The notes under the pieces: generated by a model | What the model was told of the DNA's origin: nothing | What the model saw: only the letters and a program-made list of their open reading frames with translations | Databases searched by the model: none | NCBI RefSeq assembly: GCF_000829465.1 | Contig: NZ_JXAL01000001.1 | Span: 124,001 to 188,000, forward strand | Length of the DNA: 64,000 nt | Reading direction: 5' to 3' | Origin: Cohnella kolymensis | GTDB lineage: Bacteria > Bacillota > Bacilli > Paenibacillales > Paenibacillaceae | Program-made: the position numbers and the translations under genes | In this document: positions 1-64,000 of the stretch, in pieces | Layout of the letters: each line of letters begins with the position of its first letter | Numbering within the stretch: the first letter of the stretch is position 1

Positions 1-358
1 GTTCCGCAGACAACGGATGCAGCTCACGACGCGGCCAGCTGTCGTATTCCTGTACGAGTCTCTTTCGGAGTGCGGCAAGCCGGCGAAGCGGTTCAGCAAC
101 CTCGCCGGAAATCACCTTTTCGGTCGCTATAATCTCAATGATATCCTCATAGCTGCTTGCATCTCTCATCAGAAAACCGTCAATCAACGCATTGCCCACA
201 TCGGTTACGATTTCCGCAGCCAAATGAAGAGCACGTTCCTGAGCCAAGCCTTCTATCAATGTGCCTTTCCATGAGGCAGCCGCCCCGGAGAGCGCCTCGC
301 CCACTTCAGGTAAGCAGTCCAGCCGGCTGCGAATGCTTTCCCTATTGACATAATACAT
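1..358 (-). CDS. DUF86 / HepT-like protein, C-terminus beyond the window
   Basis: The frame opens at an ATG at 356-358 preceded by a G-rich ribosome binding site and runs without a stop to base 1, so at least 119 codons are seen and the end is missing. The visible protein starts MYYVNRESIRSRL and carries the conserved block VTDVGNALIDGFLMRD followed by SYEDIIEII, the signature of the DUF86/HepT family (as in Bacillus YutE). HepT proteins with a MNT partner are RNase toxins of TA pairs. No nucleotidyltransferase gene lies upstream here, so this is more likely the stand-alone YutE type of unknown role. Family call is confident, function is not. Confidence 0.8.
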   Translation of the reverse strand, partial: MYYVNRESIRSRLDCLPEVGEALSGAAASWKGTLIEGLAQERALHLAAEIVTDVGNALIDGFLMRDASSYEDIIEIIATEKVISGEVAEPLRRLAALRKRLVQEYDSWPRRELHPLSAE

Positions 359-374
359 CGAGGTCGGCCCCCTG

Positions 375-500
375 TTATTTTCGTTTGCGCTTGTTCCTTC
401 GCTTTAACCAGATCGTCATGACCACCGCGCTAATCACAATAACCAGCAGATAAGTCATCATCTCGTAAACGTCACGCATGCTTGCGGTATCTTCTGCCAC
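375..500 (-). CDS. small single-span membrane protein, 41 aa
   Basis: A GTG start at 498-500 follows a GGGAG site at good distance, and the frame ends at TAA 375-377. The peptide has a short acidic N-terminus (AEDTASMRD), one hydrophobic helix (about residues 14-31, MMTYLLVIVISAVVMTIW) and a strongly basic tail (LKRRNKRKRK), so it would sit in the membrane with the tail inside. It lies between the Dabb gene and the DUF86 gene on the same strand, with 13 and 16 base gaps, and may be co-transcribed. I do not recognise a family. The ribosome binding site and membrane topology are the only support. Confidence 0.5.
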   Translation of the reverse strand: MAEDTASMRDVYEMMTYLLVIVISAVVMTIWLKRRNKRKRK

Positions 501-513
501 GGGAATCTCCCTC

Positions 514-801
514 TCAGCTCTCGTAGTCCACGCTGACCGAAGATTCACGGACAGACGCCATATGCTCGATGACCGGTTGATGTACAGGATGGGCCTGATA
601 AGCCTGCAGAGCTTCCATGGAATCGAATTTCGTGATCAAGGCAATATCATAAGAGCGGTCGGAGCGGAGGAAATCGGTCCCGACCTCTATGTGCCGAAGC
701 ACATCGATTTTCCCTTCCATACTGCGCAGAACTTCTGCCGTACGCGCAATGCTATCGGGAGTGCGATCTTTCAACTTAAACAAGACCATGTGTGTAATCA
801 T
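514..801 (-). CDS. Dabb (stress-responsive A/B barrel) family protein
   Basis: This is a 95-residue protein beginning MITHMVLFKLKDRTPD. The Dabb/ferredoxin-like barrel pattern is clear: a first strand HMVLFKLK, a middle strand YDIALITKFDSMEALQAYQAHPVH, and the closing HxxVIEHM segment. Dabb domains are dimeric alpha+beta barrels found in stress proteins and a few cyclases; no substrate can be inferred. It reads on the minus strand, ahead of the two small genes at 375-500 and 1-358, and lies downstream of a terminator that ends the cupredoxin gene. Confidence 0.85.
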   Translation of the reverse strand: MITHMVLFKLKDRTPDSIARTAEVLRSMEGKIDVLRHIEVGTDFLRSDRSYDIALITKFDSMEALQAYQAHPVHQPVIEHMASVRESSVSVDYES

Positions 802-821
802 AGTTATTCCCTTTCTTTCAT

Positions 822-850
822 TATTAAAAAGGAGCCTTTACGGCTCCTCG
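822..850 (-). terminator. intrinsic terminator of the cupredoxin gene
   Basis: A 7-bp inverted repeat AGGAGCC/GGCTCCT with a 5-base loop lies just past the cupredoxin stop. Read on the minus strand it is followed by TTTTTAATAA, a standard Rho-independent terminator. Confidence 0.75.
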
Positions 851-856
851 TCGTTA

Positions 857-1237
857 TTACTCTACAATTATTACCGATTTCATGTTCGGGTGCCCTGGTC
901 CGCACATAATGGAACATTTCAGTTCATAAGTACCCGGCTTATCGAAAGTGACTTCCGCGACCGGATTGTCTTTATCCAGCTTGACGTCAAGACCTTGGAA
1001 CTCGACACCATGATTGCCCAGGCTGTTGGAGAATGAAATCTTATAGTTGGTGCCTGCTTTAACCTTGTACTCTTTCTTGTCAAACTCAAAGTTAGTGGCG
1101 GTGATTTTCAGCAATTCCTGGCCTGGTTTCAATCCGCGAGACTCGTCAATCGGCTTGTCGGGCAATCCCGTCGCTAACAAGAACACGCCCATAACGCAAG
1201 CGACCGCGATCAAAGTAGAAAATAGCCATTTATGCAT
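857..1237 (-). CDS. membrane-anchored cupredoxin with a complete CuA motif
   Basis: A 126-residue protein with an N-terminal membrane anchor or uncleaved signal (about residues 4-24) and one cupredoxin domain. The C-terminal loop reads CSIMCGPGHPNM, which is CxxxCxxxHxxM, and a His lies upstream in GNHGVEF (His76, Cys108, Cys112, His116, Met119). These are the ligands of the binuclear CuA centre of cytochrome c oxidase subunit II. No oxidase subunit I or the two-helix hairpin typical of full subunit II is nearby. It may be an electron carrier or a copper-delivery protein outside the membrane. The call rests on the metal-site motif; the partner is unknown. Confidence 0.85.
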   Translation of the reverse strand: MHKWLFSTLIAVACVMGVFLLATGLPDKPIDESRGLKPGQELLKITATNFEFDKKEYKVKAGTNYKISFSNSLGNHGVEFQGLDVKLDKDNPVAEVTFDKPGTYELKCSIMCGPGHPNMKSVIIVE

Positions 1238-1362
1238 CGTGTGCTCCCCTGCTTCCCTTGCGAATTATCTCCTACTATATTACCTAAAAGAAGCGTTTGA
1301 ACTCAAGTGCATATGAGAGAGATGAGATAACTTTTTTTAGTTTTGTCAAAATGATGAACGAT

Positions 1363-1578
1363 TTAACCGTACCTGCGTGCCCGGCCCACAATGCGGAAAG
1401 CCAGCACCCTGTCGCTGTGAAACAGCCGAATGCCGCGCCGCAGATAGCAGTACGCCCGTATATTGCCGCCGCTCACGGAATCCACCCTTATACGCCTCTG
1501 ACTGATCGCGCCCGTGCGATCAAGATAAATGATCAAAGCCACATCGCCCGTGTGACGGGATAACGGATGAATGTCCAT
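1363..1578 (-). CDS. short WYL-like domain protein
   Basis: The ATG at 1578 (MDIHPLSRH) is preceded by GGAGGGG at ideal spacing, so it is preferred to the upstream TTG. The 71-residue product reads as a lone beta-rich WYL-like module: IIYLDRTGAISQRRIRV, then SVSGGNIRAYCYLRRGIRLF and DRVLAFRIV. In full-length regulators this module follows an HTH and binds ligands or nucleic acid. Here there is no HTH. Similar short proteins occur in Paenibacillus as far as I recall, without known role. Confidence 0.6.
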   Translation of the reverse strand: MDIHPLSRHTGDVALIIYLDRTGAISQRRIRVDSVSGGNIRAYCYLRRGIRLFHSDRVLAFRIVGRARRYG

Positions 1579-1656
1579 TGTGAACCCCTCCAAGCATTAT
1601 ACGAACTTATGTTCTTATTATAACCAAAAAAAAATAACCGACACAACACCGGTAGA

Positions 1657-2052
1657 TTATTCCTTTCCCACTCGATCCCGAAGGATTTGGATGACCTTAC
1701 GTAAGCTGGGAGGCAGGGGGACTCCAATGCGGCCGAAATTTTCAATGACGGAGAGAAGTTCGTTCACAATATAAAAATACACCGCGCCTCCCATGACCAT
1801 TTCGGTGCCGAGCAGCACGTCCACACGGTGAGCAAGCAGCACAACGAGCAGAATCAAGCCCTTTTTAAATAAACCCCAGAAGCCGACCTTGCTATCCAGC
1901 CCGCTTCCGTCCCGTATCGCGGCTGTTACGCCGGTTATATAATCGATAGCGATCAGAACCGACAACAGAGTGAGTGTTTCCGTCCACTGTCCAAATGCGA
2001 AAGTCATCGTAGATCCCAGTAATATACTTCCCACGCCTAGAAAAAGATGCAT
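1657..2052 (-). CDS. holin family protein (toxin secretion/phage lysis holin)
   Basis: A 131-residue protein with three hydrophobic helices and the family block LIAIDYITGVTAAIRDGSGLDSKVGFWGLFKK, which identifies the phage_holin_4 family (Bacillus xkdX/UtxA/TcdE type). The start ATG follows GGGGGGAGCGGAC. There is no endolysin or phage structural gene near it, so it is an orphan holin-like gene. It could export proteins or act in autolysis, as proposed for TcdE-like members. The next genes on the same strand are the sortase locus. Confidence 0.8.
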   Translation of the reverse strand: MHLFLGVGSILLGSTMTFAFGQWTETLTLLSVLIAIDYITGVTAAIRDGSGLDSKVGFWGLFKKGLILLVVLLAHRVDVLLGTEMVMGGAVYFYIVNELLSVIENFGRIGVPLPPSLRKVIQILRDRVGKE

Positions 2053-2121
2053 GTCCGCTCCCCCCAGAGAGAAAATTTTCTACATTATATTCAGGGAGGA
2101 CAAGGAGGGAACGGTGCTTCT

Positions 2122-2838
2122 TTAAGAAACAAGCTCGGCAGTCACCACCAGCCGTTCTTGATGCGTGCCTTCGGAACGGCTGTACGCACCGGTACAGGTT
2201 ATTACATTTAAGAGCGGCGATTTGGAAGGCCCGAAAATTTCCTCGAGCGGGGCATCGTCGTACGGGTATTTAGCCGTGGCGATCACTTTAAACGTAAGCT
2301 TCTTGTTATGTTTGTCGGTAAGGACGATCTTATCGCCTTTGCTCAACTCGCGAAGCTTATAAAATACCGCCGGCCCGGTTTTGCTGTCCACATGTCCGGC
2401 TAATACCGCGTGTCCCGGTGTGCCCGGGCGATATCCAGGCGCGAACCAGGCGACGTCGTCATCATTCTTCGGCACGTCCATGGCTCCGTCTTTGGTTAAA
2501 CCGAGCGAGATGACATCGGCTTCTATTTTAAGGGATGGAATGTAAATCGCACTGGGAACGATCCCTTCATGTGAAGCGGCAGACGCCTTGCCGGTATCGG
2601 ACTTGATCCCCTTTGCCGGCTCTTTGACCGCAGGGACATCGTTAGACGGATCAGGAGATTCCGAAGACACAGTCGCAGCTGCCACAGAAGCCATTGGTGC
2701 GTCAGCAGCAGACGCGGCAGGTTTCTGCGTCGAGCCGCAGCCAGTGAACAAAACGCATATCAACAGCAAAAATACGGGCACTTTGAAAGAAAGGAGAGAA
2801 AGCCGCAGGGCTTTCTCTCTATTAATAAAGCTTCTCAT
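2122..2838 (-). CDS. class F sortase, predicted lipoprotein
   Basis: The product (238 aa from the ATG at 2838, which has GAGG 6 bases upstream) joins surface proteins to the cell envelope by transpeptidation. It has a hydrophobic N-terminus ending in a lipobox LFTGC (Cys34), an Ala/Ser/Pro-rich spacer, and a sortase barrel from about residue 93. The catalytic residues are visible: His149 in AGHVD, Cys215 in VITCTG and Arg229 in HQERLVV. A TTG at 2850 that overlaps the upstream stop is a less likely start. The gene directly follows its probable substrate (2847-3884), 8 bases away, as expected for a dedicated sortase pair. Confidence 0.87.
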   Translation of the reverse strand: MRSFINREKALRLSLLSFKVPVFLLLICVLFTGCGSTQKPAASAADAPMASVAAATVSSESPDPSNDVPAVKEPAKGIKSDTGKASAASHEGIVPSAIYIPSLKIEADVISLGLTKDGAMDVPKNDDDVAWFAPGYRPGTPGHAVLAGHVDSKTGPAVFYKLRELSKGDKIVLTDKHNKKLTFKVIATAKYPYDDAPLEEIFGPSKSPLLNVITCTGAYSRSEGTHQERLVVTAELVS

Positions 2839-2846
2839 AGCTGACC

Positions 2847-3884
2847 TCAATCGACCTGCTCGCTGGCACCGCCGCCACCGGTTTTCGGCATTGCGGATGG
2901 AATAGCGCCAGTGCTTACCCCTAGAACCTCACCGCCGGTGTTGCCCGTACCGCTGCCCGTATCGGTACCGGATCCGCCGGTCGTTCCACCCGTCGCCGAG
3001 CCTGGGCCGGTGACGACTACTGTTCCGCCGGTGCTTGTTCCGCCGGTTGGTGTGGTTGTGCCCGGATTCGTTCCGGTGTCAACGCCATCCTCGAAGGAGC
3101 CGATGATTCTGCCTCCATTCAGCGCGCCGATGAGCTCCACCTTCACTGTCCCCAGCTTCTTTCCAGCATTCATGTTCGTGTTGCCGCCGACAGTAACTGA
3201 GCCGTTGCCGTTACCATTGCCGGTCACATCGAGTTCCATCGAGCCTTCAAACAATGTTAACAAATTAAGAACCGTCGGCTTGATTTTTGCAACTTCTTCT
3301 GCCGTAAGTTCGATGATAAATTCGCCTTTCGCATCCGCTTTCACTTTCCCAAGCGCTTTCAACACTGCTCCAAAACCGATTTTCACGTCTTTTTCAAGCT
3401 TCTTGCCTTCCTTGTGTTCCCATGGAAGTTCCAGTTCGATTACGACATTGTCTCCGGATACAGCTTGGGCTTTCACAAGGTTATCCCCTTTGAACCATCC
3501 AAGGTGAAGCCCGTTGTCATGGCGCTCGATCAGGTTCGGATAGACGAGTGATATGGAACCGTCCGCATCCACTTTACCGTCCGAGTTGTACCAAAGACTC
3601 AGCAGTGTAGGGATTTTCTCTTTGTCCCACAACTTTGCCGCCCCTTCGAGTTCAACCAAGACGTACAAGTGGCCGTCGTCCCACATTAAACGGTAAAAGC
3701 CTTTTGCGCCGGTGGTGGCGTCATTGAATGCGATTTTGTCGACTTCCTGCCACTTCGCATCTATTTTACCGTCGATGCTTAGTACGCTCTCTACGTGTGA
3801 CCCAGTGTCCCCCGTTGCGTATGCGCTTGCGGGAATTGACAGAGCCACCGCCGCCGAAAGGATGATTGAACTCCACTTTTTCAT
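2847..3884 (-). CDS. secreted surface protein with carbohydrate-binding-like domain and MPKTG sorting motif
   Basis: This 345-residue protein has a signal peptide (MKKWSSIILSAAVALSIPASAYA). A DOMON/CBM9-like beta-sandwich follows (about residues 33-195, with IDGKIDAKWQEVDKIAFNDA and RLMWDDGHLYVLVEL). A second region spans about 195-260, and then comes a Gly/Thr-rich linker (about 268-325). It ends in MPKTG (residues 332-336) plus GGGASEQVD. The MPKTG resembles an LPXTG sorting signal but lacks the hydrophobic helix and basic tail. The adjacent class F sortase is its likely processing enzyme. Binding to cell-wall or plant polysaccharide is inferred from the domain only. Confidence 0.75.
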   Translation of the reverse strand: MKKWSSIILSAAVALSIPASAYATGDTGSHVESVLSIDGKIDAKWQEVDKIAFNDATTGAKGFYRLMWDDGHLYVLVELEGAAKLWDKEKIPTLLSLWYNSDGKVDADGSISLVYPNLIERHDNGLHLGWFKGDNLVKAQAVSGDNVVIELELPWEHKEGKKLEKDVKIGFGAVLKALGKVKADAKGEFIIELTAEEVAKIKPTVLNLLTLFEGSMELDVTGNGNGNGSVTVGGNTNMNAGKKLGTVKVELIGALNGGRIIGSFEDGVDTGTNPGTTTPTGGTSTGGTVVVTGPGSATGGTTGGSGTDTGSGTGNTGGEVLGVSTGAIPSAMPKTGGGGASEQVD

Positions 3885-4094
3885 GCTCCCATTCCTCCTG
3901 TCCCAATTCGGGAATATATGTCATTCTTCCTTCTTTTCACCACGTCAAGGGTCTTTAAAACAATAAAACGACCCATTTTTAAGAAAAATAATAAAAATAT
4001 GAACGGACGCTCATTATTACAGGAAAATCCATTGGGGTTCATCAGAGTCTTTTGCAAAGCAATGCACATAGCATGGAGGTAAAGGAGTGGTGGA

Positions 4095-4433
4095 ATGCCG
4101 AAATACGGAATTATTGTGGATTTATCAGAGAGAAAATTACATTTGCTGGACGGAGCTAATGTAGTAAACACATATCCGGTGGCTATAGGCAAAATGCTTA
4201 CTCGCACTCCTACTGGACACTATACGATCATGAACAAACAGCCAAACCCCGGCGGTCCGTTCGGTGCCTATTGGATGGGTTTGTCCAAACCGCATTACGG
4301 CATTCATGGCACGAATAACCCATCTTCGATTGGAAGAGCAGTTAGCCACGGCTGCATTCGGATGTACAATGAAGATGTCGTGCAATTAGCGAATACGGTG
4401 CCGATTCATACCCCCGTAACGATTAGGCCTTAA
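4095..4433 (+). CDS. minimal L,D-transpeptidase (YkuD domain)
   Basis: A 112-residue protein that is almost only the catalytic YkuD domain: [20 protein letters not shown] carries His71, Ser84, His85 and the nucleophile Cys87 of the family. Such enzymes make 3-3 cross-links in peptidoglycan or attach proteins to it. No signal peptide and no LysM domain are present, unlike the usual 160-plus residue members, so export would need another route. The ATG follows an AGGAG site. It is transcribed away from the sortase locus and ends at a strong terminator. Confidence 0.85.
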
Positions 4434-4483
4434 GGACCCGTTTGAAAGCTTAATTGCCCGGGTAATTAAATAGAATTGCATTC

Positions 4484-4514
4484 AAAAGGGGGCCCTGAAT
4501 CAGGGTCCCCTTTT
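4484..4514. terminator. bidirectional terminator between the L,D-transpeptidase and aldolase genes
   Basis: A 15-bp near-perfect inverted repeat (AAAAGGGGGCCCTGA and its complement with one G/T mismatch) ends in a TTTT run on each strand, between two convergent genes. Confidence 0.85.
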
Positions 4515-4530
4515 ACTTACGCGGCTGTAG

Positions 4531-5190
4531 TTATAATTCCGGCTGTCTCCCTTTAATGCCGTATGCGCTTCTTCTGTTTACCAGTATATCGACCTTATCC
4601 TTCGGTATTTCATCCACATTGCCGAGGAGCTTCGCATGAAATACGACCTTTGCCAACATCTCCAGCGAATCCATTTTGTAGTACGCGGTCATGAGATCTT
4701 CACCGACTGCTACAGCCCCGTGGTTTTTGAGCAGGAAACAGTCATGGCTGTCGATTATGCCGCTGAATGAGGCTGACAGCTCGGGAGTGCCGGGTGTCCC
4801 GTATGGAGCGATCGGCACTTTGCCGAGCTCCAGAATCGCTTCCGGCAAAATGTAACGATCGAGCGGAATGCCGGCTACCGCAAAGGCCGTTGAAATCGGG
4901 GGATGCGCATGCACGACGGCTCTTACATCCGGACGGGATCGGTAAATCGTCAGATGCATCAATGATTCGGAGCTCGGTTGATATGTACCCTCGATGATAT
5001 TTCCTTCCAGGTCGATAATCGTGAGCATGTCCGGCTGCAAAAATCCTTTGCTTTGGCGGGTCGGAGTCATCAGAACCCGATCGTCGGCGATTCTGGCGCT
5101 GATGTTGCCGTCATTGGAAGCCACCCATTCCTTATCATACATTCTCTTCCCTATATCGATGATTGTGTTTTTCAATTGTTCGATTTTCAT
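4531..5190 (-). CDS. class II aldolase/adducin family protein (fuculose-phosphate aldolase type)
   Basis: The 219-residue product starts at the ATG MKIEQLK (5190): the preceding codons MEGA encode the GGAGGGA ribosome binding site, so the upstream ATG at 5202 is unlikely. Family features are SNDGNISARI near the N-terminus, SSES, the metal ligands HAH in VVHAHPPISTAF, and a third His in LLKNHGAV. Members cleave sugar phosphates such as L-fuculose- or L-ribulose-5-phosphate, or act as epimerases or dehydratases. The gene stands alone, so the substrate is not known. Confidence 0.86.
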   Translation of the reverse strand: MKIEQLKNTIIDIGKRMYDKEWVASNDGNISARIADDRVLMTPTRQSKGFLQPDMLTIIDLEGNIIEGTYQPSSESLMHLTIYRSRPDVRAVVHAHPPISTAFAVAGIPLDRYILPEAILELGKVPIAPYGTPGTPELSASFSGIIDSHDCFLLKNHGAVAVGEDLMTAYYKMDSLEMLAKVVFHAKLLGNVDEIPKDKVDILVNRRSAYGIKGRQPEL

Positions 5191-5223
5191 AGCTCCCTCC
5201 ATTTCTCGTACTCCCCTATACTT

Positions 5224-5252
5224 TAGTCGGTGGAATCGCGTTTATGTATAAT
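5224..5252 (+). promoter_or_regulatory. candidate sigma-A promoter
   Basis: A perfect -10 hexamer TATAAT (5247-5252) lies 17 bases after TAGTCG, a poor -35 match. It could drive the small membrane protein gene at 5324. The AT-rich context weakens the call. Confidence 0.4.
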
Positions 5253-5323
5253 ATATATCTTGATGGGTAACGTATGTATATAGGCTTGATAAGCGGCTTT
5301 CCAAAAAGGAGTCTGAATAGACA

Positions 5324-5524
5324 ATGTTCGATTGGGTCAGGCGGGTTAATTTACTCTGGTTCTTCTTCTTTTTTGCTCGCTTTTCATATGCTTCTCTATT
5401 ATGCACAAGGCACTCCCAACTGGTTCTTTTGTCGTTTTTGACGGCATCTGTGGTCGACACCTTGATCCTTGGGGCCTTGCAGTTTCTATTGTTCGGGATT
5501 AGAGGGCGGCAGAGAGGGAAGTAA
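5324..5524 (+). CDS. small hydrophobic membrane protein, 66 aa
   Basis: The peptide has two predicted membrane helices (LLWFFFFFARFSYASLLC and LVLLSFLTASVVDTLILGAL) and a basic C-terminal tail (IRGRQRGK), so both ends are probably inside. An AGGAG motif lies 12 bases before the ATG, a slightly long distance. A strong terminator follows the stop, which supports this strand rather than the overlapping minus-strand frame. No family is recognised. Confidence 0.5.
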   Translation: MFDWVRRVNLLWFFFFFARFSYASLLCTRHSQLVLLSFLTASVVDTLILGALQFLLFGIRGRQRGK

Positions 5525-5539
5525 TTGGCTAATTATGTG

Positions 5540-5567
5540 AGCGGTCCTTTTGGACCGCTTTTTTTTT
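5540..5567 (+). terminator. strong intrinsic terminator
   Basis: AGCGGTCC and its exact complement with a TTTT loop, followed by nine T residues. Confidence 0.88.
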
Positions 5568-5739
5568 GGCTTATCGGGTAATAACAGGTCGAATAAGCTA
5601 TTTGGACGGGACTTTGTATCCGGTTACAAAAGCACTTCCCTAAAAATTCCAGCCTGCTATGATTTGAATACCGGGAGACGGCTCTGCATCTACATGGGTT
5701 GCCTGCAACGGTAAGAAAATCAGAGGAGGATTTTGTTTA

Positions 5740-7776
5740 ATGAGGAGACCTAAAGTACTAAGCATAGCTACATCCATTTTACTCGCAAGCAGCATCATCG
5801 TGCCCTCTTCCGTTTTCGGGGCAACTAAAAGCTTCAATGCTAACCCGTCCGTAATGGATGTGGGCAGCAAACTGCGCGCGGATACTGTGGCCGCAGCGAA
5901 AGCGGAGCATCGCGTGGACTTCCCACTCGAGGGAGCGGACGCCGCCGGCGGAACCGCAGCTGCCCAAAGTGTCACACCAGATGATGTCGGAACGAAAGTG
6001 GTGCCTTGGGTAGTAACTGACTTTATGAACAGCGGTTATACACTAAGAAACTTCACACTGCGTGCGATCGGCACCTACGGTGAAGTTTGGGTAGCCAATA
6101 ACTTGAACTTCCCAGCCGGCGATCCTCGGAACTCGATGGTTACCATCACCGATACTCAAGTTAACTATTTGTTAAACGAGTTCGATACTCGGATGTATGA
6201 AAAAGAAGTGGAATTTTTTGCTCCCCCTGCGGAACGCAAAGGAGAGCACGGATATTTGCCGGAATATTTTGATGACAGCGGACGCGTTGTCATTCTGATA
6301 GATAACATAAGAGATGAAGGCTATAGCGATTCGAATTATCCGAGCTACGTCGCCGGATACTTTTCTCCTACGGTCAGCGATTTCACCGATCGCAACGTCA
6401 TGACGATAGACGCATTCGATTGGGTTAACCGTACAGGTCCTAACGCAGCCAAACCGTATCTGTATGAAGGCGTGTTCGCTCACGAGTTCCAACACTTGCT
6501 GCACAGCGATACGGATGGTGCGGAAGAGAACTTCGTTAACGAGGGTTTGTCCGATTTCGCCCAATTCCTTGTCGGATACGGCCATTCCCAAGGTCATGTC
6601 GATTTCTTCATGAATAACCTTCGCAATTCATTGACCATCTGGGGTGACCAGACGGATCTCCAGATCCTTGGTGATTACGGGGCCGCCTACTTGTTCCAAC
6701 TGTACCTTTACGATCAGTATGGCGAAAGTTTTATCCAAAAAGAGTTCCACAACCAGAAGCTAGGCATTGACGGCGTGAATGATACATTGGCGCAAGTCGG
6801 TGCCGGCAAAACATTTGCGGACACTTACGCCGACTTCATGACCGCGATTATGGTCGACGGCAAATATAAAGGCGATAATGCCTTCAATTTTAACTCCATT
6901 GATCTGAAGCCGAATGTCCAGGGCTCTCAGCTCGGCGACAATGTTGCCCCGGCCTGGGGTACCGATTTCAAGGTCATCACACCTGACAAGAAAATTGAAA
7001 ATCTCTACTTCAAAGGGATCGACTTCCTCAGAACGAACTGGACTGCTGCAGCAGATGCCGACAAGGGTCAAGTACTGTGGGGTAACATGGGTGATCTTGC
7101 AGACAACTTCTTAATTAAGCCGTTAGATCTTACCAATGTAACCGCACCGTCCATCACTTTCGATACAAAATACGACATTGAGGAACAGTGGGACTTTGGC
7201 GTGGTTCAAGTGTCCACTGACAATGGGCAAACCTGGAAATCTCTGGCTAACGCGAATACCCGTGAAGATCTAGTAGAAGATGGACACCCTAAAATCAGAG
7301 CCAATTTACCGGGATTTACTGGAACTAGCGACGGATGGACAACGCAAACCTTTGATTTAAGCACATATGCCGGCCAAAAAGTACTGCTGGGCTTCCGGTA
7401 TATTACTGACTGGGGCGCGAATGGATCCGGCTGGTATTTGTCCGACCTTAGGCTCAATGGTGTGACGATCGATCCAATGACCTCGACCGACGGCTTTATG
7501 AGCTTAGAGAAAGCAACCGGCAAATATGTCGATTACCAAGTTTCCTTTATCGGTTACAAGAAAGGTGAAGCTAAGCCAAAGGTACTTCGCTTCCCTAACC
7601 TCCTCAACATGTCTGAACAAGATCGAATTGACCTGCGCGACATGGTGCACAGCTCGGAGTATTCCAAAATCGTCATGATGACGACCTTTGCGGCTCCAGC
7701 AGGCACCAACGGCAGTGTTAATTACGAGTACGATGTGGTCATGAAAGACAGCACGAAAAAAACAAAAACAAAGTAA
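5740..7776 (+). CDS. secreted zinc metalloprotease, immune inhibitor A (M6)/M30-like
   Basis: A 678-residue exported protein with signal peptide (cleavage near VFGA, residue 27), a propeptide-like stretch, and a zinc protease domain. The HExxH motif is HEFQH (His248, Glu249, His252), followed by NEGLSDFAQ (Glu268), the likely third zinc ligand in this gluzincin-type fold. The C-terminal third (about 400-600) has beta-sandwich features with WDFGVVQVSTDNGQTWKSL, as in MAM/choice-of-anchor domains. It probably degrades host or environmental proteins. The ribosome binding site is GGAGGA. About 170 bases of untranslated leader precede it with no riboswitch I can identify. M6 and M30 cannot be separated by eye. 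Confidence 0.85.
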   Translation: MRRPKVLSIATSILLASSIIVPSSVFGATKSFNANPSVMDVGSKLRADTVAAAKAEHRVDFPLEGADAAGGTAAAQSVTPDDVGTKVVPWVVTDFMNSGYTLRNFTLRAIGTYGEVWVANNLNFPAGDPRNSMVTITDTQVNYLLNEFDTRMYEKEVEFFAPPAERKGEHGYLPEYFDDSGRVVILIDNIRDEGYSDSNYPSYVAGYFSPTVSDFTDRNVMTIDAFDWVNRTGPNAAKPYLYEGVFAHEFQHLLHSDTDGAEENFVNEGLSDFAQFLVGYGHSQGHVDFFMNNLRNSLTIWGDQTDLQILGDYGAAYLFQLYLYDQYGESFIQKEFHNQKLGIDGVNDTLAQVGAGKTFADTYADFMTAIMVDGKYKGDNAFNFNSIDLKPNVQGSQLGDNVAPAWGTDFKVITPDKKIENLYFKGIDFLRTNWTAAADADKGQVLWGNMGDLADNFLIKPLDLTNVTAPSITFDTKYDIEEQWDFGVVQVSTDNGQTWKSLANANTREDLVEDGHPKIRANLPGFTGTSDGWTTQTFDLSTYAGQKVLLGFRYITDWGANGSGWYLSDLRLNGVTIDPMTSTDGFMSLEKATGKYVDYQVSFIGYKKGEAKPKVLRFPNLLNMSEQDRIDLRDMVHSSEYSKIVMMTTFAAPAGTNGSVNYEYDVVMKDSTKKTKTK

Positions 7777-7792
7777 TCGTTCACGGTACGTG

Positions 7793-7824
7793 AGGCTGCG
7801 GGGGTATGATCCCGCAGCCTTTTT
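7793..7824 (+). terminator. intrinsic terminator of the metalloprotease gene
   Basis: GGCTGCGGG and CCCGCAGCC form a 9-10 bp GC-rich stem with an 8-base loop, followed by TTTTT. Confidence 0.88.
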
Positions 7825-7892
7825 AGTTCGTATAAACCCCCTTAAATTGCAAATACTACCTTTCAATCTTTACATCGATTCGGAGGGATAGC

Positions 7893-8351
7893 TTGCGAAT
7901 AACCATGGGGCTCGTTTTGGGGCTTTATTTTCTTTTTCAAGCGACTCCTGTACTGCCGGGGCACACTGTCATGACATCAGCCGTAGTTCCCCCGGTTATA
8001 GTGGACGACGATAACGATAATACACAATCCAATACCTACCGGACACGCGCGCGCCGAGGAGGCTACCGATCACCTAGAAGTGGTTACACAGGCGGTGATC
8101 GGACTGGAGTCACTCCCGGACGTAATCCGGGTGCTAACGCTCCCGGCAATCGTGCCCCTGGCACCGCTCCAGCGAGCCGGTTCGGAGGTTTTTTCGGAGG
8201 ATTGCTTGCCGGAGGTTTGATCGGCAGCCTGCTCAATCCATTCGGCTGGGGAGGCAACGGCGGCTTCTCGATCCTTGGAATAATCTTTTGGGCGGTTATT
8301 CTTTATTTCGCTTTCCGTTTTTTCCGCAGAATGTTCGGCAACGCTCGTTAA
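7893..8351 (+). CDS. Gly-rich membrane protein
   Basis: A 152-residue product from a TTG start with GGAGGG at correct spacing (an ATG four codons later is also possible). It has an N-terminal signal or membrane helix, an Asp/Asn patch (VDDDNDN), an Arg/Gly/Pro-rich low-complexity spacer (about 48-96), a glycine-zipper helix (GGFFGGLLAGGLIGSLL) and a C-terminal membrane helix (ILGIIFWAVILYFAFRFF) with a basic tail. The C-terminal half resembles the membrane part of Tim44-like or YtxH-type proteins, but the match is too low-complexity to name. Confidence 0.6.
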   Translation: MRITMGLVLGLYFLFQATPVLPGHTVMTSAVVPPVIVDDDNDNTQSNTYRTRARRGGYRSPRSGYTGGDRTGVTPGRNPGANAPGNRAPGTAPASRFGGFFGGLLAGGLIGSLLNPFGWGGNGGFSILGIIFWAVILYFAFRFFRRMFGNAR

Positions 8352-8386
8352 CAAGCTGCACCGCGACAAAACATTCGGCCTGTAAA

Positions 8387-8575
8387 CAACGATATTAAAC
8401 ATCACTAATGCGCCGCATTCACAAAGATACCGTTGATTAGTGATGTGAAACATCGCTAATCTGGGGGAACTCAAGCTAAACTCGTTTATTCAACTAGCAA
8501 GTATGATGAAAAACATCGTTATTCCACTTACCTGCAGTCACTTTTTCGCAATAACGATATAAAACATCGTACTTT
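8387..8575. repeat. four degenerate palindromic repeats around GAT...AAACATC
   Basis: The intergenic stretch holds four related units with the core RTGATRTnAAACATCRYTA: about 8387-8410, 8433-8463, 8500-8525 and 8550-8575. The second is nearly a perfect palindrome, GATTAGTGATGT and ACATCGCTAATC around GAA. The units are not identical and spacing is irregular, so this is not a CRISPR array. The rest of the gap up to the insertion sequence (8576-8742) shows only a short hairpin (AGCTGG...CCAGCT near 8630) and no gene. Confidence 0.6.
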
Positions 8576-8742
8576 TGCACTTTAGCAGCCCGCCCACTAA
8601 AATAAAGTCCTCATAGAACCCTCGGTCAATAAGCTGGGCACTTAAGCCAGCTCTTGGGTTTCTTTGCTTGCGGCATCGAGAAATAGATCCCTGGTCATCC
8701 GCTCACCAAGGTGCCGGACCCGCTATGTACAAGTATACAAAA

Positions 8743-8760
8743 AAGGGGCTGTCTCAAAAG
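8743..8760 (+). repeat. left terminal inverted repeat of the IS1182-family element
   Basis: 18 bases, identical to the complement of 10511-10528. Confidence 0.88.
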
Positions 8761-8798
8761 GTCATAAACTGACCTGAGAGATAGCCCTTCTTTTTTTT
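8745..8798 (+). terminator. inward-facing terminator hairpin in the left end of the IS
   Basis: GGGCTGTCTC...GAGAGATAGCCC encloses AGGTCA/TGACCT, followed by a T-rich tract. It would shield the transposase gene from read-through. Confidence 0.7.
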
Positions 8799-8874
8799 GC
8801 GCATGAAAAACAAAAAGAAACCGCATTTTGGTAAAATGGAAGTACCAGCAACCATCCCCAAAGGAGCGATTTCT

Positions 8875-10434
8875 TTGTACATTCAATATACCATGGACCA
8901 ACTTACCCTGCCAATGGATCTTGAGGAAGACATCCCCGAAAACCACCTCGTGCGAGTCGTCAATGCAGCAGTAAACAGGCTCAGCGACAATATCTTCGCT
9001 TCCGCTTACCCGGGCGGCGGCCGGGACAGCTATCATCCCAAAATGCTCACTAAAGTTATTGTTTATGCCTACACTCAGCGGATCTACTCCTCTCGTCAGA
9101 TCGCGAAAGCGGTTCGCGAGAACGTCATGTTCATGTGGATTGCCGGCAGACAACGTCCGGATTTCCGCACCATCAACCGGTTTCGTTCTGAGCGAATGAA
9201 AGAGGTACTCGAGAGGGTGTTTACCGCGGTTCTGCAATTTCTGGCCGAGGAGAACTACGTGCAACTCGAGCATTACTTTGTCGACGGCACGAAAATCGAA
9301 GCAAACGCCAACAAATACACGTTTGTCTGGGGCAAGGCCGTCGTTAAGAAACAGGCGAAGCTGCAGGAGAAAGTTCAAACGCTGTTCGCCACCATAGAAG
9401 AAGCAGAGAAACAAGAAGATCGGGAGCATGGCGGCCAGGATCTTAGCGAATTGGGAGAAACCGCGAAAATCACAAGTGAAAAGCTGGAAATGGCAGTGAA
9501 GCAACTGGAAGAAAGACTTCAAGCCAAACCGAAGGACAAGCCGCTTAAGAAGGCGGTGCGCGTCCTACGTAAAGACTTACTCCCTCGCCTTCGAAAGTAT
9601 GAAGAGCATCGAGAAATTCTAGGGGATCGGAATAGCTTTAGTAAGACCGACAAAGACGCAACGTTCATGCGGATGAAAGAAGACCACATGCTTAACGGCC
9701 AGCTCAAGCCCGGTTACAATGTACAGATCGGCACCGAAAATCAATTTATTGTCGGATACAGTCTTCACCAACGCCCTACGGATACCCGCTGCCTAAAGCC
9801 ACACTTAGAGAAGGTGAAAGCCGCTCTTGGCAAACTGCCTGGAACCATCATAGCGGACGCCGGATATGGCGGGGAAGAAAACTATGCTTACCTGGAAACC
9901 GAGCAGCTTGAGGCGCTGGTAAAGTACAGCACTTATCATAAGGAAAAATCAAAGAAGTGGCAGAAAGACATCAGCAAAATCGACAACTGGCACTACGACG
10001 AATCCGAAGATACCTGGATGTGCCCGGTAGGACGAAAGCTCGTTTTCCGTTATGAGAGTAAGGAAGAGACCCCGAGTGGATTTGAAATCCGGCATCGCCA
10101 TTACCGTAGTACGAGTTGCGAACACTGTCCACTCAAGCCCTCCTGTACGAAAGCACAAGGGAATCGGGAGATAAAGGTCAGCCTGCGGTACATGCGCTAC
10201 AAGCAGCAGGTGCGGGATAAGCTCCGAAGCGAAGAAGGTTATGCGTTATCGGTTCGGAGGATGATTGAACCGGAAAGTGTGTTTGGACAAATGAAAAGTA
10301 ACCGGGGATTCCGGCGATTTCTGCTTCGAGGCTTGCCGAAGGTAAGCTTAGAGGTCGGATGGCTTTCTCTTGCGCATAATTTACTCAAGAAAGCGGCAAT
10401 CGACCAAAACAGAAACGGGACGGAGCAGAAGTAG
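8875..10434 (+). CDS. IS1182-family transposase
   Basis: DDE transposase of 519 residues from the TTG at 8875 (MYIQYTMDQLTLPMDLEED), which has AAAGGAGCG upstream; an in-frame TTG at 8797 would overlap the hairpin near the left end. Diagnostic family segments are the N-terminal DUF772 region (SYHPKMLTKVIVYAYTQ), YFVDGTKIEANANKYTFVWGK with the first catalytic Asp, IADAGYGGEENY with the second, a Cys cluster (CEHCPLKPSCTKA) and the C-terminal EPESVFGQMKSNRGFRRF with the Glu. The frame is intact, so the element may be active. Confidence 0.93.
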   Translation: MYIQYTMDQLTLPMDLEEDIPENHLVRVVNAAVNRLSDNIFASAYPGGGRDSYHPKMLTKVIVYAYTQRIYSSRQIAKAVRENVMFMWIAGRQRPDFRTINRFRSERMKEVLERVFTAVLQFLAEENYVQLEHYFVDGTKIEANANKYTFVWGKAVVKKQAKLQEKVQTLFATIEEAEKQEDREHGGQDLSELGETAKITSEKLEMAVKQLEERLQAKPKDKPLKKAVRVLRKDLLPRLRKYEEHREILGDRNSFSKTDKDATFMRMKEDHMLNGQLKPGYNVQIGTENQFIVGYSLHQRPTDTRCLKPHLEKVKAALGKLPGTIIADAGYGGEENYAYLETEQLEALVKYSTYHKEKSKKWQKDISKIDNWHYDESEDTWMCPVGRKLVFRYESKEETPSGFEIRHRHYRSTSCEHCPLKPSCTKAQGNREIKVSLRYMRYKQQVRDKLRSEEGYALSVRRMIEPESVFGQMKSNRGFRRFLLRGLPKVSLEVGWLSLAHNLLKKAAIDQNRNGTEQK

Positions 10435-10456
10435 CCCTCTGCTCCATCCCGTTTTT
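10414..10456 (+). terminator. terminator overlapping the transposase stop codon
   Basis: AACGGGA...GGAGCAGA pairs with TCTGCTCC...TCCCGTT across the TAG stop, followed by TTTTT. Confidence 0.75.
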
Positions 10457-10510
10457 GTCATTGCAATGCTTTTTTCGTTAAGTGAGCTGCCTCACAAGCG
10501 AGCGTACTTA

Positions 10511-10528
10511 CTTTTGAGACAGCCCCTT
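10511..10528 (-). repeat. right terminal inverted repeat of the IS1182-family element
   Basis: 18 bases, exact complement of 8743-8760. Confidence 0.88.
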
Positions 10529-10548
10529 CTTTTATACTCACAACCGAA

Positions 10549-11107
10549 TTATTCGAGATTGGCGTGTCTGCCGTACATTTTCGTCGTGTCCATACCCTTT
10601 TTTTCCATGAGCCGTAAGATCAGTGCATCGCAGAACAGCAATACAGTCTGCTCGAACAGAGAACCCATGGGCTGTATCGACCGGGCATCCGCGACGGATT
10701 TGTCTTTCGGCGAGCCGGGCAGCTTAACGCTTATGTCCGCAGACTTTGCGATCGTCGACTCCGGCACAAGGGTGATGGCCGCCACCGAACCGCCCAAGCT
10801 TTTCGCTTTGGCGGTCCATGGATACCAGACCTTTCGTTTCGCCCGATCCGGAAACGACGATGAGCAGGTCTTCGCCTGTAAAGCTGGGAGTTACGGTCTC
10901 ACCAACCACATAAGCGTCGATGCCCATCTGCATCAGCCTCATCGCGAACGATTTTGCCATGAGCCCCGAGCGGCCTGCGCCGGCAGTAAATATTTGACTG
11001 GATTGCAAGATTCGATCGGCCAGCTGTTCTGCTTCTTCTGCGGAGATCTCGTTCGGGGACCGTTGTAATTCTTTAAGGATTTCAGTCAAATAAGTTAAAG
11101 TCTGCAT
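10549..11107 (-). pseudogene. hxlB: 6-phospho-3-hexuloisomerase HxlB, broken by one extra base
   Basis: HxlB converts 3-hexulose-6-phosphate, made by HxlA from formaldehyde and ribulose-5-phosphate, to fructose-6-phosphate. The first part (from MQTLTYLTEILKEL) has the SIS motif GAGRSGLMAKSFAMRLMQ and SGSGETKGLVSM. The rest continues in another frame as AKAKSLGGSVAAITLVPES, with the conserved end IQPMGSLFEQTVLLFCD and HANLE. Removing one base near 10818 restores the full protein, with no residue lost relative to Bacillus HxlB as I remember it. So the break is a +1 insertion, either a real mutation or a sequence error. It follows hxlA by 9 bases. Confidence 0.87.
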
Positions 11108-11116
11108 AATTGCCGC

Positions 11117-11749
11117 TTAACCTTGCTTGATCAATCTTTGCATTTCGGCCGCCGCCGCACGCTTGTCGGCTTGTCCGGTAATGCCGCCGCCCACAATAAC
11201 CAGATCCGGCTTGGCTTCGATGACACCGGGCAGCGAATCAAGCTTGATTCCGCCGGCTACGGCTGTTTTGGCGTTTTTCACGACGCCTTTGATGGTTTGC
11301 AAATCTTCGAAGGAATTTTTGCCTACAACCTGAAGATCATACCCCGTGTGCACGCAAATATAGTCTACGCCTAGAGCATCCAGCTCCCGGGCACGTGTTT
11401 CGATATCCTTCACGCCGATCATATCGACGAGGATTTTTCTGCCTTGCTTTTTCGCCTCTTCCACAGCACCCTTGATCGTCTCATCTTCCGCTGCACCCAG
11501 TATAGTGACGATATCCGCGCCGGCTTCCGAGGCCTTCATGACTTCATAGCCCGCAGCGTCCATGACTTTAAGATCGGCCAGCACTTTCAAATTCGGAAAG
11601 GCTTGTTTCATTTCCTTGACCGCTCTAAGTCCTTCGTTGATGACTACCGGCGTTCCGATTTCTACGATATCGATATAGTCTTCAACCTCTTTGACCAGTT
11701 TAATGCCTTCCGGAATATCCACAAGATCCAGCGCCAATTGAAGTTCCAT
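11117..11749 (-). CDS. hxlA: 3-hexulose-6-phosphate synthase
   Basis: First enzyme of the ribulose monophosphate route for formaldehyde fixation and detoxification, a TIM barrel of the OMP decarboxylase superfamily. The start at 11749 (MELQLALDLVDI) is chosen because AGGAGTG lies 8 bases upstream; a GTG three codons earlier overlaps that site. Conserved features are ALD at the N-terminus, VLADLKVMDA with the Asp-Lys-Asp catalytic set, and AVAGGIKLDSLP and VIVGGGITG as phosphate loops. Length, 210 residues, matches Bacillus HxlA. It pairs with hxlB and is transcribed after hxlR on the same strand. Confidence 0.93.
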   Translation of the reverse strand: MELQLALDLVDIPEGIKLVKEVEDYIDIVEIGTPVVINEGLRAVKEMKQAFPNLKVLADLKVMDAAGYEVMKASEAGADIVTILGAAEDETIKGAVEEAKKQGRKILVDMIGVKDIETRARELDALGVDYICVHTGYDLQVVGKNSFEDLQTIKGVVKNAKTAVAGGIKLDSLPGVIEAKPDLVIVGGGITGQADKRAAAAEMQRLIKQG

Positions 11750-11848
11750 CAAGTTCACTCCTAAGATGTCGTTTGTTAGTTATAATGCATTATCATTTGT
11801 TTGAAACATGATTAATATTAAATTTATGTTTACCAAAAAGGAAGTACG

Positions 11849-11883
11849 CACTAATTAGTGACGTAGTATCCAAAAAGATACTA
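11849..11883 (-). promoter_or_regulatory. two palindromes upstream of hxlA, candidate HxlR operators
   Basis: CACTAATTAGTG (11849-11860) is a perfect 12-bp palindrome, and TAGTATC/GATACTA with a six-base spacer (11864-11883) follows. Both lie about 100-135 bases before the hxlA start, where B. subtilis HxlR binds two sites to activate hxlAB. The second may also act as a weak terminator for hxlR, whose stop it overlaps. Assignment is inference. Confidence 0.42.
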
Positions 11884-12201
11884 TCGGATTCTTTCCTCAT
11901 GCTTGAATCCCCAATCCGCCATCACGTCAAGTACCCCCCGCAGCGTTTGCCCGTATTCCGTCAGCGAGTATTCGACTTTAGGCGGCACTTGCGTATATAT
12001 TTTGCGGTCGATGATCCCGTCTTGCTCCAATTCCCTCAGCTGCTGCGTCAGCATCTTTTGTGTAATGTCCGGCATATCCCTTTTTAACTCGCCGAACCGC
12101 TTCACACCTTCCGTCAAATGACACAGGACGACCGGCTTCCATTTTCCGCCGATCACTTTAAGTGTCAGCTCGACTGAACGTTTAAATTGTAGGTCCCCCA
12201 T
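11881..12201 (-). CDS. hxlR: HxlR-family transcriptional regulator
   Basis: A 106-residue winged-helix protein with the full HxlR signature: ELTLKVIGGKWKPVVL, RFGELKRDMPDITQKMLTQQLRELEQDGI and VPPKVEYSLTEYGQTL. HxlR activates hxlAB in response to formaldehyde in B. subtilis, and the position directly upstream of hxlA supports the same job. However, the N-terminus reads FKRSVELTL where the B. subtilis protein has FNCEKELTL, so the sensing Cys near position 11 is absent. It also diverges from the SDR gene at 12386, with inverted repeats between, so that gene could be a second target. Confidence 0.85.
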   Translation of the reverse strand: MGDLQFKRSVELTLKVIGGKWKPVVLCHLTEGVKRFGELKRDMPDITQKMLTQQLRELEQDGIIDRKIYTQVPPKVEYSLTEYGQTLRGVLDVMADWGFKHEERIR

Positions 12202-12240
12202 GGCCAGTAAGCTCCTTTAGTTTCTTTCAGGGTACTATGT

Positions 12241-12277
12241 TACACAAAAGTGTGTAGTTGTTTCAAACGACCGTTTG
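12241..12277. promoter_or_regulatory. two inverted repeats in the hxlR/SDR divergent intergenic region
   Basis: TACACAAAAGTGTGTA (12241-12256, 6-bp arms) and TCAAACGACCGTTTGA (12263-12278, 7-bp arms around AC) lie side by side between the two divergent starts. Either could be an HxlR operator or, for the second, a TetR-type operator. Seen as symmetry only. Confidence 0.45.
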
Positions 12278-12385
12278 ATCAATAATAAATGTATTATGCT
12301 CTTATTATCGATTTGTTTGCCGCCTGTTTAGGGTAACTTACATACTGAATCGAGACGTAAAATAACACAACCGGGAGAGATCAGA

Positions 12386-13105
12386 ATGGAATTACGCAAC
12401 AAAACGGCAATTATTACGGGCGCGGGCAAAGGGATCGGCAAAGCCTGCGCTATCGCTTTAGCGAAGGAAGGGGTAAACCTGGGCATCGTCGCCAGAAGCG
12501 GTATCGATTTGGCCGCTCTGAAGGCGTCATTGTCCGGCACCTACGGAGTCAAGGTGCAGATTGCCGCCGCGGATATTTCGAACAAAACGGAAGTGGACAG
12601 CGCAGTGAGCACGATCGCGGAGAACTTCGAGTCCGTCGATATTCTGCTTAATAATGCGGGCACCGCTCAGTTCGGCACCGTGCTGGATATGGATCCGGAA
12701 GAGTGGGAACGCATTGTCCGGGTGAATCTGATGGGAACATATTACATGACCCGCGCAGTTCTGCCGACGATGGTAAAGCAAAATGGCGGGGACATTATTA
12801 ATATCGCATCGACAGCCGGGGAAAGAGGATTTGCGACGGGCTCCGCTTACTGCGCTTCCAAGGCCGGCGTGTTGGGTTTTACCGAAGCGCTCATGCAAGA
12901 AGTACGTAAATCCAACATCCGTGTCACCGCACTTAACCCGAGCACCGTCAATACCGAGCTTGCCCGAAACACGGGTTTAAACGTCGGAACCAAGGATCGG
13001 ATGATGCAGCCGGAAGATGTGGCGGAGCTCGTGATGGCCGCGCTGAAATTACCGCCAAGGGTGTTCATTAAGAGCGCCGGCATCTGGACAACTAATCCTC
13101 AGTAG
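12386..13105 (+). CDS. SDR-family oxidoreductase, 3-ketoacyl-ACP reductase-like
   Basis: A 239-residue short-chain dehydrogenase: cofactor loop TGAGKGIG near residue 11, NNAG at about 90, catalytic Ser in IASTAGERG, and YCASK (Tyr and Lys). The Arg after the second strand (VARSG) fits NADPH preference. It is closest in look to FabG-like proteins without a fatty-acid context. The next gene, a flavin monooxygenase, starts 15 bases after its stop, so the two form an operon. Substrate unknown. Confidence 0.85.
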   Translation: MELRNKTAIITGAGKGIGKACAIALAKEGVNLGIVARSGIDLAALKASLSGTYGVKVQIAAADISNKTEVDSAVSTIAENFESVDILLNNAGTAQFGTVLDMDPEEWERIVRVNLMGTYYMTRAVLPTMVKQNGGDIINIASTAGERGFATGSAYCASKAGVLGFTEALMQEVRKSNIRVTALNPSTVNTELARNTGLNVGTKDRMMQPEDVAELVMAALKLPPRVFIKSAGIWTTNPQ

Positions 13106-13120
13106 GAGGTTCAAGCACCG

Positions 13121-14167
13121 ATGAGTGAAAGCAATGCTAGCAATCAAGGCCGTAAGACGATTTATGATGTTCCGATATCCATACTGGATCTGGCGCCCAT
13201 TGTCGTGGAAGCGACAGCCGCGGATTCCTTTCGAAATACTCTGGACCTCGCCCAGCACGCGGAAAAATGGGGCTACAACCGTTACTGGCTGGCCGAGCAC
13301 CACAATATGCCGGGTATCGCGAGTTCGGCGACATCGCTGGTCATCGGATATGTCGCACAAGGAACCGAGCGGATCCGGGTAGGCTCAGGCGGAATCATGC
13401 TGCCGAATCACGCTCCTCTCGTTATCGCGGAGCAGTTCGGCACACTCGAGTCGCTGTATCCGGGCCGCATCGATCTTGGACTGGGCCGAGCACCGGGGTC
13501 CGACCAAGCGGCATCGCGTGCGATCCGACGCGGGTTGCAAAGCGGCGGCGAGGATTTCCCGGAGCTGGTCGACGAGCTTCGTTCTTATCTCGAGCCTTAT
13601 TCCGAGTCGAAAGCCGGACGCGTAAGGGCCATTCCCGGCGAGGGGCTGAACATCCCGATCTGGCTGCTCGGTTCGAGTGGATTCAGCGCGCGGCTTGCCG
13701 CAGAGCTGGGGCTTCCTTTTGCTTTTGCCAGCCATTTCGCTCCGGACTATTTACTGCCGGCTCTGCAGCTGTATCGCGAAAATTTCCGTCCGTCGGATGT
13801 GCTGAAGGAACCTTATGCCATGGTAGGCATTAACGTGATCGCAGCCGACACGGATGAAGAAGCCCGCAAGCTGCACACGTCTCAGCAGCAGCAGTTTCTG
13901 AACCTTATTCGCGGCCGTACGGGTAAATTAAACCGTCCTGTACTGCCGGAGAGCATGGAGACGATTTGGACGGATTACGAGAAGTCTCATGTGGAAAAAA
14001 TGCTGGCTTACTCGGCCGTAGGTAATAAAGCCACGGTTCGAGACCGCTTGTCAGCTTTGCTGGACGAAACGGGAGCGGACGAGTGGATTGCTGCAGGGCA
14101 GATCTACGATCACCAAGCCCGGCTGCGGTCTTATGAAATTTTAGCCGAAGCTATAAAAAAGGATTAA
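13121..14167 (+). CDS. LLM-class (luciferase-like) flavin-dependent oxidoreductase
   Basis: A 348-residue TIM-barrel monooxygenase of the bacterial luciferase family: [12 protein letters not shown] at the N-terminus, the [21 protein letters not shown] strand, [45 protein letters not shown], and a C-terminal [17 protein letters not shown]. Such proteins use FMNH2 or F420 for alkanal, sulfonate or antibiotic-like substrates. GGAGG lies before the ATG. It is the second gene of the SDR operon and ends at a strong terminator. Confidence 0.87.
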
Positions 14168-14172
14168 ACAAA

Positions 14173-14211
14173 AACGGATTGCCTTCTTAACCGGAAGGCA
14201 GTCCGTTTTTT
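14173..14211. terminator. bidirectional terminator
   Basis: AACGGATTGCCTTC and GAAGGCAGTCCGTT pair with one G-T wobble, with a T run on the plus strand and an A-rich lead-in that serves the convergent gene. Confidence 0.8.
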
Positions 14212-14215
14212 ACGG

Positions 14216-14572
14216 CTATTCATGGTCTTCTTTACGACCGGACTTCTGTTTCCTGAGAGCCGCGCGATAATCCGTATCCGAGATGGACGGTTTTGTTGAA
14301 GAAGACCGCCCGCCATTGATCGGCGGCCGGCTTTGAAACTGTCGCAGCGCACTGCGATAGCTGTTGTCCTCCATAAGCGTTTCATTCGCGGCTTTTGCCG
14401 GTTCTGCAGCCGGTTCTAGAGCCGCCCTGCTTTCCGCCGGTTCAACGGATTCCGCGGGTTCATTCCCGTGTGCGTTTCCAGTTTGCGGCGAGCGCCGGGA
14501 TGAGGCTCTTACATTAAAAACAATGAGCAATACAAGTACAACAACGGCGGCAATACCGTAACCGAGGAGCAT
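14216..14572 (-). CDS. membrane-anchored small protein with a YRxALR repeat
   Basis: 118 residues with one N-terminal membrane helix (YGIAAVVVLVLLIVFNV), a low-complexity acidic middle (repeats of EPAES and AAEPA) and two copies of a short motif, SYRSALRQFQSR (about 71-82) and DYRAALRKQKSG (about 101-112). The tail is charged and lies outside or inside depending on topology. The gene starts 3 bases after the flavodoxin-like gene, so they are co-transcribed. No family recognised; a link to WrbA-like proteins is by position only. Confidence 0.5.
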   Translation of the reverse strand: MLLGYGIAAVVVLVLLIVFNVRASSRRSPQTGNAHGNEPAESVEPAESRAALEPAAEPAKAANETLMEDNSYRSALRQFQSRPPINGGRSSSTKPSISDTDYRAALRKQKSGRKEDHE

Positions 14573-14575
14573 CGC

Positions 14576-15127
14576 TCAGCCGCCTCGAGACGTGCTGAAT
14601 TTGGAGGTCAATAAAGCCACCCTTTTTCCCAAAGCCCGTCCGAGCGCGAGGTCGTCTTCCTTCGGCAAGTTCGGGGGATCATCAGGAGAGGCTTCCACCG
14701 GACAGGTGATTCCAACTCCATAATACGAGCCGTACAGCGCATTTTCAGGTATGTTGGCGGGCAGGCCGGCGATAATCATTCCTTGATGGAGCATCGGGGT
14801 GATCAAATTGAGCATCGTCGCCTCGACCCCCCCGTGTTCCGTGGCGGTCGTGCAAAATACGGCACCGACTTTATCGATCAGCTTGCCTTCCGCCCACAAA
14901 TGGCCCAATTTGTCGATCCACGTTTTCAAACCTGCGCTTATCGTACCGAAATGACCGGGACATCCCCATATTATGGCATCCATATCCACAAGGTCGCGAA
15001 CATTGGCACGATCGACCCGGTTCAGATGAACATTCGCGCCTTCCACCTGCCTGGCCCCTTCCGCTACAGCCTCCGCCAAAACTTCCGTATGTCTGTTTTC
15101 GCTGTCATAAACAACGTAAATATTCAA
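14576..15127 (-). CDS. flavodoxin family protein, WrbA/NAD(P)H:quinone oxidoreductase-like
   Basis: A flavodoxin-fold protein of 183 residues: [22 protein letters not shown] is the FMN phosphate loop, [24 protein letters not shown] and [27 protein letters not shown] are the isoalloxazine-binding loops typical of WrbA. It would reduce quinones by two electrons in the cytoplasm. The TTG at 15127 has GGAGGAGG 7 bases upstream; a GTG at 15133 is too close to it. Confidence 0.82.
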
Positions 15128-15162
15128 GCCCACACCTCCTCCAGCTAACGGATGAATTTACT

Positions 15163-15179
15163 TTGTCTCCATTAGACAA
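15163..15179. promoter_or_regulatory. inverted repeat upstream of the efflux operon
   Basis: TTGTCT and AGACAA with a 5-base spacer lie between the WrbA-like gene and the HlyD/MFS operon. This is a plausible site for a TetR or MarR repressor, but no regulator gene of that type is adjacent. Confidence 0.4.
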
Positions 15180-15296
15180 GCAATATTCCCCTGCTGAATT
15201 GTTATTGAGAGCCCTCCGCAGGTATAAGACCATCCCGCCCGAGACAACCTACACCACATCCACTACAACACCAATTGAAGAAAGGAACCCCTCAAC

Positions 15297-15935
15297 ATGA
15301 AGAGTTCCCGCATTGTACTTGTGAATCTCGTCGTTATTTTACTGCTTCTCGTCGGGGGTGCCGCTGCGTTTTACTACTATCAGCAGTCGGTCAATTACAT
15401 CTCAACGGATAACGCAAGAATCGAGGGACAACCGCTCACGATATCGGCACCGGCAGCAGGTCGGCTGTCCGAATGGCGCGCCAGGGTAGGAGAAGAGCTG
15501 ACGAGCGGCGAGCGCATCGGCGCAGTGGCATCGGCTGCAGGAACCGTCGGCATTACGGCGCCCGCCCGGGGAACGATCGTGCAGCAAACCGCCGTTGTCA
15601 ATACGTTGGTCGCGGCAGGCGCTCCTCTTGCGCGCGCCTACGATTTGGATAACTTGTGGGTTACGGCCAACATCGACGAAACGGATATCGATGATGTTTC
15701 GGTGAACCAGACTGTCGACATTGACATCGCGGCTTTTCCGGGCACCACTTTGACAGGCAGAGTCTCGCAAATCGGTTTGGCGACCGCCGGAACATTTTCC
15801 CTGCTGCCAACCCAGAACACAACAGCTAACTATACTGCGGTTACCCAGGTTGTACCGGTCAACATATCCGTTGACGGATACCGCGGTTTGAACATTATCC
15901 CGGGGATGAGCGTGTCCGTCCGAATACATAAATAA
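15297..15935 (+). CDS. HlyD/EmrA-like membrane fusion protein
   Basis: The 212-residue product has one N-terminal membrane helix (IVLVNLVVILLLLVGGAAAFYYY), the STDNARIEGQPLTISAPAAGRL segment that is diagnostic of EmrA-type adaptors, and a short barrel-sandwich with no long coiled-coil hairpin. It then has DLDNLWVTANIDETDIDDV and a C-terminal beta-barrel. It is shorter than EmrA (about 390) as is usual in Gram-positives with no outer membrane. It is translated 13 bases before its partner transporter. Confidence 0.87.
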   Translation: MKSSRIVLVNLVVILLLLVGGAAAFYYYQQSVNYISTDNARIEGQPLTISAPAAGRLSEWRARVGEELTSGERIGAVASAAGTVGITAPARGTIVQQTAVVNTLVAAGAPLARAYDLDNLWVTANIDETDIDDVSVNQTVDIDIAAFPGTTLTGRVSQIGLATAGTFSLLPTQNTTANYTAVTQVVPVNISVDGYRGLNIIPGMSVSVRIHK

Positions 15936-15948
15936 GGGAGAGACGCTC

Positions 15949-17472
15949 ATGGCAAACGAGAGACTCGGATCCACGATCGGCGTTCTCGTATTCGGCATGT
16001 TCGTGGCCTTTTTGAATCAGACGATGATTAATGTCGCCATTCCGCATATGATGACCGAGTTAAACGTATCGGCGACGACCGTCCAATGGCTCGCCACAGG
16101 GTTCATGCTGGCCAATGCCGTTATGATACCGATCAGCGCTTTTTTAATGGAAAGCATCCCCACGCGGGTGTTATTTATTTCAGCCATGGGCCTTTTCACC
16201 CTCGGCTCCCTCATTTGCGCTGTCGGCCCTTCATTTGCGATCATCCTCATCGGGCGGATCATTCAAGCGATCGGCGCCGGCATCATGATGCCGCTCGTGA
16301 CCAACATTTTTCTGAGAGTATTTCCTCCTGAGAAAATGGGCGCCGCCATGGGTACAATGGGGATCGCAATGATGTTCGCCCCGGCCGTAGGCCCTACGTT
16401 CGCGGGATGGGTGTTGGCGGAGCACTCTTGGCGGGTTTTGTTCTTTCTAATGATTCCGCTCGGAGTGTTGGAAATCGCATTGGCCATGCGCATATTGTCC
16501 AATGTGCTGAAACTCAGCTATCCGAGGTTCGACTGGCCGGGTGCCGTTTTTTCCACGATCGGGTTCGGCGCATTGCTTTATGGTTTGAGCGAGGCAGGCA
16601 GCCAAGGCTGGGGAGACACAATAGTCAGGTTATCCATCATTATCGGAATTTTGTTTCTGCTGTTCTTCGTATGGAGGCAATTCTCAATCGATTACCCGTT
16701 GATGAACTTGTCCGTATTCCGGTTTAACGTGTTCTCGCTCACGACAATCGTCAGCTGTGTGGTCAATATGGCGATGTTCGGAGCGATCCTGCTGCTGCCG
16801 ATCTACATTCAGAACATCCGCGGTTACACGGCGCTGCAGTCCGGGCTTCTCATTCTGCCGGGGGCTCTCATCATGGGAGTGATGTCACCGATCGCCGGTG
16901 CCTTGTTCGATCGTGTGGGCATTCGTCCTCTGGCTTTAATAGGTTTGTTGATCACAGCAATCACAACGTACGAATTTACACGCTTGACCGCGGAAACGAC
17001 GTATACCCATTTGCTCTGGCTTTACGCCTGGAGAAGCTTCGGCATGTCCTTTATCATGATGACCATCATGACTGCGGGACTGAATCAACTGCCGCCGCGC
17101 CTCAAAAGCCACGGCACAGCCGCAGCCAATACGGCGAGGCAGGTGGCCGCCTCATTCGGCACGGCCTTGCTGGTCACTGTCATGTCCACACGGACAACCG
17201 AACATTTGGCGACATACGCCAATACGCTCACCTTATACAATCCGACCTTTGTCGAATCGGTTACCCGGTTTCAAGCGGGTGTCGCCGCTGCCGCCGGACT
17301 GCCGCCGGAAGCCGCGGGCGCCTATGCCACGTCATTAATTGGCGGGTTGGCACTAAGAGAAGCGACCATTAGCGGAATCAACGACGCTTTTGTCGTGGCC
17401 ACGGGCATCACCATACTGGGGCTCATTATCTCCTTCTTTTTACGCAGACCGAGAAAAGCTTCTAGTGATTAG
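15949..17472 (+). CDS. DHA2-family MFS efflux transporter (EmrB/QacA type)
   Basis: 507 residues with about 14 membrane helices, the DHA2 N-terminal motif LNQTMINVAIPHM, motif A-like ISAFLMESIPTRVLF, and GRIIQAIGAGIMMPL and GPTFAGWVL (motif C). It probably exports lipophilic drugs by proton antiport with the HlyD-like partner. Its stop overlaps by 11 bases the end of the convergent comFB-like gene. Confidence 0.9.
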   Translation: MANERLGSTIGVLVFGMFVAFLNQTMINVAIPHMMTELNVSATTVQWLATGFMLANAVMIPISAFLMESIPTRVLFISAMGLFTLGSLICAVGPSFAIILIGRIIQAIGAGIMMPLVTNIFLRVFPPEKMGAAMGTMGIAMMFAPAVGPTFAGWVLAEHSWRVLFFLMIPLGVLEIALAMRILSNVLKLSYPRFDWPGAVFSTIGFGALLYGLSEAGSQGWGDTIVRLSIIIGILFLLFFVWRQFSIDYPLMNLSVFRFNVFSLTTIVSCVVNMAMFGAILLLPIYIQNIRGYTALQSGLLILPGALIMGVMSPIAGALFDRVGIRPLALIGLLITAITTYEFTRLTAETTYTHLLWLYAWRSFGMSFIMMTIMTAGLNQLPPRLKSHGTAAANTARQVAASFGTALLVTVMSTRTTEHLATYANTLTLYNPTFVESVTRFQAGVAAAAGLPPEAAGAYATSLIGGLALREATISGINDAFVVATGITILGLIISFFLRRPRKASSD

Positions 17473-17746
17473 GATTGGCTTCGATAACGGACACGGCCTT
17501 GGTAAGCTCCTTTAACACGTCCGATTGCATTTGGGCATTCATGTAAATCGCCTTTATGTAAGCTTCGCCTTGTGTGGTGGAAGTGTAGCGGGGTGTGAGC
17601 TGGTTTAAAGCCAGCAGCAGAATATCCAGCTGACATTTGCTGCAGTGACATTTCAGAATACCGGGCTTCAGGAACTGATCCTGGAAAAAGTTTTTCACAA
17701 TCGGCTCCATCGCATTAACGATCGGCAAATTCCGGTCTAGCTCCAT
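17462..17746 (-). CDS. comFB: ComFB family protein
   Basis: A 94-residue protein from the ATG at 17746, with AAGGAG 8 bases upstream. The ComFB pattern is clear: NAMEPIVKNFFQDQF, a Cys cluster CHCSKCQLDILLLALNQLTPRY, and the STTQGEAY motif. The cysteines probably bind zinc. In B. subtilis comFB lies between comFA and comFC in the competence operon, but here it stands alone, and the family has since been linked to c-di-nucleotide sensing in cyanobacteria. Its role here is unknown. Confidence 0.72.
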   Translation of the reverse strand: MELDRNLPIVNAMEPIVKNFFQDQFLKPGILKCHCSKCQLDILLLALNQLTPRYTSTTQGEAYIKAIYMNAQMQSDVLKELTKAVSVIEANPNH

Positions 17747-17870
17747 ATTCATTCTCCTTCGCACAAAGGTGCATAACAAACATTCTATATTCCGCCTGCC
17801 TAGGATTCAACACCCTATTCGTCGGGGTAATAAATAATACAATTATTTACAGTAAAAGGAGGCGGCTGCT

Positions 17871-17984
17871 ATGTTCATACACGGCAAACGAATCGGACGG
17901 AAGTTATATGTCAAAATGCGTTCAGGAACATGGGTTGAACTGGGGCTGTTTGCTAAAACGGATCATTTGTTCCCTGGTATATAA
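17871..17984 (+). CDS. small basic protein, 37 aa
   Basis: A short frame that has everything a gene needs: AAAGGAGG 8 bases before the ATG, a TAA stop and a strong terminator 30 bases on. The product, MFIHGKRIGRKLYVKMRSGT and then WVELGLFAKTDHLFPGI, is basic at the N-terminus with a hydrophobic C-terminal half. It has no Cys and no clear signal peptide. I do not recognise it. Confidence 0.6.
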   Translation: MFIHGKRIGRKLYVKMRSGTWVELGLFAKTDHLFPGI

Positions 17985-18014
17985 CTTAAGTTTCGATGAT
18001 GCTCGACTGTTTAT

Positions 18015-18047
18015 ATAACCGGTGCCTTGCGGCGCCGGTTATTTTTT
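18015..18047 (+). terminator. intrinsic terminator after the 37-aa gene
   Basis: AACCGGTGCC and GGCGCCGGTT (10-bp stem, TTGC loop), then ATTTTTT. Confidence 0.87.
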
Positions 18048-18109
18048 CATTTTCCATGTTAAACTAAATGTAAATTAAAGAAGCTGGAATGAAGGGAGAA
18101 ACGGAACGT

Positions 18110-19165
18110 ATGTCTTCATCGCTGCAACCGAAGCTAAACCGCGAGTATATTGTCAATCTATTGGAGGAACTGCTCCTTATTCCGAGTCCGAGCGGATTCT
18201 GCATGAACATTATGCGAAGGATTCAGGAAGAAGCTTTAAATCTGGGATATAAGTTCGAATTGACGCCAAAAGGCAATGGAATCATTACGATACCGGGACT
18301 GTCGTCGGCGAACGAGGCGCTTGGGTTGACCGCACATGTCGATACTCTCGGCGCGATGGTGCGCTCGATCAAACCGAACGGTATGCTTCGCTTTACACCG
18401 ATCGGCGGCTATGCGATGCAAACCGTTGAAGGGGAATATTGCCTCATACATACGCGGGACGGCCGGCAATACGAGGGAACCGTATTGTCCACCAAGCCCT
18501 CTGTGCATGTTTACCCGGATATGCGGGATCAGAAGCGTGACGAGGCGAACATGGAAATTCGCATCGATGAAATGGTGAGAACAAAAGAAGAAGTCGAGAA
18601 GCTTGGAATTGCCGTAGGCGATATCGTATCCTGGGACCCCCGCACCCGTGTCCTGCCCAATGGCTGGATCAAATCCCGGCATCTCGACGACAAAGCCAGC
18701 GTTGCCGCTCTGTTCGGTCTGTTGGATTGGCTGAAGCGGGAAGGCAAGACCCCGGTGCGAACGGTTAAGCTGATCTTGTCGACCTACGAAGAAGTAGGGC
18801 ATGGCAGCTCCTATATCCCGGCTGATATTACGGAATTCATCGCAGTCGACATGGGCGCTATAGGGGACGATCTGTCGGCGACGGAGCGGGATGTCTCGAT
18901 TTGCGCCAAGGATTCCACCGGACCCTATGATTACAACATGACCTCGAAGCTCATCGATTTGGCCAAACGGGAGAATCTGCCTTTCGCCGTTGACATCTAT
19001 CCGCAATACGGCTCCGATGCTTCCGCTGCACTACGCGGCGGCAGCAATATCCGCGCCGCTCTGGTCGGACCGGGCGTGCACGCATCGCACGGAATGGAGC
19101 GGACGCATGCCGATGCGGTCGTCAGCACAGCTGCCTTGCTGATCGCATATATCATGGAGCCTTGA
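18110..19165 (+). CDS. M42-family metallopeptidase (glutamyl aminopeptidase/endoglucanase M type)
   Basis: About 351 residues; GGGAG is 11 bases before the ATG at 18110, while an ATG at 18089 has no good site. The dinuclear zinc peptidase features are all present: LTAHVDTLGAM (first His), SRHLDDKASVAALFG (bridging Asp), STYEEVGHGSS (Glu pair), AVDMGAIGDDL (Asp) and a late His in GVHASHGMERTH. These cytosolic enzymes remove N-terminal residues from peptides as large tetrahedral assemblies. It is a single gene between two terminators. Confidence 0.86.
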   Translation: MSSSLQPKLNREYIVNLLEELLLIPSPSGFCMNIMRRIQEEALNLGYKFELTPKGNGIITIPGLSSANEALGLTAHVDTLGAMVRSIKPNGMLRFTPIGGYAMQTVEGEYCLIHTRDGRQYEGTVLSTKPSVHVYPDMRDQKRDEANMEIRIDEMVRTKEEVEKLGIAVGDIVSWDPRTRVLPNGWIKSRHLDDKASVAALFGLLDWLKREGKTPVRTVKLILSTYEEVGHGSSYIPADITEFIAVDMGAIGDDLSATERDVSICAKDSTGPYDYNMTSKLIDLAKRENLPFAVDIYPQYGSDASAALRGGSNIRAALVGPGVHASHGMERTHADAVVSTAALLIAYIMEP

Positions 19166-19194
19166 TAAAAAAATTTATTACGTTCTTCAAACCA

Positions 19195-19222
19195 AAATGG
19201 CGACCGAATTGGTCGCTATTTA
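19195..19222 (+). terminator. weak hairpin after the M42 peptidase gene
   Basis: GCGACC/GGTCGC (19200-19216) with a 5-base loop and only a short T-rich tail. Confidence 0.4.
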
Positions 19223-19300
19223 GTTACTCCAATATATTGCAATATCGAACAGAGCGGTTAAAATTGGAATGAATGAGGCTTTATATGGGGGGGTCAAATC

Positions 19301-19495
19301 ATGCCAAATTGCCGTACAAGATTGCTTAACGCCTCAATCAGTGCAGTTATCGGAGCGGTACTATATCTCATTATCTCTTTGGCATTTGGCAATGAAATTA
19401 GTGATTGGCGCGCCCCTTTGTTTTTCTTTGTGACTGCATTTGTGATTGATTTTTTCGTCAAAACTGTTCCCATTTGGAATAGGAAAGATAAGTAA
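19301..19495 (+). CDS. small membrane protein, two helices
   Basis: The 64-residue peptide has two hydrophobic helices (LNASISAVIGAVLYLIISLAF and PLFFFVTAFVIDFFVKTVPIW) joined by a short polar loop NEISDWRA, with basic ends (NCRTR and NRKDK) that place both termini inside. GGGGGG precedes the ATG at 7 bases. It is AT-richer than its neighbours. No family assigned. Confidence 0.5.
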   Translation: MPNCRTRLLNASISAVIGAVLYLIISLAFGNEISDWRAPLFFFVTAFVIDFFVKTVPIWNRKDK

Positions 19496-19632
19496 CTGCG
19501 TGCAATTTGCACCTCAGAACGGAACCCGTTACTCGCAAGCAGGTTTCTCTGTAGCCTCGCCTCAAGCGATGCTCTTACTCTCTGGTTTTGTTCCGGTAAT
19601 ATTGCGATAATAGAGTCAGAAGTTTTGCTAAT

Positions 19633-20508
19633 ATGAGGGGCGGGGTGTTACGGTGGGGCCTTTTTTCCAGTGATTTGCTGCAGGATAAAATCGTGCTGAT
19701 TACAGGCGGGGGTACGGGACTCGGGCGCGCGATGGGAGAAAAGTTTCTGGCGTTAGGGGCCAAGCTTGCCATCGCCGGACGCCGCGAAGATGTTTTACTG
19801 CAGGCGGCGCAGGAAATGAGCCTCGACGGCAACGAAGTGTTCTATCATGCGTGCGACGTTCGCGACCCTGCACAAATTCAATCGCTCATGGACGCCGTTG
19901 AGAAGAAATATGGCCGAATCGATGTGTTAATCAATAATGCCGCGGGCAACTTCATAAGTCCTACCGAACGCCTGTCTCCGCGCGCCGTCGACGCTGTATT
20001 GAACATCGTTCTGCACGGCACTTTTTATGCGACGTTGGAAGTCGGCAAGCGCTGGATCGAACAAGGAAACCAGGGTACTATCCTCAATATTGTAACGACT
20101 TACGCCTCGACAGGATCGGGTTTTGTCGCTCCTTCAGCCGCAGCCAAAGCAGGCGTGCTGGCATTGACCCGTTCGCTCGCCGTCGAGTGGGCCAGATATG
20201 GTATTCGCCAGGTCGCCATTGCGCCGGGCCCGTTCCCGACGGAAGGAGCGTGGTCGCGCCTCTCCCCTACACCTGAACTGGAGGAGAAAATGCTGAACCG
20301 CGTACCCCTGCGCCGGGTCGGTGACAAAGACGAGCTTGCGAACTTGGCGGCATACTTAATTTCCGATTATGCGGGGTATATCAACGGCGAGGTCGTGACC
20401 ATCGACGGCGGCGAATGGCTGCAGGGCGCCGGACAATTCAACGACCTGCTCGAGGTTACCGACGAGCAATGGGACATGCTCGCGCAAATGACCCGCAAGG
20501 GTAAATAG
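19633..20508 (+). CDS. 2,4-dienoyl-CoA reductase-type SDR
   Basis: A 291-residue SDR with TGGGTGLGRAMGEKF and NNAAGNF. The active site segment reads TTYASTGSGFVAPSAAAKAGV, which matches the 2,4-dienoyl-CoA reductase group where the usual YxxxK is replaced by a Ser-Ala-Lys pattern and an upstream Tyr acts. It would reduce trans-2,4-dienoyl-CoA with NADPH during oxidation of unsaturated fatty acids. The first ATG lacks a good ribosome binding site; a GTG at 19645 behind GAGGGG is possible. Confidence 0.85.
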   Translation: MRGGVLRWGLFSSDLLQDKIVLITGGGTGLGRAMGEKFLALGAKLAIAGRREDVLLQAAQEMSLDGNEVFYHACDVRDPAQIQSLMDAVEKKYGRIDVLINNAAGNFISPTERLSPRAVDAVLNIVLHGTFYATLEVGKRWIEQGNQGTILNIVTTYASTGSGFVAPSAAAKAGVLALTRSLAVEWARYGIRQVAIAPGPFPTEGAWSRLSPTPELEEKMLNRVPLRRVGDKDELANLAAYLISDYAGYINGEVVTIDGGEWLQGAGQFNDLLEVTDEQWDMLAQMTRKGK

Positions 20509-20625
20509 CTTGCTCAACGCAAGCTGTAAGCCGCCCGCAGCGGCTTAAATCGCCGCGCGATGCATAACCGGTTTCCAAATTGTGTAACCTAACGTTACTT
20601 ATCCTGCAGTCGGGAGGTTACAACA

Positions 20626-20760
20626 ATGCCGTCAGAAGAAATTCAGCAGCCGGACACGGCCCCGCAGCAAGCGGAAGCGCCTACTGAATCCGCTGTGGAA
20701 GAAGCAGCGGACAACGAGGAGCAAGATTACGTTCACATCGAATGGGCGGGCTACATCTGA
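20626..20760 (+). CDS. small acidic protein, 44 aa
   Basis: GGGAGG lies 8 bases before the ATG, and a terminator follows the TGA. The peptide is a low-complexity acidic stretch (Glu, Asp, Gln, Ala, Pro; e.g. EEAADNEEQDY) ending in an aromatic segment, YVHIEWAGYI, that is strikingly unlike the rest. It has no helix long enough to span the membrane. It converges on the yjoB-like gene. Not recognised. Confidence 0.55.
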   Translation: MPSEEIQQPDTAPQQAEAPTESAVEEAADNEEQDYVHIEWAGYI

Positions 20761-20770
20761 AAACAATTAA

Positions 20771-20804
20771 AATGGCCGACACCGTTTAACCGGAGTCGGC
20801 CATT
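20771..20804. terminator. bidirectional terminator between the 44-aa gene and yjoB-like gene
   Basis: AATGGCCGAC...CCG pairs with CGG...GTCGGCCATT across a TTTAA loop between convergent genes. Confidence 0.75.
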
Positions 20805-20809
20805 ATCCG

Positions 20810-22084
20810 TTACCTCACCAAAAATCCCACCTGCGAATCACTCTTGTCCGTCAACCACACCCGCTTGCTTCCCTTTTTCAGGTCGATTTTCAAGTCGTCG
20901 ATGAGCCGTTCCAAATCTACCTGATCCTCGTAATGCTTCTGCAGCGCAGCGGACACGAACAATTCGTTCAACTGCGCGAAAGAGAACCCTTCCGTCCGGC
21001 GCGCGGCCTCTTCTACAACTTCCGGGCTGACAATCCGCTGCAAGCCTTTCCGCGTCAAATAGTGGACTCGAAGCCGTTCATCCGGCTGCTTCACCTCGTA
21101 TGCGCGGTCGAATCGTCCGGCACGATTAATGAGCGCGGGGTCGATTTTCTCCGGGTAATTCGTCGTGCCGATGAGGAAAATCCCTTCCCGCGAAGTCGCG
21201 CCGTCCAGCGTATTCAGGAAATAGGAGCGTGCAGAGTCCGGCATGGAATCGATATCTTCAATGACCAGGATCATCGGAGCCATCTTGATTGCAGCCGAGA
21301 ACACCTCCTGTATCGAATCGCTGGTCGTATGTTCCGTAATCTGCCAGTAGGCAACCGGAGCTTCCACACTTCCCGTGATCGATTTCACCAGCGTCGTTTT
21401 ACCGTTACCGGGCTTGCCGTACAAGAGCACCCCGCGTTTATAAGGGATATCGTACGTTTGGAAAAACACCCGGTCCTTCAAGAAAAATTCATCGATCGAG
21501 CGGAAAATTTGTGTTTTTAAAGCTTCCTCCATCACAACATCGTCGCGCTGTACCGCACGGCTCAATTCCTCGCGGCTGCGCTCCAGGCCTTCCTTCGTAT
21601 CGGTAAACACGGTGATCCGCCGTTCCCGCAGCTGCCGCTCCTGCAGATCGGCCAGAAAAACACGGAATGCCTCATCGTTCCGCGCGAAAATAATATCCTC
21701 ATTCCCGATCCCGTACTGATTCCGAATCGGAATCCGCGCAAACGCAACCCCATACTCCGGGTAGCCGATCACGTTATTGTGCAGCAGAGGATAGATCTCG
21801 AACGCGGAATCACCTTTGGCCTCTTGGAATTCGATCGTTTTCTGCTCAAGAAGCTCATAGATGACCGCAAAGCGATGCGCCCCCCGGAAATCTCTGCGCA
21901 CATCCTCCTGAACCCACTCCCATACGTCGTTTCCGTCATTCTGGGAGTAGAGCCCCACCTCGGACTGCAGCTTTTCGACAACAAGCTTCCTTACGCGGTC
22001 TAATGCTCTCGCGAACTGAAAGTAACTATTTTCCTCATGACCGCCCTCTTTTGCAAAAGAAAATGAGACACGGGACATCGGCAT
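20810..22084 (-). CDS. yjoB: AAA ATPase, YjoB-like
   Basis: A 424-residue AAA protein: an uncharacterised N-terminal domain (1-190), Walker A GKPGNGKTT (223-231), Walker B LVIEDID (273-279), sensor GTTN (306-309), an arginine-finger loop RAGRFDRAYE and a helical lid. Length and domain order match B. subtilis YjoB (423 aa), a SigW-controlled ATPase with proposed chaperone or disaggregase activity. The start ATG has no strong ribosome binding site and another ATG follows two codons on. No clear SigW promoter was found upstream. Confidence 0.85.
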   Translation of the reverse strand: MPMSRVSFSFAKEGGHEENSYFQFARALDRVRKLVVEKLQSEVGLYSQNDGNDVWEWVQEDVRRDFRGAHRFAVIYELLEQKTIEFQEAKGDSAFEIYPLLHNNVIGYPEYGVAFARIPIRNQYGIGNEDIIFARNDEAFRVFLADLQERQLRERRITVFTDTKEGLERSREELSRAVQRDDVVMEEALKTQIFRSIDEFFLKDRVFFQTYDIPYKRGVLLYGKPGNGKTTLVKSITGSVEAPVAYWQITEHTTSDSIQEVFSAAIKMAPMILVIEDIDSMPDSARSYFLNTLDGATSREGIFLIGTTNYPEKIDPALINRAGRFDRAYEVKQPDERLRVHYLTRKGLQRIVSPEVVEEAARRTEGFSFAQLNELFVSAALQKHYEDQVDLERLIDDLKIDLKKGSKRVWLTDKSDSQVGFLVR

Positions 22085-22129
22085 TGATATTCATATATAA
22101 AGTAGGCTCCTTATCGGGTTTGCCGGATG

Positions 22130-22162
22130 AAAAAAAAGACTGCAAGCCATCAGCCCACAGTC
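22130..22162 (-). terminator. intrinsic terminator of the thioesterase gene
   Basis: On the minus strand GACTGTGGGC pairs with GCTTGCAGTC through wobble pairs, and eight T residues follow. Confidence 0.65.
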
Positions 22163-22231
22163 GACAAGCGTCTTTTCGTCTAATCGGTATTGTTATGATA
22201 ATTCTAATAGAGAAATAGTTCAAGTAGGTTA

Positions 22232-22699
22232 CTAGGCTAAATTTGCGCCTTCGGCAGAAATGATCTGTTCGCGTACAGCGTCCGGGATCGGGATGCTTGC
22301 TCCGGTCTTTTTGCTGATGTACACCATCGTCCCGCGTGCCGCCGCTTTCAACTGTCCTGAAGCAGCCTCGACTAGCGAATATTCCAGGTCGAAGGATGAA
22401 CGCCCCAGCTTCGCGATTCTCACCCCGAGCTTAAGAGGCTCCTTGATAAAAATCTGCGACAAGTAGTGGCAGTGCATATCTGCGACTACGCAAACATTCT
22501 CTTCATTAAACAAATCCTCGGCTAATTGCAGATGATCGAGGTAATCCACGCGCCCTTGCTCGAAATAGATAAAATAGCTGACATTGTTCACATGCCCCAG
22601 CATATCCGTCTCGAAGTACCGGACCTTGATCGGTACCGAAAAATTGAATTTCTCCAGCCAGCCTTGTGCGTCCGGTACGATGTAAGGAATCTGTCTCAT
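22232..22699 (-). CDS. hotdog-fold acyl-CoA thioesterase (4HBT/YbgC type)
   Basis: 155 residues with the 4-hydroxybenzoyl-CoA thioesterase signature PIKVRYFETDMLGHVNNVSYFIYFEQGRVDYL: the Asp in FETDMLGHVNN is the catalytic residue. The remainder is strands of a hotdog fold. It hydrolyses a short or medium acyl-CoA, identity unknown. AAGGAGAACC precedes the ATG. It reads toward yjoB and ends at its own terminator. Confidence 0.86.
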   Translation of the reverse strand: MRQIPYIVPDAQGWLEKFNFSVPIKVRYFETDMLGHVNNVSYFIYFEQGRVDYLDHLQLAEDLFNEENVCVVADMHCHYLSQIFIKEPLKLGVRIAKLGRSSFDLEYSLVEAASGQLKAAARGTMVYISKKTGASIPIPDAVREQIISAEGANLA

Positions 22700-22888
22700 T
22701 CTGGTTCTCCTTCAATGATTAAAATAAACATCCGTACACAGAGACTTCGACGCAAAACGCCGTCATCCCTTTCTTTCGGCCCCCTTTTTCCCCGTTCAGT
22801 CGACATTCTTCTCTGCAAGAGGAAGGATTGTCCATTCGGACGTCGAATTATCCCATAGACATACATATGCGAAATTCGGGGTGTAACG

Positions 22889-23266
22889 ATGAAATCATTG
22901 TATATGTTAGTGTTTTGCTCCGCACTGCTGGCCGCATGCAGCAGCTCGAAAGCCGATTCAGGATCCGCCGAACAGCATGCGCACAAACCCACCATGAATG
23001 TTACGTGGAAAGTATCCGGAAATCAAATCACCGTCAAAGTCGACACCGATCTGCACATTTCTCCGGAGCATTACGGCCAGGCGCGTGCGGACGGTGAAGG
23101 ACACATTCATATGTATTTGGACCACGGCGAGAAGGTAGGCGTGAAAGAAGAGGAAAAAACATTTCCGAATCTCGAGCCGGGTAAACATAACCTAAAAGTT
23201 TCATTACATAACAACGATCACACTCCTTACGATGTGACGGAAATCATTGATTTCGAAATCAAATAA
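22889..23266 (+). CDS. His-rich lipoprotein
   Basis: 125 residues with a lipobox LLAACSSS (Cys at 17), so it is anchored outside the membrane. The mature part has many His residues (AEQHAHKP, DLHISPEHYG, EGHIHMYLDHGE, LHNNDHTPYD) in a beta-sandwich-like sequence. The GHIHMYLD-type segment recalls small metal-binding or copper-handling lipoproteins of Bacilli. It ends 22 bases before the histidine kinase, so a sensing partnership is possible but unproven. Confidence 0.75.
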   Translation: MKSLYMLVFCSALLAACSSSKADSGSAEQHAHKPTMNVTWKVSGNQITVKVDTDLHISPEHYGQARADGEGHIHMYLDHGEKVGVKEEEKTFPNLEPGKHNLKVSLHNNDHTPYDVTEIIDFEIK

Positions 23267-23288
23267 TCGTCCTTAGAGGAGAACCGCT

Positions 23289-24802
23289 GTGTTTCGACAT
23301 TTCAGTCTGCAGAATAGAATCCTCATTCTCGTCACTATTGTTACCGTATCCATGATGTCCGTCATCGTCTGGTTCGATTCATACAGCTTGCAGAAATCGG
23401 TAGAGGAAACTTATGTGAGCCAATTGAACGGAATGACCACCGCGATTAACGGAAGATATGAGGAATCTCATGAAACGAAAGACGTACAGCAAATTTTTGA
23501 CTACATCCAATTTAAAAATAAAGATGTGCTGCAGCTAACCTTGTATGGAGAAGACAAAATACTTGCTTCGACAAACCGGGTACGGATCGGGCTTCCGACG
23601 CCTCCCGGATTGATCCCGCAGGTGGCAGCGAACGAGATGCTCGTCGATCATCTTCATAGAGGCGAAGACAATATTCCTGTAGACCGCCTTACCGCCCCTC
23701 TGAAGGAAGACGGAATAACGATCGGCGCTATCGAACTGCTGCTGAACACTTCAGAAAGCACAGCGTTGATCAAAAACCGCACTCTGCTCATCATCGTCGT
23801 CGGGATTTCCATCACCCTTCTCTTATTGTTTGCTCTCTCGGGCATCATCCGGAGAATGCTGATCAAACCGTTAATGAAATTACGGGAAGCGGCGCTTACC
23901 GTCAAACACGGCGTTGCATACCGGGAAATTTCATTGGACTACAGCAAGGAAGTCAATGAAGTGGCCGCCGCTTTCAATGACATGGTGCGCAACCTGGAAG
24001 GGCGTTATGAGGAATTAAGGCTGGCGATGAAAACCATCCGCAAGACGCAGCGGCAGCTGGTGGAGTCCGAGAAAATGGTAGCTCTGGGTAATTTGGTCGC
24101 AGGAGTGTCCCACGAGATCAATACCCCGATCGGCATCGGCGTAACGGCCGCCTCTTACATTGACGAGAAATCAAAAGAATTTACCGCCTTGTTTCAGCAG
24201 AACACCATGAAGCGTTCCGATCTGGAGGAATATCTGAAGACGGTCAAGGATACGACAGGCATGATTCAGAGCAACCTGCTGCGGGCGTCGGAGCTGATCA
24301 GAAGCTTCAAGCAGGTCGCCGTCGACCGCTCCTTGGAGACCAAAAGGAACTTCAAGATCAAGGAATACGTTCAGGAAGTGTTAGTGAGCTTACAGCCGAA
24401 CTTGAAGAAGACAAAGCATCATGTGACCGTCAACGGCGAGGCGGACATTGAAATCGTGAGTGACCCGGGCGCAGTCTCGCAGATTGTGACCAACTTCATT
24501 ATGAATTCGATCATCCACGGTTACGAGCCGGAAGACGAAGGAAGCCTTGCGATAGACATCGCGAAGCATGGCAAACAACTGACGATGCAATATTCCGATG
24601 ACGGAAAGGGAATGCCTCCGGAAGTCGTGGAACAAATCTTCGACCCTTTCTTCACTACGAATCGCGGTGGAGGAGGAACCGGCCTCGGTATGCACATCGT
24701 ATACATCTCGTCACCCAGTCACTGGGCGGCACGATCAGATGCGTCAGCAAAGTCGGTGCCGGCACGACGTTTATCATTCAAATTCCAATTAATGAGGGAT
24801 GA
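23289..24802 (+). pseudogene. sensor histidine kinase, frame broken by one missing base near the end
   Basis: GTG start after GGAG. Two membrane helices (about 9-28 and 163-187) flank an extracellular sensor domain; then HAMP (about 188-245), a coiled coil, HisKA with GVSHEINTPIG (His275), and an HATPase with NFIMNSIIHGY, DDGKGMP and GTGLGMHIVY. After IVY the frame slips near 24705. Adding one base restores NLVTQSLGGTIRCVSKVGAG and the ending IQIPINEG with TGA at 24800-24802. Without it the reading runs on into the response regulator and gives a false fusion. Autophosphorylates His and transfers to the next gene's Asp. Confidence 0.87.
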
Positions 24803-24809
24803 CATCATC

Positions 24810-26364
24810 ATGCTTAATGATCATCAAGAGGATCTCCTTACCTTTGCTGATGAAGAGCTCAGCGACATACAGAAAGCTGCGCCTGAAGAGGAGAAATGGA
24901 AAATAGTCATCGTGGACGATGAGCATGAGGTTCATCACGTTACCAAGATGGTTTTGAACGATTTCGAATTCGACGGCAAACGTCTGGAGTTCCTGAGTGC
25001 GTACACGGAAGCCGAAGCGCTGCGCTTAATTGCAGACAATCCGGATACGGCCATCATATTATTGGATGTTGTGATGGACGAAGACGACTCCGGCCTGAAA
25101 ATCGTCAAATACATACGTCAGACTCTCAAATATCAGTCGGTGCGCATCATTCTGCGTACGGGTCAGCCGGGACAGGCGCCGGAAAAGCTGGTGATCACCA
25201 ATTACGATATTAACGACTACAAAGAAAAAACCAGAGCTGACCAGCCAGAAGCTTTTTACAACGATCATGGCCGCTCTTAGGTCGTATAGGGACATTATCG
25301 TAATCGAGAATAACAAAGTCGGTCTGGAGAAAATCATCAATGCGTCGGCCGACCTGTTCGAGGTCAAATCGATGAGGAAGTTTGCCTCAGGCGTCTTGAC
25401 CCAACTGACCTCGATCTTGAATTTGCATAAGAACGCGCTGCACTGCAACAGCTTTGCCGTCACCAAAGGCAACGAGGAAATTTATATTCTCGCGGCTTCC
25501 GGGGATTATGCGTTCGACGAACATGACAGGATTCAGGACGTCGTTCAGCCGCATGTGCTCAAAAGTATCGAGACTGCGTTCCACGACAAGAGGAGCGGCT
25601 TCTACGACAACCATTTCACTTGCTATTTCCAGAGCAGAACGGGCATGGAGAACGTCATCTATTTTGAAGGATCCAACAAGCTGAACGAGTGGAACCGTTA
25701 CCTGATTGAAATTTATTGCTCGAATGTCTCGATCGCCTTCGAAAATATTTACCTGAACGAGGAAGTAGAGAATACGCAAAAAGAAATCATCTTCACGCTG
25801 GGCGAGATTGCCGAGAGCCGTTCCAAAGAAACGGGCTATCATGTCAAAAGGGTCGCCGAGTACTGCAAGCTTCTCGCTTTGCAATACGGGCTGCCGGAAG
25901 AAGAAGCCGAGCTGATCAGGCTCGCCTCATCCATGCATGATGTCGGCAAAGTGGCCATTCCCGACGAAATCTTGAATAAGCCGGGCAAATTGTCCGAGGA
26001 AGAATTCGAAATCATTAAAAACCATACGGACTACGGCCACGCCATGCTGAAGCACTCGAACCGCGATATCATCAAAGCCGCGTCCATCATTGCCCACCAG
26101 CATCACGAGAAATATAACGGCCAAGGTTATCCGAACGGGCTGGCCGGCGAACAGATTCATATTTACGGCCGAATTACCGCCCTTGCGGACGTATTCGACG
26201 CGCTCGGGACGGAGCGGGTGTACAAGAAGGCGTGGACGCTGGAGGAGATCCTGGTTTACTTCAGGACGGAGCGCGGCGGGCACTTTGACCCCCAGCTGGT
26301 GGATATCTTCCTTAACAACCTGCCGGCAATTCTTAAAATCAAGGAACAATACTCGAAGCGTTAA
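24810..26364 (+). pseudogene. response regulator with DUF3369 and HD-GYP domains, frame broken by one extra base
   Basis: Starts MLNDHQEDLL 7 bases after the kinase stop. A receiver domain (phospho-acceptor Asp86 in IILLDVVMD) is followed by the DUF3369 segment. The frame slips near 25230, in GAAAAAACC: removing one base joins NDYKEKT to ELTSQKLFTTIMAALRSYRD. The C-terminus is an HD-GYP c-di-GMP phosphodiesterase with MHDVGKVAIP and HHEKYNGQGYPNGL. The pair would link an outside signal to c-di-GMP breakdown. Full restored length is about 517 residues. Confidence 0.87.
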
Positions 26365-26370
26365 TAACGA

Positions 26371-26400
26371 AAACCGCTCCTTCCGAGAAGGAGCGGTTTC
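26371..26400 (+). terminator. intrinsic terminator of the two-component operon
   Basis: AACCGCTCCTT and AAGGAGCGGTT with a CCGAG loop, then TTCTT. Confidence 0.87.
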
Positions 26401-26417
26401 TTGCTTATTCTTGGACT

Positions 26418-26603
26418 TTATGTGTCGTCGATCGCATCCGCAGCGTCTATGACATTTTCATCAGGCACATCCGTTATGTCCCGCTGCAGTCTGGCTTGAG
26501 CTTCGATATTGCTTGTCATCCAATCCTCGAACGACCGATCCAACTGCGCCTCCTGATTACGGTCCTCTCTTGCGTCGGAATCGAATTCAAGATCCTCGTA
26601 CAA
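26418..26603 (-). CDS. small acidic protein, 61 aa
   Basis: A TTG start at 26603 has AAAGGAGG 7 bases upstream; the GTG eight codons earlier overlaps that site. The product is very acidic and soluble (YEDLEFDSDAREDRNQEAQ and a tail of DVPDENVIDAADAIDDT). It has no cysteine, no membrane helix and no known motif. It faces the terminator of the kinase operon and follows the uncharacterised gene at 26649. Confidence 0.58.
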   Translation of the reverse strand: MYEDLEFDSDAREDRNQEAQLDRSFEDWMTSNIEAQARLQRDITDVPDENVIDAADAIDDT

Positions 26604-26648
26604 TGCCGGCCCTCCTTTGACGTTCACATTGCCTTATATTATCCGCAT

Positions 26649-27164
26649 TTAGATACTGCCTAATTCTGTGATGGTTTTCAGCACATGCTGGATTAAGTCC
26701 GGGATATCCCCCATCTGGTCCTCGTTCACTTTGCGATGAAATTTCATTTCGACGATATCCGTGTAGACTGCAGGCTCCTCACCATATACAAAGCTTATAA
26801 TTTGCGTCGGCCGATGCTCCTGTTTCCATATTGCCTGCAGCACTTCCTCCACTTGCGGACACTGTTCCTGCGCGTCCTCAACTTGCAGGTAAAACCTCAA
26901 GGTTAGCGTACAGCCCGGCGTTTCACCCGGTATTTCCAGTATCTCGACCGCCAAATCTTCTAACGAGGCTTGCAGATGAATTTCCCCCGTCACTTTCGAT
27001 TGGTCCGCCAATTCGAACTGCAGGGTGAACTCCCTCGACATGTTCGACATTACCAGCTGATCCGTCCGATTGATGATCTTGATTCTCCCGCTCAGATTAT
27101 CCAAGTCATAAAGCTGATTTTCAAATGCAACCTTCAAATTTTCAAAGACGGTAGGGTCGAACAT
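26649..27164 (-). CDS. uncharacterised protein, 171 aa
   Basis: A mixed alpha/beta soluble protein starting MFDPTVFENLKVAFENQLYD. Strands such as LSGRIKIINRTDQLVM and REFTLQFELADQSKVTGEIHL suggest a beta-rich fold, followed by a C-terminal helix (DIPDLIQHVLKTITEL). No transmembrane helix. It is 31 bases downstream of speD on the same strand and may be co-transcribed with it. I do not recognise the family; I make no claim on function. Confidence 0.6.
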   Translation of the reverse strand: MFDPTVFENLKVAFENQLYDLDNLSGRIKIINRTDQLVMSNMSREFTLQFELADQSKVTGEIHLQASLEDLAVEILEIPGETPGCTLTLRFYLQVEDAQEQCPQVEEVLQAIWKQEHRPTQIISFVYGEEPAVYTDIVEMKFHRKVNEDQMGDIPDLIQHVLKTITELGSI

Positions 27165-27195
27165 AGATGATATCCTCGCAATTTTTTGTTTTTCA

Positions 27196-28023
27196 TTACA
27201 CTGTGCCGATCGACCCGCGCTCTATATTTTTTCCGTAGAATATTTCATCCATTTCCTGATTTAATTTTTCGGTAATTTCCTTCTCTTCATCCGGCGTAAG
27301 CTTATCTTTCGTATACCCGAACAAGTAATTGTTCAAGTCAAAATCTCTCAGCTTGCATTTCGTGTGGAATATATGCTCCTGATACACGTTAACGTCGATC
27401 ATATGATATAATTCGATCGCTTCGTCCGGGATGTAATTCTGGATTGAGCTGATCTCATGATCAATAAACAGCTTGTGCCCGTGCACGTCTCTTGTAAAGC
27501 CGCGAACGCGGTAATCGATCGTCATAATATCGGTATCAAAAGAGTGAATCAAGTAATTCAGCGCTTTAAGCGGCGAAATTTCCCCGCAGGTCGACACGTC
27601 GATATCCGCCCTGAATGTGCTGATCCCTTCTGTCGGGTGGTATTCGGGGTAAGTATGAACGGTGATATGACTTTTGTCCAGCTGTATGACAACGTTGTCC
27701 GGCAGCGGTCCCGGCGATTCTTCGTACGATTCGGTCGGCACCTCCACGATGGGACCCTCGGATACGAGCACCGTTACACTTGCGCCTTGCGGCACATAAT
27801 CTTGCTGCGCAATATTCAAAGCGTGCGCGCCGATAATATCCGCTACGTGACTAAGAATGATTTTTAATCTGTCCGAATTGTACTGCTCATCGATATATTC
27901 TAAGTAGGCCTCGCGTTCCTCTTTCGTCTTCGTATAACAGATGTCGTACATATTAAAGCTTAGCGTTTTGGTAAGATTATTAAAGCCATGTAAAGTAATG
28001 CGTTGTTCCGGCGTAAGTTCCAT
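27196..28023 (-). CDS. speD: S-adenosylmethionine decarboxylase proenzyme, SpeD long (E. coli) type
   Basis: Makes decarboxylated AdoMet, the aminopropyl donor for spermidine. The 275-residue proenzyme carries the self-cleavage site in [13 protein letters not shown]: cleavage between Lys117 and Ser118 gives the pyruvoyl cofactor. Other conserved parts are [22 protein letters not shown] and [12 protein letters not shown]. It belongs to the long class 1A form, not the short 120-residue form of B. subtilis. It sits beside polyamine uptake and breakdown genes. No spermidine synthase gene is in the window. Confidence 0.92.
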
Positions 28024-28108
28024 GATCGACTCCTCCAGTTGTTGTCATGTCCACGTAGCATTATTCCCTTTTACCCATTAATTCAAGCCTGATAGCAATA
28101 ACAATCTG

Positions 28109-28373
28109 CTTTTGTCGATATCCCGTCGGTTCAGGAAGGATTAGTATAGCGCCGCCTTTTGACGATATCCCGTCGGTTCAGGAAGCTTTGCTATGGCGCA
28201 GTCTTTTGACGATATCCCGTCGGTTCAGGAACGAGAATTTGAGCTTTGGCCTCCTTTCCTGAGTGGTAGGGATATCGACAAAAGAGGCGGAAAACAACTA
28301 CACCTGAGCGAGAGGGATATCGACAAAAGGGCGGAAAACAACTACACCTGAGTGAGAGGGATATCGACAAAAG
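28109..28373. repeat. REP-like repeat cluster 1: three direct and three inverted copies
   Basis: Six copies of a roughly 28-base unit with core CTTTTGWCGATATCCC and end TTCAGGA. Direct copies are at 28109-28136, 28156-28184 and 28203-28231; inverted copies at 28257-28284, 28303-28329 and 28347-28373. The two halves could pair as a long imperfect stem. The unit also occurs at 38.4-39.7 kb and 49.4-49.6 kb. No gene lies in this 395-base gap between speD and the aminotransferase. Spacing and lack of identical spacers exclude a CRISPR array. Confidence 0.87.
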
Positions 28374-28418
28374 CGCATAACAAAGACGCGGACCGAAATC
28401 CGCGCCACCTGACAAACG

Positions 28419-29777
28419 CTATTGATTTTTCATAACATCTTTAAAAGTATGAATGATAAAGTCCAAGTCTTCGTCCGTTGACGAGAGCGGCGGCGACAAA
28501 GTGAGAACGTTGTTGAAGCCTGCGACCGTATCCCCGTTCTTGCCGATGATCAGCCCGCGGGCTTTGCATTCTGCGATGATTTTGCCGACTGCAGGAAGAG
28601 GAAGCGGCTGCTTCGTTTCCTTGTTTTCCACTACTTCTATCCCCATCAGGAAGCCGAAGCTGCGGATATCGCCGACCAAAGGATGCTCCCGCAGCTCCTC
28701 CATTTCTTCAGCCAGCCTCTCTCCTAAAATGTAAGCTCGCTCAACGAGCTTTTCCCGCTCCAGAATTTCGATATTTTTCAGCGCCAGCGCGCAGCAAGCA
28801 GGAGTCCCTCCGAATGTGTTTACGTGCCGGAGGTGGCTGTATTCCGCTTTATTCTTGAATACTTCATAGATATCTTTACGGACGGCAGTCGCGGAAAGAG
28901 GCAGATAGCCGCTGGTCAAGCCTTTGGCCATAGTCACAATATCAGGTTTGATCCCGAAGTTCATATGCCCGAATTTCTGGCCGGAACGGCCGACGCCGCA
29001 GATGACTTCATCGATGATCAGAATCACATTGCGCCGGGTGCAAATTTTCCTGACTTCCTCCATATACACCTGATGAGGAACGATGACGCCGCCGCCTGTA
29101 ATGACAGGCTCCATGATGACGGCCGCAATCGTTTCTTCACCTTCCCATACGATCGTTTCCTCAATTTCATGCGCACATTGCAGGTTGAATTCCTCCACCG
29201 ACATCCCTTCCGGCCGTCTGTAGCTGTCGGGTGGACGGACGTGGAGGAAGCCATGGCCGAGCGGCTCATATTTGTACTTCCGTTGTGCCTGCCCGGTAGC
29301 AGCCAGCGCACCCATCGAATTTCCGTGATAAGCCCTGTAGCGGGAAATGAATTTGTACCGGCTGTGCTCGCCGTTCTGCTGGTGGTACTGTCTTACGATT
29401 TTAAAGGCGGTTTCATTCGCTTCCGAGCCGCTGTTGGAGAAAAAGATCACATAGTCGCCTTCAAGCCATTCATTTAATTTTTCCGCCAGACGGATGGCTG
29501 GAATATGACTTTGCGACAGCGGGAAATACGGCAGAGTGACCAATTGGTCGTAGGCGGCCTTAGCCAGTTCTTCTCTTCCGTAGCCGACGTTCACGCACCA
29601 TAGCCCGGACATCGCATCCAGGTAGCGCTTGCCGTCAATGTCGGTGATCCACGAACCTTTACCGGAGACTGCAACCATAGGCGGAACCTGTTCGTTGTAT
29701 GGCGTCATCGCATGCCATAGGTATTGCCTGTCTTTTGCAATAAGATCGATCGTCTCGTTGTTCAAGGACATCTGCAT
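28419..29777 (-). CDS. class III omega-amino acid/polyamine:pyruvate aminotransferase (SpuC-like)
   Basis: 452 residues from ATG 29777 (GGAGGTGAGC upstream). PLP enzyme of fold type I: LDAMSGLWCVNVGYGREEL, FFSNSGSEANETAFK, YHGNSMGALAATG, the Asp in IIDEVICGVGRSG and the PLP Lys in TMAKGLTSGYLPLS. The N-terminal block DAMSGLWCVNVGYGREEL is typical of putrescine/spermidine:pyruvate (SpuC) and omega-amino acid:pyruvate transaminases. It follows the aldehyde dehydrogenase by 17 bases at the end of the first polyamine operon, where it may move the amino group of GABA or a polyamine to pyruvate. Confidence 0.86.
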   Translation of the reverse strand: MQMSLNNETIDLIAKDRQYLWHAMTPYNEQVPPMVAVSGKGSWITDIDGKRYLDAMSGLWCVNVGYGREELAKAAYDQLVTLPYFPLSQSHIPAIRLAEKLNEWLEGDYVIFFSNSGSEANETAFKIVRQYHQQNGEHSRYKFISRYRAYHGNSMGALAATGQAQRKYKYEPLGHGFLHVRPPDSYRRPEGMSVEEFNLQCAHEIEETIVWEGEETIAAVIMEPVITGGGVIVPHQVYMEEVRKICTRRNVILIIDEVICGVGRSGQKFGHMNFGIKPDIVTMAKGLTSGYLPLSATAVRKDIYEVFKNKAEYSHLRHVNTFGGTPACCALALKNIEILEREKLVERAYILGERLAEEMEELREHPLVGDIRSFGFLMGIEVVENKETKQPLPLPAVGKIIAECKARGLIIGKNGDTVAGFNNVLTLSPPLSSTDEDLDFIIHTFKDVMKNQ

Positions 29778-29794
29778 GCTCACCTCCACCCGAT

Positions 29795-31274
29795 TTACTT
29801 CATGAAATGCCAGTCTTTATAAACCCGGCCTGTAACATCCGCCATGACATGCTTGATCTGGGTGTAATCTTCCAACGCATAAACCGACATATCTTTGCCG
29901 AATCCGCTCTGCTTCAATCCGCCATGCGGCATTTCCGAAACAATCGTGATGTGATCGTTGATCCATACCGTTCCGGCTTGAATACCCGCTGACATCCGGT
30001 TGGCTTTAAACACATCCCGCGTCCAGACGGATGCGGCAAGGCCATAGATCGTGTCGTTAGCCAATTCAAGCGCCTCTTCCTCGTCGCGGAAGGGCAGCAC
30101 GACCAGAACCGGACCGAACACTTCTTCCTGGACGATCTCGGAATTTTGCTCGGCATCGTACAACACAGTCGGCATATAATATGCGCCTTGCGACAGTGCG
30201 GGATCGTCGGGCCGCTGCCCGCCTGCAGCCAGCTTTGCCCCAGCCTGCACGGCCCTTTCCACGAAGCCGGCCACACGGTCGCGGTGCTCCCATGAAATGA
30301 GTGATCCCATTTCGGTGCTGCGGTCCAGCGGCAGTCCGACACGAATGCGTTGTACGCGTTCCGCCAACATAGCCACAAACTCATCATATACAGAGGCTTC
30401 TACATAAGCCCGCGTTGCTGCCGTGCAATCCTGGCCGGAATTAATGAAAGCACCCATCACCGCACCTTGAACTGCCGCCTCCAAATCCGCATCCGCAAAA
30501 ACGACGAAAGGCGCTTTGCCGCCCAATTCCATATGAAGCTTCTTCACCGTGCCGGCCGCTTGCTGCATGATTCTTTTCCCGGTCTGCGTGTCGCCCGTCA
30601 CGGAAATCATGCGCACATCGGGATGTGTCACCAGCGCCTCACCCACGATCCCTCCGGGACCCGTCACCACATTCAGCACGCCGGGAGGTATGCCCGCCTC
30701 ACTGGGCAGGCCCGCCGCCATCTCGATCGTCGTCAGCGGAGTCAAGCTTGCCGGTTTGATCACGGACCGTGTTACCTGCGGCCAGCGAAGGTCCGAGCTT
30801 CCATACAGCCATATTCATTGGGTAGTTCCAAGGAGCAATTAGGCCGACAACACCAAGCGGTTCGCGCCGAATGGAGCTTTGGTGACCCGGGACATACTCG
30901 GTTACCGCCATGCCCGGAACAACTCTCGCAGCGCCGGCAAAAAACCGCAGGTTATCAATGGAAAACGGAATATCGAACGTTTCCGTCATAATGATCGGTT
31001 TCCCGGTCTGTGCGGTCTCCAGCTGCGCAAAGTGATCGGCTCGTTCGATAAGAATCTGCGACCACTTGAGCAATAACTCCGACCGGCCGGCAGGACCAAG
31101 CGCGGCCCACTCCGAAAAAGCGCGTTTCGCTGCGGCTACCGCTTGATCGATATGATCGGCTCCACATTGGTCAACGCTTGCGATCACTGTCCCCGTTGCG
31201 GGGTTCATCACGATAAACTTCTCTTCCGAATTCACCCAGCTGCCATCAATATAACTGTGATAGTATGACGACAT
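29795..31274 (-). pseudogene. aldehyde dehydrogenase (gamma-aminobutyraldehyde type), broken by one extra base
   Basis: N-terminal part MSSYYHSYIDGSWVNSEEKF to KLGPSLAAGNTV, then one extra base near 30765 (ACGGTCCGTG where ACGGTCGTG is expected). After the break IKPASLTPLTTIEM resumes in the right frame. All active-site parts are there: LIAPWNYPMNMAVWKLGPSLAAG, Glu in MELGGKAPFVV and Cys in NSGQDCTAATRAYV. It would oxidise aminobutyraldehyde to GABA after transamination of putrescine. It sits 6 bases after rpoN. Confidence 0.87.
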
Positions 31275-31280
31275 TTTATT

Positions 31281-32564
31281 TCACCCTTCCATTCTTTTTC
31301 GCAGGGAAGAAGACAGCACATTCAGCTCCTCGCGGTACTTGGTTACCGTTCTGCGGGAAATCCGCACTCCTTCCCGGTTTAAAATGTCTACAAGTTTCTG
31401 GTCAGACAGCGGCGACTGCTTGTTCTCCCGGGCAATCAGCTCCTTCAGCCTGATCTTGACTCGCTTGGCTGAGGCATGCTCCCCCGAATCGGTTGCAAGA
31501 GCGGAGCAAAAGAATTGCTTCAGTTCAAATACCCCAAACTGCGTCCTCACAAATTTGCCCTGCACCGCCCTGCTTACGGTAGATTCGTGCACTTGCAGCC
31601 TCTCGGAAACGACTCTTAACGTGAGCGGCTTCAATGCCTTTTCACCTTGGCTCAGAAACGACGCCTGCTCATCGAAGATGGCGAGGATCACCCGATACAA
31701 GGTGACTTGCCGCTGCTTAAGCCCATGAACAATCGACATTGCCGATTTGAGCTTCTCCTTCATGAATGGCACGCTGTCCCACTGCCTGTTCAACGTGAGC
31801 TGCGGGAGTGCGCCTTGATTCATCCGTATAACCGTCTTGCCATCTTCTTGATAGATAAAAGCATCCGGCACCGTATACACTACCTCTTCACTGCCGGAAG
31901 CTGACCACGGCCGGGGCTGCAATCCGCGTATGTATGCCGCGATCCGGTTCACTTCACTCAAGGGGAGCTTTGTCTGCAGCGCGATTTTGTCCAGCTTGGC
32001 TTGCGCGAGGAGCTGCAAATATTCGCCGACAACCTTATCCGCCCCCGATACTGCAAGCGGGTCTCTCGCGATTTGGAGCAGCAAGCATTCTCTCAGGTCT
32101 CGGGCCCCGACACCTGCAGGTTCTAATGATTGCAGTATCGCGAGAGCCTGCTCTACAGCCTCTTCCGGCTGTGCCAAGCAGGCTGCGGTGTCGGCGGCTG
32201 AAATCCGCAAATAGCCTGCGTCATCCAGGTTCCCTGCCAGAAAAGCCGCAATTTTATATAGATGAGCAGGATTATTGGCCATTCTCAGTTGACTGAGCAG
32301 GATATGTTCAAGCGTCTCTTTTCTCGCCTGTACTCCCCACAGCGTATCCGCACCCCTTTTTATATACTGGCTGGATTTGCCCATCGCTGTGAGCGATATA
32401 GGCGGCGCCTCGATTTCCAATACTGGGTTTTCCATGGCCTCTTCATTCAGGTATTGTATCAAGTCATAGTTGGATAATTGTAAAATATGGAGTGATTGCT
32501 GTAGTTCAGGCTTTAACATCAATTTCATGTTCAACTGCTGAGTAAGTTGTAAGCCTTGTCGCAA
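31281..32564 (-). CDS. rpoN: RNA polymerase sigma-54 factor
   Basis: 427 residues from the TTG at 32564, which has GGAGG 8 bases upstream (the ATG at 32618 has none). Region I is Gln/Leu-rich (MRQGLQLTQQLNMKLMLKPELQQSLHILQLS), a core-binding middle follows, and the RpoN box ISRRTVTKYREELNVL near the C-terminus recognises the -24 element. It is the Bacillus SigL equivalent. Unusually it lies inside the polyamine import and breakdown operon, between potA and the aldehyde dehydrogenase, so it may be made together with the genes that need it. Confidence 0.93.
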   Translation of the reverse strand: MRQGLQLTQQLNMKLMLKPELQQSLHILQLSNYDLIQYLNEEAMENPVLEIEAPPISLTAMGKSSQYIKRGADTLWGVQARKETLEHILLSQLRMANNPAHLYKIAAFLAGNLDDAGYLRISAADTAACLAQPEEAVEQALAILQSLEPAGVGARDLRECLLLQIARDPLAVSGADKVVGEYLQLLAQAKLDKIALQTKLPLSEVNRIAAYIRGLQPRPWSASGSEEVVYTVPDAFIYQEDGKTVIRMNQGALPQLTLNRQWDSVPFMKEKLKSAMSIVHGLKQRQVTLYRVILAIFDEQASFLSQGEKALKPLTLRVVSERLQVHESTVSRAVQGKFVRTQFGVFELKQFFCSALATDSGEHASAKRVKIRLKELIARENKQSPLSDQKLVDILNREGVRISRRTVTKYREELNVLSSSLRKRMEG

Positions 32565-32657
32565 ACGCACCACCTCCACATTGAAAGCGATTACACAGAT
32601 AATTCTATTATATAACAAAGTGCGAGTCGGAATCTGTCACAATCTCTGTGATCCGTT

Positions 32658-33730
32658 CTATGCGCCGATTACAATGCCATCTTCTTCATCCCAGCTCACC
32701 CAGACGTTCTCCCCGGCAACAAAGCCGGCCTTGCCCATGCTCGGGCTCATCGTAAAAATCTGCGTTCCGTCGGCGAGACGCACAATCGTACGAACAAAGG
32801 ACCCGACAAAGATCGTCTCCTCCACGATCCCCGGCAAAGCAAACGACTGCTCCAGTCGCTCCTCTTTATCCAGACGGATTCTCTCAGGGCGCACGGACAA
32901 TATCATCGTTTCCGCCATCTGTTGGTTTTTGCCCAGCCTGCCCCCAAGCCGACTCCCTGAAAAATCGAGCACAACGCCGTTGCCCTTGTGTGAAAGAACC
33001 TTCACTTCCATCAAATTGGTCTCACCGATAAAATCCGCCACGTACTTCGATTGCGGGGAATCGTAGATTTCCTTGGGCGCTGCCACCTGCTCGATTCTGC
33101 CTTGATTCATAACGGCGATGCGATCCGACATCGTTAATGCTTCTTCCTGGTCGTGCGTGATGTAAATAAACGTAATCTCCAACTTTTGCTGCAGATGCTT
33201 GAGCTCAATCTGCATCTGTTTGCGCAGCTTCAGATCCAGTGCGCCTAACGGCTCGTCGAGCAGCAGTACTTTGGGCTTGTTGATCAGCGCCCTGGCCACG
33301 GCTACTCTCTGCTGCTGCCCGCCGCTGAGCTGCATCGGCTTCCGATTGCCGAGCGGCTCCAGCTGCACCATGCGCAAAACTTCCTGCACTCTCTCCGCCT
33401 GCGCGGACTTGGGTACACCCTTCATCCTTAAGCCGTATGCGATATTCTCGTAAACCGTCATGTGCGGAAAGAGCGCATAGCTTTGAAAGACGGTGTTGAC
33501 GTCCCTTTTGTAAGGCGGGATGTCTACCACATTACGGCCTTCCAATAATATTTGTCCCTCCGTCGGCCTCTCGATCCCGCGATCATTCGCAGGGTTGTCG
33601 TTTTGCCGCAGCCGCTCGGGCCCAGAATGGTGAGAAACTCTCCCTTTTCCACTTCGAGATTGATTCCTTTCACGACCAGCTCGGAACCGAACCTTTTTTC
33701 CACGTTCTGCAATTGAATGATCGGGTTCAT
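32658..33730 (-). pseudogene. potA: polyamine ABC transporter ATPase PotA, broken by one missing base
   Basis: [20 protein letters not shown] leads to Walker [17 protein letters not shown], then the frame slips near 33573 (GGATCGAG where GGATTCGAG is expected). It resumes as [27 protein letters not shown]. Signature LSGGQQQRVAVARALINKP, Walker [13 protein letters not shown]-loop ITHDQEEAL, and a C-terminal TOBE domain. Restored length is about 357. It energises import by the PotB/PotC pore from PotD. Confidence 0.88.
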
Positions 33731-33751
33731 GCCCGGCCTCCTTCCGGCTTT

Positions 33752-34549
33752 CTACGCCTCGGCTTTGTCTCGCGTCAAGCGGGTGACGATGACAATCATG
33801 ACCACTGAAAAAATGAAAATGAGCGTCGAAATGGCATTCACTTCCGGCGTGATCCCCCTGCGCAGCATCGCCCAGATTTGCACCGGCAGCGTGAGATCTC
33901 TTCCCGTCAAAAAGTAGCTCACTGCAATCTCATCCAGAGACAAAGTGAACGAAAGCAGGGATGCGCCGATAATGGCTGTTCGGATATTGGGAAGGGTGAT
34001 GAAAAAAAATGTTTTCAGCCGGGTGGCCCCCAGATCCATGGAAGCCTCTTCGATCACGCGGTTGAATCTCTTTAATCGGGCATAGACCTGCGTCATTACA
34101 ATCGCGATCAGAAAGGTGCCATGGCCCAACAATATGCTGATGAGCGAGAGATTCATTCCGGCTAGAACGAATACGCTCATCATCGCCACCCCGGTAATAA
34201 TTCCAGGCAATATCATAGGGAGCAGAACAAGTCTCTCAAACAAAGCCTTCCCCGGAAAATGAAACCGATCTACTGCGAAAGCGGCCGGGATTCCCAGCAG
34301 AAGACCGATTAAAGTGCCGGCTGCCGCAACGATCAGGCTGTTTTTGAAGGAAGCGATCAGCGCGGTGTCGCGCATCAAAACCCCGTACCATTTCGTCGAC
34401 CAGGATTCAATCGGGAAGGAATTGACGGCATTTTCGCTGAACGAATAGAAGACCACGACAATCATCGGCAAATAAATAAATGCAAAAATGAGTACCGCCG
34501 ATATCGTCAGCGCGGTGTAAATCCAATCGATTCTGAACCGTCTGCCCAC
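33752..34549 (-). CDS. potC: polyamine ABC permease PotC
   Basis: 265 residues, six membrane helices, and the inner-loop EAA motif VIEEASMDLGATRLKTFFFITLPNIRTAIIGA that contacts PotA. Membrane partner of PotB. It lies 21 bases before potA and 26 bases after potB. Confidence 0.9.
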   Translation of the reverse strand: MGRRFRIDWIYTALTISAVLIFAFIYLPMIVVVFYSFSENAVNSFPIESWSTKWYGVLMRDTALIASFKNSLIVAAAGTLIGLLLGIPAAFAVDRFHFPGKALFERLVLLPMILPGIITGVAMMSVFVLAGMNLSLISILLGHGTFLIAIVMTQVYARLKRFNRVIEEASMDLGATRLKTFFFITLPNIRTAIIGASLLSFTLSLDEIAVSYFLTGRDLTLPVQIWAMLRRGITPEVNAISTLIFIFSVVMIVIVTRLTRDKAEA

Positions 34550-34575
34550 GGGATACTGCCTCCTCTAGCGCGGTG

Positions 34576-35476
34576 TTAGAAGCTCGCGGTTTTCTTTTCC
34601 AACCGGTGGGTGAGCTGCAGAATGCCAAGCACCACGAACAAAGTAATGATACCGATCGTCGACCCGAGCGGCCAGTTGTTGGCGACACCGAACAGGCTGT
34701 AAACCACGTTGGACACCATCATGCTGCTCGTTCCGCCAAGAAGCTGCGGTGCCAGAAAATCACCCATCGTCAGCACGAAAGCGAAAGTGGCTCCTGCAAT
34801 GACGCCAGGCAGACTTAACGGCAGCACAATATGGAAGAATGTCCGCCAGCGCCCGGCCCCCAAATCCTTGGAAGCCTCCAGAATATCCCGCGGAATATGC
34901 TCCAATGAAGTGTAAATGGACATGAGCACCCAAGGCGTGTAAATGTGAGTTAGAGCGAGCACTACCGCATAGGGGCTGTATAGAAAAATCTCCAGCGGCT
35001 TGTCGATCAAGCCGACTGACAGTAATAGATTGTTCAGAATCCCTTCCTGTCCGAGTACGATTTTCCACGCGTAAGCCCTGACCAGATAACTGACCCACAG
35101 CGGAATAATGACAAGCGTATACCACAGCTGCTTATTTTTTTTTGATTTTAAAATGGATGAAGTAGGCCAGCGGGTAGCTCAGTAAAATGCTGAACACCGT
35201 TACCCATGCGGCTATTCGGAGTGTTTTGAGAAAAGTGCCGTAATACAGCGCATTCGTAAAAAACTTTTTATAGTTATCAAAGGAAAAATCATGAACGATC
35301 GTGCCGAAATCGACTTTCCAGAAGCTGTTGATCAGGAGCACCATGTACGGGATAAATAAAAACACGGACAGCCAGACAATCGGAGGAATCAGCAGGATTA
35401 AAAGGCGCGGGTTCCAATTCCGCCGCACCCTGGTGTAATCGGTTTTGTTAACGGGCAATGGCGCATCGTTCCGCAT
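34576..35476 (-). pseudogene. potB: polyamine ABC permease PotB, broken by one extra A in a homopolymer
   Basis: The first part (MRNDAPLPVNKTDYTR to YPLAYFIHFKI) ends in a false stop at a run of nine A bases (plus 35135-35143). With eight A bases the frame reads FKIKKNKQLWYTLVIIPLWVSYLVRAYAW and continues to the EAA loop ILEASKDLGAGRWRTFFHIVLPLSLPGV. The restored protein is about 299 residues with six helices. A long homopolymer at the break suggests a sequencing error. Confidence 0.88.
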
Positions 35477-35503
35477 GTTTTCCTCTCCTCATGTAGGAAC
35501 ATA

Positions 35504-35526
35504 CCTGGCGGCAGGATGCCGCCAGG
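35504..35526. repeat. perfect hairpin between potD and potB
   Basis: CCTGGCGGCA and TGCCGCCAGG with a GGA loop give a 10-bp GC-rich stem, with no T tract. In binding-protein transporter operons such stems often protect the upstream message from 3' decay, so PotD could be made in excess over the membrane parts. Confidence 0.6.
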
Positions 35527-35535
35527 CATATAAGG

Positions 35536-36651
35536 TTACTGTGCCTTTACTTCATTCCATATCTCGTTGTAGAGGTCGCGCTGTTTCACTTCCTGCCAGA
35601 AGTTAATCTTTGTCATGTAATTATCCATATCGTCGATGTGAATGGCTTGAGCTTGTGCAGGCTCCATATGCTTAGCCGCGTTACTATTCGCCACACCATA
35701 ACCGGTCACATCCGCCACCAGCTTTTGCACTTGTTCGTCGACGACATAATTGATATATTTCTCGGCCAATTCCTTATTCTTCGAGGCGTCAACGATCATC
35801 AGGCGGTCAATCCAGCCGGTGATTCCTTCTTTCGGAATCGTTTCTTTCAGATTGCGCCCGGTAGCGTTCACGGTGGTCGGAGTTAACGGCCAGCCGACCG
35901 CCAATACAACCTCATTGTTAGCGAAAAGGTCGTTAAGCTCGCCTGCGGAAGCCCAATACTTGCGGATTTGCGGCTTCAGTTCAATCAGCTTTTTCTTCGC
36001 TTCCTGCAGCTGTTCCTCAGTCATGTTGTAAACGGCGCTTTGATCGTTTTTATCGAGTCCCATCATTTGCCCGATCAAATAAATATTCGAAATGTCGTCC
36101 CAGATCGATACCTTACCTTTATATTGCGGATCCCAGAAGATATTCCAGCTATCTGGCGGAGTTTTGATGACATCCGCATCGTAGATCAAGGAGTCCGGTC
36201 CCCAAGTGAAAGGGATTCCGTAGACTTTTCCGTCTTTTTTGACATCGTCCATATCTTTCAATTTGGAGGCGAGATTTGCGTAGTTCGGCACATTATCCAG
36301 GTTAACCGGCGCAACGAGGCCGTCCCGGATCAGCAAAGCCGCTACGTCAGAGGAGGGAGAAATGACGTCATATACGTTGCCGCCGCCTCCCTTCAGCTTG
36401 GACACGAGCTCATCGCTGGAACCGAAGTAAGTTGCGGTCACCTTCACCCCGAACTTATCCTCGAACCCTTTGACGAATGCCGGATCCGCGTATCCTTCCC
36501 ACGTAAGCAAGTTAAGCGTCTTGCCCCCCGCATCCCCGCCGGAACTTCCTGTTGCAGCTGTTGAGTCCGAATTACCGCCGCAAGCTGTCATTACGGCGAA
36601 CGCCCCGATTACTAGGGCAAGAAGCAGAAATCTAACCGATCCTCTTTTCAT
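35536..36651 (-). CDS. potD: polyamine-binding lipoprotein PotD
   Basis: 371 residues from ATG 36651, which has GGAGGA upstream; the earlier ATG at 36771 lies upstream of the sigma-54 promoter at 36689-36704 and is excluded. Signal with lipobox VMTACGG, then TLNLLTWEGYADPAFVKGFEDKFGVKV and YDVISPSSDVAALLIRDGLV, standard PotD/PotF folds for spermidine or putrescine. It delivers substrate to PotABC. First gene of the operon that runs to the aminotransferase at 28419. Confidence 0.91.
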   Translation of the reverse strand: MKRGSVRFLLLALVIGAFAVMTACGGNSDSTAATGSSGGDAGGKTLNLLTWEGYADPAFVKGFEDKFGVKVTATYFGSSDELVSKLKGGGGNVYDVISPSSDVAALLIRDGLVAPVNLDNVPNYANLASKLKDMDDVKKDGKVYGIPFTWGPDSLIYDADVIKTPPDSWNIFWDPQYKGKVSIWDDISNIYLIGQMMGLDKNDQSAVYNMTEEQLQEAKKKLIELKPQIRKYWASAGELNDLFANNEVVLAVGWPLTPTTVNATGRNLKETIPKEGITGWIDRLMIVDASKNKELAEKYINYVVDEQVQKLVADVTGYGVANSNAAKHMEPAQAQAIHIDDMDNYMTKINFWQEVKQRDLYNEIWNEVKAQ

Positions 36652-36688
36652 ATTTCTCCTCCTTCGATTGATTACTGCTATAAATCCA

Positions 36689-36704
36689 AGCAATTTGCAT
36701 GCCA
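36689..36704 (-). promoter_or_regulatory. sigma-54 promoter of the potD operon
   Basis: TGGCATGCAAATTGCT has GG and GC twelve bases apart, matching the consensus TGGCACG-N4-TTGCW almost fully. It lies 38 bases before the potD ATG. Confidence 0.82.
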
Positions 36705-36886
36705 ACTGAGCGAATTCCAAGTACTTCGTTCCTGCCGACCTTAATCGTGCCTTTTGGCGGTTTTCAGCCATCAGTCATTCTCATTTCTCAGAAATTGTTC
36801 TCATCAGCTGCCTGTAACTGCGGAATTTTTTCCACGGATTGAGAATTCCCCCCCTGACCAGCCGCAAAAACGATCATTCTTCGATG

Positions 36887-36902
36887 TGGCATCCTTTTTG
36901 CT
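36887..36902 (+). promoter_or_regulatory. sigma-54 promoter of the putrescine aminotransferase gene
   Basis: TGGCATCCTTTTTGCT, with GG and GC twelve bases apart. It lies 33 bases before the ATG at 36935. Between this and the divergent potD promoter are three copies of TTCTCA-like sequence (about 36775-36815) that could be activator sites. Confidence 0.82.
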
Positions 36903-36934
36903 TGATTAATTTCATAAGACCATACGGGGAGAGG

Positions 36935-38308
36935 ATGATTGGTTTGGAACGCAAATCAACCGAAGAATCATTGCAGCTTGCCAAAAAAATATTAGGTTAC
37001 ATCGAAAGCGAAACGCTGACCTTGGACCAAAAGAAGAGTATCGTGGCGGAGTCGGTCGACAATTTTACCAACTATGTCACGAAAGCGATTCTCGCGCACC
37101 GGAAGTCGGTGTCAACCGATTTCTCGGTCGTGGAGTGGGAGGATGAAGCCGCCGTCTTCCGTGATACGCTGGGTGACGAGTACATCGATTGCCTGGGCGG
37201 ATATGGTGTGTATCTGCTGGGCCACCGGCATCCGAAGGTCCTGACAGCCGTAAAAGCCCAATTGAATCGTTACGCTTTGCACAGCCAAGAGATGGTGGAT
37301 CCGCTGCGGGGGTATTTGTCGCAATTGGTTGCCTATATTACACCGGGGGATCTGCAGCATTCCTACCTCGTTAACTGCGGTACCGAAGCGAACGAAATGG
37401 CTCTCAAACTTGCTCGTCTTGCTACCGGCAAGAAATACTTCATAACCATGGAAGGCGGATTCCACGGCAAAACCCTCGGTTCCCTTTCCGCCTCCGGCAA
37501 AGCTATGTTCCGGGAGCCGTATCTGCCGCTTGTTCCCGGTTTTCAGCACGTGCCATATGGGGATGCTGACGCGGTGGAACAGGCGATACGCATGCTGATT
37601 CGTACAGGCGAGACGGTCGCGGGCGTAATCGTAGAACCGATCCAAGGCGAAGGAGGCGTGAACGTTCCGCCGGATGACTATCACCCGAGACTCCGCGAGA
37701 TCTGCGATCAATACGAATGTTTGTTAATTGTCGACGAAGTCCAGACCGGAATGGGCCGTACCGGCACAATGTTCGGCATGGATCACTGGAATGTCGTTCC
37801 AGACATTATGACTTTGGGCAAAGCTTTTGGAGGCGGCGTCATGCCGATCGCGGCCATGGTAGCCAAACGTAAATGGTGGGATAAAATGGAGGAAAATCCG
37901 TTTCTGCTAGGCTCATCGACGTTCGGAGGAAATCCGCTCTGCTGCGCAGGGGCAATTGCCGGCATTCACACAATATTGGAAGATAACATCCCGCAAATGG
38001 CCAAAGAAAAGGGCGATTACATCCTCAAGCAATTGCGGGAAATTCAGCTGCAGCACCCGGAAATTCTCGTCGATGTCCGCGGCAAAGGATTGCTGATCGG
38101 CATGGAGTTCGCCTCCAACCCGCTCGGCTACTCATTGGCAAAGCAATTATTCGGCAAAAAAATTCTAGTAGGCGGAACCATCAACAACGCCACCGTCATC
38201 CGCATCGAGCCGCCCGCCATCATCAGCTACGACCAGATCGATTACGTAATGGCCTGCATCGAAGAAGGCATCGCCCACCTCGCAAAAGAACCGAAAACAG
38301 CAAGCTAA
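36935..38308 (+). CDS. patA: putrescine aminotransferase (PatA/YgjG type)
   Basis: 457 residues, close to E. coli PatA (459). ATG 36935 is behind GGGGAGAGG and downstream of the promoter. Class III fold type I enzyme: CLGGYGVYLLGHRHPKV, VNCGTEANEMALKLARL, GGFHGKTLGSLSASGK, LIVDEVQTGMGRTG, and the PLP Lys in TLGKAFGGGVMP. It moves an amino group of putrescine to 2-oxoglutarate, giving aminobutyraldehyde for the aldehyde dehydrogenase of the opposite operon. It diverges from potD under paired sigma-54 promoters. Confidence 0.88.
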   Translation: MIGLERKSTEESLQLAKKILGYIESETLTLDQKKSIVAESVDNFTNYVTKAILAHRKSVSTDFSVVEWEDEAAVFRDTLGDEYIDCLGGYGVYLLGHRHPKVLTAVKAQLNRYALHSQEMVDPLRGYLSQLVAYITPGDLQHSYLVNCGTEANEMALKLARLATGKKYFITMEGGFHGKTLGSLSASGKAMFREPYLPLVPGFQHVPYGDADAVEQAIRMLIRTGETVAGVIVEPIQGEGGVNVPPDDYHPRLREICDQYECLLIVDEVQTGMGRTGTMFGMDHWNVVPDIMTLGKAFGGGVMPIAAMVAKRKWWDKMEENPFLLGSSTFGGNPLCCAGAIAGIHTILEDNIPQMAKEKGDYILKQLREIQLQHPEILVDVRGKGLLIGMEFASNPLGYSLAKQLFGKKILVGGTINNATVIRIEPPAIISYDQIDYVMACIEEGIAHLAKEPKTAS

Positions 38309-38373
38309 AGTTGCAGCACATGTGCCGAAGCCCTTCAAGAGACGCTCTTGCAAGGGCTTCACCATTTTCATCG

Positions 38374-38448
38374 CCTTTTGACGATATCCCCTCCATTCAG
38401 GAATCTGTCTCCCACAACGCCTTTTGACGATATCCCCTCCATTCAGGA
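38374..38448 (+). repeat. REP-like repeat cluster 2, left arm: two direct copies
   Basis: Copies at about 38374-38402 and 38421-38448, CTTTTGACGATATCCC ... TTCAGGA. They stand just upstream of the IS1595-like gene, with the inverted copies just downstream. Confidence 0.87.
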
Positions 38449-38561
38449 AACCTGTCGCTGTCATCCACCAATCAAAACATTTTAACTAATTTTAGATTGA
38501 AATAGGAACATATGTTTGGTAAAATAAGGAGAACATACATTCGGGTGTGAGGTGCATTATC

Positions 38562-39482
38562 ATGTCGATGGATGAGGTAAGTTTTGAGTCGTTTTGCAGC
38601 AGGTTTGCAACGGAAAAAGACTGTGTTCAAGCGTTGTATCAGGCTAAATGGCCTAACGGTTTTTGCTGCCCGCGCTGCCGGCACCCGTACGCATATGTCA
38701 TCTCCACTCGCAGGCTGCCGCTCTATGAGTGTCAAGCTTGTCGGTCGCAAACCTCGCTCATCTCGGGCACTGTGATGGAGGGCAGCCGCACGCCTTTGCG
38801 TCTTTGGTTTCAAGCGATCTATCTACATGCGCGGCCGGTTGGCATCAATGCGCTGCAACTTTCACGAATTATCGGTGTGACTTATAAGACAGCATGGTTG
38901 ATCTGTCATAAAATTCGTCATGCTATGAGCTTGGCAGAACGTGACCAGCTATTGAGTGGTATCGTTTCTCTCTCTGACGCTGTATATAGTGATCGTCCTG
39001 TAGCTTCCCTCGAATGGCACAAACAGGAACAGCCATTAATCATCGGAGCTTCGAGTGAAGAAACAGGGAAGGTCGTCCGCATTAAAATAAAGAAACAGAA
39101 CAAAGTCCCGTTAACAAGCCGATATGATAGCCCAGATCAAGAGATCTTTATCCGTGAAAATGTTGAGCCGACCGCGCTAGTACGGAGAATAGTGAAGCGA
39201 AGAATCGGCCGGCACCGTGACCTTGCGTTAGTCCGACTTTGCCTTGAAGCTGCGAGTTATCTAGGACAGACTTTCCATGGTATTGGGCCGAAACACTTAC
39301 AGGTATATCTGGATCAATACTGTTATATTTGGAACCGTCGCAAACAAGCTGCGTTCTTGGAATTATTACAGTTTTGCGCCATTACACGAAAGATTACCTA
39401 CCCCAAGTTAACAGGCTCTACCCCTGTACGTTCCTCCCGGCCTAAACGACACTATGGCGTGGCATCAACCCTGGTCGGTTAG
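38562..39482 (+). CDS. orphan IS1595-like (ISXO2-type) transposase-derived protein
   Basis: About 306 residues. N-terminal zinc ribbon CPRCRHPYAYVISTRRLPLY then CQACRSQTSLISGTVMEGS, then RLWFQAIYLHARPVGINALQLSRIIGVTYKTAWLICHKIRHAM, which is the IS1595 N-terminal domain. The C-terminal TFHGIGPKHLQVYLDQYCYIWNRRK also matches. In between only the first Asp-like position (SLSDAVYSD) is visible; the second catalytic Asp block and its TDG-like segment are missing. No terminal inverted repeats of an IS are seen; instead REP-like repeats flank it on both sides. ATG 38562 has GAGG upstream. Confidence 0.78.
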   Translation: MSMDEVSFESFCSRFATEKDCVQALYQAKWPNGFCCPRCRHPYAYVISTRRLPLYECQACRSQTSLISGTVMEGSRTPLRLWFQAIYLHARPVGINALQLSRIIGVTYKTAWLICHKIRHAMSLAERDQLLSGIVSLSDAVYSDRPVASLEWHKQEQPLIIGASSEETGKVVRIKIKKQNKVPLTSRYDSPDQEIFIRENVEPTALVRRIVKRRIGRHRDLALVRLCLEAASYLGQTFHGIGPKHLQVYLDQYCYIWNRRKQAAFLELLQFCAITRKITYPKLTGSTPVRSSRPKRHYGVASTLVG

Positions 39483-39557
39483 TCCCTTCACACCTCGTCC
39501 CTATTGAGGTCTGTTCTTATCTGCGTAATTCGCCTGCCGGATGCTGCTGCCTTGACC

Positions 39558-39687
39558 CCTGAGCCGATGGGATATCGTCAAAAAGGCGAAAACTGCCCTC
39601 CCTTCTTCCCTGAGCCGATGGGATATCGTCAAAAGGGGCGCAAACTGACCTCCCTGCTCCCCTGAGTCGATGGGATATCGTCAAAAG
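39558..39687 (-). repeat. REP-like repeat cluster 2, right arm: three inverted copies
   Basis: Inverted copies at about 39558-39585, 39609-39635 and 39661-39687 (CCTGAGCCGATGGGATATCG form). With the left arm they bracket the transposase-like gene. The rest of the gap 39688-39778 shows no gene. Confidence 0.87.
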
Positions 39688-39778
39688 GAAGATAAAACAC
39701 ATACACAATATGAAAAACCTCCAGATCCTCTGCGGCGAACGCGCGTTAGAGTGAACTGGAGGTGGATTATGATTGCCT

Positions 39779-40865
39779 TTATTGCGAGCTCTTTACCTCT
39801 GACCAGATACGGTCGTATAATTGCGTGGCTTCTCCTAGATCGTTAAGAACTTCTATATTCTTCTGCGCTTCTGCCGGGGGATAGATAGCTATGTTCTCAA
39901 GTGTCGCTTTATCGATTTTTTTTCCTTGCTTCGGAGTTCGGATTAATGTACGGGAAGGACTCGGCAATTTCCGCGCTGATATCGCCGTCCAAGATGAAGT
40001 TGATGAACGCTTCAGCCGCTTTTTTGTTTTTGGCGCCCTTCGGGATGACGAAATGGTCGAATGTCATGATCAATCCTTCTTTCGGAATGATCGTTGTGAC
40101 CTGCGGTTTTTCGCGTTGGGACAGCGCGATTTCCGGCCCCCAGCTCAGCATGGCGCCGACTTCCCCGCTGATCATCAGCGTTTTGGGGCTGTCGCTGTCG
40201 AACGCTTTGACGTTTGGCATCAGCTCTAACAGCTTAGCCTTCGCTTCCTCCAAATGTGCCGGATCCGTCTCGTTGGCGGAGTAGCCTAACGACTTCAAAG
40301 CCATGCCTACGACCATCCGCGGATCGTCGAGGAGCACAATCTGGCCCTTGAACTCGGGCTTCCACAGATCCGCATAGCCGGTTATCTCCGTCTTTATTTT
40401 ATCCGGGTTAATCCCCAGAGACTGCGTATTCCCCATATACGGTACGCTGTACTTGTTGCCGGGGTCGAAGTCCTTATTCACATACTCGGACATCAAATTC
40501 TTAAAGTTGGGAATGTTGTTCAGATCGAGGGGTTGAATCAGGTCCTGCGCTACCATCGGCTGAATGTAGTAATCACTGGTGACGGTCAGGTCATAGATCC
40601 CGCCGCCGGCAGCCACTTTGGCAAGCATCTCTTCATTAGAGGAAAAAGTGCTGTAATTCACTTTCACTCCGGTCTTTTCCTCGAATTTCTTCAGCACCGA
40701 CTCCGGTAAGTATTCGGACCAGTTAAAGACATTGAGCTCATTCCCCAATCCCTCTCCGTCCGTATCTCCGCCTTTGGATCCGCAGCCTGCAAGAACCACT
40801 AGCGCAATAATAGCCGTGCAGACAATTATCTGACGCAATACTTGACGAGGCATTTTTCTCTTCAT
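39779..40865 (-). pseudogene. potD: second polyamine-binding lipoprotein PotD, broken by one extra A
   Basis: Signal with lipobox VVLAGCGS, then LNVFNWSEYLPESVLKKFEEKTGVKVNY and the PotD/PotF pattern, ending at a false stop in a run of eight A bases (plus 39916-39923). With seven A the frame goes on KKIDKATLENIAIYPPAEAQ to YDRIWSEVKSSQ, the normal end. AGGAGG precedes the ATG. It is the last gene of the second importer operon, 11 bases after potC. Confidence 0.88.
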
Positions 40866-40876
40866 GACAAACCCTC

Positions 40877-41656
40877 CTATTTATTTTTTTGCTGAATCCT
40901 CTCGGCAATGAAGACGATGCACAGCGTCACTATAAGCATTAGGGTCGAAAGAGCATTGATCTCAGGAGTGACGCCGAACTTCACCATTGAAAATATTTTC
41001 AAAGGAAGCGTCTCACTTCCGGGACCCGCTACGAAAAAGCTGATAACCACGTCGTCGATCGACAGTGTAAATGTGAGAAGGGCACCGGCGATCACACCCG
41101 GCGCGATGACCGGCAAAGTTACTTTCACAAATGTCTGCCACGGCGTTGCCCCCAAATCCATCGCCGCTTCCTCGATATGTTTGTCAAAGCCGGCTAACCT
41201 TGCCCTGACCACCACCATGACGAACGGAACGGAAAAGGTGATATGAGCGGCGACCAAGGTGAAAAAACCGAGAGGCACGTGCAATTGAGAAAATAACGCG
41301 AGCAGAGATATTCCCATCACGATTTCCGGGATGACGATCGGAAGAAACACCAATCCCTCCAAAGCCATTTTCCCCCGAAAATGATAACGATACATCCCAA
41401 CCGCAGCCAGCGTTCCGATCATTGTCGCCGCAATCGTGTTGATGAAAGCTACTGTCAGAGAGGTTTTCATCGCTTCCAATACGGCGGTATTCTGAAACAG
41501 CTTCCCGTACCAATCGAATGTGAATCCGGTCCAAACCGCATTCAGCTTCGACTGGTTAAAGGAATACATGATCAGGATGGAGATCGGCAAATACAGAAAC
41601 AAATAGACAAGCGCCGCATAGAAAACGGAGAACCTTCGGCCGAGGGAAAGGCGCAT
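40877..41656 (-). CDS. potC: second polyamine ABC permease PotC
   Basis: 259 residues from the ATG at 41656, which shares one base with the potB stop (TGATG). Six helices and EAA loop HIEEAAMDLGATPWQTFVKVTLPVIAPGV. Translationally coupled to potB. Confidence 0.9.
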   Translation of the reverse strand: MRLSLGRRFSVFYAALVYLFLYLPISILIMYSFNQSKLNAVWTGFTFDWYGKLFQNTAVLEAMKTSLTVAFINTIAATMIGTLAAVGMYRYHFRGKMALEGLVFLPIVIPEIVMGISLLALFSQLHVPLGFFTLVAAHITFSVPFVMVVVRARLAGFDKHIEEAAMDLGATPWQTFVKVTLPVIAPGVIAGALLTFTLSIDDVVISFFVAGPGSETLPLKIFSMVKFGVTPEINALSTLMLIVTLCIVFIAERIQQKNK

Positions 41657-42561
41657 CACATCAGCCCCTTTCCTGCTTTGTCTTTGCTGATTCTCACATA
41701 GGCCGCGATAAAGAGCAGCGTCAAGGCCATAAGAATAATCGAGATGGCAGAGCCGAACGGCCAATCCCTCGCGCTCAAAAATTGATTTTTGATCAAGTTG
41801 CCGATGAGGATCGACTTGCTGCCACCCATTAAGTCAGGAATGAAGAACAGTCCCAGCGAAGGGATAAACACAAGCAGCGTTCCCGCCATAATTCCAGGAG
41901 CCGTCAGCGGCAGCGTAACCTTCCAGAACGTCTGCAGCGGTCTGGCGCCGAGGTCGGAAGCCGCTTCTAACAAAGATCTGTCCAGCTTCTCTATCGAAGC
42001 GTATAGAGGAAGTATCATAAATGGGAGCATCGTGTAAACCAGGCCGATCAGCACAGCCATATCGTTGTAAAGGAGGGTAAGCGGGCTGCCGATCAGTCCG
42101 AGCTGCAGCAGAATGGCGTTAATCACGCCCTCCGTGCGCAGCAGCACGATCCAAGCGTAAGTACGGATCAACGAGTTCGTCCAAAAAGGTACGATCACGA
42201 GCAATAGCAGCAAGTTGCGGTATTTGGCGGGGGAACGAGCGATTATGTAGGCAAATGGGTAGCCGATGAATAAGCACAATACGGTAGTCAGAAACGCTAA
42301 TTGACAGGATACCCATAGTATTTTGATGTACAGAGAGTCAAAAAACCGGCTGTAGTTGTCTAGCGAGAAAGAGTACTCGATTCCGCCGAAAGAGGTTCTG
42401 GACATAAAGCTGACGGCGAGCACGAGAATCAAAGGCAATACGAAGAGAACGCACATCCAAAGCGTGACGGGTGTGAGAGTCCACCAACGGGTCAGATCCC
42501 GCGAGGCTCTCGGAGATCTGGAGCTTTCGACTTGGGCGGCTGGCGATACTTCCGGCTTCAT
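41656..42561 (-). CDS. potB: second polyamine ABC permease PotB
   Basis: 301 residues, six helices, EAA loop [28 protein letters not shown]. Its ATG overlaps the stop of potA by four bases (ATGA), so the operon is tightly coupled. Confidence 0.9.
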
Positions 42562-43625
42562 CGCTTCAGCACCACCGCGTGCTCAGGCTTCCAGCTCACA
42601 AAAAGCTCATCGCCCGAAGCCATTGGTGAAATCCGGTCCGCGGTTTCCATCGCTGTAAACAGGGTCCCGTCCGGGAGTGTGACAACCGTTCTGGTCGTGC
42701 TCCCGATATAGATGCGTTCCGTAAATCTTGCAGGAATGTTAACCGACTGCGAGTCTTCCGCCGGTTGAAGAGAGAGCCGCGAGCGCTCGGGCCGAATGGC
42801 CAGAAGGATATCTTCTTGCTCCGATACTTCCCTCTTGGCTACACCACTGATTCGCAGGCCTTGGTAGTCTAACGTGACCATAGGTCCGCGTCTTTCCTTC
42901 ACAACGCCGGGAATCATGTTCGTTTCCCCGATAAATTCAGCCACGAACGGCGATTCCGGATTCTCGTAAACGTCATTCGGTGTGCCGACCTGTTCAAGCA
43001 CGCCTTGGTTCATGACCGCGATCCGGTCCGACATCGTCAGCGCTTCTTCCTGATCGTGCGTTACAAAAAGAAACGTAATTCCAAGCTGCTTCTGCAAATG
43101 CTTCAGTTCAACCTGCATCTGCTTCCTCAGCTTCTGGTCCAGCGCGCCGAGCGGCTCGTCGAGAAGCAGCACTTTGGGGTTGTTCACCAAAGCCCGGGCA
43201 ATCGCGACCCGTTGCTTTTGTCCGCCGCTGAGCTGATCGGGCTTGCGTTTGGCGAACGAGTCCAACTGCACCATTTTCAGCGCTTGCGTAACCCGCCGGG
43301 CAACTTCCGATCTCGAAACTTTCTTCACGCGAAGCCCGAAGGCCACATTGTCAAAGGCGTTCAAGTGTGGAAACAGGGCATAGCTTTGGAATACAGTGTT
43401 CACGCTTCGTTCGTACGGAGGAGCATCGTTGATCGGCTCTCCGTCCAATACAATCCGCCCGGAGGTCGGGTGTTCGAATCCGGCGATCATGCGCAGTGTC
43501 GTCGTTTTACCGCAGCCGCTGGGACCGAGAAGCGTAATGAATTCTCCTTGTTGGATATCCAGGGAGAGGTTATTGACGACAGTATTTTGATCGTACCGTT
43601 TCACAATGTTCTGTAAGTTGATCAT
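42558..43625 (-). CDS. potA: second polyamine ABC transporter ATPase PotA
   Basis: 355 residues, intact: Walker [21 protein letters not shown], signature [19 protein letters not shown], Walker [14 protein letters not shown]-loop [13 protein letters not shown] and a C-terminal TOBE domain. First gene of the second importer operon. It lies 48 bases after a sigma-54 promoter. Confidence 0.92.
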
Positions 43626-43673
43626 AGGCGGACATTATAACCCCCTTCTGCGAAATCTGGTCATTATGTACCA

Positions 43674-43689
43674 AGCAAAAATAATGCCA
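43674..43689 (-). promoter_or_regulatory. sigma-54 promoter of the second importer operon
   Basis: TGGCATTATTTTTGCT, GG and GC twelve bases apart, between the activator gene and potA. Confidence 0.82.
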
Positions 43690-43692
43690 AAC

Positions 43693-45556
43693 CTACCCGT
43701 GGCGGCTCATGGAGTGAAGCTCATATTCTTCCAATTTGCGATATAGTGTGGCGAGTCCGATTCCGAGAATGTCGGCGATCGCGCGTTTGGCCTCAAGCGT
43801 ATGCCCGAATCGATGCAGCATGTCGAGCAAAATATGCTTTTCGTAATCCTTCATTTGTTCTTTAAGCGATTGATCCCGTACTTTAGCGTCAACGACCGTT
43901 GGCTGTGGGGAGACCGCATTACGGATTCGAATCGGCACGCTCTCCGGCCCGATATATTCGGAGGTCTCCATGTTGACCGCATACTCGATGGCATTTTCCA
44001 GTTCGCGCACATTTCCCGGCCACGGATAGTTGATAAATAGCTGCCGTACTTCAGGGGTAAAGTCGAGTACAAGGTGGTTAAACGTTTCGCGGTACTTGGC
44101 CAGAAAATAATCCATCAGCAGAGGTATATCTTCTGCGCGTTCGCGCAACGCGGGCATATGCAAAGGAATAACATTCAGCCTAAAGTAAAGGTCTTCCCGA
44201 AACTCCCGGCTCTGCACCATTTCTTCGAGGTTTTTGTTCGTAGCTGAAATTACGCGGATGTTCACATTAACTAATTTATTGGAACCGACCCGCTCCACCT
44301 GTTTACTCTGCAGCACGTGCAGAAGCTTTACCTGCAGGTGCAGGGGCAGATCCCCGATCTCGTCCAAAAAGATCGTCCCGCCGTCCGCGAGCTCGAACTT
44401 TCCGGCTTTGCCTTCCTTTTTCGCACCCGTAAAAGCGCCGCCCGCATAGCCGAACAGCTCGCTCTCCAGCAGAGCTTCCGGTATCGCTCCGCAATTAACG
44501 ATAATAAGCGGCCCGTTACTCCGGTTGCTCGCAGAATGAATGGCGGCGGCGAGCATGCCTTTCCCCGTTCCGCTTTCGCCTGTAACCAGGATGTTCGAGG
44601 TGCCTCTTGCCACTTGCTGCGCCTGTCTGATAATCAAGCCAAGGGAACGGCTTTTCCCGAGGATTTGCGAAAATTTCAGATCCTGGTGTTCATTCGTCAG
44701 TATGTAAGCCAGCCTGCGCATATCCGCCATCCGGCGAAAAGAAGCAACAACGCCAATCACCCGGCCGTTAATATGGATCGGACGCGACGTGACGATAAAG
44801 TGCATTTCGTGTTCGCCAAGCTTATATAATTCTTCTTGCTCGATGTAGCCTTTACCGGTCTGCAACGTCTGGAGCATCGGTGTATCCGCCCAAATCCGGT
44901 TGATGGACGAGCCGATCATCGACTGCTTATCCAATTTAATCAACTGCTGTGCCGTCTGATTGCAAGTGGTAATGATGCCGTTCTCGTCGATGGCGATAAT
45001 TCCTTCATGTATCGATTCAATGATTGTCTCCAGCTGCGAATAAGTCTTTTCCCAGTTATTCAGCGCCTGCTGCTCGGCAATTTTGCCCGCTAACAACTCG
45101 GACATTTGCTGCAAAAACGTTAAATAGCTGAATCGGTTATCAACCAGCATTTTTTTTCTGCGTTTCGTTGAATGCGATAAGCCCGATGACTCCGATCACA
45201 TTGCCGTTGTAATGAATCGGCGTGCATAATTCCGCCATCTCCTCGGTTTCGCCGGCCGACACGGAAGGATCGTACGACAGGTCGCTTCGAGCGTCTTCGA
45301 TAAAATAAGACTGGTCTGTCTGCAGCACGCGGCCGTACAAATATCCCGCTTCAATCTCGCCGTTCTCCTCTTTCATGTTGATCAGCGTTTTATACTTGCC
45401 GGTACCCGCAATGATAGTCATCGTATCGTCCACGATTTCCGTTTCAATCTGCAGCGCCGACGAGATCGCTTCCGACACTTCCTGCGCGATTTGCTGGTAC
45501 GCTTTGAGCAAGTCCCCCACCTCATCTTCGGCAATGTTGGCTATTCGAGAAAGCAT
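43693..45556 (-). pseudogene. sigma-54 enhancer-binding activator, broken by one extra A
   Basis: GAF-like domain (about 1-135, MLSRIANIAEDEVGDLL), a PAS domain (TIIESIHEGIIAIDENGIITTCN), AAA+ domain (GESGTGKG, GAFTGA loop in GYAGGAFTGAKKEG, LDEIGDLPL) and Fis-type HTH (LEAKRAIADILGIGLATLYRKL). A run of eight A (plus 45150-45157) gives a false stop after NETQKKNAG; with seven it reads NETQKKMLVDNRFSYLTFLQQMSELL. The restored protein has about 620 residues. It probably activates all sigma-54 promoters of the polyamine genes, which is inference. Confidence 0.88.
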
Positions 45557-45644
45557 ATAAATTAATTATAATGGATTCGAGAGGATTATAGGAAAATAAA
45601 TCCAAAACTGTGAAGCTGTCATTCAATCGATGACTATTTGTCTA

Positions 45645-45690
45645 AAAAAAAGAACCCAGGCGATGCATGCCGCTTCGCTTGGGTTCTTAA
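45645..45690 (-). terminator. intrinsic terminator of the amine oxidase gene
   Basis: AAGAACCCA/TGGGTTCTT outer stem with an inner GCG/CGC; on the minus strand an eight-T run follows. Confidence 0.83.
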
Positions 45691-45749
45691 AATATAGAAT
45701 GAGTTCTCATTTTAGAGAATCATACGAAAGCAAACGCGCGCCGAAGTCC

Positions 45750-47386
45750 TTATGCCATCGATTGCAATGGAGCGTCCATTAAGCCGGCTGCCTTCAAATC
45801 CGCTAAAATTTCGTTCGCCGCCCGCTGGCCCGTTTCCACGGCACCGTTCAGGAATCCCTGAAAATCGAGCGAAGTGTGTTCGCCGGCGAAGTAACAATTA
45901 CCTTCCTTCTCCCGTTCGATCCCGGCAAATTTGGTGTATTGACCAACCTTCCAATAGGAATAAGAGCCTTTCGTCCACCGGTAACCGGTCCAATAATCGA
46001 CGGTCGCGAGGCCGTTCCACTCGGCCGATATGCCTGGCAGCACGGGCTCGAGCTGCGACAGGAATTGCTGCGCTCTTTGAGCCGGAGTTCCCGTACCAAA
46101 GCTCGCACCGATCGTTCCTCCGGTATAATTGACCAGTATCCCCGTTGTGCCCGACTGCGCGCGGCTTACATCCCAGGTGTTCTGATAACCTGTGTCCGCA
46201 TTTGTGGCGCCGTTACTGCCGAGCCCTTCCCAATGCCGGGTGTTGAATTGAACGTGAAGCTTGGAATTTGTTCCTATTCCCTGCTCTTGAATGGCAGTCA
46301 CTTTCAACGGCCTGAAGCCCGCATCTTGATAATTTACAGAGGATCGCAGGATAGAAAAAGGAATCGTCATAACGACTCTGTCAGCGGTAATATCCCTCGA
46401 AGCGGAACCGGTTTTGAGCGTAAGCGTATAGCTGCCGTTCTTATTCAGCTTGATTGCGGTGAGACTGGTGCGAAGGGTAATCTGCCCTGCTAAAGCTTCC
46501 GCCAGACCGGATACGATTTGATCGTTGCCGCCTCGCACATGGTATTTTTCATCGGACGGACCGAAGATCTGAAACTCGTTCTGCTTCGAATAACCGAGCA
46601 TGTAGATCATATTCAACGCGCTTTGTTCGCTTGATTCCGCCCCGAATTCAATGTTGTAGGCCACATCAAGCAGCTTCCCGAGTTTCGAGTTCATACCGCC
46701 GGGAACATTCTGATTGATCCAATCGATGATCGACATATTGTCCAGCTCTTTGCCGCGCTGCGTGTATTTATTGTATAAAGTCGGATACTTGGCCGCCGCA
46801 ACTTCATTGTGCAAAACGTTCCAGATGCTTCTGAAATCATTGGAGGCTTCAGTGAAGGTATAAGGTGTGCCGTCAAAATAATAAAGGTCTTCCGTTCCCG
46901 CCTTCTGCGCCTGGATCACATCTCTACGACCAGATTGAATTCCTGCGCCAGCTGTAACATATGCGTGTGATTCGAATCTATAAATTCTCCCCCATGCTCC
47001 GCCAGCTGCCCGTTCTCGAAGTCGCCTCTTCTCGTCCAGCACCGGCCGCCGACCCTTTCGGAAGCCTCGTATATTTCTGCATTATAACCCGCCTTTTTCA
47101 GTTCATAGGCACATGACAGGCCGGCAAGACCGGCACCGATGATGACAATCCGGCCCGAGCCCGAGCCCGTGGCCGCCGCGGCTAAAGCGGTATCGAGCTT
47201 CCAGAGAAAACTCGGAACCGCAGCAGCAGCGGTTGCCAATGCAGCTTTCTGAATGAATTCCTTGCGCGAAATCGGTTTTTGGGCGCGTTCCTGAATGACC
47301 TGTTCGACTGCAACGTCTCTTTCAAGCGATTCGGCTGCGACGGAAGCGGCATCTTTCAGCCGTTGGAAAATGGGGGTACGAGCCAT
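45750..47386 (-). pseudogene. flavin monoamine oxidase, broken by one missing base
   Basis: FAD amine oxidase with an N-terminal leader (SRKEFIQKAALATAAAAVPSFL, a Tat-like signal with only one Arg) and the dinucleotide fold VIIGAGLAGLSCAYELKKAGY then ERVGGRCWT. The frame slips near 46925 after QEFNLVV and resumes RDVIQAQKAGTEDLYYFDG. It ends with YFAGEHTSLDFQGFLNGAVETG, the FAD-binding end of MAO-type enzymes. ATG 47386 is behind GGAGGA. It probably oxidises polyamines or aromatic amines. Restored length is about 546. Confidence 0.86.
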
Positions 47387-47422
47387 ACGCATTCCTCCTA
47401 TAGGAAAATTGCTAAAATAACA

Positions 47423-47438
47423 AGCAAGAATCGCTCCA
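47423..47438 (-). promoter_or_regulatory. candidate sigma-54 promoter of the amine oxidase gene
   Basis: TGGAGCGATTCTTGCT: GG and GC twelve bases apart and a good TTGCT, but the -24 box is TGGAG not TGGCA. Confidence 0.5.
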
Positions 47439-47454
47439 TGGCGGCGCGGACAAA

Positions 47455-47492
47455 ACAAAAAGAGCCCCGTCCCTCTAGGGAACAGAGCTCTT
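47455..47492 (-). terminator. intrinsic terminator of the hydrolase gene
   Basis: AAGAGC...CCCT and AGGG...GCTCTT with a small bulge; on the minus strand TTTTTG follows. Confidence 0.75.
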
Positions 47493-47496
47493 GAGG

Positions 47497-48537
47497 TTAT
47501 CTGGTTGTTACGAGGCTTCTTGTTCTGACCGTTTCGATGAAATACTTCTCAATCGCTCTCGCATCGTCGGGATGGAACATATGAGAGGAGTGCCCGTACC
47601 AGACCATTTCTTTGCCGAAAGGCGCGTCTAATTCTTCATAGAACTTCTGTACCGGCGTTCCGTTCACATGAAAGTCTTGCCGCCCATGTAGAAAGTACAC
47701 CGGAGTATCGAGTTTATTTATCGCTTCCAGGTTGATTTTCGCAAAATCTTCAATCAAGTCCTGTGTATACGTCAGTTTATAGGAGCTGACAAAACAGTGG
47801 AACACATCTTTCAGCGAATACTCACTACTTGTAAAAAACAGTTTAATGCCTGTCATCATACTCAGTTTCACGGTGTCACTCGAGTAAACCATTGATTTGT
47901 ATTTGACTAACGGCTGGCGAAAATCCGTCCACTGCTTAACATTTTTGACGTAAGGCGGCCGCCCGAGCTGCTCCAGCTTTGTCAGCGTTTTACGGTCATC
48001 AGCTTGCTCAGCTTTACCCTTTACCCATTCGTAAGCAAGCGTGTCGTTGTTGGTCCAACTTAAGATCTGCGAGATTCCGACATATGCATGCAGTTTCTCA
48101 GGAAATCTCGCTGCAACGGACAAGCCGATAACAGAGCCCCAAGAATGAGCGGCTAGAAAAACTTTCTCCTGTGTGAAACGAGCCCTCAATATATCTATCA
48201 ACTCACGGCAATCCGAAATATATTGCTCAACCCGCATAGATTCCGCCGGAACGTGCTTGTTGTAGGATTTACCTGCTCCGCGTTGGTCATAAAATACAAC
48301 GACGAAATGTTTCACAAGCTCTTTGGTCGCAATCGATACCGCGTAATCCTGTCCGCGTGACACGACTCCCGGAACCGGCATGCACGGTCCGCCATGAACA
48401 AAAAGCAGAACAGGGTTCGTCGGAACTTCAGCCTGTATCAGAACGGTCTGCTCGACACCGCCCAATGTTATCTTTTCTACTGAATCAATACCGCCTGCGG
48501 GAATTGTAAAGTCTCTTTTGCCAGGCAACAGCCTCAT
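47497..48537 (-). CDS. alpha/beta hydrolase, proline iminopeptidase-like
   Basis: 346 residues from ATG 48537 (AAGGAG upstream). The oxyanion block FVHGGPCMPVPG, DQRGAGKSY, the nucleophile in LAAHSWGSVIGL, a cap domain, the Asp in LHGRQDFHV and the late His in GHSSHMFHPDDA form the catalytic triad. HGGP plus DQRGAGKS is typical of proline iminopeptidases and related peptidases or esterases. Single gene between two terminators. Confidence 0.85.
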   Translation of the reverse strand: MRLLPGKRDFTIPAGGIDSVEKITLGGVEQTVLIQAEVPTNPVLLFVHGGPCMPVPGVVSRGQDYAVSIATKELVKHFVVVFYDQRGAGKSYNKHVPAESMRVEQYISDCRELIDILRARFTQEKVFLAAHSWGSVIGLSVAARFPEKLHAYVGISQILSWTNNDTLAYEWVKGKAEQADDRKTLTKLEQLGRPPYVKNVKQWTDFRQPLVKYKSMVYSSDTVKLSMMTGIKLFFTSSEYSLKDVFHCFVSSYKLTYTQDLIEDFAKINLEAINKLDTPVYFLHGRQDFHVNGTPVQKFYEELDAPFGKEMVWYGHSSHMFHPDDARAIEKYFIETVRTRSLVTTR

Positions 48538-48620
48538 CGTTGTCCGCTCCTTAGAATTGTGAATTACATTTCTTTCTATATCGGCAGTGTGAATCCCTTC
48601 TGAGAGGATAGACGGCGCAA

Positions 48621-48652
48621 ACAAAAAAACCTCGTTCCACTTGGGAACGAGG
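48621..48652 (-). terminator. intrinsic terminator of the decayed sugar ABC locus
   Basis: CCTCGTTCC/GGAACGAGG, ACTT loop; on the minus strand a run of seven T follows. Confidence 0.78.
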
Positions 48653-48672
48653 CTCTTTCGATGCAGCTAAAT

Positions 48673-48768
48673 TCAATCTACCTGGATGTCGGGGAAGGCG
48701 GCTTTCACTTCTTTTTTGAAGTCGTTCAGTACCTTCTCGTAGTCCGCGTTGTCGTTGACTCCCTGTCC
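48673..48768 (-). pseudogene. C-terminal remnant of a sugar-binding lipoprotein
   Basis: A 30-residue tail QGVNDNADYEKVLNDFKKEV then KAAFPDIQVD ending in TGA. It has the look of the last helix of an extracellular solute-binding protein. It joins directly to the permease fragment upstream, so a deletion has removed the rest of both genes. Confidence 0.6.
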
Positions 48769-49231
48769 AGGGGCTGTTGAACCAGTTGACCGGCTCAGAC
48801 ACGACGCCTAGAGACATCAGAATTTTGTTGACGCTTCCCGTTTGCCAGTCGAACATGAGGCTGAACAGGACACCCAGTGTAATCGGAGTGACGATGTGAG
48901 GAAAATATTACACCGCCCTGAAAAAATGTTTGCCGCGGATAAATTTCTCATTGAGGATAATGGCAAGGACCAACGCGAGTGTCAGCTGCGGAATAATCGA
49001 GAAAATCCATATGATCAGCGTATTAAGCACCGACTCATAAAAAAAGCTGTCATGCAGCACATGCGAATAGTTGGCCCAACCAACATAGGTCGGATCGCTG
49101 AACCCCTCCCATTTTGTAAGGCTGAGGTAGAACGTATAAAGGATCGGCGCCAGGCCGAATACGAGAAATCCGACAAAGAACGGCGCGATGAAGTAATAAC
49201 CGTAAACTGATTTATTCACTTTCGAGTGCAA
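48769..49231 (-). pseudogene. sugar ABC permease (MalF/LacF type), truncated with a nonsense codon
   Basis: MHSKVNKSVYGYYFIAPFFV to KHFFRAV is the first half of a carbohydrate ABC permease (helices and the WEGFSDPTYVGWANYSHVL outer loop). A TAA then interrupts RAV-YFPHIVTPITLGVLF, where a Tyr codon would be expected. After about 50 more codons ending VVSEPVNWFNSPW the sequence fuses to a binding-protein tail. The EAA loop is lost. Real decay, unlike the single-indel genes around it. Confidence 0.72.
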
Positions 49232-49384
49232 TGCGATCGACCCTCTTGTCTGTCTAAAGTGTTATGTAAATAAATAAACAGTTAGACAGCAAAAGAATCT
49301 TAACGCCGTTAAGATTTTATTGGAAAGAAAAAAGCCCAAACCGGTTGACGGCTTGAGCTTTGGGAGCTATGGTGTTTTGCATTT

Positions 49385-49619
49385 CCTTTTGACGGTATCC
49401 CCTCCGTTCAGGAGAATATGTGGTGCTCACGGTCCTTTTGTCGATATCCCCTCGGTTCAGGAGCGGGCCAGCAACAGTTGAGGGATCAGGCGCAGATTCA
49501 AGGTTCAAGAATCGCTTAAGCATTAGAGCAGTTGGAGCACGTTCCCAGAGCCTAGGCAATCCGATGCTTAAAAGCCTAATGCTCGTTCAGCCTGAGCGGA
49601 AGGTATACCGACAAAAGGG
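49385..49619. repeat. REP-like repeat cluster 3: two direct and one inverted copy
   Basis: Direct copies at 49385-49413 and 49434-49462, inverted copy at 49591-49619. The gap 49232-49641 holds these repeats and otherwise nothing gene-like. Confidence 0.8.
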
Positions 49620-49641
49620 TTGAAAGCCTAATGGTCAGTTT

Positions 49642-50625
<984 letters not shown>

Positions 50626-50743
50626 CCGATAATCCCGCCTTTCATTAAACTCCATATAAGTATTACCACAAAACGTCACCAGTCAAATTTGTCAAAACGG
50701 ATGGAAAGTATAATAATGAGACTATTGAACACGGACGGATAGG

Positions 50744-52084
50744 ATGGTCAGACATATGAATGACAAGGTTGTTATGCCGGTCTGGATGATCGGCCTCTTC
50801 ATCGTGCTGATGAACACGACGATGTTTAACGTTTCAATTCCGAGCATCATCTCGGATCTTGGGATTTCGGCAGATTTGGCCTCATTGGTTATTTCGAGTT
50901 ACTCGATCGGTTATGCGCTGTCGACGGTGATTTACAGCAGGCTTTCGGACACCCTGCCCATTCGGAGACTGCTGGCAGTCGGTCTGACGGTGCTGGGGCT
51001 GTCGTCTGTGTTCGGCATTTTTGCGCGGGATTTTCAGTCTTTGCTGACGGCACGGATTCTGCAATCTGCAGGCGCCGGAGCAATGGCGGGTCTCGGACTC
51101 GTGCTCGCCAGCCGTTACATCCCGTATGAAAGAAGAGGCCGGGCGATTGCGATGATCGCAGCGGGAAGCGCCATAGCCTTCGGGCTTGGACCGATTGTCG
51201 GAGGCGTAATCAGCGACTACTTCGGCTGGAACGGGCTGTTCGCAGTCACTTGCCTCGTGCTGCTGCTCCTGCCTGTGCTGTACCGCCTTATACCGGTTGA
51301 GGAGCCGAAGCCATTTCGCTTCGACATTGTCGGGGCCATCTTGACGGTAGTCAATGCAGCGACATTGCTGACGGCCGTCACCCATCGCTCAGCGCTGTGG
51401 CTCGCGTTCAGCATCCTGTCTTTCATCGCTCACGCGTGGCATATGAGAGTTAAGAAGGAATCGTTTATCAATCCAACGCTGCTCAAGAAGTCTGCTTATC
51501 GAAAGCTAGCCGTGATCGGCTTCTGTGTCTTGGTCCTCAACCTGGCCAATCTGTTCATGATGCCGCTGGTACTCGCGAATCTTTTTCATCTGTCCGCACT
51601 TCACGTCGGCCTCATGATCGCGCCCGGCGCCATCGTCTCTGCGGTGATGACACGTTTCATAGGCCGGTGGATCGACCGTTATGGGAATGTGCCACTATTG
51701 CTGATCGGGCATGCCATTCTAATCACGGTGGTTGCTGTTTATTCGCTTGAGCTCTCCGTATCGCCGGTTATCATCCTTGGCGGGTATCTCTTTTTCTCGC
51801 CGGCCATCTCCGCATCGATTGCTTCAATTAACAACGAGACGTCGCGCATTCTTCCAAAAGAATTGATCGGCTCCGGTATGGGACTCATCCAGTTGATTCA
51901 ATTTTTCGGCGGTTCCATTTCGGTTGCGGCGTGCGGCATTATGTTGGCTTTGCAGGACAATGTTCCGCTCGTGAATGCTTACCGGCATGTATATATGATT
52001 TTATTCGTGATCGGTCTTTGTTCTTTGGTGATGCTGGTGTGGTACCGGCAGTCTGCAAAAGTCACAGCATCCCAGACCATTTAG
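50744..52084 (+). CDS. MFS transporter, DHA2/TetL-like
   Basis: 446 residues, 12-14 helices, with LNTTMFNVSIPSI-like N-terminus (MNTTMFNVSIPSIISDL), SARILQSAGAGAMAGLGL-type motif (TARILQSAGAGAMAGLGLVL) and GPIVGGVISDYFGWNGLF (motif C). Similar to tetracycline and multidrug exporters of Gram-positives, but substrate cannot be said. An ATG four codons on (50756) is also possible. Its end overlaps by 23 bases the end of the convergent amidohydrolase. Confidence 0.85.
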   Translation: MVRHMNDKVVMPVWMIGLFIVLMNTTMFNVSIPSIISDLGISADLASLVISSYSIGYALSTVIYSRLSDTLPIRRLLAVGLTVLGLSSVFGIFARDFQSLLTARILQSAGAGAMAGLGLVLASRYIPYERRGRAIAMIAAGSAIAFGLGPIVGGVISDYFGWNGLFAVTCLVLLLLPVLYRLIPVEEPKPFRFDIVGAILTVVNAATLLTAVTHRSALWLAFSILSFIAHAWHMRVKKESFINPTLLKKSAYRKLAVIGFCVLVLNLANLFMMPLVLANLFHLSALHVGLMIAPGAIVSAVMTRFIGRWIDRYGNVPLLLIGHAILITVVAVYSLELSVSPVIILGGYLFFSPAISASIASINNETSRILPKELIGSGMGLIQLIQFFGGSISVAACGIMLALQDNVPLVNAYRHVYMILFVIGLCSLVMLVWYRQSAKVTASQTI

Positions 52085-53384
52085 CGAACAGCTCATTCAC
52101 CCGCTTGCCGATGTCTGTCTCGGATACTGTCTGAATGCTGCCTTTCTCGTAAACGATTCTGCCTCCCACAACAGTGTGGGTCACCGCTCCGGGCTGCATG
52201 GCGTAGACCATATTTGCGAACAGCTGATTCGCCGGAGCCAACGATAAATCGTGAATGTCGAGCGAGACAAAATCGGCATGTTTGCCGGGCTCTAGAGAGC
52301 CTATCGGCAATCTCAGTATCTCGCCGGCATTGGCGGTGCCCATGCGGTACACCTGCTCGGCCGTGATACAGGTGCCGTCCAGGCGGCTCACCTTTTGCAA
52401 AAGCGCACACATCCGCATTTCCTCGAACACGCTGGTCCGGTTGTTGCTGCATGCCCCGTCCGTTCCAAACGCCACCTTGACGCCCGATTTGACCAGATCA
52501 GGAATCCGCGTGACACCGTCGGCCAAAAACATGTTGCTGGATGGGCAGTACGCCAGCGACCCCTGCCTTCTTCCGATCAGCTCGACCTCGGTATCATCCA
52601 GCCACACGAGATGGATGGCAATCATCCGTTCGTCGAGTACGCCAAGCGAATCGAGGTAGTGGATCGGTCGCAGCCCGTAATCCCTCAGCGTTTCCTCCAC
52701 CTCGAACATTTCCTCAGCCACATGAATGTGAAAAGGCGTATCCAGATCCAAAGCCAGCCGATGCCCGGCTCGGATCATTTCAGGCGATGCGGCATGCGGA
52801 CTGTGAGGGGCGGGGTGAACGGTCACCATCGGGTTGCCCTGGTATTTCATCGCAAGCGTACGGGTTCTCTCCGTGGCCTCATCAACCGTTTCGCGGTAGG
52901 CGAAGGGCGCGCCAGACCAGTCGTACATCGTGCGTGCGAACACAAGCCGAATGCCCAGATCCCGCGCTGCCCGAATGACGGCTTCGTCGAAGGCGGTTCC
53001 CCCGTTATGTACATAGAAGAAATCACTCACAGTCGTCACACCGTAACGGAGCATTTCGCCAAAAGCCAGCAACGCCCCGGTATAGATGGCCTCCTCATCG
53101 AGCAGAGGGGTATACCGGTACAACGCTTGATCCCGCCACTCCAGGAACGGCTTGTCGATGGCAATGCCGCGCAGCAGACTTTGAAAAGAATGGTTGTGGG
53201 CGTTCACCGTTCCCGGTACGATCGCTTTCCCTTGCCACCTTACATGTTCGGCATCCGGATACCGGCGAAGGAGATCCTCCGTTTCGCCCACATCGAGGAT
53301 CATCCCGTCTTCGATCAACAGCCCACTGTCTCGTTGAAATCCATTTTTTGCGTATACATAATCCGCCGAATACAGCTGACGCAT
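52062..53384 (-). CDS. amidohydrolase, probable formimidoylglutamate deiminase-like enzyme of the hut operon
   Basis: 440 residues, metal-dependent amidohydrolase: VNAHNHSFQSLLRGIA (His pair), FHIHVAEE (His), IAIHLVWLDDTE (His) and FGTDGACSNNR (Asp). It belongs to the TrzA/SsnA/HutF branch. As last gene of the hut operon it would suit the formiminoglutamate to formylglutamate step (HutF). The sequence alone is also compatible with other deaminases. It starts 12 bases after the M20 gene. Confidence 0.78.
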   Translation of the reverse strand: MRQLYSADYVYAKNGFQRDSGLLIEDGMILDVGETEDLLRRYPDAEHVRWQGKAIVPGTVNAHNHSFQSLLRGIAIDKPFLEWRDQALYRYTPLLDEEAIYTGALLAFGEMLRYGVTTVSDFFYVHNGGTAFDEAVIRAARDLGIRLVFARTMYDWSGAPFAYRETVDEATERTRTLAMKYQGNPMVTVHPAPHSPHAASPEMIRAGHRLALDLDTPFHIHVAEEMFEVEETLRDYGLRPIHYLDSLGVLDERMIAIHLVWLDDTEVELIGRRQGSLAYCPSSNMFLADGVTRIPDLVKSGVKVAFGTDGACSNNRTSVFEEMRMCALLQKVSRLDGTCITAEQVYRMGTANAGEILRLPIGSLEPGKHADFVSLDIHDLSLAPANQLFANMVYAMQPGAVTHTVVGGRIVYEKGSIQTVSETDIGKRVNELFAKWSGML

Positions 53385-53395
53385 CTTTGCGCCCC

Positions 53396-54651
53396 CTAAC
53401 CGTCCAGTTCTGAGTCCAACGCTAAAATAGAATGGAGCAGCACGTTGCCGGCCTTTTCGATATCTTCCAATCGGCTTTCCTCTTCAGGACAATGACTCTT
53501 CCCGTCGAGACTGGGCACGAACAGCATACCTGCGCGGGTCAGCGCCGCCATGTGTGCGGCATCGTGGCCGGCCATGCTGCCGAGCCCGTAGGTCGCATAC
53601 CCCAACTGCTCCGCTTGCGCAGTGCAAACACTCCTTACAAGCGGGTTCATCTGCACCGGCGCCTGATCGAGAACCAGCCGTCTCTCGAGATGAATCCCTC
53701 TTCGCTCCGCCACTTCAGCCGCACGTTTCTCCCACTCGCCGATCATTTGCTGAATCTCTTCCGTTGAACTCCCCCTGATTTCCAAACTGAATTGGACTTT
53801 ACCGGGGATGATATTCGCGGCATTGGGATAATTCGTTATCTTGCCGACGGTGCCGACCGTCTCATCGGCAGGCTGGTTCATGCACACCGATTCCAAAGCC
53901 AGCATCATCTCGGAGGCCGCCATCAGAGCGTCTTTGCGATCGTGCATGAGCGTCGTTCCGGCGTGGTTGGCTTCTCCTTTCACCGTCACCTCTTCACGAT
54001 AAATGCCTTTAATCGCGGTAACGATGCCTATAGGTATATCTCTTGTCAACAAGCGTTTCCCCTGCTCGATGTGAACCTCCAGAAACGCGGCAAAATCCTG
54101 CGGCTTACGACGGGCGTGTTCGAAACGTTCCGGATCTCCTCCTGCCAGCCGAAGCGCTTCCGTTAACAGCTGTCCTTTGTCGTCCCGCACACCTTTCAAC
54201 TGTTCCCAGCCGATTTTTCCCGATACGGCCCTGCTTCCGAATGTCGATAATCCGAACGGGTTCGGCTCTTCGGCGCTGAACGATACAAGTTCTAGCGGAT
54301 GCCGGGTGGACACTCCGTTCTCTTTGAAAACGGTCATCACTTCAAGGGCAAGCAGCACCCCTAGCGCTCCATCGTATTTGCCGCCGTTCGGAACGGTGTC
54401 GATGTGGGAACCGAACACGATCGACGGCAGCTTGTCGTCCTGCCCGCTGCGTACCGCCCAAATGTTAGCCGCTTCGTCCACCCGTACTTGGAGCCGCTGC
54501 TCATACAGCCGGTGCTTCAGCCATTCGCGGGCGCCAGTTCGGCGGGAGTGAATGTGGTGCGATCCAACCCGCCGGCGGTATTCATGCCGAATTGACTCAG
54601 CAGACGAATATTAAGATTGAGTCGGGCGGAATTGATGCGCAGATTGTTCAT
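53396..54651 (-). pseudogene. M20 amidohydrolase (allantoate/N-carbamoyl-amino acid hydrolase family), broken by one missing base
   Basis: Starts MNNLRINSARLNLNIRLLSQ inside the hutI end (41-base overlap). The frame slips near 54531 in GGCGCCCGCG; adding one base joins FTPAELA to AREWLKHRLYEQRLQVRVDEAAN. All metal ligands are seen: FGSHIDTVPNGG (His), KYDGALG (Asp), SAEEPNPFG (Glu), LEVHIEQG (His), and KSHCPEEES (late His). In this operon it may remove the formyl group of N-formylglutamate. Restored length is about 418. Confidence 0.83.
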
Positions 54652-55903
54652 AGACGGGTCTTCCCTTCTTGATTACAGTGTCCACCAGATTCACGGCGTA
54701 ATGGTACTGTAAATACATATAGTTAGGAGCGTCAAACAGGACAAGATCGGCTTGTTTGCCGACTTCGATGCTGCCGATCCGATCGCCCCGGCCAATGGCG
54801 TGCGCGGCATTGATGGTGCAGGCGGTGAGCACCTCTGCTGGCGTCATTCTCATCGTGAGACAAGCCAGATTCATCATAAAAGGCAGCGACTCCGTGGGAG
54901 AAGAGCCCGGATTGCGGTCCGTCGATAAGGCGACGGGCACCCCGGCTGCGATCATGGCCCGCGCATCGGCCGGCTTGGCCATGAGGAAGAACGCCGTGCC
55001 GGGAAGGAGAACGGCAATGACGCCGCTCCGCGCCATCGCCCGAATGCCGGCTTCGGATGCGTGAAGCAGATGATCCGCAGATACAGCGCCGACCTCAGCG
55101 GCCAGCTCCGCGCCCCCGAACGGAACAATTTCATCCGCGTGGATTTTCGGCTTCAGACCCTGCTCACGCCCCGCTTGCAAAATACGCCGTGACTGCTCGA
55201 CCGTAAACACGCCTTCCTCGCAGAACACGTCGCAGAACTCCGCCAATCCCGCCTGCGCGACAACAGGGATCATGTCTTCAATGACTGATCGCACGTAAGC
55301 TTCCGGGTCGTGCTTATACTCTGCGGGTACGGCATGCGCTCCCATAAACGTGGACACGACATCGACCGGATGCGTACTGTCCAGCGTGCGGGCAACTCGA
55401 AGCTGCTTCAATTCGTCTTCCAGCCGCAGCCCGTAGCCGCTCTTGGCTTCAATCGTCGTTACACCATGCGTAAGAAAACGGTCCAGCCGTTTTCCGGCCT
55501 CCATCAGCAGCTGTTCTTCATCCGCCTCGCGTGTTTGCAAGGTGGAATGCAAAATCCCGCCGCCCGCGTTCAAAATATCCATGTAGCTCGCACCCTGCAA
55601 GCGAAGGTTGAGCTCGAATTCCCTCGAACCTGCGAATACGAGATGGGTGTGCGGATCGATCAATCCCGGCGTGACGATTTTCCCTTCGGCGGGAATGACG
55701 GTCACTTCCTTGCCATTGCCCCCGTGGAGCTCAACATATTTTCCGGCTTCTTCTTCTTCGCCGACGAATACGATTACACCTTCTTCAATGACAACTCCGC
55801 CGCCCTCGATGATATCCAGCTGCTCCATTTCCTTACCCCGTTTGGGGGCGGCGCTCGCTCCGCTGACGGTCACGACTTGGGACGCATTTCGAATGTGGAT
55901 CAT
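54611..55903 (-). CDS. hutI: imidazolonepropionase
   Basis: Third enzyme of histidine breakdown. 430 residues from ATG 55903 (AAAGGAAG upstream). Metal ligands in GLIDPHTHLVFAGSR (two His), KIHADEI (His), ADHLLHA (His) and LSTDRNPGSSPTES (Asp) fit the family; THLVFAGSREFELNLRLQG is diagnostic. It opens imidazolonepropionate to formiminoglutamate. Confidence 0.93.
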   Translation of the reverse strand: MIHIRNASQVVTVSGASAAPKRGKEMEQLDIIEGGGVVIEEGVIVFVGEEEEAGKYVELHGGNGKEVTVIPAEGKIVTPGLIDPHTHLVFAGSREFELNLRLQGASYMDILNAGGGILHSTLQTREADEEQLLMEAGKRLDRFLTHGVTTIEAKSGYGLRLEDELKQLRVARTLDSTHPVDVVSTFMGAHAVPAEYKHDPEAYVRSVIEDMIPVVAQAGLAEFCDVFCEEGVFTVEQSRRILQAGREQGLKPKIHADEIVPFGGAELAAEVGAVSADHLLHASEAGIRAMARSGVIAVLLPGTAFFLMAKPADARAMIAAGVPVALSTDRNPGSSPTESLPFMMNLACLTMRMTPAEVLTACTINAAHAIGRGDRIGSIEVGKQADLVLFDAPNYMYLQYHYAVNLVDTVIKKGRPVYEQSAHQFRPTQS

Positions 55904-55923
55904 GCGCAACTTCCTTTCCCCGG

Positions 55924-57583
55924 TCAGCCGAGCATCGGCATCCGGATTCCTTGGCCGCGCGCCGTCTCGACGGCCAGCTCATAGCCCGCATCCGCGTGCC
56001 GCACAACGCCCAGCCCCGGATCAGTCGTCAATACACGCTCCAGCCGCTGCGCCGCATCCTCGGTCCCGTCGGCGACAACGACCATGCCGGCGTGCAGCGA
56101 ATATCCCATGCCGACGCCGCCGCCATGATGAAACGACACCCAGCTTGCACCGGAAGCCGTGTTGAGCAGCGCGTTCAAGATCGGCCAATCCGCGACGGCA
56201 TCGCTGCCGTCCTTCATCGCTTCGGTCTCCCGGTTAGGCGATGCGACGGAGCCCGCGTCCAAATGATCTCGGCCGATGACGATCGGAGCCGAAAGCTCGC
56301 CTGAAGCGACCATATCATTAATGATCCGTCCGAATTTCGCCCGGTCGCCGTAGCCGAGCCAGCAGATCCGGGCAGGCAGGCCTTGGAACGCGATTTTGTC
56401 ACGTGCCATTCGGATCCACTTGCATAAGCTCTCGTTGTCCGCGAACTCACGCAGGATCACTTCATCGGTTTTATAAATATCTTCCGGATCGCCGGACAAC
56501 GCCGCCCAGCGGAACGGCCCTTTGCCTGTGCAAAACTGCGGACGAATGTACGCCGCACAAAGCCGGGGAAATCAAATGCATCCGCCACGCCCTCATCGAA
56601 CGCCACCTGCCGGATGTTGTTGCCATAGTCGAAAGCCACCGCGCCCTGACGCTTCATCTCGAGCATCGCCTCCACGTGACGGACGATGCTCGCCTTGGCG
56701 AGCCTGATGTACGCTTCCGAATCTTCCTCCCTCAGCTTCGCGCCGGCCTCCAGCGAATAACCGATCGGCAAATAGCCGTTAAGCGGATCGTGGGAGGAAG
56801 TCTGATCCGTGATGATATCCGGAATAAAGCCTTGCCGTATCATTGCCGGAAGCACTTCCGCAGCATTGCCGAGCAGGCCGATCGACAGCGCCCGGCCTTC
56901 CGCCTTGGCTTCAGCGGCCAGCGCAATCGCGTCGTCAAGCGACTCCACCAACGTGTCGCAATAGCGGGATTCCAGCCGCTTCTCGATGCGGCTGCGGTCC
57001 ACCTCGATGCCGATCAGCACACCTTCGTTCATCGTCACCGCCAGCGGCTGCGCGCCGCCCATTCCGCCAAGCCCTGAAGTAACCGTAATCGTGCCTTGCA
57101 AGCTACCGCCAAAATGCTGTCGCGCACATTCGGCGAACGTCTCGTACGTGCCTGAACGATCCCTTGGCTGCCGATGTAAATCCAGCTGCCGGCGGTCATT
57201 TGCCCGTACATGATCAGCCCTTTACGGTCCAGCTCGCGAAAATGCTCCCAATTGGCCCAAGCGGGAACCAGATTGGAATTGGCCAGCAGGATACGCGGCG
57301 CGTCCTTGTGCGTGCGGAATACCGCAACGGGTTTGCCGGACTGGATCAACAGCGTTTCGTTATTCTCCAAATCCTTGAGTGAGCTCACAATCGCATCGAA
57401 GCTTTCCCAGTTGCGTGCGGCTTTGCCGATCCCGCCGTACACGACCAGCTTATCCGGGTGCTCGGCGACTTCCGGATCCAGATTGTTCATCAGCATACGC
57501 AGCGCGGCTTCCTGAATCCAGCCTTTCGTGTTCAGTGCGGTGCCTCTAGGTGCGCGGATCTTGGTGTCCGTTCTATCGATCAT
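55924..57583 (-). pseudogene. hutU: urocanate hydratase, broken by two missing bases
   Basis: Starts [20 protein letters not shown] behind GGAGG. Two one-base losses: near 57151 (GIVQ then [16 protein letters not shown] after repair) and near 56554 (DFPGFV then [20 protein letters not shown]). The conserved parts are complete: NAD-binding [15 protein letters not shown], active-site Cys in [35 protein letters not shown] and [13 protein letters not shown]. Restored length is about 553. It hydrates urocanate to imidazolonepropionate. Confidence 0.92.
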
Positions 57584-57607
57584 CGGAACGACCTCCTACA
57601 GGAAAAT

Positions 57608-59149
57608 TTATTGAAGAGTAACGAGCGCATGCAATTGATCCAGCATTTCCGCGCTTTTCATCCATTCCGCAACATTGTGAAAATCATTCGAGAGCACCCG
57701 GTCGTCATCCACGAACGCCACCTTTTCCCGGCAGCGGTTGTACAGCAGTTTCGTTCCTTTGCCGAGCTGCCGCGGATCGCGGAAGTCGATCGCCTGGGCG
57801 GCGCAAATGAGCTCGATCGCCAGCACCGAGTATGCGTTGTCTACGATTTGCTTCGCTTTACGCGCCGCGATTGTCCCCATGCTCACATGATCCTCTTGAT
57901 TCCCGGAAGACGGAATCGAATCGACGCTCGCCGGATGGGCCAGCGATTTATTCTCGGACACAACGGCCGCAGCCGCATATTGAGCGATCATCAGCCCGGA
58001 TTGCAGCCCCCCTTTTTTCGTGAGAAAAGCGGGCAGCTTCTCGTTCAAATGGGGATTCACCAGCCGCTCGATGCGCCGCTCCGAAATGTTAGCAAGCTCT
58101 GACGCACAGACGGACAGATGGTCCATCGCCAGCGCAATCGGCTGCCCGTGGAAATTGCCGCCCGAGATGACACGCCCTTCCTCTGCAAAAATAAGCGGGT
58201 TGTCAGTCGCCGAGTTGATCTCGATTTCCAGCTTATCCGCGATATAGCCCAGTGCGTCCCGGCTCGCGCCATGCACTTGCGGGATGCAGCGGAGAGAATA
58301 CGCGTCCTGCACCCGAAGCTCTCCCTGACGCGTCATGAGCCTGCTGCCGAGAGTGAGTCGACTGATGTTATCGGCAACCTGCAGCTGTCCCTGATGGGGA
58401 CGGATACGATGCGTCAAGGGATCGAACGCATCCCGCACAGCCAGTAGCGCTTCGCATGTCAAAGCCGCCGCACAATCGGCCCATCGGGCAAGCTGCTGAG
58501 CGTCCCAGCAGGCGAGCGTGCCTACCGCGGTCATGACCTGCGTGCCGTTGATCAGCGCCAGCCCCTCTTTGGCCTCCAGCGTGATCGGCTGAATGCCCGC
58601 AGCAGCCATCGCTTCAGCGCCCGTCATCCTTACTCCTTCATAATAAGCCTCGCCTTCGCCGATCAGAACGAGCGCCAAATGCGACAGCGGAGCCAAGTCT
58701 CCGCTTGCTCCGAGCGAGCCTTTCTCCGGAATGACCGGCACGACTCTCTCGTTGAGCATGTCGACCATCGTCTCCAACGTTTCCGGACGAATGCCGGAAT
58801 AGCCGAGCGACAAAGCATTGATCCGAAGCAGCAAAATCGCTCGCACGACTTCTTCCGGAAAAGGATCCCCGATCCCGCAGGAGTGACTGCGTATCAGATT
58901 GAGCTGCAGCGATTTGGCGTCCTCGCTGGAGATATAGGTATCACTGAATTTTCCGAACCCGGTTGTCAGTCCGTAGACCGCTTTTTTCTCTAGCAGCAGC
59001 TTTTCCACATACTCACGCGTACGCTTCACCTTTTCAAGGCTTTCCCCGCTAATGTCCACCTTCAGTCCGAATCGCGCCACCTGAACCACATCTTCGATCG
59101 TCAATGAACTCCCGTTCACCGTTACCGTCCGTTCCATCGTTTGCTGCAT
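57608..59149 (-). CDS. hutH: histidine ammonia-lyase
   Basis: First enzyme of histidine breakdown, releases ammonia to give urocanate. 513 residues from ATG 59149 (GGGTGGGATT upstream). The MIO cofactor triad Ala148-Ser149-Gly150 lies in GSLGASGDLAPLSH; other active parts are YGLTTGFGKF, NGTQ and SSGNQEDHVSMG. It is the first enzyme gene after the HutP-controlled terminator. Confidence 0.95.
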   Translation of the reverse strand: MQQTMERTVTVNGSSLTIEDVVQVARFGLKVDISGESLEKVKRTREYVEKLLLEKKAVYGLTTGFGKFSDTYISSEDAKSLQLNLIRSHSCGIGDPFPEEVVRAILLLRINALSLGYSGIRPETLETMVDMLNERVVPVIPEKGSLGASGDLAPLSHLALVLIGEGEAYYEGVRMTGAEAMAAAGIQPITLEAKEGLALINGTQVMTAVGTLACWDAQQLARWADCAAALTCEALLAVRDAFDPLTHRIRPHQGQLQVADNISRLTLGSRLMTRQGELRVQDAYSLRCIPQVHGASRDALGYIADKLEIEINSATDNPLIFAEEGRVISGGNFHGQPIALAMDHLSVCASELANISERRIERLVNPHLNEKLPAFLTKKGGLQSGLMIAQYAAAAVVSENKSLAHPASVDSIPSSGNQEDHVSMGTIAARKAKQIVDNAYSVLAIELICAAQAIDFRDPRQLGKGTKLLYNRCREKVAFVDDDRVLSNDFHNVAEWMKSAEMLDQLHALVTLQ

Positions 59150-59175
59150 AATCCCACCCGCTTTCCCGAGAATGA

Positions 59176-59208
59176 CAAAAAGCCCATACCAAATGAAGGG
59201 TACCGGCT
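59176..59208 (-). terminator. attenuator between hutP and hutH
   Basis: On the minus strand AGCCGGTACC pairs with GGTATGGGCT (one mismatch, one wobble; loop CTTCATTT), then TTTTT. In the B. subtilis hut operon HutP stops such a hairpin from ending transcription when histidine is present. Confidence 0.7.
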
Positions 59209-59210
59209 GT

Positions 59211-59236
59211 CTAATCACTAGTCGCTAAAGGGCCTA
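59211..59236 (-). promoter_or_regulatory. HutP RNA-binding site, UAG repeats
   Basis: The minus-strand message reads UAGCGACUAGUGAUUAG: three UAG triplets with 4-base spacers (at 59225-59227, 59218-59220 and 59211-59213), exactly the spacing known for HutP; a fourth UAG lies 9 bases further up at 59234-59236. It stands directly before the attenuator hairpin. Confidence 0.8.
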
Positions 59237-59264
59237 TGCACCAAACCAACCGACAACAAAAGCT

Positions 59265-59837
59265 TTAAATATGGTTAAAACCGAAGCCTATCGTTTCATG
59301 CTCGAAGCCTTTTTTCGGCGCGCGATCGTACCGTATACGCACACCGCGATCCATTCGCCTTCATGCTCCACTGTGCCGGTCATGCGGCCCCGCACGATCG
59401 AAAAGGTCAACCCCACAGTCCGCAAAATCTCGCCGAACTGCACCACCACCCCGCCCTACACTCTGAATCGCCTCTATAATGGCATGGTACAGTGCGTGAA
59501 CCTCGCGATATTTGTCACCGTCGATGATCCGGTTGTTCTTTGCAGCCGTCTCGATCGCCGCCACCACTTTGTTCATGTCCATGGCGCCCACACGGCCGAT
59601 AGTAAAACGAAATCCTTTCGCAGTAAGCTCCTGTTCCACAACCTGTCTCCACTCATGATCCTGAAGCACCGCAAGAAGAATGGACAGCTTGCCGATCGGC
59701 ATGGGTGCGCCGGACGGACTGAGCAATCGCGTCACCACCTGTAATTCCATCATATTCATATCAAGCGTGTCTGCTGTCCGCGCAGATACACTTGTAAACG
59801 CTTTCAGCATATTTAATTTAGCACTATTGAGCAGCAC
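59265..59837 (-). pseudogene. hutP: HutP antiterminator, frame broken twice
   Basis: HutP binds L-histidine and Mg and the UAG site of the leader RNA. The core is clear: GRVGAMDMNKVVAAIETAAKNN and YREVHALYHAIIEAIQ. An extra base near 59450 (in the C run of the plus strand) and a missing base near 59322 break the frame; repaired it reads VVVQFGEILRTVGLTFSIVRGR then WIAVCVYGTIGAPKKGFEHE and the normal end GFNHI. GTG start. The N-terminal 45 residues are longer than in B. subtilis HutP. Confidence 0.86.
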
Positions 59838-60149
59838 CCGTCAATTCCCTTTCACTTTGTAAACTCCCCCATATACCTCATTCATTCAGCTCATCAATTT
59901 CTTTATCAATTCGGTCTTTCCCCTTACAGCAGCTTTCTCAAAGGGTTTGCCCAATCTTGTTCGATTAGCTGTGATCGCCACTGAGCTGAAAGAGCATGCA
60001 TGGCTCGCAAAACCCCCTATACCGGTACAAAGATTTATGTTTTCTGTGTTGAGACCTATTGGGATATTGCTCGGTTATAAAGCGAAATACAGCAAGTATT
60101 CTAAAGACGCTTAATCAATTTTCTATTACTCAGGATCCGGGAAGCATGA
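59838..60149. other. gap of about 310 bases with no gene seen
   Basis: It must hold the hutP promoter, but no convincing -35/-10 pair was found. A short minus-strand open stretch (LRAMHALSAQWRSQLIEQDW and a few more codons, near 59940-60020) has no start with a ribosome binding site and may be a gene remnant. Confidence 0.4.
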
Positions 60150-60186
60150 CAAAAATAAGACTGCCGAGACTTTCTCGACAGTCTGA
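60150..60186 (-). terminator. intrinsic terminator of the permease gene
   Basis: AGACTGYCGAGA/TCTCGRCAGTCT stem with an A-G-type mismatch; on the minus strand TATTTTT follows. Confidence 0.8.
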
Positions 60187-60223
60187 ACTCCCCGAAGGGA
60201 GGTGTTTCAAACTTATAGTGACC

Positions 60224-61630
60224 TTATACGTTGGTTTCGATTTCAGCTTTGGCAGCAACTAACTTCCTTTTATAAACGGCGTAGTAAATAACTGTGAGGA
60301 AAATTAACCAAGGAACGCCTACCTTCCATGAAATATTCCAAAAATCTTGGTCCAATCCCATGGTGATTAAAATAGCAGCTAACAAACCGATCCCGATGAT
60401 TTGCAGATAAGGGAAAAGGGGAGCTCTAACAGGTAATTCTTCTCCTCCGCTCGCCTTCCATATGCTTCTGAACCGCATATGGCTAATCAATATAAGGACC
60501 CACACATATAACGCGCCGAATAAAGCGATACCGAAGAGGTAGTTGTACGCCAATGGACTCAGCTTGGCGATCAAGCCGGCAATGACAACACCTAAGCTCG
60601 ACAACAGCAACGCGTTTACCGGTGTGCCTTTTTTGCTTAATTTACCCAGCGCTTGCGGTGCATAATTACCACGAGACAGCGAGAAGATCATCCGGGAAGT
60701 TAAATATAAATTTGTATTCATACTTGATAATGCTGCGGTCATCACGACAAAGTTCATAATACCGGCAGCGTAGACAATGCCCACATGGTCGAATACCTGA
60801 ACGAAAGGACTTTGTGTAACCTCCTTGGCTCCCGCATTGATCCAAGGAACTACAGCCAGCATAATTCCCATTGCCAAGAAGTAGAATGCCACTAAACGAA
60901 ATACCATGGTCTTCATCGCACGCGGAACGGCTTTCCTAGGTTCCTGTGCTTCTCCGGCGGTAACGGCTATGACTTCTACACCGACGAAGCTGAAGATTGC
61001 CATCAACACAGCCATCCACATGCCGCCGAAACCGTTCGGCATGAATCCGCCGTGCTTCGTATAATTCTCAAATCCGACAGCAGGCGTACCGACCCCCATA
61101 ACAGCAGCTATACCAAATATAATGAACGCGACGATTGCCACCACTTTAATAAGAGCAAACCAATATTCGAACGTTCCGAAGTTTTCGATCGATCTTGAGT
61201 TGACATAGATGAGCACAGCTCCAAAGGCCAATGTCCACACCCATACAGGTATACCCGGAAACCAGTAGGTCATGTAGATCCCGACTGCAACCGACTCGCC
61301 CCCTACCGCTACGACCTGGGCAGCCCAATAGGTCCATCGTGACGTAAATCCTGCCCAACCGCTCACATACTTCTCGGCATATACGCCGAACGAGCCTGCT
61401 GTAGGATGCGCAACAGCCATTTCCGAAAGGCTGAACATCATGATGACTGCAATGAAAGCCGCGATGACATAGCTTAATATAACTGCCGGACCCGCATAAC
61501 TGATCGCAATGGCACTGCCCATGAACAGCCCGGTTCCGATCGCTCCTCCAAGACCAATCATAGTCAGCTGTCTTTGGGTCAACCCTCTATGCAGGCCGGC
61601 TTCCCTTTCCATCAGTTCATCGTGTTTCAT
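60224..61630 (-). CDS. amino acid permease, APC superfamily (AAT type)
   Basis: 468 residues, 12 helices. Family starts LTQRQLTMIGLGGAIGTGLFMGSAIAISYAGP and FSFVGVEVIAVTAGEAQEPRKAVPRAMK. Proton-coupled uptake of an amino acid. With alanine dehydrogenase upstream on the same strand, alanine (or serine/glycine) is possible; with the hut operon downstream, histidine is possible too. The sequence does not decide. Confidence 0.9.
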   Translation of the reverse strand: MKHDELMEREAGLHRGLTQRQLTMIGLGGAIGTGLFMGSAIAISYAGPAVILSYVIAAFIAVIMMFSLSEMAVAHPTAGSFGVYAEKYVSGWAGFTSRWTYWAAQVVAVGGESVAVGIYMTYWFPGIPVWVWTLAFGAVLIYVNSRSIENFGTFEYWFALIKVVAIVAFIIFGIAAVMGVGTPAVGFENYTKHGGFMPNGFGGMWMAVLMAIFSFVGVEVIAVTAGEAQEPRKAVPRAMKTMVFRLVAFYFLAMGIMLAVVPWINAGAKEVTQSPFVQVFDHVGIVYAAGIMNFVVMTAALSSMNTNLYLTSRMIFSLSRGNYAPQALGKLSKKGTPVNALLLSSLGVVIAGLIAKLSPLAYNYLFGIALFGALYVWVLILISHMRFRSIWKASGGEELPVRAPLFPYLQIIGIGLLAAILITMGLDQDFWNISWKVGVPWLIFLTVIYYAVYKRKLVAAKAEIETNV

Positions 61631-61656
61631 TCATCAGGCTCTCCTTTGGGATAATG

Positions 61657-61670
61657 TGAAAGCGTTTTCG
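61657..61670 (-). promoter_or_regulatory. candidate cre (CcpA) site before the permease gene
   Basis: CGAAAACGCTTTCA on the minus strand matches TGNAANCGNWNNCA except for its first base. It lies between the -10 TATAAT (61686-61691) and the start codon, so CcpA would act as a roadblock when sugar is plentiful. Confidence 0.6.
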
Positions 61671-61712
61671 AATAATACTAAGGAGATTATACAATTGGTC
61701 TCTGAGAAAAGG

Positions 61713-61736
61713 GTGTAAACTATTTTACACTGTAAA
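61713..61736 (-). promoter_or_regulatory. TGTAAA half-site cluster near the permease -35 region
   Basis: GTGTAAA and TTTACAC (4-base spacer, 61713-61730) overlap a second palindrome TTTACACTGTAAA (61724-61736), so three half-sites are stacked. The -35 hexamer is poor, so this may be an activator site. Regulator unknown. Confidence 0.45.
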
Positions 61737-61754
61737 TTTTCTCATCCGTTTTTG

Positions 61755-62888
61755 TTATGCGGGAGTAGGAAGATGAAGGGCTTCTTCAACCGGTACATGA
61801 GCGTAACCTAGTTCATTGGCGATCACTTCGTATGTCACAGAGCCGCCTGCCACATTCACTCCCCGGTACAAGGCTTTGTTATCCAGTATGGCTCCCAGCA
61901 CCCCTTTGTTAGCGATCTGCAGAGCATATTGAATCGTTACATTCGTCAAAGCCAGTGTTGAGGTTCTTGCAACGGCTCCCGGCATGTTAGCAACGGCATA
62001 ATGAACAACTCCATGTTTCTCATATGTAGGTTCCGAATGAGTTGTAATGCGATCAATAGTTTCGATAGAACCGCCCTGGTCAATTGCAACATCCACAACA
62101 ACGGAACCTTTGGACATTTTTCGAATCATGTATTCCTTTACAAGCTTCGGCGCTCTTGCTCCCGGAATTAAGACCGCACCGATCACGAGATCCGCCTTGC
62201 ATACAGCTTGCTCGATATTATAGGAGTTGGACATAATCGTAGTAAGCCTGCCGTCAAAAATATCATCCAAATAACGAAGGCGATCCGGATTCACATCCAC
62301 GATAGTAACGTGAGCTCCTGACCCCAGCGCCATTTTCGCAGCATTCGTACCCACAATTCCACCGCCGATAATCACCACTTCTGCCGGTTTGACTCCCGGA
62401 ACGCCGCCCAGCAGGATTCCTTTCCCGCCGTATGGGTTTTCCAGAAACTGAGCACCAATTTGAACAGCCATCCGTCCCGCCACTTCGCTCATGGGAGTCA
62501 ACAGCGGCAGAGATCCGTTTTCCAGTTGTATCGTTTCATAAGCTATTGCAGTCACTTCATTTTCCACCAGAGCCTTCGTCAATTCCGGTTCCGGCGCCAG
62601 ATGCAGATAGGTAAACAAGACTAATCCCGGACGAAAATGGCGGTGTTCCTGCGGCAGGGGCTCTTTCACTTTCATGATCATATCCGCTTTATTCCACACT
62701 TCTGCGGCACTACCCAGAATCACAGCACCTTTTTGCCCATAGTCTTCATCCGTAAAACCGCTCCCGAGGCCGGCTGAGGTTTCAATATAAATCTCATGCC
62801 CGCCAAGCTGTAAGGTTTCCACACCTGCCGGGGTAATGGCAACGCGGTTTTCGTTATTTTTGATTTCCTTCGGCACACCGATAATCAT
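61755..62888 (-). CDS. ald: alanine dehydrogenase
   Basis: 377 residues from ATG 62888 (AAGGAGATTT upstream). [52 protein letters not shown], and the NAD fold [27 protein letters not shown]. It interconverts alanine with pyruvate and ammonia. The start overlaps the yitT-like stop by four bases (ATGA). Confidence 0.95.
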
Positions 62889-63505
62889 CCGTAAATCTCC
62901 TTTGGCTGTTTTTTGTTTTGCAGGTAGCCGTAGCACAGATCAAGCGATTTTCCCGCCAAATATATGGACAGGGTTGTTAAAACAAGCTTCTCCACACCAA
63001 AAATAAAACCTGTAAATAAAACAACTGCGGCGTTCATGACAAACATCACTTTTCCCAGTGTAAATTGCGGCCATCTCCTGTTAACAATGACACACACGAT
63101 ATCCATCCCGCCTGTCGAGCCACCCACGAACAGCACAAATGAAATCGCCGCACCGCTGATCAAACCGCCTAACAAGCAGCCGACGAGCGGCTGGTGAATC
63201 CCCGGTACTTGAGCAAATAGCCAAAGAAAAAACGATAGTGACGCCATTCCTAGAAAGCTGTATAAGATGAATCGCGACCCTACGTAGTAAAAACCAATCC
63301 CGAACAGCGGGATATTTAACACAAAATAAATGATTCCTAACGAGATCGGCAGAAAATGACCGATTAGAATGACCACTCCGCCAAGTCCGGGCGCCATGAT
63401 TTCATTCGGCTGTAAGAACAGGTAATAAGTGAGGGCAGTGATTGCAGTGCCACATACGATAACGAAAATCTCCAGCAATCGTAGACTCTTTATTTTCATC
63501 CTCAT
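62885..63505 (-). CDS. YitT-family membrane protein, short form
   Basis: 206 residues, five or six helices, with the DUF161 pattern [22 protein letters not shown] and [14 protein letters not shown]. The C-terminal DUF2179 cytosolic domain of most YitT proteins is absent. Function unknown. Co-translated with ald, 9 bases after the aminotransferase stop. Confidence 0.86.
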
Positions 63506-63514
63506 AGCCAGCCT

Positions 63515-64000
63515 TTACTTGTTATTCTGAAGGTAGACCAAGGTGTCAATCGCTTTGACTACCTCCTCCTCCGTATTGTAAAAATGAGGAGCGATACGGA
63601 TGACGTCATTACGCGCGGACACAATGATGTCCTGTTCCTTCATCAGCCGTTCCATCTCTGAAGCATTAGGAACTTGAATCGCCGTGTTGGATGCCTTGAT
63701 CGTGAGATCCTCGGGACTCATTACTTTTAGGCCCTTTGACTTGGCATACGAGACGGCGGCAGAAGAGAGCTGATTCAAATAGCCTTCGATTCGCGGAACC
63801 CCGATCTCATTGATCATCCCAATGGCGGCGTGCGCGGCGTATGCATTGACGATAGCGGGGGTGCCCGTATCAAATCGCCTCGCGCCCGCAGCGAAATCGA
63901 GCTTTTTCACGTCAAACTCAAATGGATTCACCCGGCCGAACCACCCTGTGGTTGCCGGCTCCAGCTGCTGCGCAAGATCTCCACGTACATATAAAAACGA
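63515..64000 (-). CDS. class V aminotransferase, C-terminal part (start beyond the window)
   Basis: Open from the window end to the stop at 63515, at least 161 residues: GWFGRVNPFEFDVKKLDFAAGARRFDTGTPAIVNAYAAHAAI is the domain after the PLP lysine in cysteine desulfurase/kynureninase-like enzymes, and NDVIRIAPHFYNTEEEVVKAIDTL is the usual end. The PLP Lys lies outside. First gene of a set with yitT-like and ald. Confidence 0.78.
   Translation of the reverse strand, partial: SFLYVRGDLAQQLEPATTGWFGRVNPFEFDVKKLDFAAGARRFDTGTPAIVNAYAAHAAIGMINEIGVPRIEGYLNQLSSAAVSYAKSKGLKVMSPEDLTIKASNTAIQVPNASEMERLMKEQDIIVSARNDVIRIAPHFYNTEEEVVKAIDTLVYLQNNK

Follow-up and report, generated by a model that had tools for sequence, protein, structure and literature searches.

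In the window, that is the whole stretch of 64,000 nucleotides of Cohnella kolymensis DNA analysed here, a gene for a protein derived from an IS1595 transposase is enclosed by inverted arms of a dispersed repeat, and the two arms of such a gene carry the same repeat variant. We consider it rather probable that this represents an SOS-linked protein of IS1595 descent which has lost its DDE site, together with multiplied end-like repeats, and that the whole would spread without any cutting of its own and work in the manner of REPIN-RAYT. The layout is already known from REPIN-RAYT; the protein and any chemistry must differ, since a protein without a cutting site necessarily has a different chemistry. 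Indeed, the family is neither a RAYT, there being no Y1 domain in the window protein, nor any longer a catalytic IS1595 transposase.

Arms, arrays and repeat number

The gene (38562..39482, plus strand) encodes 306 amino acids with a zinc ribbon, an HTH and an RNase-H-like core without the DDE residues. The repeat search placed two plus-strand units before it, at 38374..38401 and 38420..38447, and three inverted, minus-strand units after it, at 39558..39586, 39609..39636 and 39661..39688, which confirms the two direct and three inverted copies described in the original prediction; the unit is 28 bp long at this locus. The two further clusters without a gene that had been announced for the window were found as well, one at 28109..28373 with three plus and three minus units, the innermost pair being 30 nt apart, and one at 49386..49617 with two plus units and one degenerate minus unit. 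With up to 3 mismatches, CTTTTGWCGATATCCC matches the window 15 times against 1.16 expected and a maximum of 4 in 100 shuffles. Fourteen of these 15 matches fall in three clusters, including the arrangement of two plus units, gene and three minus units at 38375-39687, and the fifteenth, at position 26746 with 3 mismatches, looks like chance. An Rfam scan of the window at gathering scores gave no known RNA family.

In the home genome 31 copies of the repeat (at most 1 mismatch) were counted against 0 of the reversed pattern. Because that pattern includes a stop triplet, this control understates the background, and genomes lacking a strong match to the gene served instead. The gene is not the lone orphan it had been taken for: the home genome has 7 matches to it, two of them partial, and one paralogue on contig C24 is 87% identical and has its own arms. 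Two repeat types occur, CTTTTGnCGATATCCC and CTTATGtCCACTATCCC, each around its own group of paralogues, and most of the gene-less clusters fetched from this genome fit one of the types, with one cluster (L261) fitting neither and one (L265) being mixed. The largest gene-less array fetched (L268, home genome C22:7700-10600) belongs to the second repeat type and runs through 8 plus units followed by 6 minus units. A partial homologue of the home genome (L272, C1:91500-94000; 36% over query residues 6-128) has no repeat units nearby.

Homologues are encoded by 47 of 60 related genomes, most of which have more than one. In all, 152 loci were assembled from the best locus of 30 genomes, 36 named loci, six of the home genome and 80 further places from a longer list; 150 of their genes end in a stop codon, 124 are non-redundant and 122 are full length and have flanks, the partial genes L101 and L102 having been set aside. 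Arms were scored within 500 bp of the gene by a strict core, [TA][AT]TCCC-N6-TCAG. As to whether the gene is always flanked by the arms, both were present at 106 of the 122 non-redundant loci, one at 15 and none at 1, and this last locus (L096) carries an inverted pair whose core is a variant. Upstream units numbered 312 in plus and 2 in minus orientation and downstream units 0 in plus and 180 in minus, counts that are not independent, the 122 loci being related, and the stretches 900-1400 bp away from the same genes hold only 8 core matches. Each arm is made of 1-6 units at the gene loci. A one-strand bias of the repeats in one genome (G037) turned out to be an artefact of listing, its four fetched gene loci having both arms.

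The repeat variant differs from paralogue to paralogue and is matched between both arms of a gene. An inverted match of at least 12 bp between the upstream and downstream 400 bp is found at 69 of 122 loci and a direct one at 4 of 122, and arms taken from different loci gave the same inverted match in 110 of 1000. TATCCC and TCAG are near-constant because the search pattern selects them; the 14 bases outside these motifs differ between paralogues, yet agree between the two arms of one gene. Own arms agree at 8.57 of the 14 variable positions (n=107), arms of other paralogues in the same genome at 6.32 and arms from other genomes at 5.08; the own arm is the best match among paralogues in 62.5 of 98 cases (31.0 expected). 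Furthermore, repeat similarity tracks protein similarity with a Mantel r of 0.53, a value reached by 0 of 1000 permutations.

Among neighbouring units at the 122 gene loci, 204 pairs are ++, 88 --, 1 +- and 2 -+. In the clusters of the home genome, where neighbours within 400 bp were counted and isolated matches left out, the corresponding numbers among the matches listed are 17, 20, 10 and 0. From these orientation counts the arrays point inward, with two exceptions. Unit spacing peaks at 46-48 and 55-57 bp; a fixed helical spacing was rejected, no clear 10.5-bp period being seen. Most units of the home genome stand in longer arrays rather than in doublets. The innermost pair is 21-30 nt apart in five of ten gene-less clusters measured, and each of these five doublets gave a hairpin on folding (z -5.5, -2.9, -5.2, -6.1 and -5.6), the innermost doublet of 28109-28373 giving z -5.63. 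A palindrome in each unit was discarded, as six stretches of single arms or units gave z from 1.17 to -0.83, no better than shuffles. Hence the description of the repeats as palindromes does not hold for the single unit, which is not clearly palindromic, and it is the plus/minus doublet that forms a hairpin.

Repeat number follows the gene, not uniformly across groups. Copies of TATCCC-N6-TCAG were counted in 246 genomes of the order, a strong match to the gene being defined as E <= 1e-40. The 84 genomes with a strong match have a median of 29 copies (range 6-280) and the 162 others a median of 15 (range 1-36; p = 5e-15), so that the expected dependence of copy number on the gene is seen overall, with only 35 of the 84 exceeding the maximum (36) of the other set. 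In genus g21 the split is complete, with 67-148 copies in six gene-bearing genomes against 12-20 in eight genomes that lack a strong match, a weak one being present in two of them (G229, G267). Contrasts are weaker in g34, g17 and g29 (p 0.004, 0.02 and 0.05), and the difference is not significant in f7 and g23 (p 0.16 and 0.17). In family f6 the medians are 27 and 12 with many gene-bearing genomes at background, and such genomes at background repeat counts are common in families other than f1. Overall, homologues did not lack the repeat, nor were repeats as abundant in genomes without the gene.

Loss of the catalytic residues

The assignment of the protein to an IS1595-like type with a zinc ribbon was upheld, PF12760 (zinc ribbon; E 9e-11, 42 bits over a cut-off of 25.4) and NF033547 (IS1595 transposase; 80.1 bits against a cut-off of 75) both scoring above cut-off. 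The Y1/HUH domain (PF01797) was not found in the window protein, PF12760 being the sole match at E <= 1. The predicted structure is RNase-H-like (pLDDT 89), and Foldseek returned no PDB match at E <= 0.001 for the model. A search for a remaining DDE site in 141 family proteins found the site gone: compared with DDE-type relatives, the first catalytic Asp is kept in 12, the second in 0, the Asn in 7 and a Lys in 4, and both Asp are present in 7 of 7 of those relatives. The segment around the second Asp, reported missing from the window gene, is deleted in the family proteins, and no conserved acidic set was found in the RNase-H core of the family. The zinc ribbon, the HTH and the RNase-H scaffold are kept despite the catalytic loss. 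Invariant residues of the family include T107, Y108, K109, T110, K244 and Y249; T107 and K109 mostly differ in the DDE-type sequences compared, and Y108, T110, K244 and Y249 are also present in most of them.

The protein is under selection in most pairs measured, with dN/dS of 0.11-0.30 in 7 of 9 measurable gene pairs and higher values, 0.71 and 0.47, in two close copy pairs. The DDE-less proteins form one clade with moderate support (0.88; weak, at 0.32, when the catalytic half of the protein is removed), and the catalytic residues were probably lost at the base of the family. A match at E <= 1e-40 was found in 9 of 398 genomes of the phylum, the home genome among them. From the others 12 loci were taken, six of which have a full readable frame (L291, L300, L292, L301, L293 and L296) and keep the Asp residues; the strict repeat core is absent from all 12. 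Given these six full-frame loci outside the order, the DDE-less form is seen, in this sample, only in the order of Cohnella and Paenibacillus, Paenibacillales. Carriage by plasmids or phages was rejected, as no close relative was found among 311 matching plasmid records, all under 60% identity (the best-ranked at 31.7% and annotated IS1595), and 2 matching phage records, both partial.

Promoter box, repeat ends and spread of the unit

A promoter-like site, TTGAAA-17-TAAAAT (38497..38525, plus strand; 10 of 12 consensus letters), precedes the gene, such sites numbering 2 in the stretch scanned against 1.7 expected. In its spacer a motif match gives a LexA/DinR-type (SOS) box, GAACATATGTTT (38506..38517, plus strand), and a second, imperfect box-like site, GAACATACATTC, was read from the sequence at 38531..38542 (plus strand). 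The Bacillus LexA operator is given as GAACN4GTTC in the part of the source drawn on (PMC4234289). GAACN4GTTY lies within 120 bp upstream in 120 of the 122 genes, 80 of them having the perfect GAACN4GTTC, and was found in 0 of 122 in each of the controls (580-700 bp upstream, in the gene, downstream, and shuffled upstream DNA). Two RAACN4GTTY boxes are present in 47 of 122 homologues, and in the promoter consensus of 110 family members, TTGAAATaaGAACATATGTTTGGTATAAT, the box sits in the promoter spacer. The putative box points to LexA control of the gene. It also occurs upstream in 11 of 17 IS1595 loci outside the family (e.g. L291, L300, L292, L301, L293 and L184) and in 16 of 19 further family loci of the order, 3 of 19 lacking one, and thus looks inherited from the IS ancestor and kept; the box is not special to the family and may be an inherited relic. 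Two further GAACN4GTTC sites stand in the window, at 1603-1614 and 59106-59117. The former, considered as an SOS reference from the same genome, has holin-like and cupredoxin-like ORFs (by eye) and no evident SOS gene as neighbours.

The repeat unit appears to share its core and spacing with IS1595 ends (TATC-N8-TCAG). Among the IS1595 loci outside the family, 8 of 18 have an inverted pair of this kind with one mismatch allowed, and 5 of the 8 have it with none; several of the 18 are partial or frame-broken, and two (L291 and L300) share one genome. Ten gave no pair, at least one of them (L183) being cut by a contig end. A Rhodococcus plasmid IS1595 copy among the 8 has the ends TTATCCGGTTAGATCAGGT / TTATCCGGTTAGGTCAGGT, and the L291 and L300 copies are bounded by TATC-N8-TCAG ends; among thirteen IS1595 loci detected with PF12762, the strict repeat core was matched 0 times. 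The arrays have the look of IS ends that were multiplied, and the repeats would descend from such ends. The statement that the gene lacks visible IS ends should accordingly be amended, as the repeats themselves carry the IS1595 end core, multiplied.

The gene-bearing unit has spread in the past. The window locus and the C24 copy have in common a whole unit of ~ 1.4 kb (38371..39765, plus strand) with unrelated outer flanks, blastn of L031 against L097 giving 85% over 1409 columns from L031:1310 (38371) to L031:2704 (39765). The first repeat begins 3 nt inside the shared block; at the other end the block runs on for ~ 77 bp after the last repeat, to a point shortly after a terminator-like hairpin (CCTCCAG...CTGGAGG and a T run; 39718..39762, minus strand) that was identified by eye and is absent from the computed site list; read leftward, it lies inside the shared unit and faces the array. 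In G024 and G030 an upstream gene is followed by the same downstream gene with neither the gene nor repeats between, the neighbours presumably encoding an aminotransferase and a binding protein; 37 genus genomes were searched, and apart from the home genome only these two have the upstream aminotransferase at E <= 1e-150. Such empty sites would mean insertion here or loss there, insertion being the simpler reading because two relatives lack the unit. The sequences flanking the two window clusters without a gene have their matches at differing positions in G024 and G030, and the core is found in 0 of 9 fetched loci.

Multiple copies were found in other genomes as well. G020 has four whose gene sides are 96-98% identical and whose outer flanks are unrelated; their arrays have 3, 5, 6 and 3 units, and a contig end cuts each of the four. 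The L042/L084 gene pair has a dS of 0.014; in the recent pair L071/L084 the transposition boundary is blurred by a short indel. In G031 at least 16 dispersed copies are about 86-92% identical in the pairs listed. The shared element of these copies (L215-L226, L231-L234) ends outside the arrays among the matches listed, with a left hairpin, CCGGAGGCTTTGCCTCCGG, and at the right end a long hairpin which differs between some copies, its pairing apparently being kept (by eye). Between near-identical copies in G020 and L093/L094, homology stops at about the innermost repeats, which suggests exchange at the repeats, although fast array turnover would look the same; it is these stops that point to recombination as a possible driver. 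The target-site duplication of the IS1595 family is 8 bp, and two loci outside the family (L291 and L301) look consistent with one by eye. In the 65 nt outside the outermost units, 13 of 109 loci share at least 7 bp against 15.6 expected; as no target-site duplication marks the outermost units, the limits of the moved unit are blurred. At 230 flanks, terminators were directed towards the array 32 times (24 on the right side, 8 on the left) and away from it 4 times, compared with 2 and 4 times at 228 flanks in a control 400 bp further out; this may reflect either insulation or insertion next to terminators.

Known systems and competing explanations

In the passages cited, REPIN-RAYT is described as a gene flanked by inverted copies of a dispersed repeat, with a distinct repeat class per paralogue and the RAYTs as single copy (PMC3116915, PMC2817692), and how such pairs escape extinction is described as an open question (PMC3116915). 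To the extent of these descriptions, the Cohnella family resembles it in inverted flanking repeats, one class of repeat for each paralogue, hairpin-forming inverted doublets, tandem arrays and more than one unlike paralogue in a genome, and its gene-less doublets have the REPIN layout (PMC3116915). It differs in that the protein is derived from IS1595 (DDE/RNase-H) whereas that of RAYTs is Y1/HUH, and in that catalytic residues are lost, single units are not palindromic and arrays point inward; its gene copies multiply and have an SOS-type promoter box, unlike the RAYTs described as single copy. The original prediction of a REP/RAYT-like layout built on a DDE-derived, IS1595-like protein is supported by the arms and the copy number; it did not anticipate the likeness of the repeats to IS1595 terminal repeats, nor the SOS-type box. 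With IS1595 insertion sequences the family shares the zinc ribbon, the HTH, the overall fold, the end core (8 of 18 loci) and the box (11 of 17 loci), but it has no catalytic residues and no target-site duplication excess, its single end repeat has become arrays of 1-6, and dispersed gene-less arrays are present. Correia and RUP elements, named as MITEs (PMC2817692), are as far as described there likewise short, non-autonomous inverted-repeat elements between genes. Unlike MITEs, the Cohnella repeats have no detected target-site duplications, and their dedicated partner gene itself lacks catalytic residues. Tn7 and Mu carry arrays of transposase-binding sites at their ends, several inverted copies per end, and are similar in this respect, whereas the Cohnella unit is one gene without a catalytic subunit and its arrays also occur without the gene. 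Among the open PMC titles and abstracts listed, none dealt with an IS1595-derived protein tied to dispersed repeats.

In the reading we prefer, an IS1595 insertion sequence, probably already with an SOS-type box, would have been stripped of its catalytic residues at the root of the family, and its terminal inverted repeats would have multiplied into inward arrays beside the gene, gene-less arrays and hairpin doublets across the genome. The protein would bind its cognate repeats through the zinc ribbon and HTH and pair both arms, while LexA would repress the gene and DNA damage release it. Having no cutting site, the protein may hold the arrays together or open them as hairpins, and RecA-dependent recombination or replication could then copy arrays, at times with the gene, into new arrays. 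Binding, SOS control and the mode of spread are parts of this scheme that we infer from sequence. It is quite possible, and we put it forward tentatively, that the family took up the REPIN-RAYT way of life independently from a DDE lineage, with catalysis lost, terminal repeats turned into cognate hairpin arrays, and mobility under SOS through host recombination or replication.

A catalytic IS1595 transposase that still recognises TATC-N8-TCAG ends could instead have moved the same loci in trans, as defective IS1595 copies or MITE-like remnants, since the end core is common to IS1595 relatives outside the family and strong PF12762 matches exist in some Cohnella genomes. However, 14 of 37 genus genomes are without PF12762 (E <= 0.001) and hold at least 40 core copies (381 in G020), one of the 14, G024, being 78% complete; together with the single DDE-less clade, the purifying selection on it, the agreement of repeat variants and the lack of a target-site duplication excess, this makes movement in trans unlikely. 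Domestication of the protein as a DNA-binding regulator or nucleoid-type protein, the repeats being operators or anchor sites dispersed in the past, would fit the lost catalysis, the conserved fold and DNA-binding parts, the SOS-type promoter, the arrays beside terminators and the lack of close plasmid or phage relatives. We nevertheless regard it as quite unlikely, given that repeats multiply with the gene in G031 (at least 16 copies), G020 (96-98%) and L042/L084 (dS 0.014) and that the neighbourhood is found without the insert in two relatives.

Gene-bearing copies do spread, and invariant residues exist of which T107 and K109 mostly differ in DDE-type sequences, so that an autonomous transposon of new chemistry, catalytically active through unrecognised residues and with the arrays as its ends, was also considered; an RNase-H core without a conserved acidic set, and the presence of Y108, T110, K244 and Y249 in most DDE-type sequences, render it very improbable. 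It is scarcely credible that the IS1595-like gene is a bystander and that a Y1 (RAYT) transposase encoded elsewhere in the genome spreads the repeats as ordinary REPs: the doublets and arrays are REPIN-like, but the repeat variant follows the IS1595-like paralogue, copy number follows that paralogue's presence, and the repeats share their core with IS1595 ends.

The known example of dispersed bacterial repeats maintained by a dedicated protein of transposase descent is REPIN-RAYT, and a further pairing of this kind, built on an unrelated protein, lets required features (cognate inverted doublets, a dedicated binder) be told from dispensable ones (Y1 chemistry). That the gene multiplies though its protein lacks catalytic residues raises the question of how the gene moves, and its SOS-type box would offer a simple means of turning it on. 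As the window gene scores as 'IS1595 family transposase', such a system is easily hidden in annotation. Judging from the 11 of 17 loci outside the family that have the box, IS1595 transposition in Bacillota may often be SOS-controlled.
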